The notes under the pieces: generated by a model | Told to the model about the DNA's origin: nothing | The model's input: the letters and a program-made list of their open reading frames with translations, nothing else | Databases searched by the model: none | Part shown: piece after piece, positions 1 through 64,000 of the stretch | Layout of the letters: every line of letters starts with the position of its first letter | Position numbering within the stretch: the stretch's first letter is position 1 | Translations under genes and position numbers: made by a program | From: Thermoleophilaceae bacterium | GTDB taxonomy: Bacteria > Actinomycetota > Thermoleophilia > Solirubrobacterales > Thermoleophilaceae | Assembly: GCA_030447725.1 (NCBI GenBank) | Contig: JAUJOQ010000004.1 | Span: forward strand, 227,231 to 291,230 | Length of the DNA stretch: 64,000 nt | Reading direction: 5' to 3'

Positions 1-301
1 AGGGCAGGTCGCCGACCATCAGCGGCGTCTTGAGGCCGCGGCGCACCGCGGCAGCGAGCATCAGCATCTCGTCGACCGAGACCGGCACCGTGCTCGGGTA
101 GCCGAGCACCGTCATCGCCGCGGAATCTCCGACGAGGACCACGTCGACGCCGGCCTCCTCGGCCACACCGGCGCTCGGATAGTCGTAGGCGGTGACCATG
201 GCGATCGGCTCGCCGAGGGCCTTCTTCTCGCCCAGCGTGGAAAGAGTGACCGCCTTCCCCTTGGCGGCGGGGGCGGTGGCGACCTTCGGGCGCGCGCTCA
301 T
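1..301 (-). CDS. panB: 3-methyl-2-oxobutanoate hydroxymethyltransferase, partial (runs off left edge)
   Basis: Reverse-strand translation [80 protein letters not shown] matches PanB; adjacent to panD and panC. Confidence 0.9.
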
Positions 302-678
302 GACGCCAGCTCCACGAAGGAAGGCTCGACGGTGACGATGGAGTTCTCGGCGTTCACATGCACCACCGTGGGCTCGTAGGACTCGAGCTCCGCCTCTTCG
401 TAATCGGCGTAGGAGACCACGATCACCTTGTCGCCGGTGTGCACCAGGCGTGCGGCCGCTCCGTTGACCTGCATCTCGCCGGAGCCGCGACGGCCGGCGA
501 TCGTGTAGGTCTCGAAGCGCGCTCCGTTGTCGATGTCGAGCACGTGCACCTGCTCGTGCTCACGGATGTCCGCGGCCTCGAGCAGGTCGGCGTCGACGGT
601 GATGGATCCGACGTAGTTGAGATCGCTGCCGGTGAGCGTGGCCCGGTGGATCTTGGACTTGAGCATCGTGCGTCTCAT
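298..678 (-). CDS. panD: aspartate 1-decarboxylase
   Basis: [34 protein letters not shown]... includes the conserved YVGSIT processing site; start at 678 or 666; overlaps panB by 4 nt. Confidence 0.92.
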
Positions 679-1532
679 GGTGTCTCTCCTAGGACCTTGT
701 TGTCGATCAGCCGGGTCCGGCCCACCCGCGCCGCGACCGCGAGGACAGTCGAGCCGTTCACCTGCTCGACGGGGGCAAGATCGGTGGCGGAGCGCAGCTC
801 GAGGTACTCGGGTTCGACATCCGAGCTGTCGAACTCTGCCCGTGCCGCCGCCAGCACGACGGACGCGTCGCGCTCGCCGCGCGCCACCACGGCGTCTGCG
901 GCCTCGAGCGCCCCGTGCAGCGCGAGAGCGCGGCGACGTTCCTCGTCGCTCAGGTAGGCATTGCGCGAGCTCATGGCGAGGCCGTCGGACTCGCGCACCG
1001 TCGGGCACACCTCGATGCGCACCGGGATGTCCAGGTCCCGAACCATGCGCCCGATCACCACGCTCTGCTGGGCGTCCTTCTGGCCGAAGTAGGCCACGTC
1101 GGGCGCGACCATGTTGAAGAGCTTGGCCACGACCGTGGTGACGCCGTCGAAGTGGTCGGGCCCACGGCGATCGGGGGCGCCGCAGAGCACGCCGGAGAGT
1201 CCCCGTACCCGCACGACGACGTCGAACCCTTCGGGATAGACCTCAGAGGTGGGTGGCGCGAAGAGCAAGTCGACGCCCTCCGCTTCGGCGAGCGCCGCGT
1301 CGCGCGCCTCGTCGCGGGGGTAGGTGTCGAGGTCCTCCCCAGGACCGAACTGCGTGGGGTTCACGAACAGGGAGACCACGACGACAGAGCAGTCCTCGCG
1401 CGCCCGGCGCATGAGGGACAGATGGCCTTCGTGAAAGGAGCCCATCGTGGGCACCAGGCCGATGCGGCGGCCCGCCCGGCGGGGCTCGGCCAGCTCCGCC
1501 CGCAGCTCGGCGACGGTGCGCACGGTCTTCAC
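675..1532 (-). CDS. panC: pantoate--beta-alanine ligase
   Basis: GTG start; [57 protein letters not shown] motifs. Confidence 0.93.
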
Positions 1533-2368
1533 AGCAGCGCCTCGCGACCGGAGAGGGCCCGGGTCCGGGCCACCAGCTCGTCGAACAGCGCCAGGCTGTG
1601 AGGCGCGATCTCGGCCACGGCCTCGCGCTGGCGGTCCACGGTGGCGTCGTCGCCCCGAGCGACCGGTCCCGTGAGGGCGCCCTCGGGGCCGAGCGCCGCC
1701 CAGTTCTCCACGGTGCTGCGCACGAGCGGCGCGAGCAGCGCGCGGGCCTCCGCGGGCTCGATGCCGGCCCCGCCCGCGACCTCCTCGGCGGTGGCCTCGA
1801 GGGCCACCAGGAAGTTCGAGGCGATCGAGGCGGCCGCGTGGTAGGCCGGCCGGTCGTCGTCGGCGATCTCGAACGGCCGCATTCCGAGGCGGTGCGCAAG
1901 CGCGGAGGCGAACTCCAGCGCGGCGGGCGTCTCGCCCGCCACGGCGCACCCAACGCCGGCGAAGCGCTCCAGGGCTCGCTCGGCCGGCTTTGGGAGAGCT
2001 TCTGCATGACCAGCGTGGACAACCTCGCCGACGCTCCCCGAGGTGAATGTCTGCAGCGGATGCAGGCCGAAGGCCGTGGCGCGGGCGGCGGTCAGGGCCG
2101 TGAGCGGCGTGGCGCCGCTGGTGTGGCCGACCAGGGGCACGAGCCCGGCCACCGCGGCCGCGGCCGCCGGGATTTCGGCGTCGGGCACGCACAGCAGGAC
2201 GGCATCGGCGCCCGCGGGCGGCTCCTTGTGATCGAGCGGACCGTGGACCTGCACCCCCGACCCACGCAGTGCGGTGCACAGGGCCGTGCCGAGGCGCCCA
2301 CGGCCGACCACGGCGACTCTCGCGCGCGAGGGCACAGGGGAAAGGGAGTCTGTTCGGTTGGGTGCCAT
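1529..2368 (-). CDS. Rossmann-like/DUF2520 domain oxidoreductase-like protein
   Basis: ARVAVVGRGRLGTALCTALRGSG nucleotide-binding motif; GLHPLQTFTSG and C-terminal DUF2520-like region; located directly upstream of panC. Confidence 0.75.
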   Translation of the reverse strand: MAPNRTDSLSPVPSRARVAVVGRGRLGTALCTALRGSGVQVHGPLDHKEPPAGADAVLLCVPDAEIPAAAAAVAGLVPLVGHTSGATPLTALTAARATAFGLHPLQTFTSGSVGEVVHAGHAEALPKPAERALERFAGVGCAVAGETPAALEFASALAHRLGMRPFEIADDDRPAYHAAASIASNFLVALEATAEEVAGGAGIEPAEARALLAPLVRSTVENWAALGPEGALTGPVARGDDATVDRQREAVAEIAPHSLALFDELVARTRALSGREALL

Positions 2369-2533
2369 ATCCGTTCCAGTTCCCGGCGTGCGGGATACCG
2401 TTCGGTCTGGTCTCCTGCAGTCCACTCCCAAGGTCGGGTAGCAGCCGCACCACAGAGGATACCGCTACCTCGGACTTTTCCCCACCGCACCCGCGCCAAC
2501 CCGCCGCCCGGCGCGCCTAGGCTGCCGTGAACG

Positions 2534-3175
2534 ATGGGCCGCCCTGCCGCAGAGCGACGCCAGGATCTCGTATCGCTGTACCGCGAGGCCCAGGCCTGCA
2601 CCCGCTGCCCCCTGCACTTGACCCGCACCCAGGTGGTGTTCGGCGCGGGCAACGCGGACGCCGACCTGATGTTCGTGGGCGAGGCGCCCGGCGTCAACGA
2701 GGACGCCCAGGGCGTCCCGTTCGTGGGGCGGGCGGGCAAGCTCCTGGAAGAGCTGCTGGTGGACAACGGCCTGAGCCGGTCCGATGTCTTCATCACGAAC
2801 GTCCTCAAGTCGAGGCCCCCGGGCAACCGCGATCCGCAGCCGTCGGAGATCGACGCCTGCCGGCCGTACCTCGGGCGCCAGGTAGCCCTGATCGAGCCGC
2901 GCTTGATCTGCACGCTCGGCAACTTCGCCACCAAGCTCCTGAGCGGGTCCCCGCGCGGGATCACGCAGGTGCACGGCGAGCCCCGGCGCCGCGAGATCGG
3001 CGGCCGCTCGGTGCTCCTCTACCCGTTGTTTCACCCTGCGGCGGCCCTGCGCACGCCAAAGGTGAAGGAGCAGCTGGCGCGGGACTTCGCGCGGCTGCCC
3101 GCGCTGCTGGCCGAAAGCGCGCCTGTGCCGGTAGAGACGGCATCGGCCGCCGAGCAGCTGGGCCTGCTGGACTGA
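2534..3175 (+). CDS. uracil-DNA glycosylase (family 4-type)
   Basis: ACTRCPLHLTRTQVVFGAGNADADLMFVGEAPGVNEDAQGVPFVGRAGKLLEELL; KSRPPGNRDPQPSEIDACRPYL. Confidence 0.9.
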   Translation: MGRPAAERRQDLVSLYREAQACTRCPLHLTRTQVVFGAGNADADLMFVGEAPGVNEDAQGVPFVGRAGKLLEELLVDNGLSRSDVFITNVLKSRPPGNRDPQPSEIDACRPYLGRQVALIEPRLICTLGNFATKLLSGSPRGITQVHGEPRRREIGGRSVLLYPLFHPAAALRTPKVKEQLARDFARLPALLAESAPVPVETASAAEQLGLLD

Positions 3176-3194
3176 TCCCCGCCACACTTCGGGT

Positions 3195-3605
3195 GTGGCC
3201 GTCGAGACGTCCAGCTCGGAGGAGACCGCCGCCGCCGGCGCGGAGCTGGCCGGCCGGCTTCAGCCGGGCGACGTGGTCCTCGTGAGCGGGGACCTCGGCA
3301 GCGGCAAGACCACCTTCGTGCGTGGCGCGTGCCGGGCGCTCGGTGTCGACGGTCCGGTGACAAGCCCCACCTTCACGATCGGCACGCTGCTCGCCGGCCG
3401 CGTCGAGGTGGCCCACCTCGACCTCTACCGCCTCGGCTCGCTCGCCGGCGAGGACGCCGCGCTGCTCGAGGACTATCTGACCCCCGAGCGGATCGGATTC
3501 GTGGAGTGGCCTGCCGTGGGCGAGCCGGCCATTGCGCGGGTGGTCGCGCGAGTACGGATCGAGCACGTGACAGAGGAACGGCGCCGTATCGAGATCACGC
3601 GATGA
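3195..3605 (+). CDS. tsaE: tRNA t6A biosynthesis ATPase TsaE
   Basis: GDLGSGKTTFVRG Walker A, SPTFTI, HLDLYRL; followed by tsaB, rimI and tsaD. Confidence 0.92.
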   Translation: MAVETSSSEETAAAGAELAGRLQPGDVVLVSGDLGSGKTTFVRGACRALGVDGPVTSPTFTIGTLLAGRVEVAHLDLYRLGSLAGEDAALLEDYLTPERIGFVEWPAVGEPAIARVVARVRIEHVTEERRRIEITR

Positions 3606-4273
3606 ACATCCTCGGGATCGACACCTCGACGGCGGTCAGCGCGGCGTGTGTGCTGCGAGGCGACGGCCAAGCCTTCGGGGTGGAGCCGCCGCCGGCGGCC
3701 TTGGAAAGAGGTCCGGCTCATTCGCGGGAGTTGATGCCCGCGGTGGCGCACTGCCTGGAGGAGGCCGGCCTGGACTACCGCGATCTCGATGTGGTGGCGG
3801 TGGGAGCGGGTCCCGGCGCCTTCACCGGCCTGCGCATCGGGGTGGCCACCGCCCGCGCTCTGGCGCGGGCGCACGACGCCGAGCTGCGCGCCGTGTCCTC
3901 GCTCGCCGCTCTGGCGCTGTACGTCGAGGAGCCGGTGGTCCTGCCGCTGATCGACGCCCGCCGCGGCGAGCTGTTCGCCGCGCTCTACGAAGATGGGCGG
4001 CGGACGATGGAGCCTTTCGCCGCTGCGCCTGAGGATGTGGCAGCCAGGGTGGCGGCGACCGCCAGGGACCCACTGGCTGTCGGAGACGGCTCGGTACGAT
4101 TCAGGGAAGTCCTGGAAAGGGCGGGCATCCGTGTGGCAGCCCCCGGGTCGCCGACCCATGTGGTGCGAGGGTTGTCGGTGTGCCGGCTGGGCTCCACCGC
4201 GTCACCCGGACACCCCGACGCCGCTCTCCCCGACTACCTCAGGCTCCCCGACGCCAAGCCCCTCCCAAGATGA
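3602..4273 (+). CDS. tsaB: tRNA t6A biosynthesis protein TsaB
   Basis: MNILGIDTSTAVSAACVL...HSRELMPAV...GPGAFTGLRIGVATARALA. Confidence 0.92.
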   Translation: MNILGIDTSTAVSAACVLRGDGQAFGVEPPPAALERGPAHSRELMPAVAHCLEEAGLDYRDLDVVAVGAGPGAFTGLRIGVATARALARAHDAELRAVSSLAALALYVEEPVVLPLIDARRGELFAALYEDGRRTMEPFAAAPEDVAARVAATARDPLAVGDGSVRFREVLERAGIRVAAPGSPTHVVRGLSVCRLGSTASPGHPDAALPDYLRLPDAKPLPR

Positions 4274-4770
4274 CCCCACCGCTCGAGATTCGCCGCCTCA
4301 CCTACGCGGACCTGCCGCAGGTCATCGCGGTGGAGCGCCGCGCCTTCGGCACCCCGTGGTCGCTGGCCATGTTCGTGCTCGAGCTTTCCAAGCCCTCCGG
4401 GATCTGCCTTGCCGCCGTACGCGACGGGCACATCGTCGGCTACCTGGTCTGCTCGCGATACGACGTGGTGTGGCACGTGATGAACGTCGCGGTGGACGAC
4501 CGGCTGCGCCGCGAAGGGGTCGCCACCGCCCTGATCGAGCGGCTGTTCGCGATCGCCGACGGACCGGGCGAGCGGTACACCCTCGAGGTGCGCACCTCCA
4601 ACGAAGCGGCGATCAAGCTCTACGAGCGCTTCGGGTTCAGGGCGGCCGGGCGGCGCCGGGGCTACTACCACGACAACCGCGAGGACGCCGTGATCATGTG
4701 GCGTACGTCCGAGGGCGAGGCGCCGGGAACCGCGTCGCCGCCTCAGAACCGGGCCGGCACGGCGCGATAG
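4270..4770 (+). CDS. rimI: ribosomal protein S18-alanine N-acetyltransferase (GNAT)
   Basis: IRRLTYADLPQVIAVERRAFGTPWS...VVWHVMNVAVDDRLRREGVATALIERLF; context tsaB-rimI-tsaD. Confidence 0.88.
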   Translation: MTPPLEIRRLTYADLPQVIAVERRAFGTPWSLAMFVLELSKPSGICLAAVRDGHIVGYLVCSRYDVVWHVMNVAVDDRLRREGVATALIERLFAIADGPGERYTLEVRTSNEAAIKLYERFGFRAAGRRRGYYHDNREDAVIMWRTSEGEAPGTASPPQNRAGTAR

Positions 4771-4773
4771 AGC

Positions 4774-5760
4774 GTGATCCTCGCGCTCGAGACGAGTTGC
4801 GACGACACCTGCGCTGGGGTCGTGGGCACGGATGGCGAGGTGCTCTCGAGCAGGGTGGCGTCCCAGGGGCTGCTGCACGCCCGCTACGGAGGGGTGGTTC
4901 CCGAGGTGGCCGCCCGGAGCCACCTGGAGGTGGTCGACGCGGTGGTCGACGACGCGCTCGAGTTGGCGGGCGCTGCGCTGGACGACGTGCGATCGGTGGC
5001 CGTGACCCACGGGCCCGGTCTGATCGGGGCGCTGCTGGTCGGGGTGTCGTGGGCCAAGGCGCTGGCGGCCGCTCGCGGACTGCCGCTGACGCCTGTCGAT
5101 CATCTCCACGGCCACGTGGTGGCCAGCACGCTGCGCCCCGAGCCGATCGAGGCGCCCTACCTGTGCCTGGTGGCAAGCGGGGGGCACACCTTCCTGGCGC
5201 GGGTCGACGATCCGCGCTCCTACACCGTGCTGGGGCAGACGCTGGACGACGCGGCCGGCGAGGCCTTCGACAAGGGCGGGCGGCTGCTGGGGCTCGGCTA
5301 TCCGGGCGGGCCCGAGGTCGATCGGCTGGCCCGGGACGGCGACCCCGAGGCCTTCGACTTCCCGCGGTCCGCCCCCGGGGAGCTGGACTTCAGCTTCAGC
5401 GGCCTCAAGACGGCCCTGCTCTACAAGATCCGGGACCTGGGAGATGCGGAGGCCGAGCTGCGCAAGCCCGATCTGGCCGCCTCCTATCAGTCCGCCATCA
5501 CCGCGGCGCTGTCAGCCCGGGTCGCGCGGGCGGTAGGCAGGGAGCGCCTTCAGCGGCTGGCGATCGGCGGCGGGGTGGCGGCCAACTCGGACCTGCGGGC
5601 GCGGCTCACCGAGCTGTGTGGCGCCCTCGGCGTGCAACTTTGGGCGCCGCCGCCGAGCCTGTGCACCGACAACGCGGCGATGATCGGGGCGGCGGCGCGC
5701 TTCACCGAGCCGATCGAGTACCCGCATTACCTGACCCTGGATGCGGCGGCACGGCTGTGA
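4774..5760 (+). CDS. tsaD: tRNA N6-adenosine threonylcarbamoyltransferase
   Basis: LALETSCDDTCAGVV, HLHGHVVAS metal ligands, ASGGHTFLARV. Confidence 0.95.
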   Translation: MILALETSCDDTCAGVVGTDGEVLSSRVASQGLLHARYGGVVPEVAARSHLEVVDAVVDDALELAGAALDDVRSVAVTHGPGLIGALLVGVSWAKALAAARGLPLTPVDHLHGHVVASTLRPEPIEAPYLCLVASGGHTFLARVDDPRSYTVLGQTLDDAAGEAFDKGGRLLGLGYPGGPEVDRLARDGDPEAFDFPRSAPGELDFSFSGLKTALLYKIRDLGDAEAELRKPDLAASYQSAITAALSARVARAVGRERLQRLAIGGGVAANSDLRARLTELCGALGVQLWAPPPSLCTDNAAMIGAAARFTEPIEYPHYLTLDAAARL

Positions 5761-5999
5761 AGCTCACTCTCTACGGCAAGGCCGGCTGCTGTTTGTGCGA
5801 CGAGGCCAGGGCGGCGGTCGCCGAGGTCCGCGAGGACGTCTCGTTCGACCTCGAAGAGGTGGATGTATCGCTCGACCCGCGTTTGAATCGCGAGTACGGG
5901 GAGCGGATCCCGGTGATAGACGTCAACGGTGAGGAGGCCTTCGAGCTCGGCGTGGACGCCGCCGCCCTCCGAAAGCTGCTCGATACAGTGCAGACGTGA
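5757..5999 (+). CDS. glutaredoxin-like (DUF836) protein
   Basis: MKLTLYGKAGCCLCDEARAAVAEV...IPVIDVNGEEAFELGVD: thioredoxin fold with CCLC motif. Confidence 0.8.
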   Translation: MKLTLYGKAGCCLCDEARAAVAEVREDVSFDLEEVDVSLDPRLNREYGERIPVIDVNGEEAFELGVDAAALRKLLDTVQT

Positions 6000-6667
6000 A
6001 CCCGGTCGACCGCCTGAGGCCCCAGGGCCCACTGGAGCAGGCCCCTCCGGAAAGGCTGTCGATAGGGGTGGCGGCGCGGCTCGCACGCTATCTCCAGGTG
6101 CTCACCCAGGCCAGGAAGATGGGCAAGGAGACGATCTCCTCGCAGGAGCTGGCCGACTACACCCACGTCAACTCGACGCAGATCCGCCGTGATCTGTCGG
6201 GCTTCGGCAAGTTCGGCAAGCGGGGCGTGGGCTACAACGTCGACTCGCTGGTCTCGCAGATCCGCAAGATCCTGCGCACGGCTGGTCAGCACAACATCGC
6301 GCTGTTCGGCGCCGGCCACCTCGGCAAGGCGATCGCCGGCTCGGACGTCTTCGCCGACCATGGCTTTCAGGTGGTTGCGCTGTTCGACATCGACCCGGAG
6401 AAGGTGGGCAAGAGGGTCTCCGACCAGCTCGAGGTGCGCCCGTTCGAGGACTTCCGGAAGGTCGCTCAGCAGGAGGAGATCGTGGTTGGGGTGCTCGCCG
6501 TTCCCCCGGACGCGGCTCAGGAGGTGGCCGACGAGCTGGTTGCCAACGGCGTGAGGATCATCTTCAACTACACCGAGGCGTTGCTCGGTGTGCCGCCGGG
6601 AGTCACCGTGCACACCTCGAGCCCCGCGGTGGACCTGCTCTACGCGCTGTACTTCTACCTCGCCTAG
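5996..6667 (+). CDS. rex: redox-sensing transcriptional repressor Rex
   Basis: ISSQELADYTHVNSTQIRRDLSGFGKFGKRGVGYNVDSL; ALFGAGHLGKAIAG NAD-binding motif. Confidence 0.95.
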   Translation: MNPVDRLRPQGPLEQAPPERLSIGVAARLARYLQVLTQARKMGKETISSQELADYTHVNSTQIRRDLSGFGKFGKRGVGYNVDSLVSQIRKILRTAGQHNIALFGAGHLGKAIAGSDVFADHGFQVVALFDIDPEKVGKRVSDQLEVRPFEDFRKVAQQEEIVVGVLAVPPDAAQEVADELVANGVRIIFNYTEALLGVPPGVTVHTSSPAVDLLYALYFYLA

Positions 6668-6677
6668 TGTCCGGCTG

Positions 6678-7826
6678 ATGCTCGACATGCTGCGGGCGCG
6701 CGAGGTCTTCGAAGCCTCGGAGGACTTCACCGTCGGGCTCGAGGAGGAGTTCGGCATCCTCGATCCCGGCACGCTCGCACTCGCCCACCGCTTCGAGGCG
6801 CTGCGCGACGCCGCGGAGGCCGAGGACGAGGTGCTGGCGGAATCGGTGGCCGGCGAGCTGATCGAGTCCGAGATCGAGATCCGCTCGGGCCGAGGGGCCG
6901 GCTTCGCCGATGCGGTAGCCCGCCAGGCCGAGCACCGCACCCGGCTCTTCCGCCTGGCCTCCGGCCACGGGGCGCTGCTGTCGGCCACCGGCACGCACCC
7001 CTTCAGCACCTGGCAGGAGCAGCGGGTGATCGACACGGAGCACTACCGCCGTGTGGAGAAAGGCCTGCAGTACGTGGCATGGCGCAACAACACCTTCAGC
7101 CTGCACGTGCACGTGGGCATCCGGAGCGCCGACCGCGCCATCGCGGTGTGTGACCGGCTTCGCCCGGTCCTTCCCGAGCTCCTCGCGCTCTCGGCCAACT
7201 CCGTGTTCCTGGACGGCCGCGACTCCGGACTGCAGTCCGCCCGCAGCCAGATCTTCACCAAGAGCTTCCCGCGATGCGGGATTCCCGACGCCTTCGGCGC
7301 GTTCGCCGAGTACGCGGACTATGTCGACCTCCTGGTGCGCACGCATTCGATCGTGGAGCACACCCAGCTGTGGTGGAGCGTGCGCCCCCACCACTCCTTC
7401 GGCACTGTGGAGATCCGGATCTGCGATGCCCAGTCGACAGCCGAGGAATCGACGGCGCTCGCCGGGATGATCGTGGCCTGCACCGCGCAGTCGGCGCTCG
7501 ACCACGACGAAGGCGTGCCCTTCGAGCACCCCTCCCGGCGGCTCGTCGAAGAGAACTTCTGGCGGGCCATTCGGTACGGGCTCGACGGCAGGCTGATCGA
7601 CCTCGAGCGCGGCGAGGAGTTCCCCGCGCAGGCCGTGAACGACCGCCTGCTGGCCTGGACGGCGCCGGCACGCGCGATGCTCTCCCTCGACGTGAGCCTG
7701 CCCGCCGAGAACGGAGCGCAGCGCCAGCGGCGGGCTCTGGCCGGCGGCGCGTCGATCGAAGAGGTGTTCGCCGCGGAGGTGTCCGCGACCCAGCACACGT
7801 ATGCTGGTCCCAGGGTGACGCATTGA
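6678..7826 (+). CDS. carboxylate-amine ligase / glutamate-cysteine ligase type 2 (YbdK-like)
   Basis: TVGLEEEFGILDPGTL; GHGALLSATGTHPFS; WWSVRPHHSFGTVEIRICDAQ. Confidence 0.88.
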   Translation: MLDMLRAREVFEASEDFTVGLEEEFGILDPGTLALAHRFEALRDAAEAEDEVLAESVAGELIESEIEIRSGRGAGFADAVARQAEHRTRLFRLASGHGALLSATGTHPFSTWQEQRVIDTEHYRRVEKGLQYVAWRNNTFSLHVHVGIRSADRAIAVCDRLRPVLPELLALSANSVFLDGRDSGLQSARSQIFTKSFPRCGIPDAFGAFAEYADYVDLLVRTHSIVEHTQLWWSVRPHHSFGTVEIRICDAQSTAEESTALAGMIVACTAQSALDHDEGVPFEHPSRRLVEENFWRAIRYGLDGRLIDLERGEEFPAQAVNDRLLAWTAPARAMLSLDVSLPAENGAQRQRRALAGGASIEEVFAAEVSATQHTYAGPRVTH

Positions 7827-8275
7827 TGCACGACGAGACCGCAGAGCCGACCGAGGAGGAGCTGCGCGCAGCGCTCGAAGAGCAGATGCGCCACATCCGC
7901 GTGGAGGATGTGATCCTCCAGACGGTGGCCACGCTGGTCAACCTGGCCGCCCGCAGGCTCGGCCTGGCTACGGCGCCGGGAGAGGATCCGAGCGAGGAGC
8001 GCGACATCGAGCAGGCCCGACTGGCGATCGAAGCCGTGCGCGCGCTCGTGCCGCTGAGCCCTCCGGAGCAGGTCGAGCCGGTCCGTCAGGCGCTCACTCA
8101 GCTGCAGATGGCGTTTGCGCGCGAGACGCAGGCCGCCGGCGGCCCACAGCCGCCCGCCGAGCCTGTCCCGCCCGGCGCCCCTGATCCCGCCGCGAGCCGG
8201 GCCCAGGGCCCCGGCGCGGCGGAAGACGAACGCGCCAAGGCCCGCTCGAAGATCTGGACGCCGCCGGGCAGTTGA
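7826..8275 (+). CDS. conserved hypothetical, DUF1844-like
   Basis: VEDVILQTVATLVNLAARRLGL...DIEQARLAIEAVRALV; ATGA coupling to upstream gene. Confidence 0.6.
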   Translation: MHDETAEPTEEELRAALEEQMRHIRVEDVILQTVATLVNLAARRLGLATAPGEDPSEERDIEQARLAIEAVRALVPLSPPEQVEPVRQALTQLQMAFARETQAAGGPQPPAEPVPPGAPDPAASRAQGPGAAEDERAKARSKIWTPPGS

Positions 8276-9081
8276 GCGGGCAGTCGAGGGACGTCGTCGG
8301 AATCTTCGGCGGCTCGGGCTTCTACCGCTTCCTCGACGATGTCGAGGAAGTCGCCGTCGACACGCCCTACGGTCCGCCGTCGGCGCGTGTTCGCATGGGT
8401 GAGATCGAGGGGACGCCGGTGGCGTTCATGCCCCGCCACGGCGACGAGCACGCGCTGCCCCCGCACCGGATCAACTACCGGGCAAACGTCTGGGCCATGA
8501 AGCAGGTTGGCGTGACCCGGGTGGTAGGTCCGTCGGCCTGCGGGGCGCTCAAGGCCGAGCTCGAGCCCGGCACGTTCGTGCTCTGCGACCAGTTCGTGGA
8601 CCGCACGCGGGGGCGTGAGGACACCTTCTACGACGGGCCGCAGACCACCCATGTGTCCGCCGCAGATCCCTACTGCGCCGATCTTCGCCGCACGCTGGCC
8701 GAGACCGCCCGCGAGCTCGACATCCCGGTCGTCGAGGGCGGGACCGTGGTGGTGATCCAGGGCCCCCGTTTCTCGACGCGCGCGGAATCGCGGTGGTTCG
8801 CCACGGCCGGGTGGGACGTGGTAAACATGACCCAGTACCCGGAGGCGTGGCTGGCCCGCGAGCTCGAGCTCTGCTACGCCAACGTCTCGCTGGTCACCGA
8901 CTACGACGTCGGGTTGGAAGGACTCCCGGACGTGCCCGCGGTCTCCGCGGAGGCGGCGTTCGCCGTGTTCTCCGAGAACCTCGATAGACTTCGTGCGCTT
9001 TTGTTCCGGGCGGTGCCGAAGGTGGGGCCTCAGCTGGACGACTCATGCGCAACGGCTCTGTCGAGCGCGATCGTCCACTAG
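8272..9081 (+). CDS. mtnP: S-methyl-5'-thioadenosine phosphorylase
   Basis: VGIFGGSGFYRF...FMPRHGDEHALPPHRINYRANVWAMK...VVNMTQYPEAWLARELELCYANVSLVTDYDVG. Confidence 0.93.
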   Translation: MSGQSRDVVGIFGGSGFYRFLDDVEEVAVDTPYGPPSARVRMGEIEGTPVAFMPRHGDEHALPPHRINYRANVWAMKQVGVTRVVGPSACGALKAELEPGTFVLCDQFVDRTRGREDTFYDGPQTTHVSAADPYCADLRRTLAETARELDIPVVEGGTVVVIQGPRFSTRAESRWFATAGWDVVNMTQYPEAWLARELELCYANVSLVTDYDVGLEGLPDVPAVSAEAAFAVFSENLDRLRALLFRAVPKVGPQLDDSCATALSSAIVH

Positions 9082-9107
9082 GCGCTTTCAGCAGCGCGAT
9101 CGTCTCG

Positions 9108-9176
9108 GGGAGGAGCGCAGCCGGAACGTTGTTCCGGCGAGCACCGCACCGGAGATTCTCCGGTGAGCACCGCAGC
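9108..9176 (-). repeat. Isolated copy of the GGTGCTCGCCGGAAC-N-GTTCCGGCTGCGCTCCTC intergenic repeat
   Basis: Reverse complement GGTGCTCACCGGAGAATCTCCGGTGCGGTGCTCGCCGGAACAACGTTCCGGCTGCGCTCCTC matches units at 15.44-15.69 kb. Confidence 0.75.
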
Positions 9177-9204
9177 ATCCACTAACAACCGGAGGACCTT
9201 CCCC

Positions 9205-11289
9205 TTGACCGAGTTCCTGACCGACTACGGGATCATCGTTGCCCTGGCGTGTGCCGGCGCGGCGGTGCTCTATGGCATCTCCACCACGCGTTGGCTGCTT
9301 GCGAAGTCGCCCGGCAACGAGGAGATGGTCTCGATCTCGCAGGCCGTCCAGGAGGGCGCCGGCGCCTACCTCAACCGCCAGTATCAGATCATCGGCATCG
9401 TGGCCGTGGTCCTGGCCGTCCTCCTGGCCGTCGCGCTGGACATCGAGACCGCGATCGGATTCGCGATCGGCGGCGCCTTCTCGGGCGCGGCGGGCTACAT
9501 CGGCATGAACGTGTCGGTGAGGGCCAACGCCCGTGTGGCCGAGAGCGCCCGCGGAGGCGTCGGTTCGGCCTTGGACGTGGCTTTCAAGGGCGGCGCGATC
9601 ACCGGCATGCTCGTGGCGGGACTGGCCCTGCTCGGCGTGGCCGGCTACTACGGCGTGCTGCTACTGGCCGGCGTGGAGGAGAAGGAGGCCATCGACGCGC
9701 TCGTGGGCCTGGGCTTCGGCGGCTCGCTGATCTCCGTGTTCGCCCGTCTCGGCGGCGGCATCTTCACCAAGGCCGCTGACGTGGGCGCGGACATCGTCGG
9801 CAAGATCGAGGCCGGAATCCCCGAGGACGACCCCCGCAACCCCGCCGTGATCGCCGACAACGTCGGCGACAACGTGGGCGACTGCGCCGGCATGGCGGCC
9901 GACCTCTTCGAGACCTACGCGGTGACCGCGGTCGCCGTGATGCTGCTCGGGGTGCTGACCTTCAGCGAGTTGGGCGCCGTCACCGTCTATCCGCTGGTGA
10001 TCGGCGGCGTGTCGATCCTGGCCTCGATCGTCGGCACGTTCGCGGTGCGCAGCCGGCAGGGCAACGTGGAGCGCGCCCTCTACCAGGGCCTGATCGTCTC
10101 CGGCGTGCTGGCCGCGCTGGCCTTCCTCCCGATCACATTGGCGCTGATGGACGACCTGTCCTTCCAGGGCGGCGCCTCGGAGCTGATAACCGGCGGTGGC
10201 GCAGTGGCCAGCGGCTTCGACTTCTGGCTCTGCACCCTGATCGGCATCGGCATCACCGCCGGGCTGTTCGTGATCACCGACTACTACACGTCCACGCGCT
10301 TCCGGCCGGTGAGGACCACCGCCCGGGCCTCGCAGACGGGTCACGCCACCAACATCATCCAGGGCCTGGCCCAGGGCTTTCAGTCCACTGCGGCGCCGGC
10401 GATCCTGCTGGCTCTTGGCATCCTGGCCGCGAACGAGCTGGCCGGCATCTACGGCATCGGGGTGGCCGTGATGGCGCAGCTCTCGCTCACCGGGCTGATC
10501 GTGGCGCTCGACGCCTTCGGCCCGATCACCGACAACGCCGGCGGCATCGCCGAGATGGCGGAGTTGCCCCAGGACGTGCGCGACGTGACCGATCCCCTCG
10601 ATGCGGTCGGCAACACCACCAAGGCGGTGACCAAGGGCTATGCGATCGGATCGGCCGTGCTGGCCGCCCTCGTGCTGTTCGCGGCCTTCATCGAAGAGCT
10701 GCGCGCGGAGGCGTCCAGGGAAGGTGAGGTGCTGCAGGGCTTCGACATCTCGCAGCCCGAGGTACTCGTCGGGCTGCTGATCGGCGGCATGATGGTGTTC
10801 CTGTTCGTGGCCTTCTCGATCGAGTCGGTCGGTCGCGCCGGTGGCCTGGTGGTGGAGGAGGTCCGCCGCCAGTTCAAGGAGAAGCCGGGCATCATGGACC
10901 GCTCCGAGAAGCCCGACTACGCGAACTGCGTGTCGATCGTGACCACCGCCGCCCAGAAGGAGATGATCGCCCCTGCGCTCATCCCGATCGTTGTGACGGT
11001 GGTCGTGGGCGTCCTGTCCTACCAGGCCCTCGGCGGCCTGCTGATCGGCGTGATCATCGTCGGCTTCTTCACGGCGGTCTCCATGACCGCCGGAGGTGGC
11101 GCCTGGGACAACGCCAAGAAGCTGATCGAGGACGGCGAGTATGGAGGCAAGGGCTCCGAGGCCCACGAGGCCTCGGTGACCGGCGACACCGTCGGTGACC
11201 CCTACAAGGACACCGCCGGGCCGGCGATCAACCCGATGATCAAGGTGGCGAACATCGTCGCGATTCTGATCATCCCGTTCCTGGTCTAG
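9205..11289 (+). CDS. hppA: membrane-bound proton-translocating pyrophosphatase (K+-insensitive signature)
   Basis: [64 protein letters not shown] start at 9205 preceded by GGAGG at 9191-9195; the ORF track starts at GTG 9163. Confidence 0.95.
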
Positions 11290-11388
11290 CGATACGTCGC
11301 TGGCTGGTCGCCAGGGCGGAGGGCTCGGCTGGGGCCGTATTTCTTAACGCCGGGGGACGGGCGCCTGGTGACTCTGTAGCTTCCGCCC

Positions 11389-13272
11389 GTGGCTGAGAGG
11401 CGCCCCAAGGACACCGGCCTCGAGCGGGTGCTCGGCACGGGGGCTCTGTTCAGCACCGCCTACGGCAACGTGGGCAGCTCGATCTACTACGCGCTCGGGC
11501 TGGTCGCGATCTTCGCCCTGGGCATGACGCCGGTGGTGTTTCTGATCGCCGGCCTGATCTTCCTCTGCACCGCGGCGACCTACACCGAGGCGACGACGAT
11601 GTATCCGGAGGCCGGCGGCTCCTCGTCGTTCGCGCGACGCGCCTTCAACGAGTTCTGGTCGGCAGTGACGGCGTGGGGCCAGATGCTCAACTACATCATC
11701 ACCGTCGCGATCTCGGCGTTCTTCTTGCCCCACTACCTCGGGATCGTCTGGGAGCCGCTGCTCACGGCGCCTGGGGACATCATCGCCGGGATCGCGGTGG
11801 TGGTCTTTCTCGGCGCGGTCAACGTGTTCGGCGCACGGGAGGCCGCCAGCCTCAACGTCGTGCTTGCCGTGGCCGATTTCCTCACCCAGGTGGCGCTCGT
11901 GGTGCTGGGCATCGTGCTGGTGCTGTCGCCCGAGACGCTGGTGGAGAACGTGGACTTCGGCGTGTCGCCGACGCTGAGCGACTTCCTGATCGCGATTCCC
12001 GTCGGGATGGTGGCCTTCACCGGCATCGACACGATCTCCAACATGGCGGAGGAGGCGCGCGACTACGGCGAGACGGTCCCGCGCGCGATGAGCGGGGTGG
12101 TGGTCGCCGTGATGACGATCTCGCTGACCCTGCCGGCGGTCGCGCTGTCGGCGATGCCCGTAGAGGACGGGCGCACGCTGCTCGCTCTCGGACCCGAGGA
12201 GGGCGGGTTCGCAGACAATCCGGTGCTCGGCGTCGTGCAGAATCTGCGTCTGGGCTCGCTCGAGCCGATCGCCGAGATCTACGTCGGGCTGCTGGCCGCC
12301 ACGATCCTGCTCGTAGCCACCAACGCCGGGCTGATCGGGCTGTCGCGGCTGAGCTACTCGATGGGCCAGTACCGCCAGCTGCCCGAGCGCCTGCGCCGGC
12401 TTCACCCGCGCTTCCGGACCCCCTACGTGGCGATCATCGTGTTCGGCCTGCTCGCCTGCGTGACGATCCTCCCGGGACAGGCCGAGTTCCTCGGCACCGT
12501 GTACGCCTTCGGCGCGATGCTGGGATTCACGGTCGCTCACGCATCGGTGATAGCGCTGCGCTTCCGGCATCCGGACGCCGAGCGCCCCTATCGTTCGCCC
12601 TGGAACGTGCGCGTGCGCGGCACCGAGGTGCCGATGACCGCCGTGTTCGGAGGCCTCGGCACCGGGGCGGCCTTCGTGGTCGTGACAGTGCTCAACGTCG
12701 AGACCATGATCATTGGCGGGCTCTGGATATCGATGGGGATCGCCGTCTACGTGATCTACAGGCGCCGCCAGGGGCTGACCCTGCGAGAGACCAACAAGAT
12801 CGTGATGCCGAAGCCCGTGGTCGAGCACGAGGTGGAGTACGAGTCGGTGCTCGTGGCCTTCGAGGACGGGCGCTTCTCGGGGGCGGCGGTCTCGACAGCC
12901 TCCCGGCTCGCGGCCCGCAGACGGCGCGGCATCCACGTGCTGGTCACGATCTCCGTGCCACCCAACTCGCCGATCGACGCCGCGATGCCCGAGCAGGAGG
13001 CCCTCGCGCAGACGGCCATCGACTCCGCCCGAGTGCGAGGCGGGCGCCGTGTGACCGGACATTGGGAGAAGGTGCGGCCCGGACAGGCCGGCCGGCGGAT
13101 CACCGACGAGGCGAGAGAGATCAATGCGCGGGCGATCGTGATGACGCTGCCGCCGCGGCGCACGGGCTCGTCGCTGTTCGGCAAGACAGTCGAGACCGTA
13201 CTGTCCGACCGGCCCTGCCGGGTGATCATCGATTCCTCGCCGAGGACCGAGGCGGCTGCCACCGACGGGTGA
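11389..13272 (+). CDS. APC superfamily permease with C-terminal universal-stress-protein-like domain
   Basis: FSTAYGNVGSSIYYALGLVAIFALGMTPVVFLIAGL... about 12 hydrophobic segments; C-terminal YESVLVAFEDGRFSGAAVSTASRLAARRRRGIHVLVTI. Confidence 0.85.
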   Translation: MAERRPKDTGLERVLGTGALFSTAYGNVGSSIYYALGLVAIFALGMTPVVFLIAGLIFLCTAATYTEATTMYPEAGGSSSFARRAFNEFWSAVTAWGQMLNYIITVAISAFFLPHYLGIVWEPLLTAPGDIIAGIAVVVFLGAVNVFGAREAASLNVVLAVADFLTQVALVVLGIVLVLSPETLVENVDFGVSPTLSDFLIAIPVGMVAFTGIDTISNMAEEARDYGETVPRAMSGVVVAVMTISLTLPAVALSAMPVEDGRTLLALGPEEGGFADNPVLGVVQNLRLGSLEPIAEIYVGLLAATILLVATNAGLIGLSRLSYSMGQYRQLPERLRRLHPRFRTPYVAIIVFGLLACVTILPGQAEFLGTVYAFGAMLGFTVAHASVIALRFRHPDAERPYRSPWNVRVRGTEVPMTAVFGGLGTGAAFVVVTVLNVETMIIGGLWISMGIAVYVIYRRRQGLTLRETNKIVMPKPVVEHEVEYESVLVAFEDGRFSGAAVSTASRLAARRRRGIHVLVTISVPPNSPIDAAMPEQEALAQTAIDSARVRGGRRVTGHWEKVRPGQAGRRITDEAREINARAIVMTLPPRRTGSSLFGKTVETVLSDRPCRVIIDSSPRTEAAATDG

Positions 13273-13291
13273 CGAGCCTAGGATCAGGTCC

Positions 13292-13477
13292 ATGAGCCGC
13301 GGCTACCTGCTCGCGACGCGCGCCCTCGGCGCCCTTCTGCTCCTGGCCGGGCTGGCGATGGCCGGCACGGCGCTGGCGCAGGGGGGTGGACCGCTCGCCG
13401 TGGGGGTGATCATCGGCATCGCATTTGTCCTGGCCGGCGGTGGCAGGCTCTGGCTCGCGCGTGGCGGAGGGCCGTGA
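13292..13477 (+). CDS. small membrane protein (61 aa)
   Basis: Two hydrophobic segments; ATGA-type coupling to the downstream permease. Confidence 0.5.
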   Translation: MSRGYLLATRALGALLLLAGLAMAGTALAQGGGPLAVGVIIGIAFVLAGGGRLWLARGGGP

Positions 13478-15432
13478 GCCCGCAGCGCGACGGTGGCGGC
13501 CGGGTGCGGGAGGGGTTGCGGCGCAGCTCCGAGCAGGCCGACGCTCGGATAGCCCGCAGCCTCGGTGAGCCGGCGCTGTTTGCGATCGCGCTCAGTGGCA
13601 TCGGGGCAGCCATCTACTTCGCCCTCGGAGTCGTTGCGGGCGACGCGCTGGGGCTGACCCCCGTTGTCTTCCTGGTGGCCGCCCTGCTGTTCGTCGTCAC
13701 GATGCTCACCTACGTCGAGGGAAACTCCCTGCACCCTGAGCGTGGCGGTGCATCGACCTTCGCGCGGTACGCCTTCAACGAGCTCTGGAGCTTCGTGGCC
13801 GGATGGGCCATCCTGCTCGACTATCTGATCGTGATGGCGATCGGGGCCTTCGCGGTGTCGCACTATCTGAGCGCGTTCTGGGGCCCGGCGGCCGATCCGG
13901 GGATCGAGTTGGTGATCACGGCAGCGACGCTCGCGTTCGTCGCCTGGCGCAACGTCGAGGGGCTGACTGCCGAGCGGCTGCGCTTCGTCCTGCGGCTGTC
14001 CCTGGCAAGCCTGGTGCTGATGATCGCGATCATCGTCTTCGGCGCCGCCACGCTGTTCGACGCCGGCGCAGTGATCGACTCGATCGATCTCGGCACCGCC
14101 CCCGGCTGGGACGACCTGATCTTTGCGGCGGCGGTGGCCACGGTGGCCACGACGGCCATCGAAGCGGCGTCGGGGCTGGCTGGGGATCTGCGCGTGGGCC
14201 GTCGGGGGCTGCGCCGGGTCGTGACCGCCGGCGCGGGAGCGGTGTTGCTCGTATTCGGTGGGGTGTCGGCGATCGCCTTGATGGCTGTACCCGTGCGGGG
14301 CGGGGAGACCGAGCTCGGCACCCGTTTTCAGGATGCGCCCGTGCTCGGCGTCGTCTCGGCCTTCGACCCCGCGTGGGTAGCCGACGGCTTTCGCTATGCC
14401 GTTGGCGCGATGGGCGCGCTGGTGCTCGTGCAGGCCGTCAACGGTCAGATGCTCGGGCTCTCGCGGCTCTCGTACTCGCTTGCGACCAACCGGCAGGTCC
14501 CCAGCCTGGCCGGGCGACTGCACCCGCGCCGGTCTACGCCGTACGTGGCCATACTCGTCGCTGCGGCGCTGGCGTTCGCCCTCAGCATTCCCGACGTCGA
14601 TTTCGCGATAGGGATCTTCGCGTTCGGCGCGATGCTGGCGTTCACGATCGCCCACGTGGCGGTGATCGTCCTGCGCTTCCGCGAGCCGCACCGCGAGAGG
14701 GTGTTCAGGATTCCCCTCTCCATCCCTGTGGGCGGCGGCTCGGTTCCGCTGCCCGCGGCGCTCGGGGCGCTGCTGTCGGGCGCGGGCTGGTTGAGCGTGA
14801 TCGCGTTTCACGAGGGCGCGCGCGTGGTGGGCGGCCTTTGGATGGCGGCGGGCCTGGTGCTCTACGTCGTATATCGACGCAGCCAGGAAATGCCGCTCAC
14901 GAAGCGGTTCACCATTCCCGAGGAAGCTCTACGGGAGGCCAAGGACGTGCAGTACGGCAGCATCCTCGTCCCGGTGTTCGGCGTGGCGCTCGACGACGAC
15001 ATCGTGGGCACCGCCGGCAGGCTGGCGGCCGAGGAGGCCGGCGACGGCGAGGGCGGCGCCGTGCTGGAGGCGCTCTACGTGTTCGAGATACCGATGTCAC
15101 TGCCGATCGACGCGCGGGTGCCCGAAGAACGGGTGCAGAAGGCGCGGGAGACGCTGGCCCGCGCCAAGGAGGTCGGTGAGGAGTACCGAGGCGTGGAGGT
15201 GGCCACCGCCATGGTGCGCGGGCGTACCGCCGGCGGCGCGATCGTGACCGAGGCCCGCCGCCGCGGAGTCGAGGCGATCGTGCTGGCCGCCGAGGCGCCG
15301 AGTCGCATTCGCGGCGGTGGAACGATGGGCGGGCACGGTCTGGCCCGTGACCGCTTTGCGGGGGAGATCACCCGCTACGTGATCGAGAAGGCCGACTGCA
15401 AGGTGCTGCTCACCGCGCCGCCCGCGGATTGA
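13474..15432 (+). CDS. APC superfamily permease with C-terminal universal-stress-protein-like domain (paralog)
   Basis: LFAIALSGIGAAIYFALGVVAGDALGLTPVVFLVAALLF...; C-terminal QYGSILVPVFGVALDDDIVGTAGRLAAEEA. Confidence 0.85.
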   Translation: MSPQRDGGGRVREGLRRSSEQADARIARSLGEPALFAIALSGIGAAIYFALGVVAGDALGLTPVVFLVAALLFVVTMLTYVEGNSLHPERGGASTFARYAFNELWSFVAGWAILLDYLIVMAIGAFAVSHYLSAFWGPAADPGIELVITAATLAFVAWRNVEGLTAERLRFVLRLSLASLVLMIAIIVFGAATLFDAGAVIDSIDLGTAPGWDDLIFAAAVATVATTAIEAASGLAGDLRVGRRGLRRVVTAGAGAVLLVFGGVSAIALMAVPVRGGETELGTRFQDAPVLGVVSAFDPAWVADGFRYAVGAMGALVLVQAVNGQMLGLSRLSYSLATNRQVPSLAGRLHPRRSTPYVAILVAAALAFALSIPDVDFAIGIFAFGAMLAFTIAHVAVIVLRFREPHRERVFRIPLSIPVGGGSVPLPAALGALLSGAGWLSVIAFHEGARVVGGLWMAAGLVLYVVYRRSQEMPLTKRFTIPEEALREAKDVQYGSILVPVFGVALDDDIVGTAGRLAAEEAGDGEGGAVLEALYVFEIPMSLPIDARVPEERVQKARETLARAKEVGEEYRGVEVATAMVRGRTAGGAIVTEARRRGVEAIVLAAEAPSRIRGGGTMGGHGLARDRFAGEITRYVIEKADCKVLLTAPPAD

Positions 15433-15439
15433 GGTTAAG

Positions 15440-15690
15440 GTCCGGTGCTCGCCGGAACGACGTTCCGGCTGCGCTCCTCCCCCGGGGTCCGGTGCTCGCC
15501 GGAACGACGTTCCGGCTCTCCTCCCCCGGGTCCGGTAGGTCCGGTGCTCGCCGGAGAGCCATCCGTGCGGTGCTCGGCCGAGAGCCTGCGGTGCGGTGCT
15601 CGCCGGAACGACGTTCCGGCTGCGCTCCTCGCGAGGCGATCGGCCTGTGCTCCTCCGGCAACGTTCCGGCTGCGCTCCTTCCCGGGGGGC
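15440..15690 (+). repeat. Cluster of palindromic intergenic repeats (core CCGGAACGACGTTCCGG)
   Basis: Exact CCGGAACGACGTTCCGG at 15452-15468, 15499-15515 and 15603-15619; variant CCGGCAACGTTCCGG at 15655-15669; diverged units between. Confidence 0.85.
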
Positions 15691-15745
15691 GGCCCCTGCG
15701 GTCCAGGAGTCGCCCAGATGAGCAGCCGTGGCTATTGTGGGCGCC

Positions 15746-16192
15746 ATGTTCGTCTTGGTCGTGGGTTCCGGTCGCGTGGGCTCGGCAATCGCCAAGTCGA
15801 TGCTCGCCGAGGGTCACGACGTGTCCGTGCTCGACGAGAACCCGGAGGCCATCGCGCTTCTCAACCGGGGGCAGGATCTCAGCTGGGAGGACCTCGGCGG
15901 GTCGTTCACGGTTGGCACCGCCCTGGAGATCGACGCGTTGCTGGCCGCCGGAATCGACCGCGCGGACGCGTTCGTGGCCTCCACCGACGGTGACAACACC
16001 AACCTGGTGATCGCCCAGATCGCTCAGCGCCGCTTCGACGTGGAGCGGGTGGTGGTGCGCGTGCTCGATCCGGGCCGGGCCCGCTGGTACGCCGAGCAGG
16101 GCCTGCAGACCGTCTGCCCGACGCAGACAGCCATCGAGCTGCTCGAGGCCGCCGTGCGCGGTCAGATCTCCTTCGAGGGAGTATCCGGCTGA
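15746..16192 (+). CDS. TrkA-N (RCK/KTN) domain protein
   Basis: MFVLVVGSGRVGSAIAKSMLAEGHDVSVLDEN...DALLAAGIDRADAFVASTDGDNTNLVIAQIAQ. Confidence 0.88.
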   Translation: MFVLVVGSGRVGSAIAKSMLAEGHDVSVLDENPEAIALLNRGQDLSWEDLGGSFTVGTALEIDALLAAGIDRADAFVASTDGDNTNLVIAQIAQRRFDVERVVVRVLDPGRARWYAEQGLQTVCPTQTAIELLEAAVRGQISFEGVSG

Positions 16193-16208
16193 TGCGGGGC
16201 CGAAGCTG

Positions 16209-16895
16209 ATGTACATCCTGATCGTCGGCGCCGGCAAGGTCGGCTGGAACCTCGCGCGCGAGCTGGTCGAGAAGACGAACGAGGTGATCGTGATCGAGAG
16301 CAGCCGCCGCCGCTATGAGGTGGTGGAGGAGGAGCTCGAGCACTCGATCCAGTACGGCGACGGCACGGAGCTCTGGGTGCTCGAGCGTGCCGGCATCGAA
16401 CGGGCCGACCTCGTGATCGCGGTCACCGGCGATGACGAGGACAACATCTTGATCTGCCAGATGGCGCGCGAGAAGTACGGCGTGGACCGGGTGGTGGCCC
16501 GCTGCAACAACCCCCGCAACCTTCAGCACTTCGAGCTCCTGGGCGTCAAGCCGGCCATCTCGGCCACCGACTTGATCCTCCGGCTGATCGAGCACGAGGT
16601 ACCCAAGTACGGACTCGTGCATCTCCTGGATCTCAAGGAGGAGCGCCTCGAGATCATCGAGATGGAGGTCGCTGAGGGATCGGCCGCCGACGGCGCCAAG
16701 GTGGCGGACCTCGGCCTTCCCGACGGCTCGCTGGTGATCTCGATCCTGCGCGACGGCGGCGGGTTCGTGCCCAAGGGCGATTCGGTGATCCGCGCGGACG
16801 ACGAGGTGCTGTTGGTGCTCGACATCGGTCTCGAGGACTCGGTCACCGAGCGCTTCTCGCGCCGCGCGCCTGCGACCAGCGCCGATTTCCGCTAG
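16209..16895 (+). CDS. TrkA-family protein (TrkA-N plus TrkA-C)
   Basis: MYILIVGAGKVGWNLARELVEKTNEVIVIE...; C-terminal DGAKVADLGLPDGSLVISILRDGGGFVPKGDSVIRADDEVLLV. Confidence 0.9.
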   Translation: MYILIVGAGKVGWNLARELVEKTNEVIVIESSRRRYEVVEEELEHSIQYGDGTELWVLERAGIERADLVIAVTGDDEDNILICQMAREKYGVDRVVARCNNPRNLQHFELLGVKPAISATDLILRLIEHEVPKYGLVHLLDLKEERLEIIEMEVAEGSAADGAKVADLGLPDGSLVISILRDGGGFVPKGDSVIRADDEVLLVLDIGLEDSVTERFSRRAPATSADFR

Positions 16896-16897
16896 GG

Positions 16898-18127
16898 GTG
16901 TCCGTCCGGGAGGTCGACCACTTTCTCGTGGGCGGGGGACTGGCCGCAGCCATGTGCGCGCGCACGCTGCGGGACGAGGGGGCGGAGGGCGAGATCGTGC
17001 TCGTGGGCCGCGAGCCCGATGCGCCCTACCAACGGCCGCCGCTGTCGAAGGGATACCTGCGCGGCGAGAGCGCCCGCGCCGATGCTCTCGTGAGCGCTGA
17101 GGGATGGTGGGAGGACAACGACGTCGAGCTGCTCACGCGTACGAGCGTGATGAGGCTCGACCCGGTCGAGCGGCTGGCCACGCTCTCCACCAGGGAGCAG
17201 GTGCGCTTCGGCAAGGCGCTGCTGGCCACGGGCGCCAACGTCCGCCGACTGCGCGTGGAGGGGTCCGAGCTCGAGGGCATCCACTACCTGCGCGCCTTCG
17301 GCAACTCCGACGCGATCAGGGAGGACATCGCCGAGGCTGAGCAGGTGGTGATGATCGGCGGCAGCTACATCGGCTGCGAGGTGGCGGCGTCGCTCGTCGC
17401 CGGCTTCGACCGCCGCTGCGCCGTGGTGATGCAGGAAGAGGTCACGCTCCAGCGCTCGTTCGGGACCGAGATCGGCGGCTTCTTCGGCGGCCTTCTCACC
17501 GATCACGGGATCGCGGTTCACGGCACCGACGAACTGGAGCGCTTCGAGGGCTCCGCCGGCCGTGTCGGCCGCGTGGTCACCAAGCGCGGCCTGGAGCTGG
17601 AATGCGACTGCGTGGTGGTCGGCGCCGGCGTGATGCCCGACGTGATCTTGGCCCGCGCCGCGGGGCTCGACGTGGGCGAGTCGGGCGGCGTCCGTTGCTC
17701 GTCGCGGCTGGAGACCTCCGTGCCGGGCATCTACGCCGCCGGTGACATGTGCGAGTACGACAGCGTGGTGCACGGGCGCCCGATCCGTGTGGAGCACTCC
17801 GACGTGGCCGCCGAGCACGGAAAGACGGCGGCGCTGAACATGCTCGGCCGCGACGTGCCGCACGAGACCATCCCTTACTTCTTCTCCGACCTGGCCGACT
17901 GGGCCTCGATGGAGTACGTCGGACCGGGGTCCGGTGAGCCGGTCATCCGCGGCTCGTTGGAGGGCGGCGACTTCACGGCCTTCTACGTCGATGGCGGCCG
18001 GGTCACTGCCGCGCTCACCGTTGGGCGAAGTGACGACCTCGAACACGCGCGGCGTGTGATCCGCGCCGGCGACCACGTCGACGCCGCCAGGCTCGGCGAC
18101 GAGGGCAGCGACCTCGCCGTCCTTTAG
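16898..18127 (+). CDS. FAD-dependent NAD(P)-disulfide oxidoreductase (ferredoxin-reductase-like)
   Basis: HFLVGGGLAAAMCARTLRDEGAEGEIVLVGREPDAPYQRPPLSKGYL; VVMIGGSYIGCEVAASL; VPGIYAAGDMCEY. Confidence 0.88.
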   Translation: MSVREVDHFLVGGGLAAAMCARTLRDEGAEGEIVLVGREPDAPYQRPPLSKGYLRGESARADALVSAEGWWEDNDVELLTRTSVMRLDPVERLATLSTREQVRFGKALLATGANVRRLRVEGSELEGIHYLRAFGNSDAIREDIAEAEQVVMIGGSYIGCEVAASLVAGFDRRCAVVMQEEVTLQRSFGTEIGGFFGGLLTDHGIAVHGTDELERFEGSAGRVGRVVTKRGLELECDCVVVGAGVMPDVILARAAGLDVGESGGVRCSSRLETSVPGIYAAGDMCEYDSVVHGRPIRVEHSDVAAEHGKTAALNMLGRDVPHETIPYFFSDLADWASMEYVGPGSGEPVIRGSLEGGDFTAFYVDGGRVTAALTVGRSDDLEHARRVIRAGDHVDAARLGDEGSDLAVL

Positions 18128-18129
18128 CG

Positions 18130-19167
18130 GTGCCTCCTGCGATGGACGTTTCCGGCGAAGCCTCCCGCGGGGTCGAGGTCACGCTCCCGAGGCGCGAGAC
18201 GCCGGCCCTGGCGGTGCTGGCGCGCCGGCTGGCGATCGCCCTGGGTCTGATGGGCTTCGTGGCGCTCGTGTCGTGGCTCGGGAGGTCTGGCTACCGCGAC
18301 TCGGCGGGCGGCGAGGTGGGGCTGCTCGACGCCATCTACTACGCCACGGTGAGCATCACGACCACCGGCTACGGCGACGTCGTCCCCGTGACCGCGGAGG
18401 CGAGGCTGGTCACGACGCTGCTTGTGACGCCGGCGCGGGTACTGTTCCTGATCCTGCTGGTCGGCACCACGCTCGAGTTCCTCGCCGAGGACGCGCGTGA
18501 GAACCTCCGGGTCCGGCGCTGGAGGGCATCCTTGAAAGATCACACCATCGTCTGTGGCTTCGGAACCAAGGGCAGGAGCGCCGTAGACGCCGTGGTGGCC
18601 GGGGGGACGAGCCGCGAGCGGATCGTGGTGATCGACAACTCGCCCGACGCCCTCCAGGCCGCCCGCTCGGCCGGGATAGCCGCCGTCACGGGCAACGGCG
18701 AGGAGACCGCCGTGCTCGAGCAGGCCGGGATCGGAAAGGCGAGCGCCGTGGTGGTCGCCCCCGACCGCGACGACACGGCAGTCCTGATCACCCTCACCGC
18801 CCGTGAGCTCAACCGTGGCGTGACGATCGTGTCCGCCGTGCGCGAGGCCGAGAACGCGCACCTGCTGCGCCAGAGCGGCGCCGACTCGGTGATCACGTCG
18901 TCCGCAGCCGCCGGGCGGCTGCTGGGGCTCGCCACGGAGACCCCGCGTCTGGTCGAGGTGCTGGAGGACCTGCTGACCGTGGGCGAGGGCCTCGACCTGA
19001 TCGAGCGCGAACCGACCCAGGACGAGCTCGTCGGCCGGGGCTCCGCGCGAGGACAGCTCGTAGTCGCCGTGATCCGGGGCGGCGAGATGATCCGCTTCGA
19101 CGACCCACGGGCCGCGGAGCTGCGCTCAGGCGATCGGGTGGTCTGCGTGTGCAGCCAGCGCGTGTGA
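18130..19167 (+). CDS. potassium channel with TrkA-N domain
   Basis: TVSITTTGYGDVVPVTAEARL selectivity filter; HTIVCGFGTKGRSAVDAVVAGG Rossmann motif. Confidence 0.9.
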   Translation: MPPAMDVSGEASRGVEVTLPRRETPALAVLARRLAIALGLMGFVALVSWLGRSGYRDSAGGEVGLLDAIYYATVSITTTGYGDVVPVTAEARLVTTLLVTPARVLFLILLVGTTLEFLAEDARENLRVRRWRASLKDHTIVCGFGTKGRSAVDAVVAGGTSRERIVVIDNSPDALQAARSAGIAAVTGNGEETAVLEQAGIGKASAVVVAPDRDDTAVLITLTARELNRGVTIVSAVREAENAHLLRQSGADSVITSSAAAGRLLGLATETPRLVEVLEDLLTVGEGLDLIEREPTQDELVGRGSARGQLVVAVIRGGEMIRFDDPRAAELRSGDRVVCVCSQRV

Positions 19168-19228
19168 TCGCCGTATGTCCCCATAGGTCCCGGCCGGAAT
19201 CGCGGCTCTATAGTTCTCTGCTCTCCAG

Positions 19229-19299
19229 TGGGGACTGGTGTAACGGCAGCACGCCACTCTCTGGAAGTGGAAGTTGGGGTTCAAATCCCTGGTCCCCAG
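19229..19299 (+). tRNA. tRNA-Gln (anticodon CTG)
   Basis: Cloverleaf: TGGGGAC/GTCCCCA acceptor, CCACT-CTCTGGA-AGTGG anticodon arm, TGGGG-TTCAAAT-CCCTG T arm; U1-A72 typical of tRNA-Gln. Confidence 0.9.
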
Positions 19300-19467
19300 T
19301 ATCCGTCCGCGGTGCTCCACAACGGCATGCAATGAAGACCGACGAGCGCGCCGGTGACACCGCCGTGATCAAGGCCGATCTGGACAGGACCGGCGGCTAC
19401 AGGGGGTACTGCCCCATCACCGATCGCGCCCTCGGCGTCTCCGCCAGCCACTAGGAGGAAGGAACGC

Positions 19468-19668
19468 ATGCCGGCGGTCGCCGTCACCGTGTGTCAGAAG
19501 TGCGGGGAGTCCAGCCGGCGGGTGCTGGCGGACTTCCACTCGTCCACCACGATGCCGGCGTGCGACTCCTGCGGCGGCCATCGGCAGGTGCTCCGGATCT
19601 TCTACGACCGCCGGCTCAGGAACGAGGCCGTGACCGAGGAGCGCCGCTCCGACCGCGGCTCACCCTGA
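19468..19668 (+). CDS. small zinc-ribbon-like protein
   Basis: VCQKCGESS...PACDSCGGHR two CxxC pairs; RBS-like AGGAGGAAGG upstream. Confidence 0.6.
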   Translation: MPAVAVTVCQKCGESSRRVLADFHSSTTMPACDSCGGHRQVLRIFYDRRLRNEAVTEERRSDRGSP

Positions 19669-19680
19669 CCGGAGGTGGCG

Positions 19681-21465
19681 TCAGGCAGCCGCCTGGCGCG
19701 ACCAGTCGCGGTAGAGGCGCGCGTAGGGCCCGTCGGCCTCCAGGAGCTCGTCATGGGTGCCCTGCTCGGCCACCTGACCGCTGTCGAGCACCACGATGCG
19801 GCCGGCGTCGCGGATGGTGGACAGGCGGTGGGCGATCACGATCGCGGTACGGCCGGCCAGCAGCCGCCGGAGGCCGTGCTCGATCCGTGCCTCGGTGTGC
19901 ACGTCGACGTTGGACGTGGCCTCGTCGAGGATCAGCAGGCGGGGATCGGCAGCCGCTGCCCGGGCGAAGGCCACGAGCTGGCGCTGCCCCGCGGACAGGT
20001 GCCCTCCCCGCTCGCCCACCTGCATCCCGTATCCCTCGGGCATGCGCTCGATGAACTCGTGCGCACCCACGGCGCGGGCCGCCGCCTCGACCTCGCCCTG
20101 TCCGGCGCCCGGCCGCCCGAACGCTATGTTCTCGGCCACGGTGCCGGAGAAGAGAAAGCCCTCCTGGGGGACCACGCCCAGCTGAGAGCGCAGGGAGTGC
20201 TCGGTCACGTGACGCAGATCGTGGCCGTCGATGAGCACCCGTCCACTGTCGGGGTCGTAGAAGCGGGCCACGAGCTTTGCGAGCGTCGACTTGCCGGCGC
20301 CGGTGGCGCCAACCAGCGCCACGGTCTGACCGGGCGGCACCGTGAGCGACACATCCCGCACGGCCGGGGCTCCCGTGCCGCCGTAGGAGAAGCTCACGTC
20401 TTCGAAGCGCACCTCTCCCCGTACCCTCGGCAGCTCCACGGCGCCGGCGGCGTCGCGCAGGTCGGGCTCCTCGTCGAGCAGCCCGAAGATCTTGTCGAGA
20501 GCGGCCATGCCCGCCTGGTAGGTGGTGTAGAGCTGCGACAGCTGCTGAATAGGGTCGAAGAAGGTCTGCACGTACAAGATGAACGAGACCAGCACGCCGA
20601 TCTCGATCGCCCCCGCCGAGACCTGGCTCCCCCCGTAGAGGAGGATCGCCGCGGTGGCGACCGCCGACAGCAGCTCTACCCCGGGGAAGTACGCCGCGTT
20701 GAGCCTCACCGTGCGCATGTTCACCTCGCGGTGCTCGTCGTTGAGCTGGCCGAAGCGGCTCACGTGGCGAGGCTCCTGCGCGAAGGCGCGCACGACCCGC
20801 ACTCCCGACAGGGTCTCCTGCAGGTAGGCGGTGACGGCAGCGATCTTCTCGCGCGTGAGGCGGTAGGCGTCAGAAGAGGCGATTCGAAACAGCAGGCTCC
20901 CCGCCGCCAGGATCGGGAAGACGGCGAAGGTCACGAGGGCCAGCTCGGCATCGAGGAACAGCAGGATCGCCGCCGTTCCGATCAGCGTCAGTGACGACGA
21001 GAAGAGCGTCACCACGCCGTCGCTGACGAGGTGGTCGAGCGCCTGAACGTCGTTGGTCAGGCGGGAGATCAGCACGCCGGTCTTGTTTCGCGAGTAGAAG
21101 CCGATCGACAGGGACTGCAGGTGGGAGAACACCCGGGTGCGCAGGTCTGCCAGCGCCCGCTGGCCCACCCAGTTGACGAGGTAGGTCTGGATGTACAGAG
21201 CCGCCCAGTTCAGCCCCGCGGCGACCAGGAAGGCGATCAGCACCACCGTCAGGGCGCGGGTGTCCCCATCCTGGATGCCGTCGTCGATGGCGCGGCCCGC
21301 CAGGTAGGGCGGGGCGAGCGCGGCGGCGGTGGCCACGAGCAGGGCGGCGAACATCGCCGCCACCCGTGTGCGGTAGGGGCGCAGCAGGACCGCCAGCTGG
21401 CGCAGCTTGCGCGTGCGCCCGCGCTCGCCGCGGACCGCGGCCCAGATCCTCCCGGCGCGGGTCAC
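19681..21465 (-). CDS. ABC transporter ATP-binding/permease protein (exporter type)
   Basis: Six-TM domain plus GATGAGKSTLAKL Walker A, LSAGQRQLVAFARA signature, LLILDEATSNVD. Confidence 0.92.
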   Translation of the reverse strand: MTRAGRIWAAVRGERGRTRKLRQLAVLLRPYRTRVAAMFAALLVATAAALAPPYLAGRAIDDGIQDGDTRALTVVLIAFLVAAGLNWAALYIQTYLVNWVGQRALADLRTRVFSHLQSLSIGFYSRNKTGVLISRLTNDVQALDHLVSDGVVTLFSSSLTLIGTAAILLFLDAELALVTFAVFPILAAGSLLFRIASSDAYRLTREKIAAVTAYLQETLSGVRVVRAFAQEPRHVSRFGQLNDEHREVNMRTVRLNAAYFPGVELLSAVATAAILLYGGSQVSAGAIEIGVLVSFILYVQTFFDPIQQLSQLYTTYQAGMAALDKIFGLLDEEPDLRDAAGAVELPRVRGEVRFEDVSFSYGGTGAPAVRDVSLTVPPGQTVALVGATGAGKSTLAKLVARFYDPDSGRVLIDGHDLRHVTEHSLRSQLGVVPQEGFLFSGTVAENIAFGRPGAGQGEVEAAARAVGAHEFIERMPEGYGMQVGERGGHLSAGQRQLVAFARAAAADPRLLILDEATSNVDVHTEARIEHGLRRLLAGRTAIVIAHRLSTIRDAGRIVVLDSGQVAEQGTHDELLEADGPYARLYRDWSRQAAA

Positions 21466-23237
21466 AGGCCCGCCACCTCGCGCTCCGCGGACTCGCGGGT
21501 GAGGAACACCTGGTCGGGCAGTCCGCGCTCCACGAAGTCGCGGTACAGATCGGAGCTCGCGAGCAGCTCCTCGTGGGTGCCTCGCGCGGCGATCCGGCCG
21601 TCCTGAAGCACCGCGATCTCATCCGCCAGGGCGATGGTGGACAGCCGGTGGGCGATCACGAAGGTGGTGCGACCCTCCATCGCCTCCTGCAGGCCGTCCT
21701 TGATCTGACTTTCGGTGGTGGCGTCGACGCTGGAGGTGGCGTCGTCGAGGATCAGGATCCTGGGCTCGGCCAGCAGGCCCCTGGCAACGGCCACACGCTG
21801 GCGCTGGCCCCCCGACAAGCTGAGCCCCCGCTCGCCCACCACCGTCTCGTAGCCCTCGGGCAGGCTTCGGACGAACTCCTCGACGCCCGCCCGGCGGGCG
21901 GCCCGTCGAACCTCTTCGTCACTAGCCTCCGGGCGCCCGTAGGCGATGTTCTCGCGCAGGCTGGCGGAGAACAGGAAGGCGTCGTCGGAGACGAGGGCGA
22001 TCTCGCGCCGCAGACAAGCCACATCGATGTCGCGCACGTCGGAGCCGTCGATGAGCACCGTTCCCTCGTCCACGTCGTACAGGCGACCGATCAGCGAGAC
22101 GAGTGTGGTCTTGCCCGAGCCCGTGTCACCCATCAGGGCGATCGTGCGGCCGGCTTCGACCTCGAGGTCCAGGTCGCGCAGCACGGGGGTGCTCGCGCCC
22201 TCGGGCGTGAAGGAGACGCCGCGCAGCTCGACCCGGCCGCCACCGGCGGGTAGCTCGGGCGCGTCGGGAGGCGCGGTGAGTCGTGGAGGGCGGTCGAGGA
22301 TCTCGAACACCCGCGCCCCGGACGCGACGGCGCGCTGGGCCATCCCCAGCGAGACGCCGAGGGTGCGCATCGGCGAGGTGAGCATCACCACATAGCCGTA
22401 GAAGGCCACGAACTCGCCGACAGTGATCGTGCCCTCGATGGCCTGGCGCCCGCCCACGAGCAGGATCGCGGCCAGGCCGAGCTGGGGCAGAAAGCCGATG
22501 AACGGGTTGTAGAAGGCCCGCAGCCGGGTCGAGATCATCGACTGGTCGAACACCCGCGCCACCGCCTGATTGAACCGGTGCAGCTGGCGCTCCTCCTGCG
22601 CGAAGGCCTTGACCACGCGCACTCCGGACACGTTCTCCTCGGCTTCGGCGGTGAGCTCCGCGATCCGCTGCTGCACCTCCTGGGCGGCAGGCCGGTTGCG
22701 GCGCCCGTAGCGGGAGGCGACCCAGACGGCCCAGGGCATGGGCGCAAGCGCGACCAGCGCAAGCCCCGGGTTGACGGCGAGCATCACGCCGGCGGCTATC
22801 ACGATCGTGAGCGTCGACTGAAGCAAGAAGATCAGCCCGTAGCCCAGAAAGAAGCGCACCGACTGCAGATCCACCGTGGCGCGCGACATCAGCTGCCCGG
22901 TCTGCTGGGAGTCGAAGAAGCCGAGCTCGAGAGACTGCAGATGGGCGTACATGCGGTTGCGCAGGTCGACATCGACGGCTAGCGACACCCGTCCGGCGAC
23001 CAGGCGCCTCACCACGGAGAAGCACAGCCGCCCCAGGGCGGCCGCGACGATCACGAGCGCAAGCGGGGTGAGGCTGGCGCCGCCGTTGCGGATGTCGTCG
23101 ACGGTGCGCCCGACGATGTAGGGGATCAGCACTCCCGAGCCCATGGCGGCGGCGGCCAGCGCAAACGAGACGATCACCCCGGAGCGGTAGGGGCGAAGGA
23201 AGCCCATGAGCCTGCGAAACGTCTGCACGCCCAACAC
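21462..23237 (-). CDS. ABC transporter ATP-binding/permease protein (exporter type)
   Basis: GDTGSGKTTLVSL, LSGGQRQRVAVARGLL, ILILDDATSSVD; overlaps partner gene by 4 nt. Confidence 0.92.
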   Translation of the reverse strand: MLGVQTFRRLMGFLRPYRSGVIVSFALAAAAMGSGVLIPYIVGRTVDDIRNGGASLTPLALVIVAAALGRLCFSVVRRLVAGRVSLAVDVDLRNRMYAHLQSLELGFFDSQQTGQLMSRATVDLQSVRFFLGYGLIFLLQSTLTIVIAAGVMLAVNPGLALVALAPMPWAVWVASRYGRRNRPAAQEVQQRIAELTAEAEENVSGVRVVKAFAQEERQLHRFNQAVARVFDQSMISTRLRAFYNPFIGFLPQLGLAAILLVGGRQAIEGTITVGEFVAFYGYVVMLTSPMRTLGVSLGMAQRAVASGARVFEILDRPPRLTAPPDAPELPAGGGRVELRGVSFTPEGASTPVLRDLDLEVEAGRTIALMGDTGSGKTTLVSLIGRLYDVDEGTVLIDGSDVRDIDVACLRREIALVSDDAFLFSASLRENIAYGRPEASDEEVRRAARRAGVEEFVRSLPEGYETVVGERGLSLSGGQRQRVAVARGLLAEPRILILDDATSSVDATTESQIKDGLQEAMEGRTTFVIAHRLSTIALADEIAVLQDGRIAARGTHEELLASSDLYRDFVERGLPDQVFLTRESAEREVAGL

Positions 23238-23243
23238 TTTACT

Positions 23244-23696
23244 TTATGAAGTAAGGAGTCCGGCGATCGCGTCACGGCGAAAGTCGAAGATCCGGTCGAT
23301 GTCGCACCGGACCAGCGGGTGCGCGAGCTCACCGACCGGCCAGGCCGGTAGCGCGTAGCGCACGGTGTCCCTCATCAGAGTGCCCGACCCGGAGGGCTCG
23401 AAGGTGTGCGTGTGGTGCCAGAGCCGGTAGGGGCCGGCCAGCTGCATGTCCACGAAGCGCGCTCCGGGCTCCCACTCCTCGATGCGGGTGAGCCAGTCCA
23501 CAGCCACGCCGCGCAGGCGTAGGCGGTACTCGATCAGCGCGCCCGGGCGCATCTCTATATCGCCGCCGGTGAGCACCTCGAAGCGCAGCAGCGGAGGCGT
23601 GAGGCGCTCGAGGTTGTGTGCGGCGGCGAAGAATGCGAAGACCGTCTCCACGGGGTGGGGCAGAGACTGCTCGCGCTCGAGCCGGTGGATTCGCAT
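23244..23696 (-). CDS. SRPBCC/polyketide-cyclase-like ligand-binding protein
   Basis: MRIHRLEREQSLPHPVETVFAFFAAAHNLERLTPPLLRFEVL...GTLMRDTVRYALP. Confidence 0.8.
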   Translation of the reverse strand: MRIHRLEREQSLPHPVETVFAFFAAAHNLERLTPPLLRFEVLTGGDIEMRPGALIEYRLRLRGVAVDWLTRIEEWEPGARFVDMQLAGPYRLWHHTHTFEPSGSGTLMRDTVRYALPAWPVGELAHPLVRCDIDRIFDFRRDAIAGLLTS

Positions 23697-23760
23697 CTTT
23701 CTCGATGTACGGCCGCGCGGCCTCCCCGGCCCACGGCGACGGATAGCGTGCAGGACAGCG

Positions 23761-25017
23761 ATGACGGCGGCGATCGTGATCTTCGTTGTGGGACTGGCGT
23801 TCATCGCCAGCGAGCGGGTGCACCGCACCAAGGTGGCGTTGGCGGGGGCGGCTCTGGTCGTCGTGACCCAGACGATCGACCAAGAGCACGCCATCGAGGC
23901 GGTGGACTTCAACACGCTCGGCCTGCTCGCGGGGATGATGATCATCGTCCGGCTGACCGAGCCCACCGGCATCTACAACTACATGGCGATCAAGGCAGGG
24001 CAGATCTCGCGCGGGCGCCCGCTGGGGGTGGTGGTGGCGCTCACGGGGACCACCGCCCTGCTGTCGGCGTTCCTCGACAACCTCACCACCATCCTCTTGA
24101 TGGTTCCGATCACCTTCCTGCTGGCGGATACCCTGGACATTCCGCCGATCCCGCTGGTGATCATGGAGATCATCGCCAGCAACATCGGCGGCACGGCGAC
24201 TCTGATCGGTGACCCGCCCAACATCCTGATCGCGGGGGCGACGGGGCTCAGCTTCAACCAGTTCCTGTTCAACCTGGCGCCGATCGCGTTGCTCACGCTG
24301 ATCGTGGTGGTGTCGCTGCTCTATCTCTTCTACCGCTCGCAGCTTCAGATCGAGCCGGCTAACCGCACGAAGGTGATGGAGCTCGACCCGCGCAAGTCGA
24401 TCGAGGACGCCGACGAGCTGCGGCGCACCATGCCGGTGCTCGTGGGCACGGTGATCGCCTTCTTCTTCCACCAGGCGCTCGGCATGGAGCCCGCGACGGT
24501 GGCGCTCACCGGCGCCTCGGTGATGCTGTTGATCACCAGGCAGTCGCTCGAGAGCGCCCTGGCGGAGATCGAATGGCCCACGCTGTTCTTCTTCCTGGGG
24601 CTCTTCGTGATGGTGGGGGCGTTGGAGGAGACAGGGGCGATCAAAGAAGTAGCGGACGGCATCGCATCGGTCACCGCCGGTGACCGGACCGCCGAGCTGC
24701 TGGGGATCGCTGGGGTGGCGGCGATCGGTTCGGCGGTGGTGGACAACATTCCCTTCACCGCCACGATGATCCCGGTCGTGGAGCAGCTTCAGGAGGGCAG
24801 CTCCGGGGACAACGCCTACTGGTGGTCGCTGGCTCTGGGCGCCTGCTTCGGCGGCAACGCGACGATCATCGCGGCCGCCGCCAACGTGGCGGCATCGGGC
24901 ATGGCCTCCCGCGCCGGCCAGCCGATCGGCTTCATCCAGTTCGCCCGCATCGGGGTGCCCGTGACCCTGATCTCCATGGTGATGGCCACGATCTACATAG
25001 TTCTCCGGTACCTATGA
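23761..25017 (+). CDS. ArsB/NhaD (SLC13-like) ion transporter
   Basis: AFLDNLTTILLMVPITF...IIASNIGGTATLIGDPPNILI; VVDNIPFTATMIPVV. Confidence 0.85.
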   Translation: MTAAIVIFVVGLAFIASERVHRTKVALAGAALVVVTQTIDQEHAIEAVDFNTLGLLAGMMIIVRLTEPTGIYNYMAIKAGQISRGRPLGVVVALTGTTALLSAFLDNLTTILLMVPITFLLADTLDIPPIPLVIMEIIASNIGGTATLIGDPPNILIAGATGLSFNQFLFNLAPIALLTLIVVVSLLYLFYRSQLQIEPANRTKVMELDPRKSIEDADELRRTMPVLVGTVIAFFFHQALGMEPATVALTGASVMLLITRQSLESALAEIEWPTLFFFLGLFVMVGALEETGAIKEVADGIASVTAGDRTAELLGIAGVAAIGSAVVDNIPFTATMIPVVEQLQEGSSGDNAYWWSLALGACFGGNATIIAAAANVAASGMASRAGQPIGFIQFARIGVPVTLISMVMATIYIVLRYL

Positions 25018-25036
25018 CCGAGCGGAAGGAGAGAGG

Positions 25037-25513
25037 ATGAGCCCCAGGTCGCTCACCAAGTCAGTGATCCGTCAGGTGCCCCTGTTGAGGGCCGACGATC
25101 GTGTGGCCGATGCCTCCGCTGCGCTCGTGAGCGCCGAGCTTCCCGCATTGCCCGTGGTCGACCCCGACGGCGCTCTGCTGGGGATCTTCGGGGAGCTGGA
25201 GCTGATAGAGGCGCTGTTCCCGGGCTACCTCGGCGCCCTGAAGTCCGCGGCGTTCGTGTCCGCCTCCATCGAGGACGTGATCGAGAAGCGGCTCGAGTGC
25301 CGGTTCGATCCGGTGTCCAAGCACACGAACACCGAGCACATCGCCGCCGGTCCAGACCACTCGGACACCCAGCTGGCCGAGACCTTCCTGCACCACGGGG
25401 TGTCGATCGTCCCCATCGTGGACGCCAACTCCGTGCTCGGCGTGGTCACCCGCACGGAGTTCCTACGCGGGCTGGTCGAGCGCTTCCTGCAGCGCGTCGA
25501 CGACAGCCCCTGA
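25037..25513 (+). CDS. CBS domain protein
   Basis: VPLLRADDRVADASAALVSAELPALPVVDPDGALLGIFGELELIEAL...VSIVPIVDANSVLGVVTRTEFLR. Confidence 0.8.
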   Translation: MSPRSLTKSVIRQVPLLRADDRVADASAALVSAELPALPVVDPDGALLGIFGELELIEALFPGYLGALKSAAFVSASIEDVIEKRLECRFDPVSKHTNTEHIAAGPDHSDTQLAETFLHHGVSIVPIVDANSVLGVVTRTEFLRGLVERFLQRVDDSP

Positions 25514-25552
25514 GCTGGTCGCTGCATCGTCCGTTAGTAGATTGGCCGCGTG

Positions 25553-26965
25553 ATGCGCTCCACCAAGATCGTGGCCACCATCGGCCCCGCCTCCGACGAG
25601 CCTGCCGTGCTCGAGCGGATGATCGAGGAGGGCATGGACGTGGCCCGGCTCAACTTCGCGCACGGGAACGCGGACACGCACGCCGAGACCACCCGGCGCA
25701 TCCGGGCAGCCGCGGAGAGGGTGGGCAGGAGGGTGGCGATCCTGGGCGACGTGCCAGGTCCCAAGCTGCGCATCGGCCCGGTGGCGGGAGGAGTCACAGA
25801 GGTGCCGACCGGATCCGCGCTCGTCCTCACGACTCGTCCCGTGGAGGGCGGCCCGGGATGCCTGCCCGTGGCGTGGCAGGGCCTGTCCGACCTGGTGCGG
25901 GCCGGCGACGTGATCTATCTGGCCGACGGAGCGATCCGGCTGCGCGTGAGCGCCACCAGCCCCTCGGATGTGGTGACCGATGTCGAGGTGGGAGGCAGCG
26001 TGGCCTCGCGACAGGGGCTCAACCTGCCCAACGTGACCACGTCGCTGCCGACGATCAGCGCCGACGACCTGGCTCTGATCGACACGGGACTTCAGATGGG
26101 CGTCGACATGCTCGCTCTCTCGTTCGTGCGCAGCGCCGACGACCTCCGGCCGGTGCGTGAGCATCTGGCCTCCCGAAAGAGCGGGATCCCCCTGATCGCG
26201 AAGATCGAGAAGCCCCAGGCGGCCGCTTCGGCGGAGGCGATCATCGAGGCGGCCGACGCGATCATGATCGCCCGCGGCGACCTGGGCATCGAGTTGCCGA
26301 TCGAAGAGGTGCCGCTCGTGCAGAAGCGCCTGCTGGTGCTGGCCGGACGCAGGGCCGTGCCGGCGATCACCGCCACCCAGATGCTCGAGTCGATGGTCAA
26401 CTCGCCCCGGCCCACCCGCGCGGAGGTGGCCGATGTCGCCAACGCGATCTTCGACGGCACCGACGCCGTGATGCTCTCCCAGGAGACCGCGGTCGGCAGC
26501 CACCCCGTCGAGGCGGTGCACATGATGTCCCAGATCGCGAGAGCCACCGAGCGCGAGCTGCCCTACGGCCGCTGGCTGTCCGAGCGTGGCCCCCAGGCCA
26601 GCAACCAGCACCACGCCATCGCCTTCGGCGCCGTGGGGGCGGTGTATCAGCTGGGCCTGAAGGCAATCGTCTGCCCCACTCGGTCGGGCACCACCGCCAG
26701 GCTGGTTTCCTCCTACCGGCCCAGGGCTCCTGTGCTGGCGCTGTGCACCGACACTGCGGTCATGCGCCGCTGCACGCTGCTGTGGGGAGTGAGGGCCACC
26801 ATGCGCGAAGAGGCTACGGACACCATGGACCTGCTCGAGGAGTGCGCCGCCGCGGCGGTGGAGGAGGGACTGGCGGTGAAGGGCGACAAGATCGGCATCA
26901 CCGCGGGGCTGCCGCCGGGACGCAGCGGGGGTACCAACCTGTTCAAGGTCCACGACATCGAATAG
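25553..26965 (+). CDS. pyk: pyruvate kinase
   Basis: MRSTKIVATIGPASDEPAVLERMIEEGMDVARLNFAHG; IIEAADAIMIARGDLGIELP; ITATQMLESMVNSPRPTRAEVADVANAIFDGTDAVMLSQETAVG. Confidence 0.94.
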   Translation: MRSTKIVATIGPASDEPAVLERMIEEGMDVARLNFAHGNADTHAETTRRIRAAAERVGRRVAILGDVPGPKLRIGPVAGGVTEVPTGSALVLTTRPVEGGPGCLPVAWQGLSDLVRAGDVIYLADGAIRLRVSATSPSDVVTDVEVGGSVASRQGLNLPNVTTSLPTISADDLALIDTGLQMGVDMLALSFVRSADDLRPVREHLASRKSGIPLIAKIEKPQAAASAEAIIEAADAIMIARGDLGIELPIEEVPLVQKRLLVLAGRRAVPAITATQMLESMVNSPRPTRAEVADVANAIFDGTDAVMLSQETAVGSHPVEAVHMMSQIARATERELPYGRWLSERGPQASNQHHAIAFGAVGAVYQLGLKAIVCPTRSGTTARLVSSYRPRAPVLALCTDTAVMRRCTLLWGVRATMREEATDTMDLLEECAAAAVEEGLAVKGDKIGITAGLPPGRSGGTNLFKVHDIE

Positions 26966-26980
26966 CCCCCGATACGCGGC

Positions 26981-27184
26981 CTACCGGCTCACATGCTCCT
27001 CGGCTATGTCCGACGATGCCACCGTCTCCCGGAATCCGAAGGGAGCTTCGAAGCGGCGCTCGGTGCTGAACATCGGGATCCGCCGCTCGAGGGTCCCCAG
27101 GCAGCGGGGGCACTCCTCCATGATGGAGTGAGCCGCTCCGCTGTAGAGGCTCATCCGGCAGTTCGGGCAGTTCAGGTAGGCCAC
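26981..27184 (-). CDS. small zinc-ribbon-like protein
   Basis: LNCPNCRMSLYSGAAHSIMEECPRCLGTLERR. Confidence 0.6.
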   Translation of the reverse strand: MAYLNCPNCRMSLYSGAAHSIMEECPRCLGTLERRIPMFSTERRFEAPFGFRETVASSDIAEEHVSR

Positions 27185-27332
27185 AGGCGTCTCCCCGCGT
27201 GTTTGAGTGCTTTGCGAGGTCCACGCCGTCGCATCCGCTCGACAGTGCGTCCCAGTGCCATTCGCCAGCCTTCGCGTCGCTCAGACGCCGCTCGTGCCGA
27301 ACGCCAACAGTACCTGATCCGAAAGCTCCGAA

Positions 27333-27619
27333 CTAGTTTTCGCCTAGCTCCGGGCTGAGCATGAATATCTCCACGCTCAGGTCGGGGTCGATGTTGTTGT
27401 TGCTCATGAACGCGACCACCTTCCGGTCGATCTGGCCCTCGACCAGGGCGATCAGGTCCTGACTCATCGCCGACTGGAAGTCTGAACGGACCTCCAGCAC
27501 CCGGCCCGAGTGGCCTGTCTTCACGAGCGTGCGCTCTCCCTCCTCAGGATATGGACGGCGCCGTTCGAGATAGCCGCGGCTGTCGTTCCACGTCGCGCTA
27601 CCGCCGATTCTTCAGCCAT
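27333..27619 (-). pseudogene. DUF2294-family gene with internal out-of-frame deletion
   Basis: N-terminal frame MAEESAVARRGTTAAAISNGAVHILRR..., then in another frame EEGERTLVKTGHSGRVLEVRSDFQSAMSQDLIALVEGQIDRKVVAFMSNNNIDPDLSVEIFMLSPELGEN; central GRGPTKA segment missing (compare 36132-36557). Confidence 0.7.
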
Positions 27620-27776
27620 GGAAGCCTCCGTGCTATGCGTCCTCTGGTGTGAGACCACCGGAAGGGAGAGGAAGCATCAGAGCCCCGCAAGCAGTACGTT
27701 CAGTGCGGAAGATGGACGCCCACGTGGGGACCGCCCCTCATCGAGGTGACGGTCCCCTGCGGCCCGGCTCACGTCG

Positions 27777-28799
27777 TTACGCGTTGGCGAGGTCGCGCTC
27801 GGCGGCCTTGAGTACGCCGGCGCGGTTCTTGTGTGCCCGCTCGTAGGAGCGGACGTCCTTCGCGCGCTCATCGTCGCCCTCGCCGAGCACGGACTCGATC
27901 TCGGCGACGGAAAGCTCGTCATAGCCCGGCCACGGCTCGTCTCCACGCAGGGATGTGACCTTGCTGAGCACCGTGGTCCGGTTCTGGTTCTTTCGCTCGT
28001 AGGAGTCGACCTTCGCCAAGTCGATCTGAGAGAGCTCGTTCAACTTGCTCACGATCTCGTCGGCCGTCAGCTCGTCGTAGCCGGCGATGGCGAGATCCTC
28101 CTCTGAGGCCACCGCGCCCTTGGCCTGCCCTTCGGCCTGGGCCACGCCCGGGACCTTGCGAGCTTTGCGCGCGCCGCGCTTTGCCCGGGTGGTCGTTGCG
28201 CCGGCGGTCTTCTTCGCCTTCTCGCCGGCATCCCGCACCGCGTCGGCCGCGCCCGTCTTCGACACGTCATACGAGCCGTTTCCTTCGACTTCGGCCGCGA
28301 CCACCGCATCGGTGAGCTTGGGAATCTCTCCGAGGACACGGTCGAGCATCTTCTGCTCGTCCGAGCGGATGGAGGCGGCCAGGTCGGCCGTCGTCGTGTC
28401 GCCGACAGAGCGCGCGAGGCGCTCGAGCGCCGTGTAGGTCGCAATCTCGAGCGCCTCGGTCGCGCAGGCGTCCTTGGCGTTCTTGAGCACCTTCTCTTCC
28501 CCGCCGCTGCCGCGAACGAGGTCGACGGGGGTCTTCGCGATGGCCACTACCTGGCCGATCACGCCCTCCGCCGCCCCGACGGCGACCTGGAGCGGGTTCT
28601 TGCCCGAGCCGAGATCGCTCAGGCGATTCTCCAGGCGCTCGGCATGATCGCGCGTCTCGTTCAGGTGCTTCTCCAGCCCACTGCGATAGGAGCCGCTGGG
28701 AGTCATCGCGATCTGCGACTGCAGCACACGGGTCAAACCGATCTCCGTGGCGTGGGCTTCGTTGAGGTACTGCATCACCTTCTGCTGGGACTGACTCAT
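27777..28799 (-). CDS. DUF892 (YciE-like ferritin-like) protein with two C-terminal tandem modules
   Basis: QQKVMQYLNEAHATEIGLTRVLQSQI...; repeats GYDELTADEIVSKLNELSQIDLAKVDSYERKNQNRTTVLSKV and GYDELSVAEIESVLGEGDDERAKDVRSYERAHKNRAGVLKAA. Confidence 0.75.
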   Translation of the reverse strand: MSQSQQKVMQYLNEAHATEIGLTRVLQSQIAMTPSGSYRSGLEKHLNETRDHAERLENRLSDLGSGKNPLQVAVGAAEGVIGQVVAIAKTPVDLVRGSGGEEKVLKNAKDACATEALEIATYTALERLARSVGDTTTADLAASIRSDEQKMLDRVLGEIPKLTDAVVAAEVEGNGSYDVSKTGAADAVRDAGEKAKKTAGATTTRAKRGARKARKVPGVAQAEGQAKGAVASEEDLAIAGYDELTADEIVSKLNELSQIDLAKVDSYERKNQNRTTVLSKVTSLRGDEPWPGYDELSVAEIESVLGEGDDERAKDVRSYERAHKNRAGVLKAAERDLANA

Positions 28800-29083
28800 C
28801 GAGTCGGCCTCCTTCTCATTGACATGTGTTGAAACCCGCACCCACGAAGGTGGCGGGAGGCCCGGCATCCAGCCGGGCGTGAAGACTGTGAGGTCGAACC
28901 GGGTATCGGCCCGGGTGTATCGGCCGTGTTCGACCTGGCGTCAGCTGCTTCCAGTCCCGAGTGCCCGCAACGGGAGGTCGCAAACCGTCAAGTTCGGGCC
29001 GAGACTTGCTCTACGTCGGTCAGTGCCAGCGCTGGCCTCGGATCGACCGCCGACCGCTTCGGTCGCCTGAAGGTGGGGCATGC

Positions 29084-29308
29084 TCAACCCTCCCGGCGCA
29101 CGAGCAATCGGAAGTTTCGCCACCACGTGTGGTCGAGGTCGCCCGCGACCTCGGCGAGCGTCGAGCCGTCGCTTTCGAGCAACGCGTATTCGATCCTCGG
29201 CGGGCGTACCGCAACGTTGACCGAACGCACGTAGGCGACCGTCGCACAGGGCGGGCGGCTCAGCCAGAGCTGGTCGGGCTGCGGCGTGCTCCGATCGGTT
29301 TTGGGCAC
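29084..29308 (-). CDS. hypothetical protein (about 74 aa)
   Basis: GTG start with GAGGAGG RBS about 7 nt upstream: PKTDRSTPQPDQLWLSRPPCATVAYVRSVNVAVRPPRIEYALLESDGSTLAEVAGDLDHTWWRNFRLLVRREG. Confidence 0.5.
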   Translation of the reverse strand: MPKTDRSTPQPDQLWLSRPPCATVAYVRSVNVAVRPPRIEYALLESDGSTLAEVAGDLDHTWWRNFRLLVRREG

Positions 29309-29454
29309 AGCGGACCTCCTCAGGGTCTTGGGAGGATCCGCGTGAACGCCGGCGAGACGATCAGCGTCGCCGTGTATAGCCCGACGGTCCGGATTGACGG
29401 GCTCGTTCGCCCAGACCACCGCTGACAACCGTAATACCGAGGGGTAATCCGTCT

Positions 29455-29830
29455 AAACACTCGCTCTGTTCACGGCGCTGACGAAGGTCGTAACGGGGTG
29501 GTGGGCCGCACGGCGGGCCGGCATCGGGCGGGCAGGGCGCGCGGGCCGGCGCGGCGCGCGCGGGCCGGCGCGGCGCTGATCGCCCGCGTCGAGTTCTCGA
29601 TCGTGATCGCCGGCCTCGGTGTCGCAGCGGGAGTCGAGTCGGACCTCGGCCCGCTCGCTGCCGGCTACGTATTGCTGCTTGCGCTGGTAGGACCCATCGT
29701 CATGCGCTTCGACCAGCGGCTGCCGCCACTCGTCGACCCGCTCGACCGCTTTCTCGAGCGCGTCCCCTTGCGGTGGCTCACCCGGCGGGTGCGGCGGGTC
29801 GGGGCGACCGCGGGCGGCGAACGGGGGTGA
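29455..29830 (+). pseudogene. C-terminal remnant of a KefB-like (CPA2) cation/H+ antiporter
   Basis: Frame after an in-frame TAA: TLALFTALTKVVTGWWAARRAGIGRAGRARGPARRARAGAALIARVEFSIVIAGLGVAAGVESDLGPLAAGYVLLLALVGPIVMRF; N-terminal transmembrane part absent. Confidence 0.7.
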
Positions 29831-30023
29831 GATGCCGATCGGCGCGGTTGCCAGCGAGATACAGCCACCGCCGGTGCTACGCTCGCCTTGGGTGGCGCTT
29901 GGTTCGCTGACGGGCCCTGGTACAGGTCCGGCGACGCACATGGCCGCGGCTCGCTAAGAGAACCCGACGGGGATACGCACCGTTCCTTCTGGGGATGGTG
30001 GTGGACCCAGTGAGGAGGCCTCT

Positions 30024-30437
30024 ATGGGGCCTGTCGTTTCATCAGCCGGCGAGCTCTGGGACCAGTCGTCCCCTTGGCTTTCCGAGTCGTGGAGCAGCCG
30101 CGCCTTGGGCGTGCGAGTGGAGGAGCAGGGCACCACCGTCCTCGTGCGTCTGATCGGAGAGTTCGACCGGGCGTGCGTCAGTCGCGTCGAGGCTGCGCTG
30201 CAGCGTCTCTCTGAAGGGCACATCAGGCGCGTGGTGTTTGACCTGAAGGGGCTCAGCTTCCTCGACTCGAGGGGCCTCATGGCGATCCTGAGGGCAAACG
30301 AGCGGTCACGCACCGAGCCGTTCGAGGTGGTCGTCGTACGACCACGGGGGCTCGCGAGCCGGGTCTTCACGCTTACCGGCGCAGGTACGCAACTCCAGAT
30401 TGTCGATCACATCCCGCGCACCAACGGCACGGCCTAG
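30024..30437 (+). CDS. STAS-domain anti-sigma factor antagonist
   Basis: TTVLVRLIGEFDRACVSRVEAALQRLSEGHIRRVVFDLKGLSFLDSRGLMAILRANERS. Confidence 0.85.
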   Translation: MGPVVSSAGELWDQSSPWLSESWSSRALGVRVEEQGTTVLVRLIGEFDRACVSRVEAALQRLSEGHIRRVVFDLKGLSFLDSRGLMAILRANERSRTEPFEVVVVRPRGLASRVFTLTGAGTQLQIVDHIPRTNGTA

Positions 30438-30567
30438 CGCTGGGTCCCGATGTCCTCCAAGCGGCCTGGCCAGCCGCGCGACCCCTCCTGGGATCCGCGC
30501 GCGCGGCGCTGACCATCCCGCGGCCCCCGCCGGTTCCTGAGGGCGCCAGACGAGTACGAAGGCGAAG

Positions 30568-31074
30568 TCAAAGCGCCATCGACATGTAGGTGCTGTTCGG
30601 ACTCAGCCTGTAGCTGCCGAACGGTCCGCACGGCCTGAATCCTGCGCGTGCGTAGAGCGCCCGCGCGGGAGCGAACGCCGGCATCGACCCTGTCTCAAGG
30701 CTCATTCGGCGAAAGCCGCGATCGCGGGCGACGCCCACGAGGTGATCGACCATTGCTCGGCCGACCCCGCGACCTCGTGCAGCTCGGGCGGTGTGCATGG
30801 ATTTCAACTCCGCGTGGCGCTCGTCAAGCTGCGTCAGCGCTGCTACTCCGAGGAGCTCGCCGTGGAGGCGAAAGCTGAAGAACATGACGGCAGGATCTAC
30901 GAGACCGTCCACGTCGAGCGCATGAACGTCCTCGGGCGGGCTGTGCAGGTTGGCGAACGCGAGGTGACGCTCCAACAGCTCGCGGACGTCCTCGGCTCGC
31001 GGGTCGTCAATTGAGATCTCACCCTCAAGCACCGCCACGAACTTACGCAATGTCCAACACATCACGCCGGGCAA
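30568..31074 (-). CDS. GNAT family N-acetyltransferase
   Basis: LHGELLGVAALTQLDERHAELKSMHTARAARGRGVGRAMVDHLVGVARDRGFRRMSLETG. Confidence 0.88.
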   Translation of the reverse strand: MPGVMCWTLRKFVAVLEGEISIDDPRAEDVRELLERHLAFANLHSPPEDVHALDVDGLVDPAVMFFSFRLHGELLGVAALTQLDERHAELKSMHTARAARGRGVGRAMVDHLVGVARDRGFRRMSLETGSMPAFAPARALYARAGFRPCGPFGSYRLSPNSTYMSMAL

Positions 31075-31149
31075 GAAGCTCGTCGTAACCGTCGAGCCCC
31101 TCGACCGGACGCCGCGACGGCCGAGCTCGCCTGGGCATAGCCAGCGCGG

Positions 31150-31767
31150 TCAGGCTGGGTTCGGTTGCCATTGCTCACCCCGGCGGACGCGTTCGAAGCC
31201 GATCCATACCGAGTTCATGGCTGTCGTGACCATGCGTTCGCGCGGGACGTGGCGATGGTCGAACCACCAGAGCGCAAGGCCTTGGAGTACCGACCGCAAC
31301 ACCTCCCAGGCCATGTCGATGGACTCTCCATCGTCGGCGCCGGCGATGTGCTCTGAGCCGGTCTCTGCGGCGAGGAGCGGGAGCAGAGCGGCGCGGCTCT
31401 GGACGGCGACCTGGGCGTGGATGGCCTGGACCTCTGGGTGTCCACTGGTGTCGCGAAAGAGCATCTTCCAGGCGTAGGGGTGGGTCTCGACGTAGCCGAA
31501 CCAGGCGTCGAAGGCGCGGGCCATGCGCTGCTGGGGAGGATCGTCGCCGACGAAGTGCTGCTGCCAGACGCCTCGCAGCTCGGTGAAGTGGCGCTCCAAC
31601 AGGCGTCGGTGAAGGTCCGGCTTGGACTCGAAGTGGTCGTAGAGGACTGGCACCGACACGCCCGAACGCCGCGCGATCTCGTCCATGGACGCGCCGTGGT
31701 AGCCCAAGTCGGCGAACAGCTCCGTGGCCGCTCGCTCGATGACCTCTTTGCGTTCAGCCGCGGGCAT
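31150..31767 (-). CDS. TetR family transcriptional regulator
   Basis: MPAAERKEVIERAATELFADLGYHGASMDEIARRSGVSVPVLYDHFESKPDLHRRLLERHF; start may lie upstream (GTG or TTG). Confidence 0.88.
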   Translation of the reverse strand: MPAAERKEVIERAATELFADLGYHGASMDEIARRSGVSVPVLYDHFESKPDLHRRLLERHFTELRGVWQQHFVGDDPPQQRMARAFDAWFGYVETHPYAWKMLFRDTSGHPEVQAIHAQVAVQSRAALLPLLAAETGSEHIAGADDGESIDMAWEVLRSVLQGLALWWFDHRHVPRERMVTTAMNSVWIGFERVRRGEQWQPNPA

Positions 31768-31799
31768 CCGCCTGCCCGGCACGGTGGGGGCGTTTGACA

Positions 31800-31851
31800 A
31801 CCTAGTCCTCCCTAGGTACATTCTCGCATATCGACCTAGTCGGCACTAGCT
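31800..31851. promoter_or_regulatory. Two putative TetR operators (CTAG-N6-CTAG)
   Basis: ACCTAGTCCTCCCTAGGT (31800-31817, perfect 6-bp arms) and ACCTAGTCGGCACTAGCT (31834-31851) between divergent TetR and monooxygenase genes. Confidence 0.6.
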
Positions 31852-31876
31852 TACGGTTCGGTGGCCTTGGAGGCAA

Positions 31877-33274
31877 GTGGCCGTGAGCCGGGCCACCGGA
31901 ACATTTGACGTCGTTGTGGTGGGCGCTCGCTGTGCCGGTTCCCCGTTGGCGACGCTGTTGGCTAGAGAGGGGATCACCGTCGCGCTGATCGAGCAGGCGA
32001 GCTTTCCCAGCGCCACCCTCTCCAGCCACATCTTCGAAGCGGACGGCCTGGCGGTCCTGAACCGCCTGGGCGTGATCGACCGGCTGCAGGCCGCCGGCGC
32101 TCCCATGGTCAACCGCGTCGACTTTCGGGTCGAAGATGTCCACACGGTCGTCCCCTGGCCGCGGGAGTCGGGCGACGTGGGGGGACTGGCGTCGGTCCGC
32201 CGCCGCGTGCTCGACACCGTCTTGGCCGACGCCGCCGAGCAGGCCGGCGCCTCGGTGTGCATGTCTACAAAGGCTGTCGGCCTGCTGAAGGACGAGGGCC
32301 GTGTCAGCGGGCTGAGGGTCGCGGACCCCACTGGCGAGTTCGAGCTTCGTGCGCGTCTGGTCGTTGGCGCCGACGGACGCAGCTCCACCGTCGCGCGTCT
32401 GGCCGGCGCACGCAAGTACAACGTCACCGCCAATCAGCGCGCTCTCTACTGGGCGTACTTCGAAGCCGCGGACATGGGGTCGGAGCCGACCTTTGTCTCT
32501 CACCGCTGGGGCGATCGCTTCCTGCTGGGGATCCCCATCGACGGCGGTCTCTATCAGGTGCTGGTCTGGCCGGAGTTCAGCGAGCGCGCCCGACTGCGTG
32601 CCGACCTGGAGGGGACCTTTATGGAGCAGGCCCGCAGCTGCGAGCCCATCGCCAAGGCCATAGCCGGCGCTCGCAGAGTCGACAAAATCGTCGGGGCGGT
32701 GCGCTGGGAGTGCTATTTCCGCGACGCTGCCGGCCCGGGCTGGGTGCTGGCCGGAGATGCCGGCCACTTCAAGGACCCGGCCCCGGGGCGTGGCATCTCC
32801 GACGCTCTGCACCAGGCCGAGGCGCTGTCCGCGGCCATCGCCGTGGGGCTCGCGGGGTCTGACGAGAGGCTCGACGAAGCGATGACTCGGTGGGGGCGCT
32901 GGCGAGACGACGAGTTCGCAGAGCACTACTGGTTGGCCTCCGACCTGGGGGCCGCCGGTGAGCTTCCGGCCGTCCTGCCCGAAGTCTTCCGCGCGCTGCA
33001 CGCCAAGGGACGGGCGGACGTCTTCTTCAACCTGATCAATCATCGCGCCAAACCCTCAAAGGTCCTCACTCCGCGACGAATTCTCGGCGCCACCCTCCGA
33101 GCGCTGTATCGCCACCGCCGGCCGCGGGTGCTGGCCGAGGTGGCCACTCTCGGAGCCCAGGACAGGCGACGGCGCAAGCTCAACCGCCACCCTGAATACG
33201 CCGCCCACGAACCGTCTTTCGAGCCGGCCGACGACCCGATCCTTACTACCGCTCGGGCAAGGCGATCGTTCTAG
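31877..33274 (+). CDS. FAD-dependent monooxygenase/oxidoreductase
   Basis: FDVVVVGARCAGSPLATLLAREGITVALIEQASFP; GPGWVLAGDAGHFKDPAPGRGISDALHQAEALS. Confidence 0.88.
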   Translation: MAVSRATGTFDVVVVGARCAGSPLATLLAREGITVALIEQASFPSATLSSHIFEADGLAVLNRLGVIDRLQAAGAPMVNRVDFRVEDVHTVVPWPRESGDVGGLASVRRRVLDTVLADAAEQAGASVCMSTKAVGLLKDEGRVSGLRVADPTGEFELRARLVVGADGRSSTVARLAGARKYNVTANQRALYWAYFEAADMGSEPTFVSHRWGDRFLLGIPIDGGLYQVLVWPEFSERARLRADLEGTFMEQARSCEPIAKAIAGARRVDKIVGAVRWECYFRDAAGPGWVLAGDAGHFKDPAPGRGISDALHQAEALSAAIAVGLAGSDERLDEAMTRWGRWRDDEFAEHYWLASDLGAAGELPAVLPEVFRALHAKGRADVFFNLINHRAKPSKVLTPRRILGATLRALYRHRRPRVLAEVATLGAQDRRRRKLNRHPEYAAHEPSFEPADDPILTTARARRSF

Positions 33275-33291
33275 CGAGAGGGGCAGGCCCG

Positions 33292-33720
33292 ATGCCGACC
33301 ACCGCCAACCTCACATATCCGGCGCCAGCGCTCGGTCTGCTTCGGGACCTGCTGATTGTCGCCGTGCTGGTATCGATCGTGCACTACGCCGACAACGTCG
33401 CCAACTACGCCGACTATCCGGCCCCGACCTCAGCGCCCGCGCCGTCGCAAGAGCTCATCACCGCCTCGTGGTTCATCTTCACCGCTTTCGGGGCTGCCGG
33501 CCTCGCCTTCTTCGTCCGGCGGCGGATCACCCCTGCCGCCGCCTGCCTAGCCGTCTACTCGATGAGCGGCCTTGTGGGCCTGGGCCACTACACCGTCCCT
33601 GGCGCCACCGACATGGCGTGGTGGCGCCAGCTCCATGTCGTCGCGGACATTGCGTGCGGCATCGCCGTCCTCGCCTTCGCCGTCTGGATCGTGCGACGCC
33701 GACGGGCCTATGGCCTTTGA
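33292..33720 (+). CDS. small multi-pass membrane protein (about 4 TM)
   Basis: Hydrophobic segments LLRDLLIVAVLVSIVHYA, WFIFTAFGAAGLAFFV, AACLAVYSMSGLVGLGH, IACGIAVLAFAVWIV. Confidence 0.65.
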   Translation: MPTTANLTYPAPALGLLRDLLIVAVLVSIVHYADNVANYADYPAPTSAPAPSQELITASWFIFTAFGAAGLAFFVRRRITPAAACLAVYSMSGLVGLGHYTVPGATDMAWWRQLHVVADIACGIAVLAFAVWIVRRRRAYGL

Positions 33721-33747
33721 GCCGATGATTGTGCGTCTGCAGAGCCA

Positions 33748-33820
33748 TAGCTCCGGGTGGAATCGAACCACCGACCTCTCCATTATGAGTGGAGCGCTCT
33801 AACCGCTGAGCTACGGAGCC
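33748..33820 (-). tRNA. tRNA with CAT anticodon (tRNA-Met or tRNA-Ile2)
   Basis: Reverse complement GGCTCCGTAGCTCAGCGGTTAGAGCGCTCCACTCATAATGGAGAGGTCGGTGGTTCGATTCCACCCGGAGCTA; loop CTCATAA. Confidence 0.88.
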
Positions 33821-33996
33821 GCGGGCCCGAGGATACCCGTCCTAGAGCGGAATCCGGGCTCGCGGCAACGCGGCGAGAGGCGGGGGTGGCAACGCGGGTG
33901 GCAACACCGCGTCTGCGCCGCGCCGGCCGCCCCAACTTTTGAGCCCCCCGGGTCGCCGTGTTAGGCGCAGCCCGTCTCAGAAGCGATGCCTAGGGG

Positions 33997-34392
33997 TTGC
34001 GCCATACCCTCGTTGCCCTGATACTCAGCCGCGTGCGGACCCTCGTTGTGCTCCTAGCCTTTGGCACCGTCGCGCTGGCCGCCAGCCTCGCCCTCGCCCC
34101 CGCAGCATGGGCGGCCCACAACATCGACAAGCGCCGCTGCTCGGCGCCGCCGATCATCGACGCCACCGCGATCTATGTCCGGTATGTGCGATGCGATACC
34201 GGGCGCAACGTCGCCGTTCGGTGGTTTCGCCGCGACCGGGCGTGCACCGTCCAACGGGACTGCTTTGTAAGGGCCGGCGGCAGGCTGTTGCGGTGCCGTG
34301 CCCAACGGGGGTACGACTCCGGGGTCATCGTGTTTTGCGTGGGGCGCAACTCCCGCCAGGTCGAGTTTGCGGCCAGGAGACGGGCCGGATAG
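33997..34392 (+). CDS. small secreted Cys-containing protein (signal peptide; start may be internal)
   Basis: RTLVVLLAFGTVALAASLALAPAAWAAHNIDKRRCSAPPIIDATAIYVRYVRCDTGRNVAVRW... Confidence 0.55.
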   Translation: MRHTLVALILSRVRTLVVLLAFGTVALAASLALAPAAWAAHNIDKRRCSAPPIIDATAIYVRYVRCDTGRNVAVRWFRRDRACTVQRDCFVRAGGRLLRCRAQRGYDSGVIVFCVGRNSRQVEFAARRRAG

Positions 34393-34715
34393 TGCGATCG
34401 GTTCATTGGACCCGTTTGAAACGGGCGACAATTGGGCTGGCCTTGGTCATGGGCATCGTGGGTGCGCCAGCCGCCGAGGCCAAGACATGCGCGAACACCT
34501 ACGGCGGTGACGTGATCGGCGCCTACAACATGCGCTGCAGTAAGGCTCGCGACGTGGTGCGTACCTGGGCGGTGCGTTACAAGCGCGATGGGAAATACAA
34601 CCGCACGGTGCTCCGCTTCGGCTGCCGCAAGACGGTCCAGAGATACGAGGGGATTCAGATGATTTGCCGACGCGGCGAGAAGAAAGTCCTGTTCTACCCG
34701 AACGTGCCGCGCTAG
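34392..34715 (+). CDS. small secreted Cys-containing protein (signal peptide)
   Basis: RATIGLALVMGIVGAPAAEAKTCANTYGGDVIGAYNMRCSKARDVVRTWAVRYKRDGKYNRTVLRFGCRKTVQRYEGIQMICRRGEKKVLFYP. Confidence 0.6.
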   Translation: MRSVHWTRLKRATIGLALVMGIVGAPAAEAKTCANTYGGDVIGAYNMRCSKARDVVRTWAVRYKRDGKYNRTVLRFGCRKTVQRYEGIQMICRRGEKKVLFYPNVPR

Positions 34716-34887
34716 ACCCCAGAGGCCGTTTTGCGGCCAGCGGGTTTCGCTCTTGTGGTCGGGTCGCTGCTCTGCTCGGCGTGCAGTGGTTCGTATGACG
34801 AGGACGAAGCGATTGTTGTCGACTAGATGCGGCCGGGCAAGCGGAATTGGTGAGAACAGCCGGAATTGACCGCAACCGCTCGAGCTG

Positions 34888-34928
34888 ATTATGAGTGGAG
34901 CGCTCTAACCGCTGAGCTACGGAGCCGC
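34888..34928 (-). pseudogene. tRNA 5'-half fragment (exact 41-bp copy of 33782-33822)
   Basis: ATTATGAGTGGAGCGCTCTAACCGCTGAGCTACGGAGCCGC in both places; the 3' half is degenerate here. Confidence 0.85.
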
Positions 34929-35028
34929 CCCGCGAGCCTAGTCCGTGCCAGAGCCGAATCCGACCCCGGGGCGGGCGCTGGGGAGCCAGAAAAGCAAGGG
35001 TGACAGCGCCCAACCCGAAGTCAATGTC

Positions 35029-35382
35029 TCACGGCTGGCCTTGACCGCGCAGCCCCGCGAGACAGCCCGCGAACACAGAACGCTGGAACTTCGCGACATA
35101 GCCTCGTGCGTACCGCTTCGCAATCCGCAACGGGTTGTCGGTCTCCATCCCTAAGCCCTTCGCGACCTGCCTCGGCGCCTCTGTCCCGCACACACCCTTC
35201 GCCTCGTGGTACTTCTCGTCCGGCGACTCCGAGACCCTCGGCTGCCCCGAAGCAGCATCCTCAGCCTTCGCGGCGGGCCGTGGCGGATCCGAGGTAGTTT
35301 CGGCTCCATCGCTCGAGTCGTCCGCGCAAGCGGGGAGCGAGAGGACGAACACGAGGGCGAGTAGAGGCAGCAGTTCGCGCAT
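35029..35382 (-). CDS. putative lipoprotein
   Basis: MRELLPLLALVFVLSLPACADDSSDGAETTSD: signal peptide with lipobox-like LPAC. Confidence 0.5.
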   Translation of the reverse strand: MRELLPLLALVFVLSLPACADDSSDGAETTSDPPRPAAKAEDAASGQPRVSESPDEKYHEAKGVCGTEAPRQVAKGLGMETDNPLRIAKRYARGYVAKFQRSVFAGCLAGLRGQGQP

Positions 35383-35430
35383 CTGCCGAGCGTAACCGTC
35401 ACCACCCTTGACACCGCGCTACTCTTCGTT

Positions 35431-35979
35431 GTGGTGGGGGTCCTCAATGGGGGCCGCCGTTGTGTGGGGGTCCTCAATGGGGGCCGCCCCGCCGGGAGGG
35501 AGCGACGGGACGCCTCTGGCCCCAGGCCAGGGAGGAGGACCGTCGGACTGCGAGGTCCGCTCAGGAGGTCCTCTTTGCCCACCCTCAGTCCACCCGACCC
35601 CGTCGTTCACGGAAGCGGCTCGTCCGCCCCCCTCACGCTGGTGAAACCGGCCTGGGTGACTCGCAGCGGGTTGCTCCACTTACTGGTGAGAAACGACGCC
35701 AGCGACTGGACTCTGGAACTCGACGGCGAGCTGGACCGCTCGAACGTCGCTGCCTTGGAGCAGGAGATCCTGCTGGCGGAGGCGGCGGAGGCTGCCACGA
35801 TCACCATCGATCTCCGCCGCCTGGATTTCACAGATCTGAGTGGGGTGAGGGCGATAGTCAGAGCCCACAGCAGATCCCCCGAGCCTGGACGGGTACGGAT
35901 CGTGGAGGGGCCCAGAGCAGTTCGTCGCGCGTTCAGGCTGGCAGGGCTCGACGCCGAGCTGTTGTTCGAGACCGGCTAG
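35431..35979 (+). CDS. STAS-domain protein (N-terminus and start uncertain)
   Basis: DWTLELDGELDRSNVAALEQEILLAEAAEAATITIDLRRLDFTDLSGVRAIVRAHSRS. Confidence 0.65.
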   Translation: MVGVLNGGRRCVGVLNGGRPAGRERRDASGPRPGRRTVGLRGPLRRSSLPTLSPPDPVVHGSGSSAPLTLVKPAWVTRSGLLHLLVRNDASDWTLELDGELDRSNVAALEQEILLAEAAEAATITIDLRRLDFTDLSGVRAIVRAHSRSPEPGRVRIVEGPRAVRRAFRLAGLDAELLFETG

Positions 35980-36131
35980 GCCCCCGGCGGCTCGGCCGAT
36001 GCCTGCTCGGCGACGATGCGTTGTCGCACGGTGAGTCAAGGGCTAGCCTTCGTCTAGTTCACAGTCGCTCGCCTGGTCTTATTTCCCTCCCTTTTCGCGC
36101 GGCAACTCCAGAGGGATCGTAAGCCGGCACG

Positions 36132-36557
36132 ATGGAAGCCGAGTACCAGGGCCAGACCGAAGCACAGGAGCACCATCGCACCAACCTGATGGCGGTCTCC
36201 AACGAGATGGTGCGCCTCTACAAGGAGCAGTTCGGGCGCGGGCCGACGAAGGCCCGGGCCGGGTACGTCGGGCCGGACACCCTCGTCTCGACGCTGGAGC
36301 ACAGCTTCACGCCGGCCGAGCGCAAGATGGCCGAGGCCGGTGAGCACCAGCGCCTACGGGAGCTGCGCCTCTACTTCCAGCACGCCGGCGAGAAGGAGTT
36401 CGTCGGCGCCGTCGAGCAGATCACCGGTCGCAGGGTACGGGCGTTTACATCCGGGACAGACAGGCACTCCGACGTGTCGACCGAGACCTTCTACCTCGAG
36501 CGCGACGGCGCAGCCGGCGGCTCGCTCGTCGAGCGCGACGAAGAACTCGCCCTCTAG
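36132..36557 (+). CDS. DUF2294 domain protein
   Basis: NLMAVSNEMVRLYKEQFGRGPTKARAGYVGPDTLVSTLEHSFTPAERKMAEAGEHQRLRELRLYFQHAGEKEFVGAVEQITGRRVRAFTSG. Confidence 0.7.
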   Translation: MEAEYQGQTEAQEHHRTNLMAVSNEMVRLYKEQFGRGPTKARAGYVGPDTLVSTLEHSFTPAERKMAEAGEHQRLRELRLYFQHAGEKEFVGAVEQITGRRVRAFTSGTDRHSDVSTETFYLERDGAAGGSLVERDEELAL

Positions 36558-36582
36558 CTCGGACGCGCCCTCTCTCGGGCGG

Positions 36583-36623
36583 ATGAAGAGCGAAGCGCTC
36601 CGACTGCTGAGCTAGGGAGCCGC
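36583..36623 (-). pseudogene. degenerate tRNA 5'-half-like fragment
   Basis: GAAGCGCTCCGACTGCTGAGCTAGGGAGCCGC resembles GGAGCGCTCTAACCGCTGAGCTACGGAGCCGC. Confidence 0.55.
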
Positions 36624-36632
36624 CTCGCGAGC

Positions 36633-37550
36633 ATGGTTCGCGCCATCGGCGAACATGGGCCGGTGCAACCCGGTTCACGCACGCTGATGGCGGTCCCCAA
36701 CGTGAGTGAGGGCCGCGACGCGAGGACCCTCGAGGCGCTCCGCCACGCGTTCTCCCCGGCCCATGTGCTCGACCTGCATGCCGACGCGGATCACGGCCGG
36801 TCGGTGTACACGCTCGCCGCGGAGCAGGGCGCCCTTTCCGACGGCCTCGTGTCGGGCGCGGCCGGCGCCCTGCGAGCCATCGACCTGCGCCGCCACGAGG
36901 GGCTGCACCCCTTCGTGGGAGCGCTCGACGTGATGCCGGTGGTGTACCTCGACGATTCGCGGCGCGGGCCGGCCTGTGCCGAGGCTGTCACCGCTGCCGC
37001 GCGCATCGGCGCCGAGCTCGAGCTGCCCGTGGTGCTCTACGGCGAGCTCGCCACGCGGCCCGAGCACCGCGAGCGCGCGTCGCTGCGCCGGGGAGGGGCC
37101 GCCGGACTCGCCGAGCGGATCGAGGCCGGGGAGGTGGCGCCGGACTTCGGCCCCCGCCGCGCGCATCCCTCCGCCGGCGTGGTGCTGGCCGCTGCGCGGG
37201 CGCCGCTGATCGCGTTCAACGTTGACCTGGTGAGCGACGATCCCGAGCTGGCCCGGCGCATCGCGGCGGAGATCCGTGAGTCCGGCGGCGGCCTGCCGGG
37301 AGTGCGTGCGATGGGGCTGTACCTGAGCGAGCGTGGGTGCGCCCAGGTCTCCACCAACGTCCACGATCACCTGGCCACCCCTCTGCGGGCCGTCGTGGAG
37401 GCGGTCCGCCTGCGGGCTGAGGTCGCCGAGGCCGAGCTCGTGGGGCTGGCACCGGAGGCAGCGCTGGAGGGCTTTCCCACCGACGTCAGCCTGCGCGGCT
37501 TCGCGCCCGAGCGGCACGTGATCGAGAACGCGTTACGCTCAGGCGGATGA
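36633..37550 (+). CDS. glutamate formimidoyltransferase-like (FtcD N-terminal family)
   Basis: AVPNVSEGRDARTLEALRHAF...LDLHADADHGRSVYTLA...HEGLHPFVGALDVMPVVYL; start likely internal (MAVPNVSEG). Confidence 0.85.
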   Translation: MVRAIGEHGPVQPGSRTLMAVPNVSEGRDARTLEALRHAFSPAHVLDLHADADHGRSVYTLAAEQGALSDGLVSGAAGALRAIDLRRHEGLHPFVGALDVMPVVYLDDSRRGPACAEAVTAAARIGAELELPVVLYGELATRPEHRERASLRRGGAAGLAERIEAGEVAPDFGPRRAHPSAGVVLAAARAPLIAFNVDLVSDDPELARRIAAEIRESGGGLPGVRAMGLYLSERGCAQVSTNVHDHLATPLRAVVEAVRLRAEVAEAELVGLAPEAALEGFPTDVSLRGFAPERHVIENALRSGG

Positions 37551-37572
37551 CCGTCCCGAAGGCTCTCTAGGC

Positions 37573-37920
37573 ATGGCCCAGACCAAGAAGAAGCGCCGGC
37601 GCAAGCACCGCGGCACGCCCGCGGGGACGATCGAGCGCGCGGGCAGGACCGGCCAGCCCCGCACCCGCGAAGACGCCAAGAAGATCGCTCGCGAACGCCG
37701 GGTGGCCCGAATCGATCGTGAGCCCACTTGGCGCGGGTCGATCAACCGGGCGGCGATCGCGGCGATCGTCTTCGGCGCCCTGATGATTCTGATCTTCCAG
37801 AGGGCGCCCAGGGATGCCGCGGTGCTGGTGCTGTTCATGTTCCTGCTCTACATCCCGCTCGGGTACGTGACCGATCGGGCGATCTACAACTTTCGCCGGC
37901 GCCGCCAGAGCCAGAGATAA
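37573..37920 (+). CDS. basic-N-terminus small membrane protein
   Basis: MAQTKKKRRRKHRGTPAGTIERAGR...INRAAIAAIVFGALMILIFQ...AAVLVLFMFLLYIPLGYVTDRAIY. Confidence 0.6.
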   Translation: MAQTKKKRRRKHRGTPAGTIERAGRTGQPRTREDAKKIARERRVARIDREPTWRGSINRAAIAAIVFGALMILIFQRAPRDAAVLVLFMFLLYIPLGYVTDRAIYNFRRRRQSQR

Positions 37921-37925
37921 CCCAC

Positions 37926-38564
37926 ATGGACGTGCGTGTGTTCACCGTCGGGATGGTGCAGGAGAACTGCTACCTGCTCCGCCGCGACGGCTCCGACCGG
38001 GCGGTCATCGTCGACCCCGGTGAGGAGGCCGCGCGACTACTGGGGGCAATCGACGAGCTGGGGGTTGAGCTTGACGCGATCCTGCTCACTCACACCCACT
38101 TCGATCACGTGGGCGCGGTTGCGCCGGTGGCGAAGGCGACGGGCGCCGAGGTGTGGGTGCCGGAGATGGAGAAGCCCGTGCTCTCGGACATCAACGCCTT
38201 CGTGCCGTGGCCGGAGTTCGGCCCATTCGAGAGCTGGGACGCCGAGCACACCGTCTCCGGCGGGGAGCGGCTGACACTGGGAGGCTTCGACATCGACGTC
38301 GTGTTCACGCCGGGCCACAGTCCCGGGCACGTGACGTATTCGATCCCCGACGAGAGCGCCATCCTCTCCGGCGACGTCCTGTTCCAGGGCTCGGTGGGAC
38401 GTGTGGACCTGCCAGGTGGCGACTGGCCGACGCTGCTGGGCTCGATCCGGACGCTGCTGGACACGCTCCCGCCGGAGACGACCGTGTACCCCGGCCACAT
38501 GGGCGTCACGACGCTCGGCGCCGAGCGAGCGAGCAATCCCTTCCTGGCCGAGCTGGCCCGGTAG
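37926..38564 (+). CDS. MBL-fold metallo-hydrolase
   Basis: LLTHTHFDHVGAVAPV; TPGHSPGHVTY; YPGHMGVTTLGAER. Confidence 0.9.
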   Translation: MDVRVFTVGMVQENCYLLRRDGSDRAVIVDPGEEAARLLGAIDELGVELDAILLTHTHFDHVGAVAPVAKATGAEVWVPEMEKPVLSDINAFVPWPEFGPFESWDAEHTVSGGERLTLGGFDIDVVFTPGHSPGHVTYSIPDESAILSGDVLFQGSVGRVDLPGGDWPTLLGSIRTLLDTLPPETTVYPGHMGVTTLGAERASNPFLAELAR

Positions 38565-38566
38565 GG

Positions 38567-39811
38567 ATGGCTCCCGCCAAGCTGCAGGCCCCGAAGGGGA
38601 CCTTCGACATCCTGCCGCCCGACGGCCGCCGCCGTGACGCCCTGCGCGCCGTGGCGGACGACCTGCTCGGGCGCGCGGGCTACGACGCCTTCGAGTCCCC
38701 GATCATCGAGGACACGGACCTCTTCGCCCGTGGGGTGGGCACCTCGACGGACATCGTGCAGAAGGAGATGTTCACCTTCGAGGACAAGGGAGGCCGGTCG
38801 CTGACGCTGCGGCCCGAGGGTACTGCGGGGGCCTGCCGCGCCTACGTGGAGCACGGCATGCACAAACGCCCGCAGCCGGTCAAGCTGCGCTACTGGGGCC
38901 CTTTCTTTCGTCACGAGGCGCCGCAGGCCGGCCGCTTTCGCCAGTTCGCGCAGATCGGCGCCGAGGCCCTGGGGTCGGATGACCCCTCGCTGGACGCGGA
39001 GCTGATCCTCCTGCTCGGAGACCTGCTCCAGCGCTCGGGGGTGCAGAGCCGCCTGCGGCTGTCGAGCCTCGGCAACGCCGGCACCCGCGCAGCCTACGGC
39101 GAGCAGCTGCGCGCCCACCTCCGCGATCGCGAGTCCGAGCTGTCGGAGGAGGTACGCGGGCGCATCGACGCCAACCCGCTGCGCGCCTTCGACTCCGACC
39201 ACGAGGGCACCCGAGCGGTGATGGCCGATGCGCCGCGGCTGATCGATGGCCTCGATCGCGAGGATGCCGAGCACTTCGCCGAAGTGCGGGCCATGCTCGA
39301 CGATGCCGCGGTGTCCTACGACCTCGATCCCACCCTGGTCAGGGGCCTCGACTACTACACGCGCACCGTGTTCGAGTTCGAGAGCCGTTCTCTGGGAGCG
39401 CAAAGCGGCGTGGGAGGCGGCGGACGATACGACGGCCTGGTGGAGCGGCTCGGCGGCCCGGCGACGCCTGGGGTGGGCTGGGCGGCCGGCGTGGAGCGGA
39501 TCGTGCTGGCCGGCGACACCGCCTCCGAACACGAGTCGCCGGTCTACGTGGCGATCGCCACCGAGCAGCATCGCCGGGCCGCCTTCGCCCTCGCGCGTGA
39601 GCTGAGGGGGATGGGGGTCGCCGCCCAGGTCGAGCAGGCCGGCCGTTCGATGAAGGGCCAGATGAAGCACGCGGGCCGCCTGGATGCGTCCGCGGTGGTG
39701 ATCGTGGGCGACGAGATCGAGGTCAAGGACATGAGCACGGGCGAGCAGGTGTCGGTGGCGGACGCTGGTGAGGCGGTCGCCGTCGTGGCCGGGGGTGCGA
39801 TGTCCGGATGA
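38567..39811 (+). CDS. hisS: histidyl-tRNA synthetase
   Basis: APKGTFDILPPDGRRRDALR; LRPEGTAGACRAY; YWGPFFRHEAPQAGRFRQF; LVRGLDYYTRTVFEF. Confidence 0.95.
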   Translation: MAPAKLQAPKGTFDILPPDGRRRDALRAVADDLLGRAGYDAFESPIIEDTDLFARGVGTSTDIVQKEMFTFEDKGGRSLTLRPEGTAGACRAYVEHGMHKRPQPVKLRYWGPFFRHEAPQAGRFRQFAQIGAEALGSDDPSLDAELILLLGDLLQRSGVQSRLRLSSLGNAGTRAAYGEQLRAHLRDRESELSEEVRGRIDANPLRAFDSDHEGTRAVMADAPRLIDGLDREDAEHFAEVRAMLDDAAVSYDLDPTLVRGLDYYTRTVFEFESRSLGAQSGVGGGGRYDGLVERLGGPATPGVGWAAGVERIVLAGDTASEHESPVYVAIATEQHRRAAFALARELRGMGVAAQVEQAGRSMKGQMKHAGRLDASAVVIVGDEIEVKDMSTGEQVSVADAGEAVAVVAGGAMSG

Positions 39812-41547
39812 CCGACACCTTCGACAACCGCTTCCGCAGCGCGTGGGCGGGCGAGGTCCGCCCTGAGCAAGCCGGTGAGGACCTGAGGGTCGCCGGCTGG
39901 GTGCACCGCCGGCGCGACCACGGCGGCCTGATCTTCATCGACCTGCGTGACCGCGAAGGCATTCTGCAGCTTGTGGTTCACCCAGAGCATGCCTCGACGG
40001 CGCACGAGGCGGCGAAGGCGCTGCGGGCCGAGGACGTGATCAGCGTCTCCGGCAAGCTGGTGGAGCGCGAGGAGGGCACCGTCAACCCGGATCTGCCCAC
40101 CGGCGAGGTCGAGCTCGAGGTGGCCTCATTCGACCTGCTCGCCGACGCGCAGACGCCGCCGTTTCAGGTCGACGAGGACGAGCCGGTGAGCGAGGAGCTG
40201 CGGCTGCGCTACCGCTACCTCGACCTGCGCAAGCCGCGGATGGCCGAGGCGATCGTGCTGCGCCACCGCGTGACCTCGACGATCCGACGCTACTTCGAGA
40301 AGGCCGGCTTCCTCGAGGTGGAGACGCCGATGCTCACCCGCTCCACCCCGGAGGGAGCGCGGGACTACCTCGTGCCAAACCGCCGCCAGCCGGGCACCTG
40401 GTACGCGCTGCCCCAGTCGCCCCAGCTCTTCAAGCAGCTGCTGATGATGGGCGGCCTGGAGCGCTACTTCCAGATCGTGCGCTGCTTTCGCGACGAGGAC
40501 TTCCGCGCCGACCGCCAGCCGGAGTTCACGCAGCTGGATGTGGAGATGTCCTTCGTGGAGGAGGACGACGTGATGGCCGTTTGCGACGCTCTGATGCCCG
40601 AGGTGCTGGCCCTGGGGGGCATCGAGCTCGGAGGCCCGATCGAGCGAATCCCATACGACGAGGCGCTGCTGCGCTACGGCACCGACCGTCCCGACCGCCG
40701 GATAGCGATCGAGATCGAAGACCTCGGGCAGGTGTTCGCGTCATCGACGTTCAAGGTGTTCTCCGCCGCGCTCGAGGGCGGCGGCGTCGTGCGCGGGATG
40801 AGTGCGACCGGCGAGTTCCCGCGCAGCCGGTTCGACGCGCTCACCGAGAAGGCGCAGTCAATCGGCGCCAAGGGCTTGGTCTGGGGCGTGGTGGAGGCGG
40901 ACGGCTGGCGCTCCCCGGTGGCCAAGTTTCTCTCGGAGGAGGAGATCGCGGGCCTGATAGCGGCCACCGGCGCCGAGGTGGGCGACGCGATCCTCGTGGT
41001 TGCCGACGAGCCCGCCACCGCCGCGCGGGTGCTCGGCGAGCTGCGCCTCGACGTCGGCGTGCCGCGCGAGGGCCATGACCTGCTGTGGGTCACAGACTTC
41101 CCGATGTTCGACTGGAACTCCGACGAGCGCCGCTACGACGCCCTCCACCATCCCTTCACCGCGCCGAGCGGGGACCTCGACGCCGACCCCGGCGCGTGGA
41201 GGAGCCGCGCCTACGACCTGGTGTGGAACGGCACCGAGCTCGGCGGGGGGTCCATCCGCATAAACACGCCCGACGTGCAGTCCAAGGTCTTCGCCGCACT
41301 CGGGATGTCGGAGGAGCAGGCCCGCGAGCAGTTCGGCTTCCTGCTCGAGGCGCTGACCTACGGCACGCCCCCGCACGGGGGCATCGCCTTCGGCATCGAC
41401 CGGATGGTGGCGCTGCTCGGTGGGCGCTCCTCCATCCGTGACGTGATCGCCTTCCCGAAGGCCGCCAGCGGAGCCGATCCGCTCACCGGCGCCCCAGCCG
41501 GGGTGGACGATCGCCAGCTGCGCGAGCTGGGCCTGCGATATGCCTGA
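39808..41547 (+). CDS. aspS: aspartyl-tRNA synthetase
   Basis: VAGWVHRRRDHGGLIFIDLRDREG; FLEVETPMLTRSTPEGARDYLVP; DEDFRADRQPEFTQLDVEMSF; GIAFGIDRMVALL. Confidence 0.96.
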   Translation: MTDTFDNRFRSAWAGEVRPEQAGEDLRVAGWVHRRRDHGGLIFIDLRDREGILQLVVHPEHASTAHEAAKALRAEDVISVSGKLVEREEGTVNPDLPTGEVELEVASFDLLADAQTPPFQVDEDEPVSEELRLRYRYLDLRKPRMAEAIVLRHRVTSTIRRYFEKAGFLEVETPMLTRSTPEGARDYLVPNRRQPGTWYALPQSPQLFKQLLMMGGLERYFQIVRCFRDEDFRADRQPEFTQLDVEMSFVEEDDVMAVCDALMPEVLALGGIELGGPIERIPYDEALLRYGTDRPDRRIAIEIEDLGQVFASSTFKVFSAALEGGGVVRGMSATGEFPRSRFDALTEKAQSIGAKGLVWGVVEADGWRSPVAKFLSEEEIAGLIAATGAEVGDAILVVADEPATAARVLGELRLDVGVPREGHDLLWVTDFPMFDWNSDERRYDALHHPFTAPSGDLDADPGAWRSRAYDLVWNGTELGGGSIRINTPDVQSKVFAALGMSEEQAREQFGFLLEALTYGTPPHGGIAFGIDRMVALLGGRSSIRDVIAFPKAASGADPLTGAPAGVDDRQLRELGLRYA

Positions 41548-41805
41548 CACGGGGCGCCGGCGCTGCTAGCGTCCCGTCTGGCTCGAACTTGTACGCCAGC
41601 CGGCTCATCTATGTTGAGCCAACACCACTGGAGTGGGAGTCCGACTCGGGGCGTTTCCAGGCTTTCGCAGTCAGGGCCGCGCCGGAGGACACCCAAGCTT
41701 GCCAACGCAGGCCCAACTCCCGAGGCGGCAGCGGCAGGTTGGGGCCATCCAGAAGCTCCAGATCATCGGCGGGCCTTTCGGCGGGCAGCACTTATCCTCA
41801 GGCCG

Positions 41806-43260
41806 ATGGCTGATTCCCTGCGCGACCACCTCGAAAGTCCGCGCGGCCGGGGCGTGTTGGCGTGCGCCCCCCACACCGGCGCAGCAGGAGGCGCCCCTTG
41901 CGGCGACATCGTGCGGATCTCGGTACGCGTGGAGGGCGACCGGGTCGTGGAGGCCGGCTTCGAGGCCGGCGGCTGTGCGGCGGCGCGCGCGGCCGGCAGC
42001 GCTACGGTCGAGATGGTGGAGGGCGCGCCGCTGCTGGACGCCGCGTCGGTGACCCCCGCGGCGATCGCGTCAGAGCTCGGCGGACTCTCCCCTGTGGCGG
42101 CTCACGCCGCCGACCTGGCGGCCGACGCCCTGCACCGGGCCCTCGGGCTGGCCGCGCGCGACGGCGCCGCATCTATAACGCCCGACCCCGGCCGTACCCT
42201 GGTCGCGATGAGCGGAGGGGTCGACAGCGCCGCCGCCGCCCAGCTGGCGCTGGAGGCAGGCGAGCAGGTGCTGGCGGTGACGCTGGAGCTGTGGTCGGAC
42301 CCCGGCACCGACGGGGAGCGCAGCTGCTGCTCGCCGCAGGCGGTCACGGGCGCCCGGGCGCTGGCGCATGGCATGGGCATCCCCCACCTCACGCTCGACC
42401 TCCGCGACCAGTTCCGGACCGCGGTGGTCGACGACTTCCTGGCCGGCTACGCGGCGGGTGGCACCCCGAACCCCTGCGTGCGCTGCAATGGCCTGGTGCG
42501 CTTCGACTTCATGCTGGCACTGGCGCGACGGCTGGGCGCGGCACGCCTGGTCACCGGCCACTACGCCCGGATAGCCGGTGACGCCGAGGGGCTGCTGGTG
42601 CAGGCCGGCGTCGATCCCGTCAAGGACCAGAGCTACGTGCTGGCCCGGCTCACCGGCTCAGAGCTCGAGCGTCTGCGCTTCCCCCTCGGCGAGCTGGAAA
42701 AGCGGCGGGTGCGCGAGCTGGCGCGGCAGGCGGGGCTGCCAGTGGCCGAGAAGCGCGAGAGCCAGGACCTCTGCTTTCTCGCGGGTACGGGTACGCGCGA
42801 CTTCATGCGCCGCCACGGTGGGGGGACGGTTGGCGCCGCGGCGGTGAGTGGCGACATCGTCGATCGCGACGGCCGCGTGCTCGGACGCCACGGCGGGCAT
42901 CAGGGCTTCACCGTCGGGCAGCGGCGGGGGATCGGCGTCTCCGCCCGCGAGCCTCTCTACGTGCTGTCCAAGGACGCGCGGCGCAACCGCGTGGTGGTGG
43001 GGCCGCGCGCGGCCCTTGCCACGCGCAGGGTCGGTCTGGGGCCGGTGCGGCTGCACCGGCGCGGGGCGGCGGTCCAAGCCGTACGCGTGCGCTATGGCGC
43101 ACCGTCGATGTCGTGCGCCGCCGCCGATGTCCGCGCGGGCGGGCATGCGAGCCTCGAGCTCGAGCTGGACCGCGAGGTGCGGGGTGCGGCGCCCGGCCAG
43201 ACGGCGTGCCTGATGCGCGGCGACCTCGTGGTGGGCTGGGGGACGATCGCCGGTGGCTGA
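41806..43260 (+). CDS. mnmA: tRNA 2-thiouridylase MnmA with N-terminal IscU/NifU-like domain
   Basis: N-terminus HTGAAGGAPCGDIVRISVRVEGDRVVEAGFEAGGCAAARAAGSATVEMVEG; C-terminus VAMSGGVDSAAAAQL, GTPNPCVRCNGLVRFDFM, LVTGHYARI, KDQSYVLARL, ESQDLCFL. Confidence 0.9.
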   Translation: MADSLRDHLESPRGRGVLACAPHTGAAGGAPCGDIVRISVRVEGDRVVEAGFEAGGCAAARAAGSATVEMVEGAPLLDAASVTPAAIASELGGLSPVAAHAADLAADALHRALGLAARDGAASITPDPGRTLVAMSGGVDSAAAAQLALEAGEQVLAVTLELWSDPGTDGERSCCSPQAVTGARALAHGMGIPHLTLDLRDQFRTAVVDDFLAGYAAGGTPNPCVRCNGLVRFDFMLALARRLGAARLVTGHYARIAGDAEGLLVQAGVDPVKDQSYVLARLTGSELERLRFPLGELEKRRVRELARQAGLPVAEKRESQDLCFLAGTGTRDFMRRHGGGTVGAAAVSGDIVDRDGRVLGRHGGHQGFTVGQRRGIGVSAREPLYVLSKDARRNRVVVGPRAALATRRVGLGPVRLHRRGAAVQAVRVRYGAPSMSCAAADVRAGGHASLELELDREVRGAAPGQTACLMRGDLVVGWGTIAGG

Positions 43261-43642
43261 TCGGATCGTCATCGAGGCTCCGTTGGACGAGACCTATGGG
43301 CCCGTCGTCCGTCTGATCGTCAGCGGCATCGCAGAACGCGCGAACTTCGGCTTCGAGGCGATGGACGATCTGCAGCTGGCCATCGAGCGGCTCCTGGCCG
43401 AGGCGGGCTCCGACGGCCGTGTGACCATGAGCTTCGAGCTTGTCCAGGGCCGCATCCGGACCAGGATCGGTCCGCTGCCGGAGACCGGGCTTGCCGACGC
43501 GCTGCAGGATACGGACGTCACACCGGGCCGATTGTCGCTCCGCCAGATCCTGGACACCGTGGTGGACTCCTTCGGAGTCGACGCCGCGATCGACGGCGCG
43601 ATCGTCGTGCGGCTCGAGAAACTGGTGGCGGCCGCGCCGTGA
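43253..43642 (+). CDS. anti-sigma factor/HATPase-like regulator (RsbW-like)
   Basis: IVSGIAERANFGFEAMDDLQLAIERLLAEA; overlaps downstream SigB/SigF-family gene. Confidence 0.65.
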   Translation: MADRIVIEAPLDETYGPVVRLIVSGIAERANFGFEAMDDLQLAIERLLAEAGSDGRVTMSFELVQGRIRTRIGPLPETGLADALQDTDVTPGRLSLRQILDTVVDSFGVDAAIDGAIVVRLEKLVAAAP

Positions 43643-44400
43643 GACACGCCGGCGACGACGCGAAGGCACGCGCCCGCGTCGAGGATCGTGAGCTGTTGCG
43701 CCTCTGCCGCGAGGAGGGCGACAGCAAGGCCCGCGAGCAGCTCGTGCAGCGCCATCTGCCGCTGGTGCGCTCCCTGGCGCGGCGCTACGCCGGCAGGGGC
43801 GAGCCGCTCGAGGACATCGAGCAGGTCGGGGCGATTGGACTGCTGAAGGCGATCGACCGCTTCGAGCTCGAGCGCGACGTGTCCTTGACCACCTATGCCA
43901 CCCCCAACGTGGTGGGTGAGATAAAGCGCCACTTTCGCGACAAGGGATGGGCGATCAGGGTGCCGCGGGCCCTGCAGGAGCTGCACGCCAAGATGTCTCC
44001 CACGATTGAGCGGCTGACCTCCAAGCTGGGCCGCTCGCCGAGCGTTGGAGAGATCGCGACCGCGCTTGGGGCAACGCCGGAGGAGGTGCTCGAGGCGTTG
44101 GAGGTCGGCTCGGCCTACACCACCCTCTCGCTGTCGGCATCGCCTCAGGGCGCAGAGGGGGACTCCGATCCGCTGGACGCGATCGGAGAGGAGGACGTCG
44201 GCTTCGAGCGGTCCGAGGACAGGGTCTCGCTGGCGCCGGCACTCGGCATCCTTCCTCCCCGGGAGCGCGAGATCCTGCGCATGCGCTTCGAGGATGGACT
44301 GCCCCAGACCCAGATCGCCGACCGGGTCGGCCTCTCCCAGATGCACGTCTCACGCCTGATCCGGAAGTCGCTGGCCGTGATGCGCGACGAACTGCAGTGA
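43639..44400 (+). CDS. SigB/SigF-family RNA polymerase sigma factor
   Basis: LVQRHLPLVRSLARRYAGRGEPLEDIEQVGAIGLLKAIDRFE...TYATPNVVGEIKRHFRDKGWAIRVPR; C-terminal region 4 helix-turn-helix. Confidence 0.92.
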   Translation: MRHAGDDAKARARVEDRELLRLCREEGDSKAREQLVQRHLPLVRSLARRYAGRGEPLEDIEQVGAIGLLKAIDRFELERDVSLTTYATPNVVGEIKRHFRDKGWAIRVPRALQELHAKMSPTIERLTSKLGRSPSVGEIATALGATPEEVLEALEVGSAYTTLSLSASPQGAEGDSDPLDAIGEEDVGFERSEDRVSLAPALGILPPREREILRMRFEDGLPQTQIADRVGLSQMHVSRLIRKSLAVMRDELQ

Positions 44401-45974
44401 ACATCGGCGCGGCCTACCGCGCTCGCGCGCTCTCCTTCCTGCTGATCGTCGGCGCCCTGATCGGCGTGGGCTGCTCTCCCGGCGGCCAGCCCGAGCTCAG
44501 TGGCGCGCGCGAGGGTGGCTCGGTCTCCGTGGCGCTGGCTTCGGCTCCCGACAGCCTCGATCCCGCCGTGGCCGCCTCGCCGACCGCGCTGCAGGCGCTC
44601 TGGCTCTCACACACTCCTGTGCTCACGTACGCGCGGGGCGAGGGGGAGGCGGGAACCCAGGTCATTCCCGGCCTGGCCGTAGACATGCCCGAGGTATCGG
44701 ACGGCGGGCGCACCGTGAAGCTCCGGCTCCGCCAGGGGCTGCGGTACTCCGACGGACGGCGGGTGGTGGCCGGCGACTTCGAGCGCGCGATCAAGCGTGC
44801 CCTGCGCCTCAACGTCCACGGCCTCGATCTGTTCGGCGACATCAAGGGTGCGCGCCGCTACTCCCGGTCCCTGCTTGCGGGAGCGGACATAGCCGGCATC
44901 TCGGCCGATGGGCGGACCGGCGAAGTGCGGATCGACCTGCGCCGGCCCGATCCCGACCTTACCCATTCGCTGGCGCAGCCGATGGCTGCGCCGGTGCCCG
45001 CCGGCACCCCCATGCGCGACCTGAGCAGCCGGCCGCCTTCCGGGGTGGGCCCATACAGGTCCGTGCCCGCTCGCCCCGGCACGGCCTTCGTGCTCGAACG
45101 CCGACGCGGCTTCCGCCTGCCGGGGGTGGCCGCCGGCCTCGTGGACGAGGTCTCGGGCGAGGTGATCCGCGACGCCGGTGCGCAGTCGCAGGCGGCTATC
45201 GACAGCCGCGTCGACGTAGCCGAGGGCGAGCCCCCCGTCAACCTGGTGGCACGAATCCGCTCCGAGCTCAAGGATCGCTATTCAGAGCACCTCACGCTCG
45301 CCCTCGACTACCTGGCCATGGATGTGAGCCGGCCGCCGTTCGCCGGCGAGGACATGCGCCGGGCTGTGAGCTACGCGATCGACGAGACCGCGCTCGAGCG
45401 CCTGCGGGACGGGTTCCTCGCGCCCACCTGCAACGTGGTGCCGCCACAGGTCGTGGGCTACCGGGCGCTCGATCCCTGCCCCTACGGCGAGCGGGAGCAG
45501 AACTCGGACGTGGTCAGGGCGCGCGAGCTCGTGAAGGACTCCGCGCGGCGGCCTCCACCGGTGATCGTGTCCGCCGAGGGCAGGCGCGCCGCAGCGCTGG
45601 AGCGCTACCTGGTCCGCACCCTCGACAAGGTCGGCTTCCGCGCCCGGCGCGCTCGCACCGCAGGCGAGCAAACCCAGGCTCAGGTCTCATTCGCGCGGGT
45701 GGAGCCGGTCCTGCCGCTGCCTGGGCGCTACCTCGAGGTCGTGGACGACAGCGTCCTGGATCGCCGCATCGATCTACTCGGGCGCGAGGCCCCGGCCCAG
45801 GACTCGGCCGACGACTGGGCGGCTCTCGATCTTGAGGTGGTGGAGGGAGCGGAGGTCGCCCCCTACGGCGTCGAGACCGTCGGCGTGCTGATGTCCGAGC
45901 GGATGGACCCCGAGAACTGTTTGCTCTATCACCCCGTCTTCGGCCTCGACTGGTCGAGCCTCTGCCTGCGCTGA
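44397..45974 (+). CDS. ABC transporter substrate-binding protein, family 5 (lipoprotein)
   Basis: LLIVGALIGVGCSPGG lipobox; GGSVSVALASAPDSLDPAVA...; RLRQGLRYSDGRRVVAGDFERAIKRAL. Confidence 0.82.
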   Translation: MNIGAAYRARALSFLLIVGALIGVGCSPGGQPELSGAREGGSVSVALASAPDSLDPAVAASPTALQALWLSHTPVLTYARGEGEAGTQVIPGLAVDMPEVSDGGRTVKLRLRQGLRYSDGRRVVAGDFERAIKRALRLNVHGLDLFGDIKGARRYSRSLLAGADIAGISADGRTGEVRIDLRRPDPDLTHSLAQPMAAPVPAGTPMRDLSSRPPSGVGPYRSVPARPGTAFVLERRRGFRLPGVAAGLVDEVSGEVIRDAGAQSQAAIDSRVDVAEGEPPVNLVARIRSELKDRYSEHLTLALDYLAMDVSRPPFAGEDMRRAVSYAIDETALERLRDGFLAPTCNVVPPQVVGYRALDPCPYGEREQNSDVVRARELVKDSARRPPPVIVSAEGRRAAALERYLVRTLDKVGFRARRARTAGEQTQAQVSFARVEPVLPLPGRYLEVVDDSVLDRRIDLLGREAPAQDSADDWAALDLEVVEGAEVAPYGVETVGVLMSERMDPENCLLYHPVFGLDWSSLCLR

Positions 45975-46001
45975 AGTGCGGTCCACCTAGACTCCGAGCC
46001 G

Positions 46002-48617
46002 ATGACGGCGGCCGAGATTCGCGAGCGGTTTCTCTCCTTCTTCGAGGAGCGCGGGCACCTGCGGGTGCCTTCGGCCTCGCTGGTGCCCGCGAGCTACGAC
46101 CCCACGGTGCTGCTCACGACCGCCGGCATGCAGCCGTTCAAGCCCTACTTCCGCGGCGAGGAGGAGCCGCCGTCACGGCGCCTCACCTCCTGCCAGAAGG
46201 TGTTCCGCTCGACCGACATCGAGAAGGTGGGCACGACGGCGCGCCACCTGACGTTCTTCGAGATGCTCGGCAACTTCTCGGTCGGCGACTACTTCAAGCG
46301 GGGAGCGGCCGAGTACGCCTGGGAGCTGTCAACGCAGTTCTTCGGGTTCGATCCCGAACGGGTCTGGATCACGGTGTTCGGCGGCGACGACGCCCTGGGC
46401 CTCGGATCGGACGAGGAGGCGGTCGCCTGCTGGCGCTCGATCGGCGTTCCCGACGACCGCATCGTCCGGCTCGGCACCGAGGACAACTTCTGGTGGTCGG
46501 GACCCACCGGGCCCTGCGGCCCGTGCTCAGAGCTCTATCTCGACCGGGGCCTCGACTTCGGTGGTGAGGACGACCTCCCTGGCGACGAGACCGAGCGCTT
46601 CCTGGAGTTCTGGAACCTGGTGTTCATGCAGTACGAGGTGCACGCCGACGGCTCGCTGACCGACCTGCCGCAGCTGAACATCGACACGGGGCTCGGCCTC
46701 GACCGCCTCGCGGCGATCCTCCAGGACGTGCCCTCGGTGTTCGAGACCGATCACTTCCAGCCCCTGGTCCGCTTCGGCGAGGAGCGCTCGGGTCACCGCT
46801 CGGGCTCCGACGCGCCCACCACGCGCGCGCTGCGAGTGCTGGCCGACCACGGTCGCGCCGCGACCTTCCTGCTGGCCGACGGCGTGGTGCCCTCCAACGA
46901 GGACCGCGGCTACATCCTGCGGCGCATCCTGCGAAGGGCGATCCAGCAGGGCCGCGTGCTGGGCATCGGCCAGAGCTTTCTCGCCGATCTCTGCGAGGTG
47001 GTGATCGAGACCATGGGCTCGGCCTACCCCGAGCTGCGCGAGGAGCGCGAGACGATAGCCCGCTGGGCCGCCGCCGAGGAGGAGGGCTTCGGCCGCACCC
47101 TCGCCCAGGGCGAGCGCCTGCTGGCCGACCTCGTGGCTCGCGCGCGCGAGGAAGGTGCCTCCGAGGTGAGCGCAGAGGACGCCTTCCGGCTGCACGACAC
47201 CTACGGCTTTCCCTTCGAGATGACCAAGGAGCTGCTCGACGAGGCCGGCCTCGCGGTCGACGAGCAGCGGTTCGCCGCGCTCATGGAAGAGGCGCGCAAG
47301 CTCGCGCGCACCAGCTCCCGCGATACCGGAGCCGACAGCTCCGCCGAGCGTGCGGCCGGCTTCGCCAAGGCGGCGGGGTTTCAGACCCGCTTCGTGGGCT
47401 ACGAGTCGACCGAGGCGGACACGGTGGCGCGGGCCGTGGAGCGCGAGGACGGCAACGTGCTCGTCAAGCTCGAGGACAGCCCCTTCTATCCCGCCGGCGG
47501 CGGTCAGGTGTCCGACGCCGGAACGGTGGAGACCGGCTCGGGACGCGCCAGGGTGGTCGACGTGTTCCGGCTGGGCTCCGATCAGGCGCTGGCGCTCGAG
47601 CCCGTGGAGGGCGAGATCGCCGCGGGCGAGCCGGTGCACGCGACGGTGGACCGCGATACCCGCCTGGCCACGATGCGCAACCACACGGCCACCCACCTGC
47701 TGCACGCCGCCCTGCGCGAGCGCCTGGGCGCGCACGTGCGCCAGGCCGGCTCCTACGTGGGACCGGACAAGCTGCGCTTCGACTTCGCCCACGGCGAGCG
47801 CCTCTCCGAGGCCGAGCTGCGCGATGTCGAGGCGCGCGTGAACGGCTGGGTGGCGGCCAACCGGCCCGTACGCGCCATCGAGATGGGGCTGGACGAGGCG
47901 CGCAACCTTGGCGCGATGGCCCTGTTCGGGGAGAAGTACGGCGACTGGGTGCGGATGGTCGAGGTGGACGAGGTGTCGCGGGAGCTGTGCGGCGGCACGC
48001 ATGTGGCCACCACCGCAGAGATAGGGCTCTTCCACGTGACCGCCGAGACCTCGAGTGCCTCCAACGTCCGGCGCATCGAGGCCGTGACGGGCGCCGTGGC
48101 CGCCGAGCTGTTCGAGGAGCGCACGGCTCGGCTGCGCGAGCTGTCGGGCCTGCTCAAGGCGCCCGAGGGAGAGCTGGTCCGGGCGGTCGAGAAGCTGACC
48201 GCCCGCGCGCGTGAGGCCGGTAGGCGCGCTGGAGTGGCAGACGACGCCGCCACCGCAGAACGCCTGGTGGCGGCCGCTGAGGATGTGGCCGGCGTCGCGG
48301 TGGTCGTGGAACGCAGCGAGGCCGCGGACACCAAGGCCCTGCTGGCGCTGGCCGACCGGGTTCGGCAGCGCCTGGGAGACGCCGTCGTGGTGCTGGGCGC
48401 CGCGAGCGACGGGCGCGCGCAGCTCGTGGCGAACGTGGCTCCCGCGGTGGTGGCGCGCGGCGTGAAGGCCGGGGAGGTGGTGCGCGCGGCGGCAGAGGTC
48501 GTGGGAGGCGGCGGCGGGGGCCGCGACACGATGGCGCAGGCCGGCGGACGCGACCCCGCGAAGCTCGACGAGGCGCTCGGGACGGCGCGCGCGACGATCG
48601 GGCGGTCGCTTTCCTAG
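46002..48617 (+). CDS. alaS: alanyl-tRNA synthetase
   Basis: EIRERFLSFFEERGHLRVPSASLVP; TTAGMQPFKPYF; NHTATHLLHAALRERLG; ELCGGTHVATTAEIG. Confidence 0.96.
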   Translation: MTAAEIRERFLSFFEERGHLRVPSASLVPASYDPTVLLTTAGMQPFKPYFRGEEEPPSRRLTSCQKVFRSTDIEKVGTTARHLTFFEMLGNFSVGDYFKRGAAEYAWELSTQFFGFDPERVWITVFGGDDALGLGSDEEAVACWRSIGVPDDRIVRLGTEDNFWWSGPTGPCGPCSELYLDRGLDFGGEDDLPGDETERFLEFWNLVFMQYEVHADGSLTDLPQLNIDTGLGLDRLAAILQDVPSVFETDHFQPLVRFGEERSGHRSGSDAPTTRALRVLADHGRAATFLLADGVVPSNEDRGYILRRILRRAIQQGRVLGIGQSFLADLCEVVIETMGSAYPELREERETIARWAAAEEEGFGRTLAQGERLLADLVARAREEGASEVSAEDAFRLHDTYGFPFEMTKELLDEAGLAVDEQRFAALMEEARKLARTSSRDTGADSSAERAAGFAKAAGFQTRFVGYESTEADTVARAVEREDGNVLVKLEDSPFYPAGGGQVSDAGTVETGSGRARVVDVFRLGSDQALALEPVEGEIAAGEPVHATVDRDTRLATMRNHTATHLLHAALRERLGAHVRQAGSYVGPDKLRFDFAHGERLSEAELRDVEARVNGWVAANRPVRAIEMGLDEARNLGAMALFGEKYGDWVRMVEVDEVSRELCGGTHVATTAEIGLFHVTAETSSASNVRRIEAVTGAVAAELFEERTARLRELSGLLKAPEGELVRAVEKLTARAREAGRRAGVADDAATAERLVAAAEDVAGVAVVVERSEAADTKALLALADRVRQRLGDAVVVLGAASDGRAQLVANVAPAVVARGVKAGEVVRAAAEVVGGGGGGRDTMAQAGGRDPAKLDEALGTARATIGRSLS

Positions 48618-48618
48618 T

Positions 48619-49029
48619 ATGCGCGTGCTGGCGCTGGACCACGGGGAATCCCGCTGCGGCTGCGCGGTGTCCGACCCTTCGGGGACCCTGGCTTCGCCCC
48701 TTGCCGCGATCGAGCGGCCCGAGACCCGCAAGGGTCTCGCCCGGGTGACCGAGCTCGCCGCCGGGCTGGAGGCGGAGCTGATCGTGGTAGGGCTGCCGGT
48801 CACTCTCGGCGGCGAAGAGGGGATGCAGGCCGAGGCGGCCCGTGAGTTTGCTCGCCGTCTGGAGGAGAGGGTCGGGGTACCGGTGGAGCTCTACGACGAG
48901 CGGTTGACCACCCGGATGGCCGAGGCCACCGGAGGGAGCGCCGACGCCGACTCCCGCGCGGCCGCTCACCTGCTGGAGAGCTACCTGACCGCTCGTGCAG
49001 GCCGGTCGTCGGCACCGGAGATGTCGTGA
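48619..49029 (+). CDS. ruvX: Holliday junction resolvase-like protein (YqgF/RuvX)
   Basis: RVLALDHGESRCGCAVSD; ELIVVGLPVTLGGEEGMQAEAAREFARRL; VELYDERLTTRMAE; 3' of alaS. Confidence 0.9.
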   Translation: MRVLALDHGESRCGCAVSDPSGTLASPLAAIERPETRKGLARVTELAAGLEAELIVVGLPVTLGGEEGMQAEAAREFARRLEERVGVPVELYDERLTTRMAEATGGSADADSRAAAHLLESYLTARAGRSSAPEMS

Positions 49030-50630
49030 GTCCTGAGCGCAGCCACGAGGAGCGTGAGCGCGCGCGGCTCGCGCGGGAAGCCAAGCGTGCGGCGCGCGAA
49101 GGGCGGCCTCCCCCGCAGGCGCTGCCCCCCATCGAGGTACCCCCGCCGCCGGCGGGCGCCGGCACACCGCAACCGCCCCCCGAGGTGGTCGCGCCGCCAC
49201 AGGACACGCCCGCTCCTCGGCGACCCGATCCGCCGCCGCCGTTCGAGCCGTTGCCGCCGGCTGAGGCGGAGCCGGTCGCGCCGGCTGAGGCGGAGCCGGT
49301 TGAGCCGGTCGCGCCGGTGGACCCCGAGCCGGTCGCGCCGACTGAGCCCGAGCCGGTCGCGCCGACTGAGCCCGAGCCGGTCGCGGCGGCCGAGCCCGAC
49401 CCCGCGGCGGAAGTCGAGGGCGCGGCGGCGCCGCCGGTGCACCCCACACGGCCCGTGCGCAAGCTGCCGAGCGCTCGGCGGGCACCGGCGCCGCCGCCCC
49501 AGCCCCCCGACCGCGGCGCGGCTCGCCGGGCCAGGGCACAGAGCATCCTCGAACGCAGACGCGCACGGGGCGCAGGCCCCAGTCATGATCGCTTCCCCCG
49601 GCGCAGGCTCATCCCGCTGGCGGTAGCCGGCGTGCTGGCCCTGACGGTGGCCTGGTTTCTGTTCTCGCTCTACCAGCCGTTCAAGGGAGAGGGTGAGGGC
49701 ACCGTGGCCGTCACGATCCCCTCGGGCTCCGGAGTGGGGGCGATCGCGGACCTGCTGGCTGAGCGGGGCGTGGTCTCGAGCTCGTTCTTCTTCCGAGCGC
49801 GGGCCACGCTCTCCGGGCGCTCGGGGGACTTCAAGGCCGGACGGTTCTCGCTGCGCGAAGACATGAGCTACGCCACCGCAATGGACGCGCTGGCTCAGTC
49901 GCCCGCGGAGCAGACCGTGAGCATCACCGTGCCCGAGGGCCGGGCGCGGCGTGAGGTCAAGGCCCTGATAGGAGATGACCTCGAGGGCGACTACCTGGCG
50001 CTCACGAAGCGTTCCCCGCTGCTCGACCCGGCGAACTACGGGACCAGAGGCGCGAGCAATCTGGAGGGCTTTCTGTTTCCCGCGACCTATGAGCTCAAGC
50101 GCGGTCAGGGCAGCCGGGAGCTGGTCTCACAGCAGTTGCGGGCCTTCAAGCGCGAGTTCGCCAAGGTGGACATGAGCTTTGCCAAGCGCAAGAACCTCAC
50201 GCGCTACGACGTGCTGGTGATCGCGTCGATGGTAGAGCGCGAGGCCCAGGTGGCCGAGGAACGGCCCATGATCGCCTCGGTGATCTACAACCGCCTCAGC
50301 GAGGGCATCCCGCTGGGGATAGACGCAACCATCCGGTTCGCCACCAACAATTGGACTCGTCCACTCACCGAGTCGGAGTTGGCGGTCGACTCGCCCTACA
50401 ACACACGTGAGCGACAGGGCCTGCCGCCGGGGCCGATCGGCAGTCCCGGGCTCTCGTCGCTCCGGGCCGCGGCCAGGCCGGCGAAGACCGGCTTCCTCTT
50501 CTATGTGGTCAAGCCCAACGCGTGCGGCGAGCACGCGTTCTCAGAGACCGACGCCGAGTTCCAGGCCGACGTGGACCGCTACAACCAAGAACGCGAAGCG
50601 CGCGGCGGCAAGTCCCCGACGGACTGCTGA
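49026..50630 (+). CDS. mltG: endolytic murein transglycosylase MltG with Pro/Glu-rich cytoplasmic N-terminus
   Basis: VTIPSGSGVGAIADLLAERGVVSSSFFFR; NLEGFLFPATYELKRGQ; IASMVEREAQVAEERPMIASVIYNRLSEGIPLGIDATI. Confidence 0.92.
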   Translation: MSPERSHEERERARLAREAKRAAREGRPPPQALPPIEVPPPPAGAGTPQPPPEVVAPPQDTPAPRRPDPPPPFEPLPPAEAEPVAPAEAEPVEPVAPVDPEPVAPTEPEPVAPTEPEPVAAAEPDPAAEVEGAAAPPVHPTRPVRKLPSARRAPAPPPQPPDRGAARRARAQSILERRRARGAGPSHDRFPRRRLIPLAVAGVLALTVAWFLFSLYQPFKGEGEGTVAVTIPSGSGVGAIADLLAERGVVSSSFFFRARATLSGRSGDFKAGRFSLREDMSYATAMDALAQSPAEQTVSITVPEGRARREVKALIGDDLEGDYLALTKRSPLLDPANYGTRGASNLEGFLFPATYELKRGQGSRELVSQQLRAFKREFAKVDMSFAKRKNLTRYDVLVIASMVEREAQVAEERPMIASVIYNRLSEGIPLGIDATIRFATNNWTRPLTESELAVDSPYNTRERQGLPPGPIGSPGLSSLRAAARPAKTGFLFYVVKPNACGEHAFSETDAEFQADVDRYNQEREARGGKSPTDC

Positions 50631-51457
50631 TGCCGCGTACGCTGCTCGGGGTCGCCGGCTTCCCGGTGGCCCACAGTCGCTCGCCGGCCATGCACAACGC
50701 GGCTCTGGCCGAGCTGGGACTGGACTGGCTATACGTTCCGGTGCCCGTGCCCGCGGAGCGGTTCGAAGAAGCGGTGCGGGCGCTGCCCGGCTCGGGCTTC
50801 AAGGGGCTGAACGTGACCGTGCCGCACAAGGGCGCCGCCCACAGGCTCGCTGACCGGCACAGCCGAGCCGCCCAGGCGATCGGCGCCGCCAACACGCTCA
50901 CCTTCGGTCCAAACGGGGAGGTCGAGGCCGAGAACACCGACGCCGGCGGGCTACTCGACGCCGTTGGCCAGCCGGTGGCCGGCCTGCGGGCGCTCGTGTT
51001 GGGGGCCGGCGGGTCGGCTCGGGCCGCGGTGTGGGCTCTGATCGACGCGGGTGCGGCCGAGGTGTCGGTCTGGAACCGCACCCCCGAGCGAGCGGCACAG
51101 CTCGCCTCCGACCTTGGCGCCCTGCACGCCGGCCGACCCGGGCAGGCGGACGTGCTCGTGAACTGCACAACCGTCGGGCTCGATGGCTCGGTGGACGCCG
51201 CCGAAGCCCAGGCTGCGCTGGGCCTCGACCGGATCGACCCTCCGGACACCGTGGTCGATCTCGTGTACGGGCATCGCGCGACGCCGGTCGTGGCATGGGG
51301 CCGGTCCCACGGCTCGCGGGTGGTGGAGGGACTGGAGGTGCTCGTGCGCCAAGGGGCCCGCAGCCTCGAGCTGTGGACCCATCTCGACGCGCCAATCGAG
51401 ACGATGAGATCCGCTGCCACGGGCTCTCGGGGCGAAGGAGGGGGCGTGGGGCCCTAA
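50630..51457 (+). CDS. aroE: shikimate dehydrogenase
   Basis: GVAGFPVAHSRSPAMHNAALAELGL; GLNVTVPHKGAA; AANTLTF; ENTDAGGLLDAV; VLGAGGSARAAVWAL. Confidence 0.94.
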   Translation: MPRTLLGVAGFPVAHSRSPAMHNAALAELGLDWLYVPVPVPAERFEEAVRALPGSGFKGLNVTVPHKGAAHRLADRHSRAAQAIGAANTLTFGPNGEVEAENTDAGGLLDAVGQPVAGLRALVLGAGGSARAAVWALIDAGAAEVSVWNRTPERAAQLASDLGALHAGRPGQADVLVNCTTVGLDGSVDAAEAQAALGLDRIDPPDTVVDLVYGHRATPVVAWGRSHGSRVVEGLEVLVRQGARSLELWTHLDAPIETMRSAATGSRGEGGGVGP

Positions 51458-51489
51458 ACATTCGTCCAGTCCGGGTCGATACGGCGCGT

Positions 51490-52071
51490 ATGGCACTTTC
51501 CCGCCCCCTGCTGCTGGTGCTCCTCGGCCTGATGCTGGCCACCGCGACGCTGTTTGCCGCCCGTGGCGCCAACCAGAGCGCAGCCGATACCGCCTCGAGC
51601 CCCGTGGTGCCCACACCGGTGTCTCCGGAACCCGCCGAGAAGGCGGCCGATCACAACGCAAAGCCTGGGGCCGATCACGACCCGAAGCCCGCTCGGAAGC
51701 GTGAAGCGCCCGGCGCCGGCCGCGAGGAGTCCGCCCGCCCGGCAACCGCCGCAGCGGCACTGCCCGCGGGTGTCCCCGCTCGGGTGGGGCGCGCCCTGCG
51801 CGACCGCAAGGTCGTGGTCCTGTTCTTCGGACAGGGCGGCGCCGACGACCGGGCAACCGCCCGGGCCGTGGCGTCCCTGCGTGGGTTGAAGCGCATCGCG
51901 ATCTTCAGGGACGGCATCCAGAACCTGGTCAAGTACCGTGGAATCGTCAGCGGTCTCGGCGTGGCCCAGGCCCCTGCCGTCGTGATCGTTTCCACGAGGC
52001 GCCGCGCGCGGCTGATAGAGGGGTTCGTCGACTCGGGCACCCTCAGCCAGCACGTAGTGGACGCCCGATGA
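51490..52071 (+). CDS. membrane-anchored, possibly thioredoxin-like protein
   Basis: N-terminal TM LLLVLLGLMLATATLFAARG; C-terminal VVVLFFGQGGADDRATARAVASL...VAQAPAVVIVSTRRRARLIEGFVD; overlaps pilB start. Confidence 0.55.
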   Translation: MALSRPLLLVLLGLMLATATLFAARGANQSAADTASSPVVPTPVSPEPAEKAADHNAKPGADHDPKPARKREAPGAGREESARPATAAAALPAGVPARVGRALRDRKVVVLFFGQGGADDRATARAVASLRGLKRIAIFRDGIQNLVKYRGIVSGLGVAQAPAVVIVSTRRRARLIEGFVDSGTLSQHVVDAR

Positions 52072-53810
52072 GTGAGCCCGCCCCGGCCGCCACAGCTTCC
52101 GCGCCGCAAGGCACCGGCAACGGCCTTACTCCTCCCAGGCGGCGAAGCGGTCCATCGCGGGTCATCGGCGATGTGATCGTCGACCTCGGTTATGTGGATC
52201 GCGAGCGCGCCGACGCCGCAGTGGAGGAGTCACGCCGGCTTGGCAAGCGCGTGGGGCAGGTGTTGGTCGAAGCCGGCGCGCTCAGCCCCGAGCAGCTTGC
52301 GCACGCGCTGGCCGAGCAATTCGGGCTCGACTACGTCGACCTGAACGTCTATCAGACCGACGTGTCGGCGATGAACCTGGTCTCCCACAAGGCGGCCCGG
52401 AGGTTCGAGGCAGCGCCACTCGGCTTCGACGAATCCGGCGCGCTGGTGGTCGCGATGGCCGACCCGTCCAACATCCTGGCGCTCGACGACCTCAAGCTGA
52501 TGACCGGGCACGAGATCCGCCCTGCAGTCGCGTCCGCCGAAGACGTGGCGAACCTGATCAGCCGCATGACCCGCCTGGAGGACGCGGTCGCGGAGGCGAT
52601 CGGGGACGAAGAGGAAGAGGACGGCCTCGCGCCGGTCACCGACATCCGCGAGACGTCCGCCGACGCGCCGATCATCAAGCTGGTCAACTCGATCATCGCG
52701 CAGGCCGTGGAGCAGGGCGCCTCCGACGTTCACCTCGAGCCCGACGGCCGCGACATGCGCGTCCGCTTCCGTGTCGACGGCGTGCTCGCGGAGACGACCA
52801 CGATCCCGCGCCGGATGGTGGCGGGCGTGGTCTCGCGCATCAAGATAATGGGCGAGCTCGACATCTCCGAGAAGCGCCTGCCCCAGGACGGCCGGGTGGG
52901 GCTCAAGGTGGAGGGGCACGGTGTGGACGTGCGCATAGTGACGATGCCCTCCGTGCTCGGCGAGGGCGTGGTCATGCGCCTGCTCGACAAGGGCAAGGCC
53001 CTGGTCGACCTCGACGCGCTGGGGATGTCCGCCCACGCCCGCGACCGCTTCGAGACAGGCTTTCGCAAGGCGCACGGCGCAGTGCTCGTGACGGGCCCGA
53101 CCGGCTCGGGGAAGAGCACGACCCTCTACAGCGCGCTCAACATGATCAACTCGATCGACAAGAACATCATCACGATCGAGGATCCGGTCGAGTACCAGCT
53201 CCCGGGCGTCAACCAGCTGCAGGTGAACCTGAAGTCCGGCCTGAGCTTCGCGCGCGGCCTGCGCTCGATGCTGCGCGCCGACCCCGACGTGATCATGGTC
53301 GGCGAGATCCGCGACGCGGACACGGCCCGGATCGCCGTGGAGTCCGCCCTCACCGGCCACCTCGTGCTGTCCACGCTGCACACCAACGACGCTCCGTCGG
53401 CCGTCACGCGCCTCACCGAGATGGGCATTGAGCCCTTCCTCACCGCGTCGGCCCTCGACTGCGTGGTGGCCCAGCGCCTGGCGCGCCTCCTGTGTCCCCA
53501 CTGCAAGCGCCCGAACACCTACAGCGCGGCCGCGCTGGCGGCCGCCGGCCTACCCGCCAGCCACGAGGTCGTGGCCTACGAGCCGGTGGGCTGCAGCCGC
53601 TGCAAGGGCACCGGCTACAAGGGCCGCCTAGGTCTGTACGAGGTGATGCCGATCACCGACGAGATCCGCAGCATGGCCATCGAGCGCACCTCTTCGGAGG
53701 AGATCGGGCGCGTTGCCGTCGAGCAGGGCATGACCGTCCTTCGCGAGGACGGCTTCGAGCGGGTCAAGCAGGGCGTCACGTCCATAGCCGAAGTCGCGCG
53801 TGTCACGTAA
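52068..53810 (+). CDS. pilB: type IV pilus assembly ATPase PilB/GspE
   Basis: GspE N-terminal domain; GASDVHLEPDGRDMRVRFRVDGVL; TGPTGSGKSTTLYSALN; RADPDVIMVGEIRDADTARIAVESALTGHLVLSTLHTNDAPSAVTRL; CPHCKRP...CSRCKGTGYKGR. Confidence 0.95.
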   Translation: MSEPAPAATASAPQGTGNGLTPPRRRSGPSRVIGDVIVDLGYVDRERADAAVEESRRLGKRVGQVLVEAGALSPEQLAHALAEQFGLDYVDLNVYQTDVSAMNLVSHKAARRFEAAPLGFDESGALVVAMADPSNILALDDLKLMTGHEIRPAVASAEDVANLISRMTRLEDAVAEAIGDEEEEDGLAPVTDIRETSADAPIIKLVNSIIAQAVEQGASDVHLEPDGRDMRVRFRVDGVLAETTTIPRRMVAGVVSRIKIMGELDISEKRLPQDGRVGLKVEGHGVDVRIVTMPSVLGEGVVMRLLDKGKALVDLDALGMSAHARDRFETGFRKAHGAVLVTGPTGSGKSTTLYSALNMINSIDKNIITIEDPVEYQLPGVNQLQVNLKSGLSFARGLRSMLRADPDVIMVGEIRDADTARIAVESALTGHLVLSTLHTNDAPSAVTRLTEMGIEPFLTASALDCVVAQRLARLLCPHCKRPNTYSAAALAAAGLPASHEVVAYEPVGCSRCKGTGYKGRLGLYEVMPITDEIRSMAIERTSSEEIGRVAVEQGMTVLREDGFERVKQGVTSIAEVARVT

Positions 53811-53837
53811 CCGCGCGCGCTGCCGATAGGAGAACTC

Positions 53838-54911
53838 ATGGAACTTGACTTCGCAGATGTGCTGATCGAGGTGATGGAGAGGGGGGCCTCGGACCTCCAC
53901 CTGACCGCCGGGTCGCCGCCGATGGTGCGCAAGCGCGGCGTGTTGGGCCCGCTCGACTACCCAACCCTCACGCCCCAGGCGGTCCGCGAGATCGTCTACT
54001 CGATCCTCACCAACGACCAGCGCCAGAAGCTGGAGACCGACTGGCAGATCGATCTGGCCTACTCGATCCCCGGCCGCGCGCGCTTTCGCGTGAACGCCTT
54101 CTTCCAGCGCGCGGCCCTCGGCGCGGCCTTCCGCCTGATCCCCCAGGAGATCCCCGTGCTCGCCGACCTCGGCATGCCGCCCGTGCTGCGCGACTTCGTC
54201 GAGAAGCCACGCGGGTTCGTGCTGGTCACGGGACCCACCGGCTCGGGCAAATCCACGACCCTGGCGGCGATGATCGACCTGATCAACGAGACGCGCGAAG
54301 AGCACATCCTGACGATCGAGGACCCGATCGAGTTCCTCCACAGACACAAGAAGTGCATCGTCAACCAGCGGGAGGTCGGCGCCGACGCCAAGACTTTCGC
54401 AGCGGGCCTGAAGGGTGCGCTGCGCCAGGATCCCGATGTGATCCTCGTGGGCGAGATGCGCGACCTCGACACGATCTCCACGGCCCTCACGGCCGCGGAG
54501 ACCGGCCACCTGGTCTTTGCCACGCTTCACACCCAGGATGCGGCCCAGACGGTCGACCGCATCGTCGACGTCTTCCCACCCTCACAGCAGCAACAGGTAC
54601 GGGTGCAGCTGTCGGTGGCCCTCCAGGGCATCGTGACCCAGCAGCTCCTGCCGACCGCCGACGGCGATGGCCGCACCGTGGCCGCCGAAATCCTGGTACC
54701 GACCCCCGCCGTGCGCAACCTGATACGCGAAGGCAAGACGCACCAGATCTACTCCACGCTGCAGACGGGCGGCAGCCACGGGATGCAGACGATGGACGCA
54801 TCGCTGGCCGACCTAGTGCGCCGGAACCTGATCACCCGTGACCTGGCCGAAGCCCGCTCATCGGCCCCCGACGAGCTGCGGCGCCTGATGGGCACCGTGC
54901 GGGTCGCCTAG
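53838..54911 (+). CDS. pilT: type IV pilus retraction ATPase PilT
   Basis: GASDLHLTAGSPPMVRKRG; TGPTGSGKSTTLAAMIDLINE; EDPIEFLHRHKKCIVNQREVG; GHLVFATLHTQDAAQTVDRIVDVFPPSQQQQVRVQLS. Confidence 0.96.
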   Translation: MELDFADVLIEVMERGASDLHLTAGSPPMVRKRGVLGPLDYPTLTPQAVREIVYSILTNDQRQKLETDWQIDLAYSIPGRARFRVNAFFQRAALGAAFRLIPQEIPVLADLGMPPVLRDFVEKPRGFVLVTGPTGSGKSTTLAAMIDLINETREEHILTIEDPIEFLHRHKKCIVNQREVGADAKTFAAGLKGALRQDPDVILVGEMRDLDTISTALTAAETGHLVFATLHTQDAAQTVDRIVDVFPPSQQQQVRVQLSVALQGIVTQQLLPTADGDGRTVAAEILVPTPAVRNLIREGKTHQIYSTLQTGGSHGMQTMDASLADLVRRNLITRDLAEARSSAPDELRRLMGTVRVA

Positions 54912-54913
54912 CC

Positions 54914-56128
54914 GTGGCCACGTTCGCGTTCAAGGCACTGGATCTGGCGGGCACCCCGACACGCGGGGAAGTCGACGCCGAGACCAAGCAGTCCGTGGCC
55001 TCCCAGCTGCGTGCCAGGGGCCTGATCGTCACCGACATCGAGGAGCAGAAGTCCGCCGACGCCGGCGATCTGCTGGCGAACTTCAAGAAGGTCAAGGCGC
55101 CCGAGCTGACGATCGCGACCCGCCAGCTGGCGACGATGATCTCGTCGGGCATGTCGCTCCTGCGCACGCTGTACGTGCTCGAGGAGCAGACCGACAACGA
55201 CAAGCTCAAGGAGGCCTTCGTCGCCGTCCGCCGGGACGTGGAGGCCGGCCTCGCCTTCTCGGATGCCCTCCGGCGCCACCCGAAGATCTTCAACGACCTC
55301 TACGTGGCGATGGTTGCCGCGGGCGAGACCGGCGGCATCCTCGAATCCACTCTGATCCGAGTGGCCGACCAGCTCGAGAAGGACGACTCGCTGCGGCGCC
55401 AGATCAAGGCCGCGATGATCTATCCGGCCATGATCGGCGGCTTCGCGCTGCTGGTGCTGGTGGCTCTCATCACGTTCCTGGTGCCCGTCTTCGAGCAGGT
55501 GTTCAAGGACTTCGGCGGCGAGCTGCCGCTGATCACCAAGTTCACCGTCGGGCTCTCGCACCTGATGATCGACCGCTGGTATCTGCTGATCGGAACCGTC
55601 GCCCTGCTCGTGTTCGCCTTCCGGCGCTGGAAGAGCAGCGACAAAGGCCAGATCCAGTGGGACCGGCTCAAGCTCAAGTTCCCGATGCAGATCGGAGACA
55701 TCGTGCAGAAGGTCGCCCTCGCCCGGTTCTCACGGACGTTCTCCAGCCTCGTGGCCGCCGGCGTGCCGATGCTGGAGGCGATCGACATCACCGGGCGCAC
55801 GTCGGGCAACAAGGTGATCGAGATGGCCATGGACGACGTGGGAGAGTCGGTCAAGAACGGCGGCACCCTTGTCGCCCCCATGATCAAGGTTCCCGAGGCC
55901 TTTCCGGTGCTCGTGACCCAGATGATCGGAGTGGGGGAGGAGACCGGCGCGATCGACACCATGCTCAGCAAGATCGCGGACTTCTACGAGGACCAGGTTG
56001 CTGCCGCCGTGAAGGCGCTCACCTCGATCCTCGAGCCGTTGATGATCATCATCGTGGGCGGCATCGTCGGCTTCATCGTGATCGCGATGTACCTGCCGAT
56101 GTTCAAGGTCTACGACCAGATCAAGTAG
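54914..56128 (+). CDS. pilC: type IV pilus inner membrane platform protein PilC
   Basis: FAFKALDLAGTPTRGEVDAETKQSVASQLRARGLIV; ATRQLATMISSGMSLLRTL; MIGVGEETGAIDTMLSKIADFYEDQV. Confidence 0.95.
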   Translation: MATFAFKALDLAGTPTRGEVDAETKQSVASQLRARGLIVTDIEEQKSADAGDLLANFKKVKAPELTIATRQLATMISSGMSLLRTLYVLEEQTDNDKLKEAFVAVRRDVEAGLAFSDALRRHPKIFNDLYVAMVAAGETGGILESTLIRVADQLEKDDSLRRQIKAAMIYPAMIGGFALLVLVALITFLVPVFEQVFKDFGGELPLITKFTVGLSHLMIDRWYLLIGTVALLVFAFRRWKSSDKGQIQWDRLKLKFPMQIGDIVQKVALARFSRTFSSLVAAGVPMLEAIDITGRTSGNKVIEMAMDDVGESVKNGGTLVAPMIKVPEAFPVLVTQMIGVGEETGAIDTMLSKIADFYEDQVAAAVKALTSILEPLMIIIVGGIVGFIVIAMYLPMFKVYDQIK

Positions 56129-56168
56129 CGCCTCCGCGGCCAAAACCATTTATGGTCTAGTTCTGGGC

Positions 56169-56489
56169 ATGACCTCGGCCGAACTGGTACGCAAGGCCCG
56201 CACGCGTCATGGGCTGAACCAGGCAAGCTTGGCGCGGCGCTGTCGAACGAGCCAGACCCACATCAGCCGCATCGAGCGGGGCGAGGTGTCACCCAGCGTC
56301 GAGACTCTCCAGCGAATCCTGCGGACCTTGGGCGAGAGGCTGGAGCTGGGCGCCGTTCCGGCGCCGCGGGGCAACGAATCGGACGCCGAGGTCCGCGCGG
56401 ACATGGAGCTCTCGCCCGCCGAGCACCTGCTCCAAGCGGCCGAGCTGTCCTTTGCGCTGACGACGATCGCCGGGAGTCCGCAGCGATGA
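56169..56489 (+). CDS. XRE-family HTH protein
   Basis: LVRKARTRHGLNQASLARRCRTSQTHISRIERGEVSPSVETLQRILRTLGERLEL. Confidence 0.88.
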   Translation: MTSAELVRKARTRHGLNQASLARRCRTSQTHISRIERGEVSPSVETLQRILRTLGERLELGAVPAPRGNESDAEVRADMELSPAEHLLQAAELSFALTTIAGSPQR

Positions 56490-57027
56490 GCCGTGGCGAC
56501 GACTCGCACTCACCCGCCGGCCGGCGCTCCGAGCCCCCGATGCGACCGCTCGACCTGCTCGCGGCTCTGCGCCGGCACGACGTCGAGTTCGTCGTCATCG
56601 GCGGCTACTCGCTGGCGGCCCACGGCTACGTGCGCGCGACGAAGGACGTGGACGTCGTACCTGAGCCCAACCGAGCAAACCTCAGCAGGCTCCTGGCTGC
56701 GCTCGATGAACTCGATGCCGAGCCCTTGGCAAGGGGCGACTTCAAGGCGGAAGAGGTGCCCGAGCTCAACCTCCAGAACCTCGAGATGGGGGGAAACTGG
56801 CTGCTGCGGACACGGTACGGGCGTCTGGATGTCATGCAGTACGTCGAAGGCATGAAGAGCTACGGCAGCTGCGGGCCGGAGCGATCACCCGCGAGCTCCC
56901 CGGCTTCGACCGGCCTCCGCTGTTCGCGGGGCTCGACGACCTGATCGCTCTCAAGCAGGCAGCGGGCCGCGATCAAGACCTCGCCGACATCGCCGAGCTC
57001 GAACGCAGGCGACAGGCCAAGGGATGA
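56486..57027 (+). pseudogene. nucleotidyltransferase-like gene, apparent frameshift near 56840-56855
   Basis: Frame 1: VIGGYSLAAHGYVRATKDVDVVPEPN...LDVMQYVEG; from about 56851 a second frame reads HEELRQLRAGAITRELPGFDRPPLFAGLDDLIALKQAAGRDQDLADIAELERRRQAKG-stop. Confidence 0.75.
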
Positions 57028-57036
57028 GACCAGGGG

Positions 57037-57465
57037 CTACTCCTCGACTTCGATCACGCCGATCTTGCGCCGCTCGCCGGTCTCCCCCGGCGTAAAGGTC
57101 ACGGCGTACTTCTCGGGCGGTCCGGCCAGCACGTCGAACCGGGCCGGCCCGTTGGGCACGGCCGGCGCGGTCAGTCCCAACCGCTCGATCTCGACCTGGC
57201 CGGGCTCGTAGGCCGTGACGGTCACCGTGACGGCTCGCCCGGCCGGCACGGTCCTGGTCTCCGGCTGGAGGTCCGCCTCGAAGGCGATCTCGACGGGAGG
57301 GCCCGGGCCGGGGGCAGGCCCGGCCGTCGGAGTGGATCCCTTCCGCGGCGGAGCTTCGGCGGCGGTGTCGGCCTTCTCCTCCTCTGGTGGCCGGGAGACG
57401 GACGCGGCGATCGCGGCCAGGCCTAGCACGATGGCGAACAGCAGGAGTGCGCGACGAAGCTCCAC
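57037..57465 (-). CDS. membrane-anchored/exported protein
   Basis: MELRRALLLFAIVLGLAAIAASVSRPPEEEK then beta-rich VTVTVTAYEPGQVEIERLGLTAPAV...YAVTFTPGETGERRKIGVIEVEE. Confidence 0.55.
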   Translation of the reverse strand: MELRRALLLFAIVLGLAAIAASVSRPPEEEKADTAAEAPPRKGSTPTAGPAPGPGPPVEIAFEADLQPETRTVPAGRAVTVTVTAYEPGQVEIERLGLTAPAVPNGPARFDVLAGPPEKYAVTFTPGETGERRKIGVIEVEE

Positions 57466-57572
57466 GGACGTGCCCGATCCTAGTCACGCCGGGAGGGCAT
57501 GGACGAATGGACTACTGCGAAATGAACGACTTCCTAAAGGTCTGCCGGGAGGGCGTCGATCTAAGGGGCAAC

Positions 57573-57676
57573 CAGAGTCACGGTGACAAAGGCAAACCCG
57601 TCGCGAGGCGGGGGCGCAAAGTTCCGGGACTCCATCAGGGACTCAATCCCCCTGGAGGAGTCGGCCGAGCTGCCAC
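57573..57676 (+). ncRNA. c-di-GMP-I (GEMM) riboswitch aptamer candidate
   Basis: GTCACGGTGACAAAGGCAAACCCGTCGCGAGGCGGGGGCGCAAAGTTCCGGG...GGAGTCGGCCGAGCTGCC: conserved GGCAAACC, helix CCCGTC/GGCGGG capped by GCGA tetraloop, GCGCAAAG; upstream of pilA. Confidence 0.85.
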
Positions 57677-57677
57677 C

Positions 57678-57751
57678 TTGGAGTCGCTCCTAGGAAAAGG
57701 CAGGAGCCGCGGCGACTGGCACCAGACCATCCAGTCACTCCAAACAGGAGG
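57678..57751 (+). promoter_or_regulatory. candidate riboswitch expression platform leading into pilA RBS
   Basis: TTGGAGT (57678-57684) pairs with ACTCCAA (57737-57743), enclosing AGTC/GACT and GCTCCT/AGGAGC pairings; AGGAGG at 57746-57751, ATG at 57758. Confidence 0.5.
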
Positions 57752-57757
57752 TAGCAA

Positions 57758-58162
57758 ATGCTGCGGAAGCTCAGTCAGCGTATCCATTCCGAGGAGAAGG
57801 GCTTCACCCTTATCGAGCTCCTCGTCGTCATCCTGATCATCGGCATCCTGGCCGCGATCGCCCTGCCAGCCTTCCTTGGCCAGCAGACGAAGGGCCAGGA
57901 CGCCTCGGCCAAGTCGGACGCCCGTAACGCGGTCTCCCAGATGGAATCGTGCTACACGGACGCCGAGACGTACATCGGCTGCGCCGCCAAGCTGCCGGCC
58001 GGTTCCAACGTGGTCGTGGCTACCCCCGAGGCAGCCGACTCCTACAAGGTTACCGCCACGTCGAAGTCTGACAACACCTTCTCCATCACGAAGGCGGCCA
58101 ACGGCACCACCAGCCGCACCTGTACGGGTACGGACGGCGGTTGCAACGCCGGTACGTGGTAA
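57758..58162 (+). CDS. pilA: type IV major pilin
   Basis: KGFTLIELLVVILIIGILAAIALPAFLGQQTKGQDASAKSDARNAVSQMESCYTDAETY: class III signal peptide with E5 and two C-terminal Cys. Confidence 0.95.
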   Translation: MLRKLSQRIHSEEKGFTLIELLVVILIIGILAAIALPAFLGQQTKGQDASAKSDARNAVSQMESCYTDAETYIGCAAKLPAGSNVVVATPEAADSYKVTATSKSDNTFSITKAANGTTSRTCTGTDGGCNAGTW

Positions 58163-58183
58163 CAAGTCCAACCAGAAGCAGTC

Positions 58184-58211
58184 ACGAGGCGGGCCCGCGG
58201 GCCCGCCTCGT
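58184..58211 (+). terminator. perfect 13-bp hairpin 3' of pilA
   Basis: ACGAGGCGGGCCC-GC-GGGCCCGCCTCGT; no strong U-tract. Confidence 0.65.
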
Positions 58212-58219
58212 CGTTGTGT

Positions 58220-59677
58220 ATGACCGCGGCGGCGAATCCTCACCTTTCGCCCCGTGCTGCCGATAACGTTGAGGTGGCCGCCTCTCCGCTCACTCGCACG
58301 CTTCGCGACCAGCGCGGCTTCACCCTGCTCGAGGTCCTGGTCGCGATGCTCATCCTGACCGGAGGCGTGCTCGGCACGGTCGCGCTGATCGACGGCGCGA
58401 ACGCGTCGACGTCCTTCACCAAGGGTCGGGTGGGAGCCACCAACCTCGCACGTGAGCTGACCGAAACCTCGCGGTCGATCGACTACGACACGCTCACCAC
58501 TGCGGCGCTCGCCGGCGAGCTGCAGGCCAGGCCGGGCCTCACCGACTCGGACCCCGCGATGTCCGGCTGGCAGCTCAAGCGCCGGGGGATCACCTACACC
58601 GTCGGGTCGTCGGCGTGCATCTTCGACGATGCCACCGACGAGACGGCCGCCCACGACGCCACCTTCTGCTCGAACTCGGCCACCACTCCGCCGGGGGATA
58701 CCAACCCCGACGACTACCGGCGCGTGAGCTTCGACGTGACCTGGAAGAGCCGGGGCGAGCCCGGGAAGGTTTCCCAGAGCACCCTGATCACCAACCCTTC
58801 CGGCGGCCTCGGGCCGAGCATCCTCGACATCGTCGGCCCCGACATCTGGACCGACGAGACCGCCCAGCCCCCGCCCTACACGGTCTTGAGCACACCTGCC
58901 GCGACCGTGCGCTGGTCCGCGGACGACGGCACCTCGGGCGGCAACGCCACCGGCGGGCCGACCGAGTGGCCGTTCACCTGGCAGCTCGGGACGAAGGGCG
59001 CCTGGTCGTGCCCCAACACACCTGACTGGCTGGTCGACGGCGCCTACGTCCTCACGGCCCAGGCCTTCGACGTCCGCGGCATCCCCGGCGACCTGAAGAC
59101 CAAGACGGTGACTCTCGACCGCTCGGCCCCGGCGCCGCCGTGCGGGCTCAAGGGCGGTCTGAACGGCGCGAAGTTCGAGCTCGAGTGGTCGCGGAACCCC
59201 GAGCGCGACATCAAGGGCTATGAGGTGTACCGGCGCAAGGTGGGCCCCGAGACGGCCGACCCGATCGTATGCAACCGCACCACGAAGACCGAGTGCGTCG
59301 ACCAGAGCCCCCTACCGCTCGGCACGGTGGTGAACTACTACGTCGTCGCCATCGACGGAGGGGGCAGGCGCGGGCAGTCGGCAGACTTCTCCATCCTCCA
59401 AGCCGCGAACGAGGCGCCGCTACCGCCAGGTCAGCTCACCGGGAGCATCGAGGACGGCCAGCCCGTGCTCAGATGGACGGCCGCAACCGACGCCGACGGC
59501 ACGATCGCCTTCTACCGCATCTATCGCGACGGCACCGCGCTCGCGGACCGCTACGGCGCCACCAGCGGACCGCAGCTCTCGTTCACCGACAAAGGTGCGA
59601 CGGGGCACCAGTACTGGGTGACCGCGGTCGACGACAAGTTCGCCGAGTCGCTGCCCGTGGGACCGGTGAGCCCGTGA
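58220..59677 (+). CDS. minor pilin-like (PilV/GspI type) protein with FN3-like domains
   Basis: RGFTLLEVLVAMLILTGGVLGTVALI prepilin motif; two FN3-like repeats (FELEWSRNPERDIKGYEVYRRK...YYVVAID and PVLRWTAATDADGTIAFYRIYRDG...YWVTAVD). Confidence 0.85.
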   Translation: MTAAANPHLSPRAADNVEVAASPLTRTLRDQRGFTLLEVLVAMLILTGGVLGTVALIDGANASTSFTKGRVGATNLARELTETSRSIDYDTLTTAALAGELQARPGLTDSDPAMSGWQLKRRGITYTVGSSACIFDDATDETAAHDATFCSNSATTPPGDTNPDDYRRVSFDVTWKSRGEPGKVSQSTLITNPSGGLGPSILDIVGPDIWTDETAQPPPYTVLSTPAATVRWSADDGTSGGNATGGPTEWPFTWQLGTKGAWSCPNTPDWLVDGAYVLTAQAFDVRGIPGDLKTKTVTLDRSAPAPPCGLKGGLNGAKFELEWSRNPERDIKGYEVYRRKVGPETADPIVCNRTTKTECVDQSPLPLGTVVNYYVVAIDGGGRRGQSADFSILQAANEAPLPPGQLTGSIEDGQPVLRWTAATDADGTIAFYRIYRDGTALADRYGATSGPQLSFTDKGATGHQYWVTAVDDKFAESLPVGPVSP

Positions 59678-60627
59678 ACCGCGTCCGCGGCCAGGACGGC
59701 TTCACGCTGCCGGAGCTGCTGACGGCGATGACCATATTCCTCTTCATCCTGGGCGCGACGCTGACCACGTTCGACAGCTTCGTGGCGCGCACCGCCACCA
59801 ACACCAAGCTCAACGACGCCGCCGACCAGGCGCGCACCTCGATGGACCGGATCGCGCGCCAGCTGCGCAACCTGGCCAGCCCGACCACCGCCAACGTGAA
59901 GTCCATCGAGCTCGCCGGCGCGTACGACCTCGTGTTCCAGACTGTCGATCCCGCGAAGCGGCGGGTGCGCTACTGCCTTAACTCGAGCGATCCCGCGAAG
60001 TCGACGCTGTGGGCTCAGACTCAGGCCTTCCCCCTCAGCGGCGCCGATCCCGGCCTCCCCTCGACGAGCTCCTGCCCCGGCCCGATCACGACAGGCGGCT
60101 GGAAGGATCAGCGGGTGGCGGCCGCCAACGTGGTGAACCGCTACAACGGCGCCGAACGCAACGTCTTCTACTACTCGGGCCTGTTGGCCGACGGCGACAC
60201 CGCCAAGATCACCGTGATCCGCTCGGAGCTGTTCCTCGACACGGCTCCCGCCAAGGCGCCGGCGGAGATCTCGATCGCCACGGGAGCCTACCTTCGCAAC
60301 CAGAACCAGAAGCCGGTGGTGCCGGACACCAGTGTCGTCAACTCTCCGCTCGGCTCGCGGCGGTTCATCCTGAACGGCTCGGCGGCCTACGACCCCGAGG
60401 GGCGCACGCTCGACTACTTCTGGTACAAGGGCAGCGGCTCCGACCCCGCGAGCCTGCCGAGCTGCGCCGACAGCGCAACCCAGACCGGCGGCGGCTACAC
60501 CTGCATCGGGCGCGGGTTGACGACCGAGTACACCTTCCCGGCCACCGACTCCAGCCCGCAGCCGATCACGCTGAAGGTCGTGGACCCCGGCGGGCTGTCG
60601 GCCACGTTCACGAAGGCGGGTCTGTAA
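59674..60627 (+). CDS. minor pilin-like (PilW type) protein with PKD-like C-terminus
   Basis: DGFTLPELLTAMTIFLFILGATLTTFDSF; C-terminal RRFILNGSAAYDPEGRTLDYFWYKGSG...TTEYTFPATDSSPQPITLKVVDPGGLSATF. Confidence 0.8.
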   Translation: MNRVRGQDGFTLPELLTAMTIFLFILGATLTTFDSFVARTATNTKLNDAADQARTSMDRIARQLRNLASPTTANVKSIELAGAYDLVFQTVDPAKRRVRYCLNSSDPAKSTLWAQTQAFPLSGADPGLPSTSSCPGPITTGGWKDQRVAAANVVNRYNGAERNVFYYSGLLADGDTAKITVIRSELFLDTAPAKAPAEISIATGAYLRNQNQKPVVPDTSVVNSPLGSRRFILNGSAAYDPEGRTLDYFWYKGSGSDPASLPSCADSATQTGGGYTCIGRGLTTEYTFPATDSSPQPITLKVVDPGGLSATFTKAGL

Positions 60628-61877
60628 TGGCCGGGCGGTTGCGCCGTGAGGAGGGCTGGACGGTGGTCACCGCCGTCTTGGTGCTGATGATGATGATGAC
60701 CTTCGGCCTGGCGGCCTACGCGGTGGTGGACACCCAGACCGCACAGTCGAAGGGGGAGCGCAACCGCGAGTCGTCGTTCAACCTCACCGAGGGCGCCCTG
60801 CAGCAGCAGGGCTACGTGCTGGGCTTCAACTGGCCGGCCGCCGCGCCGGGATACACGGACTGCTCGTTCGGGGCGGGCACGAACACGACTCCCGCCGGTC
60901 AGTGCCCGCAGCCGGCCAACCTGGTTGGAGGCAACTTCAGCCAGGCGGACTTCGCCGAGGGCGTGAGTTGGACGACCGTCGTGCGCGACAACCGCATCGG
61001 TGGCGCCACGCCACAGAACAGCGACGTCTACGACTCCACGGTGAACACTACGCCGTGCCAGGGCACGACCGCGGTGCCGTGCCGGTGGGACTCCAACAGG
61101 GACGGCAAGCTCTGGGTCCGCGCTAGCGCCACCGTCAGGGGGAAGACCCGCGACATCGTGGCCCTGCTCAAGCGCGAGCGCCTGACCGAGGACTTCCCGC
61201 GCGTGACCGTGAAGTCCGATTACTTCAGGACAACCAACAATGGGAACAAGGTGATCATCGACAGCACGGGCGGACAGATCGTGACGCGCTGTCAGTACGT
61301 GCCGCCGGGCCAGCCCTGCGCCGACTACGAGGTGGCCAAGGGGCAGGTGACGCCCGCAGGGTCAATCGTCCAGGAGCCGCCGCAGACCGTGCCGACGATG
61401 GACGACGCCAAGCTGGCGCGCTTCAAGGCGACAGCCGCGAGCTCCAACCCTCCGGGCTACTACACCTCCTGCCCCACCAGCCTTACCGGCCCGGTGGTCT
61501 ACATCGACGTCCCGGCGGGCACCCACTGCACGCTCTCGGCGAGCGCCGTGTGGAACTCTCCTACCGACCCGGGGCTGGTGATCATGCCCCAGGGAAGAAT
61601 GAGCCTGACCGGAGGATCTACTTTTCACGGCGTGCTCTACTTCGCAAACAAGGAGAACTACACCGGCTACGTGCTTAGCCTCGGTGGCAATGCCGAGGTG
61701 ATCGGCGGCGTGATAATCGACAACGGCGGGGGAATCGAAGTGGGCAGCTCCGGCAGCGGAGGCTCGAATGGCCCCAATGTCAAGTTCTCGGCCAACGCCT
61801 TCAAGGCGCTCGCCACCTTCGGGACCGCAGGCCTGATTCAGAACACCTGGCGCGAGCTGCCTCCAAACTCCGGCTGA
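60627..61877 (+). CDS. PilX-like pilus assembly protein
   Basis: REEGWTVVTAVLVLMMMMTFGLAAYAVVDTQTAQSKGERNRESSFNLTEGAL; Gly-rich C-terminal VIMPQGRMSLTGGSTFHGVLYFANKENYTGYVLSLGGNAEVIGGVIIDN. Confidence 0.7.
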   Translation: MAGRLRREEGWTVVTAVLVLMMMMTFGLAAYAVVDTQTAQSKGERNRESSFNLTEGALQQQGYVLGFNWPAAAPGYTDCSFGAGTNTTPAGQCPQPANLVGGNFSQADFAEGVSWTTVVRDNRIGGATPQNSDVYDSTVNTTPCQGTTAVPCRWDSNRDGKLWVRASATVRGKTRDIVALLKRERLTEDFPRVTVKSDYFRTTNNGNKVIIDSTGGQIVTRCQYVPPGQPCADYEVAKGQVTPAGSIVQEPPQTVPTMDDAKLARFKATAASSNPPGYYTSCPTSLTGPVVYIDVPAGTHCTLSASAVWNSPTDPGLVIMPQGRMSLTGGSTFHGVLYFANKENYTGYVLSLGGNAEVIGGVIIDNGGGIEVGSSGSGGSNGPNVKFSANAFKALATFGTAGLIQNTWRELPPNSG

Positions 61878-62644
61878 TGACCGTCTCAGAAGCGGCCGCG
61901 CTGGCGGCGTTCGCCGCGCCTCTCGGCGCCGTGATCGGCAGCTTCCTCAACGTGGTCATCCACCGGCTGCCATTGGGGCAGTCCCTGTCCACCCCTCGCT
62001 CGCACTGCCCCGCCTGCGAGCAGCCGATCAGGCCGCTGGACAACGTGCCGGTGCTTTCCTGGCTCGTGCTGCGGGGCCGGTGCCGCGAGTGCGGAGTGCG
62101 GATCTCGGCCCGGTACCCGCTGGTGGAGCTCGTGACCGCGCTCGCCTTCGCGGCGGTGGTGCTCACGCACGGGGCGAGCACGGACCTGTGGGCGTTCCTG
62201 CCCTTCACCGCGGTGCTGATCGCCGTCGCGGGGATCGACCTGGACCACCGGATCGTTCCGAACAAGATCGTGCTTCCCGCCGCGCTCTGGGCGCTGGCCA
62301 CGGCTGCGCTGCTGCGCACCGATCAGCTGCCCGAACTGCTCATCTCCGGCTCGGCCGCCTTCGCCCTGCTGCTGCTCGCCGCGCTGGCCTATCCCGGAGG
62401 CATGGGGATGGGGGATGTGAAGCTGGCGGGCGTGATGGGGCTCTACCTGGGCTCTGCCATCGCTCCCGCGCTGCTCGTGGCCTTCGTGGCGGGCACCGCG
62501 GCGGGTCTATACGCGCTCGCCCGCGAGGGCTCGGCGGCGCGCAAGAAGGCCGTGCCCTTCGCCCCGTTCCTGGCGCTGGGCGGCTTCGTCGGCATCGTGG
62601 CGGGGCCGGAGCTGGTGGAGCTCTATGTGACGAAGTTCCTGTAG
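61877..62644 (+). CDS. pilD: prepilin peptidase (leader peptidase/N-methyltransferase)
   Basis: GAVIGSFLNVVIHRLP; HCPACEQPIRPLDNVPVLSWLVLRGRCRECGVRISARYPLVEL; AGIDLDHRIVPNKI; GGMGMGDVKLAGVMG. Confidence 0.95.
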   Translation: MTVSEAAALAAFAAPLGAVIGSFLNVVIHRLPLGQSLSTPRSHCPACEQPIRPLDNVPVLSWLVLRGRCRECGVRISARYPLVELVTALAFAAVVLTHGASTDLWAFLPFTAVLIAVAGIDLDHRIVPNKIVLPAALWALATAALLRTDQLPELLISGSAAFALLLLAALAYPGGMGMGDVKLAGVMGLYLGSAIAPALLVAFVAGTAAGLYALAREGSAARKKAVPFAPFLALGGFVGIVAGPELVELYVTKFL

Positions 62645-62697
62645 AGCAGTCAAGCCCGGGGCGGTAGTGCCGATAGAGGGGGGGACCCCCTTCGCCC

Positions 62698-63642
62698 ATG
62701 GCCTTCTCACTCCGAAACAGATCCGACCACGACAGCGTCGGCCTCGACATCGACGACCGCTTCCTGGCCGCCGTCGTGACCGCCGGCGGAGCCATCCGGC
62801 AGGCGGCGAGCATGGACCTTCCCGAGGGGCTCGTGCGTGACGGCGAGGTGGTCGACCCGGCCGGCCTGGCCGAGGCGATCAAGCGCTTCGTGTCCGACCA
62901 CAAGCTCCCGAGGGCCGTGCGCCTCGGAGTCTCCAACCAGCAGATCGTGGTGCGCATGATCGAGCTGCCGCCGATCGAGGATCCGAAGGAGCGCGACGTC
63001 GCAGTCAGTTTCCAGGCCGCAGAGGCCATCGCGATGCCTCTGGAAGAGGCGATCCTCGACTACCAGCTCATCGAACGGGTGTCGGTCGCCGCCGGCGGGG
63101 AGCGCGAGCGCATCGTTGTCGTGGCCGCTCGCAAGTCGATGATCGAGCCGCTGCTCGAAGCGTCCAGAGCGGCCGGCCTGAAGGTCCAGGGCGTCGACCT
63201 CAACGCGTTCGCCCTCGTGCGCACGCTCACCACGGCCCGAGTCGACTCGGATCCGCTGGGCGATGACGCTCGCGTGTACTGCCATCTGGGCGGGGTGACG
63301 AACCTCGCCATCGCCGTGGGCTCCACCTGCGTCTTCACCAGGCCCCTGACCACTTCAGCGGACTCCGACGATACGGATATCGCCTCCTCGCTGGCCGAGA
63401 AGATCCGCCTCTCGATCGACTTCCACCTCAACACGCCCGGCGCCCGCACGGTCGCCGACGTGGTGCTCTCCGGCCCCGGCGCCCAAAGCGAGGGACTGCT
63501 GCACGCGCTCAACGGGCTGATCGGCCGTCCGGTCAGCTTGGCCGAGCCCCTGGGAACGCTCGGCGCGTACACCGTGGCGCCCGACGAGGCTCCCCACCGC
63601 TACACCGTGGCCGCCGGGCTGGCCCTTGGAGCGGCAGCATGA
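62698..63642 (+). CDS. pilM: type IV pilus assembly protein PilM
   Basis: VGLDIDDRFLAAVVTAGGAIRQAASMDLPEGLVRDGEVVDPAGLAEAIKRFVSDHKLP; GVSNQQIVVRMIELPPIEDPKERDVAVSFQAAEAIAMPLEEAILDYQLI. Confidence 0.92.
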   Translation: MAFSLRNRSDHDSVGLDIDDRFLAAVVTAGGAIRQAASMDLPEGLVRDGEVVDPAGLAEAIKRFVSDHKLPRAVRLGVSNQQIVVRMIELPPIEDPKERDVAVSFQAAEAIAMPLEEAILDYQLIERVSVAAGGERERIVVVAARKSMIEPLLEASRAAGLKVQGVDLNAFALVRTLTTARVDSDPLGDDARVYCHLGGVTNLAIAVGSTCVFTRPLTTSADSDDTDIASSLAEKIRLSIDFHLNTPGARTVADVVLSGPGAQSEGLLHALNGLIGRPVSLAEPLGTLGAYTVAPDEAPHRYTVAAGLALGAAA

Positions 63643-64000
63643 GGCCCGTCAACCTTCTCCCTGAACGCGACCGTGCTCAGGCCCCCGCGGCTGCCGGCGG
63701 CAGCTCATACGTGGTGGTGGGTGTGCTCGCCGCGCTGCTGCTGGCCGTATTCGCCTACGTGGTCACGAGCAACCAGATCAACTCGCGCACCACCGCAATC
63801 GCCGAAGCGGAAGCCGAGGCGACCCAGGCCGAAACGCGCGCTGCGTCCTTCGGGTCCTTTCAGCAGTTCACTCAGATCAAGGCGGCGCGGCTGGCCTCGG
63901 TCAAGACCCTCGCCGACACGCGCTTCGACTGGGAGCGCCTGATGCGCGAGCTCGCGCTGGTGCTGCCGTCGGGCTCCTCGTTGATCGCTGTCACCGCGTC
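63639..64000 (+). CDS. pilN: type IV pilus assembly protein PilN, partial (runs off right edge)
   Basis: MRPVNLLPERDRAQAPAAAGGSSYVVVGVLAALLLAVFAYVVTSNQI; overlaps pilM by 4 nt. Confidence 0.85.
   Translation, partial: MRPVNLLPERDRAQAPAAAGGSSYVVVGVLAALLLAVFAYVVTSNQINSRTTAIAEAEAEATQAETRAASFGSFQQFTQIKAARLASVKTLADTRFDWERLMRELALVLPSGSSLIAVTA

What the first reader, a model, noticed from the sequence alone, without database searches (positions are those of the whole stretch)
57573..57757. c-di-GMP-I riboswitch candidate in the leader of the major type IV pilin gene
Seen directly: the pilA leader contains GTCACGGTGACAAAGGCAAACC, a CCCGTC-GCGA-GGCGGG hairpin with a GNRA tetraloop, GGGCGCAAAG, a second G/C-rich arm and a closing GCCGAGCTGCC. 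These match the GEMM-I (c-di-GMP-I) consensus as I know it. Between aptamer and RBS is a long helix (TTGGAGT/ACTCCAA closing nested pairings) ending 2 nt before AGGAGG. Established: c-di-GMP riboswitches control pilins in some other phyla. Inference: pilin expression here is directly gated by c-di-GMP at the RNA level.
Basis: partly seen in the sequence, partly recalled or inferred. Interest (0 to 1): 0.78.

Follow-up and report, generated by a model that had tools for sequence, protein, structure and literature searches.

The report
c-di-GMP riboswitch before pilin gene
The messenger RNA for the main pilus protein of this little-studied actinobacterium begins with a standard sensor for the bacterial signal c-di-GMP, so the cell probably tunes pilus production directly at the RNA; the sensor class is well known, but I found no description of its regular use on pilin genes in this group.

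Summary
Rfam matches a complete class-I c-di-GMP aptamer at 57582-57678 (+). Scores are 60.9 bits to RF03167 (gathering 59, E 6.7e-12 for the window) and 53.8 bits to RF01051 (gathering 35, E 1.2e-9 for the genome). Rfam's best label, "c-di-GMP-I-GGC", should not be read as a GGC variant: the ligand-contact bases are canonical (G20, A47, C92), and A47 holds in all 84 aptamers compared.

The aptamer leads a 134-aa type IV prepilin gene (57758-58162). At least 26 distinct pilin leaders in the order carry it, and in the family 12 of 20 genomes with a PilA homologue do. The genome has diguanylate cyclase and phosphodiesterase genes and no detected PilZ protein.

There is no + strand intrinsic terminator, and across relatives the Shine-Dalgarno (SD) sequence sits in a covarying hairpin, so control is probably translational. 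Ligand binding claims that strand, which suggests an ON switch. That sign is inferred: equilibrium folding did not show it. Verdict: new member of a known kind, modest interest.

The parts
57582..57678 (+). c-di-GMP-I aptamer (whole Rfam match)
   Evidence: cmscan RF03167 60.9 bits; RF01051 53.8 bits in genome search
57582..57585 (+). P1 5' strand GGUG, pairs with 57674-57677 CACC
   Evidence: sequence; coordinates
57591..57591 (+). G20, ligand-contact base (Vc2 numbering)
   Evidence: role of G20 from PMC4744006, PMC3764141
57592..57617 (+). P2 with GCGA tetraloop (57603-57606)
   Evidence: alignment; P2 pairs 96-100% canonical over 84 distinct aptamers, with compensatory changes at several pairs
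57618..57620 (+). A47-A49 (J2-3); A47 is the intercalating base, canonical A and not the G of the GGC model
57621..57672 (+). P3 with an extended loop, and J3-1
57669..57677 (+). GCUGCCACC: J3-1 plus P1 3' strand, includes C92 (57673) and C93 (57674); complementary to the SD region AGGAGGUAGC
   Evidence: rank 1 of 26; 13 of 2000 shuffles
57678..57684 (+).
57686..57736 (+). two inner hairpins (57686-57707 and 57714-57736) enclosed by A/B in the predicted fold
57737..57743 (+). ACUCCAA, arm B; pairs with A, or its CUCC pairs with GGAG of the SD
57746..57751 (+). Shine-Dalgarno sequence AGGAGG of pilA
   Evidence: sequence
57758..58162 (+). pilA: type IV prepilin, 134 aa (N_methyl, ComP_DUS)
58184..58211 (+). 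intrinsic-terminator-like stem after pilA (12 bp)
52068..53810 (+). PilB extension ATPase with MshEN domain, upstream in the same pilus cluster

Best explanation
This is a canonical class-I c-di-GMP riboswitch in the 5' leader of the type IV pilin gene pilA. Shown by sequence: a complete aptamer with canonical ligand-contact bases; a conserved position before pilin genes in the order; no intrinsic terminator on the + strand of the leader; and, in the set of relatives, a covarying hairpin over the SD. Inferred: control acts on translation. Most likely sign, inferred: without c-di-GMP the aptamer's 3' strand (57669-57677, GCUGCCACC) together with UUGGAGU pairs with the SD (AGGAGGUAGC) and ACUCCAA and hides the SD. 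With c-di-GMP, C92 and the P1 strand are held in the aptamer, the SD side of that helix cannot form, and pilin translation rises (ON).
For: Rfam match above both gathering scores. G20/A47/C92 canonical, with A47 in 84 of 84 and G20 in 83 of 84 distinct aptamers of the order. 26 distinct pilin leaders carry the aptamer, which begins within about 136-194 nt of the start codon. In the family 14 of 45 hits lie within 180 nt upstream of a PilA homologue, against about 0.002 expected (arithmetic). The genome encodes about six GGDEF proteins and one EAL protein, and no PilZ was found. SD hairpin: own pairing beats swapped pairing in all 5000 permutations, and in all but 5 of 20000 on 21 representatives below 80% identity. 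No + strand terminator in the leader. Window-specific aptamer-strand/SD helix -26.7 kcal/mol against -14.7 +/- 2.8 shuffled, 0 of 2000. In the compact, non-pilin aptamers of the same order J3-1 (UUGCC) likewise can pair with GGCA(A) at the SD in most leaders.
Against: Equilibrium folding of the window leader gives almost the same SD accessibility free and bound (0.23 against 0.30 for 57577-57760). The aptamer-strand/SD helix dominates only when folding stops at the start codon; with coding sequence added the local CUCC/GGAG hairpin wins in both states. Over 26 relatives bound and free do not differ consistently. Aptamer-strand/SD covariation is not significant across relatives (3753 of 20000; with arms A and B added 858 of 20000). 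The window's own local SD hairpin is weak. No promoter or transcription start was identified.
Confidence: 0.7

Rival explanations
1. Same c-di-GMP-I riboswitch, but an OFF switch: ligand binding forms P1 and leaves ACUCCAA free to pair with the SD (CUCC/GGAG), so translation falls.
For: With the aptamer forced, the predicted SD partner is the local B strand (about 0.6). OFF switches exist in the class (Cd1, PMC9262584).
Against: The local hairpin is predicted just as strongly without ligand for most 3' ends, so it is not ligand-dependent in the model. The aptamer strand/SD complementarity would be unexplained.
Confidence: 0.2
2. The RNA is a c-di-GMP-I-GGC variant that senses another ligand, as the best Rfam label suggests.
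For: RF03167 scores above RF01051 for this aptamer.
Against: The base at position 47 is A, not the G of the RF03167 consensus (alignment). All 84 aptamers compared have A47. RF01051 also matches well above its cut-off.
Confidence: 0.05
3. Transcription attenuation (Rho-dependent or intrinsic) rather than translation is controlled.
For: The Bc1 riboswitch has a long expression platform with terminators (PMC11218506); Rho-dependent sites cannot be excluded here.
Against: No + strand intrinsic terminator in the leader. Covarying SD hairpin across relatives. Actinomycetota tend to use translational platforms (PMC12452182).
Confidence: 0.12
4. Chance resemblance or a decayed aptamer with no function.
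For: None beyond the absence of binding data. Vc1 shows that conserved contact bases do not guarantee strong binding (PMC4744006).
Against: E-values, conserved position before pilins, compensatory changes in P2.
Confidence: 0.03

Closest known systems
c-di-GMP-I (GEMM-I) riboswitch, RF01051; type member Vc2 of Vibrio cholerae
   Same: Three-helix fold, GNRA tetraloop on P2, G20/A47/C92 contacts, P1 as the probable switching helix
   Different: High-GC actinobacterial sequence, A at position 19, long P3 loop, a roughly 80-nt platform between aptamer and start codon
c-di-GMP-I-GGC, RF03167
   Same: Best-scoring Rfam model overall (60.9 bits)
   Different: Position 47 is A here and G in the model consensus, so the pocket change seen in that model is absent
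C. difficile pilus c-di-GMP riboswitch (Bordeleau et al. 2015, cited in PMC6916266; that it is class II before pilA1 is from my own knowledge)
   Same: A c-di-GMP riboswitch regulating type IV pili
   Different: Another aptamer class and another phylum
Geobacter pilM cGAMP riboswitch (PMC9262584)
   Same: GEMM-I fold, pilus gene target, ON switch
   Different: It senses cGAMP and acts on a transcription terminator; here G20 is kept and no terminator is present

Membership tests
c-di-GMP-I riboswitch (RF01051) | Covariance-model match above the gathering score | tested here: met
   53.8 bits against 35
c-di-GMP-I riboswitch (RF01051) | Ligand-contact bases G20, A47, C92 | tested here: met
   57591 G, 57618 A, 57673 C
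c-di-GMP-I riboswitch (RF01051) | P1-P2-P3 with a GNRA tetraloop on P2 | tested here: met
   GCGA loop; P2 covariation over 84 aptamers
c-di-GMP-I riboswitch (RF01051) | Position in the 5' leader of a motility, membrane or surface gene | tested here: met
   pilA; the aptamer ends about 80 nt before the start codon
c-di-GMP-I riboswitch (RF01051) | Binds c-di-GMP | not testable with these tools
   needs in-line probing or ITC
c-di-GMP-I-GGC (RF03167) | Model match above the gathering score | tested here: met
   60.9 bits against 59
c-di-GMP-I-GGC (RF03167) | G at position 47 (model consensus GCGAAG) | tested here: not met
   GCAAAG in the window and A47 in 84 of 84 aptamers; that GGC names the three pocket bases is from memory, the naming paper was not held
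cGAMP (GEMM-Ib) riboswitch | A at position 20 | tested here: not met
   G20

The most novel reading that the evidence does not exclude
In this order the aptamer's own ligand-contact strand (J3-1 and P1 3') serves as the anti-SD strand, and a set of such riboswitches, on pilins and on secreted proteins, is a major output of c-di-GMP in bacteria that seem to lack PilZ receptors.
Probability: 0.3. Interest if true: 0.55.

Novelty: new member of a known kind. Interest (0 to 1): 0.38.

Why it matters
It extends direct RNA-level control of type IV pilins by c-di-GMP to the Solirubrobacterales/Thermoleophilaceae group of Actinomycetota, where I found no paper on it in the library searched. It points to a multi-gene riboswitch regulon in a lineage in which no PilZ receptor was found in the genome tested. 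It also warns that the Rfam label c-di-GMP-I-GGC can be assigned to aptamers with the ordinary pocket.

Tried and rejected
GGC variant reading: rejected on position 47. Thermodynamic prediction of the sign from free and bound folds: no consistent change; a first version of the window run had coordinates off by one and was replaced. Pairing of the P1 3' strand with the recurrent CUGGC motif in the platform: not better than swapped or shuffled. Upstream arm A with arm B as a general antisequester: 12 of 5000 with one choice of regions, not significant with another (3606 of 20000); the shuffle signal comes mainly from the window and two relatives, so I do not claim it for the family. Intrinsic terminator: none on the + strand of the leader. 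P1 5' strand pairing with the SD in the compact, non-pilin type: not better than swapped. The first Pfam scan of the second riboswitch's gene (protein 1) was one base out of frame; the repeat in frame also found no family.

Full report
What is there. The leader of the pilin gene (57758-58162, 134 aa, N_methyl and ComP_DUS matches) holds a complete class-I c-di-GMP aptamer at 57582-57678 on the + strand. RF03167 gives 60.9 bits (gathering 59); RF01051 gives 53.8 bits (gathering 35) in the genome search. The upstream gene (57037-57465) is on the other strand, so the leader is probably the start of the transcript; no sigma-70-like promoter was found in 57400-58260.

Which aptamer. Rfam's best model is named c-di-GMP-I-GGC. 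Its consensus has G where the Vc2 aptamer has A47; the window has A (alignment). The contact bases named in PMC4744006 and PMC3764141 (G20, A47, C92) are 57591 G, 57618 A and 57673 C. Over 84 distinct aptamers of the order, A47 is invariant and G20 is present in 83; P2 pairs are 96-100% canonical with changes on both sides at several pairs. So the pocket is the ordinary c-di-GMP pocket. That GGC stands for the three pocket bases is from memory; the naming paper was not held.

Distribution. RF03167 matches occur in 22 of 31 genomes of the family and RF01051 in 128 of 232 of the order. Relatives by PilA sequence are Solirubrobacterales and Thermoleophilaceae MAGs. 26 distinct pilin leaders carry the aptamer. 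Comparing, 12 of the 20 family genomes with a PilA homologue have an aptamer within 180 nt upstream of one; 14 of 45 aptamers are so placed against about 0.002 expected by chance. It is not universal: several genomes have pilins without it, and in some tandem pilin arrays only some copies have it. Loci were taken best first, so the sample is biased to strong matches, and the 84-aptamer count uses a pattern that fixes the length of P2.

Signal. The genome encodes about six GGDEF proteins and one EAL protein; no PilZ domain was found at E 1e-3 in a 94% complete genome. PilB in the window (52068-53810) has an MshEN domain and is related to solved PilB, PilF and MshE domains. By eye its second 24-residue motif (RVGQVLVEAGALSPEQLAHALAEQ) nearly fits the published pattern, while the first is degenerate (pattern from PMC5013675).

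Platform. Across relatives the SD sits in a small hairpin such as GAUCC-AAGGA-GGAUC. Own halves fold better than swapped halves (-6.0 against -4.5 kcal/mol, 0 of 5000; 5 of 20000 on 21 representatives). This is the best evidence for translational control, with the absence of a + strand terminator. The window's version (CUCC/GGAG) is one of the weaker ones.

UUGGAGU (57678-57684) and ACUCCAA (57737-57743) close a predicted structure that leaves the SD free, -23.4 kcal/mol, nearly equal to an alternative with the SD in the local hairpin, -23.1. UUGGAGU follows P1 directly, and the helix can continue: GCUGCC-A-CC from the aptamer pairs with GG-A-GGUAGC at the SD. Total -26.7 kcal/mol against -14.7 +/- 2.8 for shuffles, 0 of 2000, and first of 26 when SD regions are swapped. 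This strand holds C92 and C93, so ligand binding and SD capture exclude each other. From this I infer an ON switch. The second aptamer of the genome (G000:C7:72650-72726) is of a compact type whose J3-1 UUGCC can pair with GGCAA at the SD, the same logic; but in some of these the P1 5' strand can also pair with the SD, which would argue for OFF, so the compact type is ambiguous.

Limits. Folding at equilibrium does not show a ligand-dependent change of SD accessibility, and the anti-SD helix is not significantly covarying over relatives. Several pairing tests were run on the same 26 leaders, so only the SD hairpin result is strong enough to survive that. Sign and size of regulation need experiments. 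No paper in the library was found on this riboswitch in this group; the library lacks most subscription journals.

Verdict. Confirmed, a new member of a known kind. The specific claims that go beyond annotation are the canonical pocket despite the GGC label, the order-wide link to pilins, the covarying SD hairpin, and the aptamer strand as probable anti-SD in the window.

Noticed in passing
G000:C7:72650-72726 (L003:4651-4727): Second c-di-GMP-I aptamer in the genome, directly before the SD of a gene for a 298-aa protein with a signal-peptide-like N-terminus and no Pfam match; similar compact aptamers precede secreted-looking proteins in several relatives.
   Followed up: partly
window 52068-53810: PilB has an MshEN domain; its second c-di-GMP-binding motif is near the published pattern and the first is degenerate, so c-di-GMP may also act on the extension ATPase.
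   Followed up: partly
whole genome G000: No PilZ domain found although about six GGDEF and one EAL protein are encoded.
   Followed up: partly
window 56169-56944: A helix-turn-helix gene followed by a nucleotidyltransferase-like gene (weak DUF6036 match) between the pilC-like gene and pilA: possible toxin-antitoxin pair.
   Followed up: no
L033:645-1600: Two pilin leaders in tandem in one relative, each with its own aptamer.
   Followed up: no
window 33748-33820 (-) and 19229-19299 (+): Two tRNA genes found by cmscan in the window.
   Followed up: no
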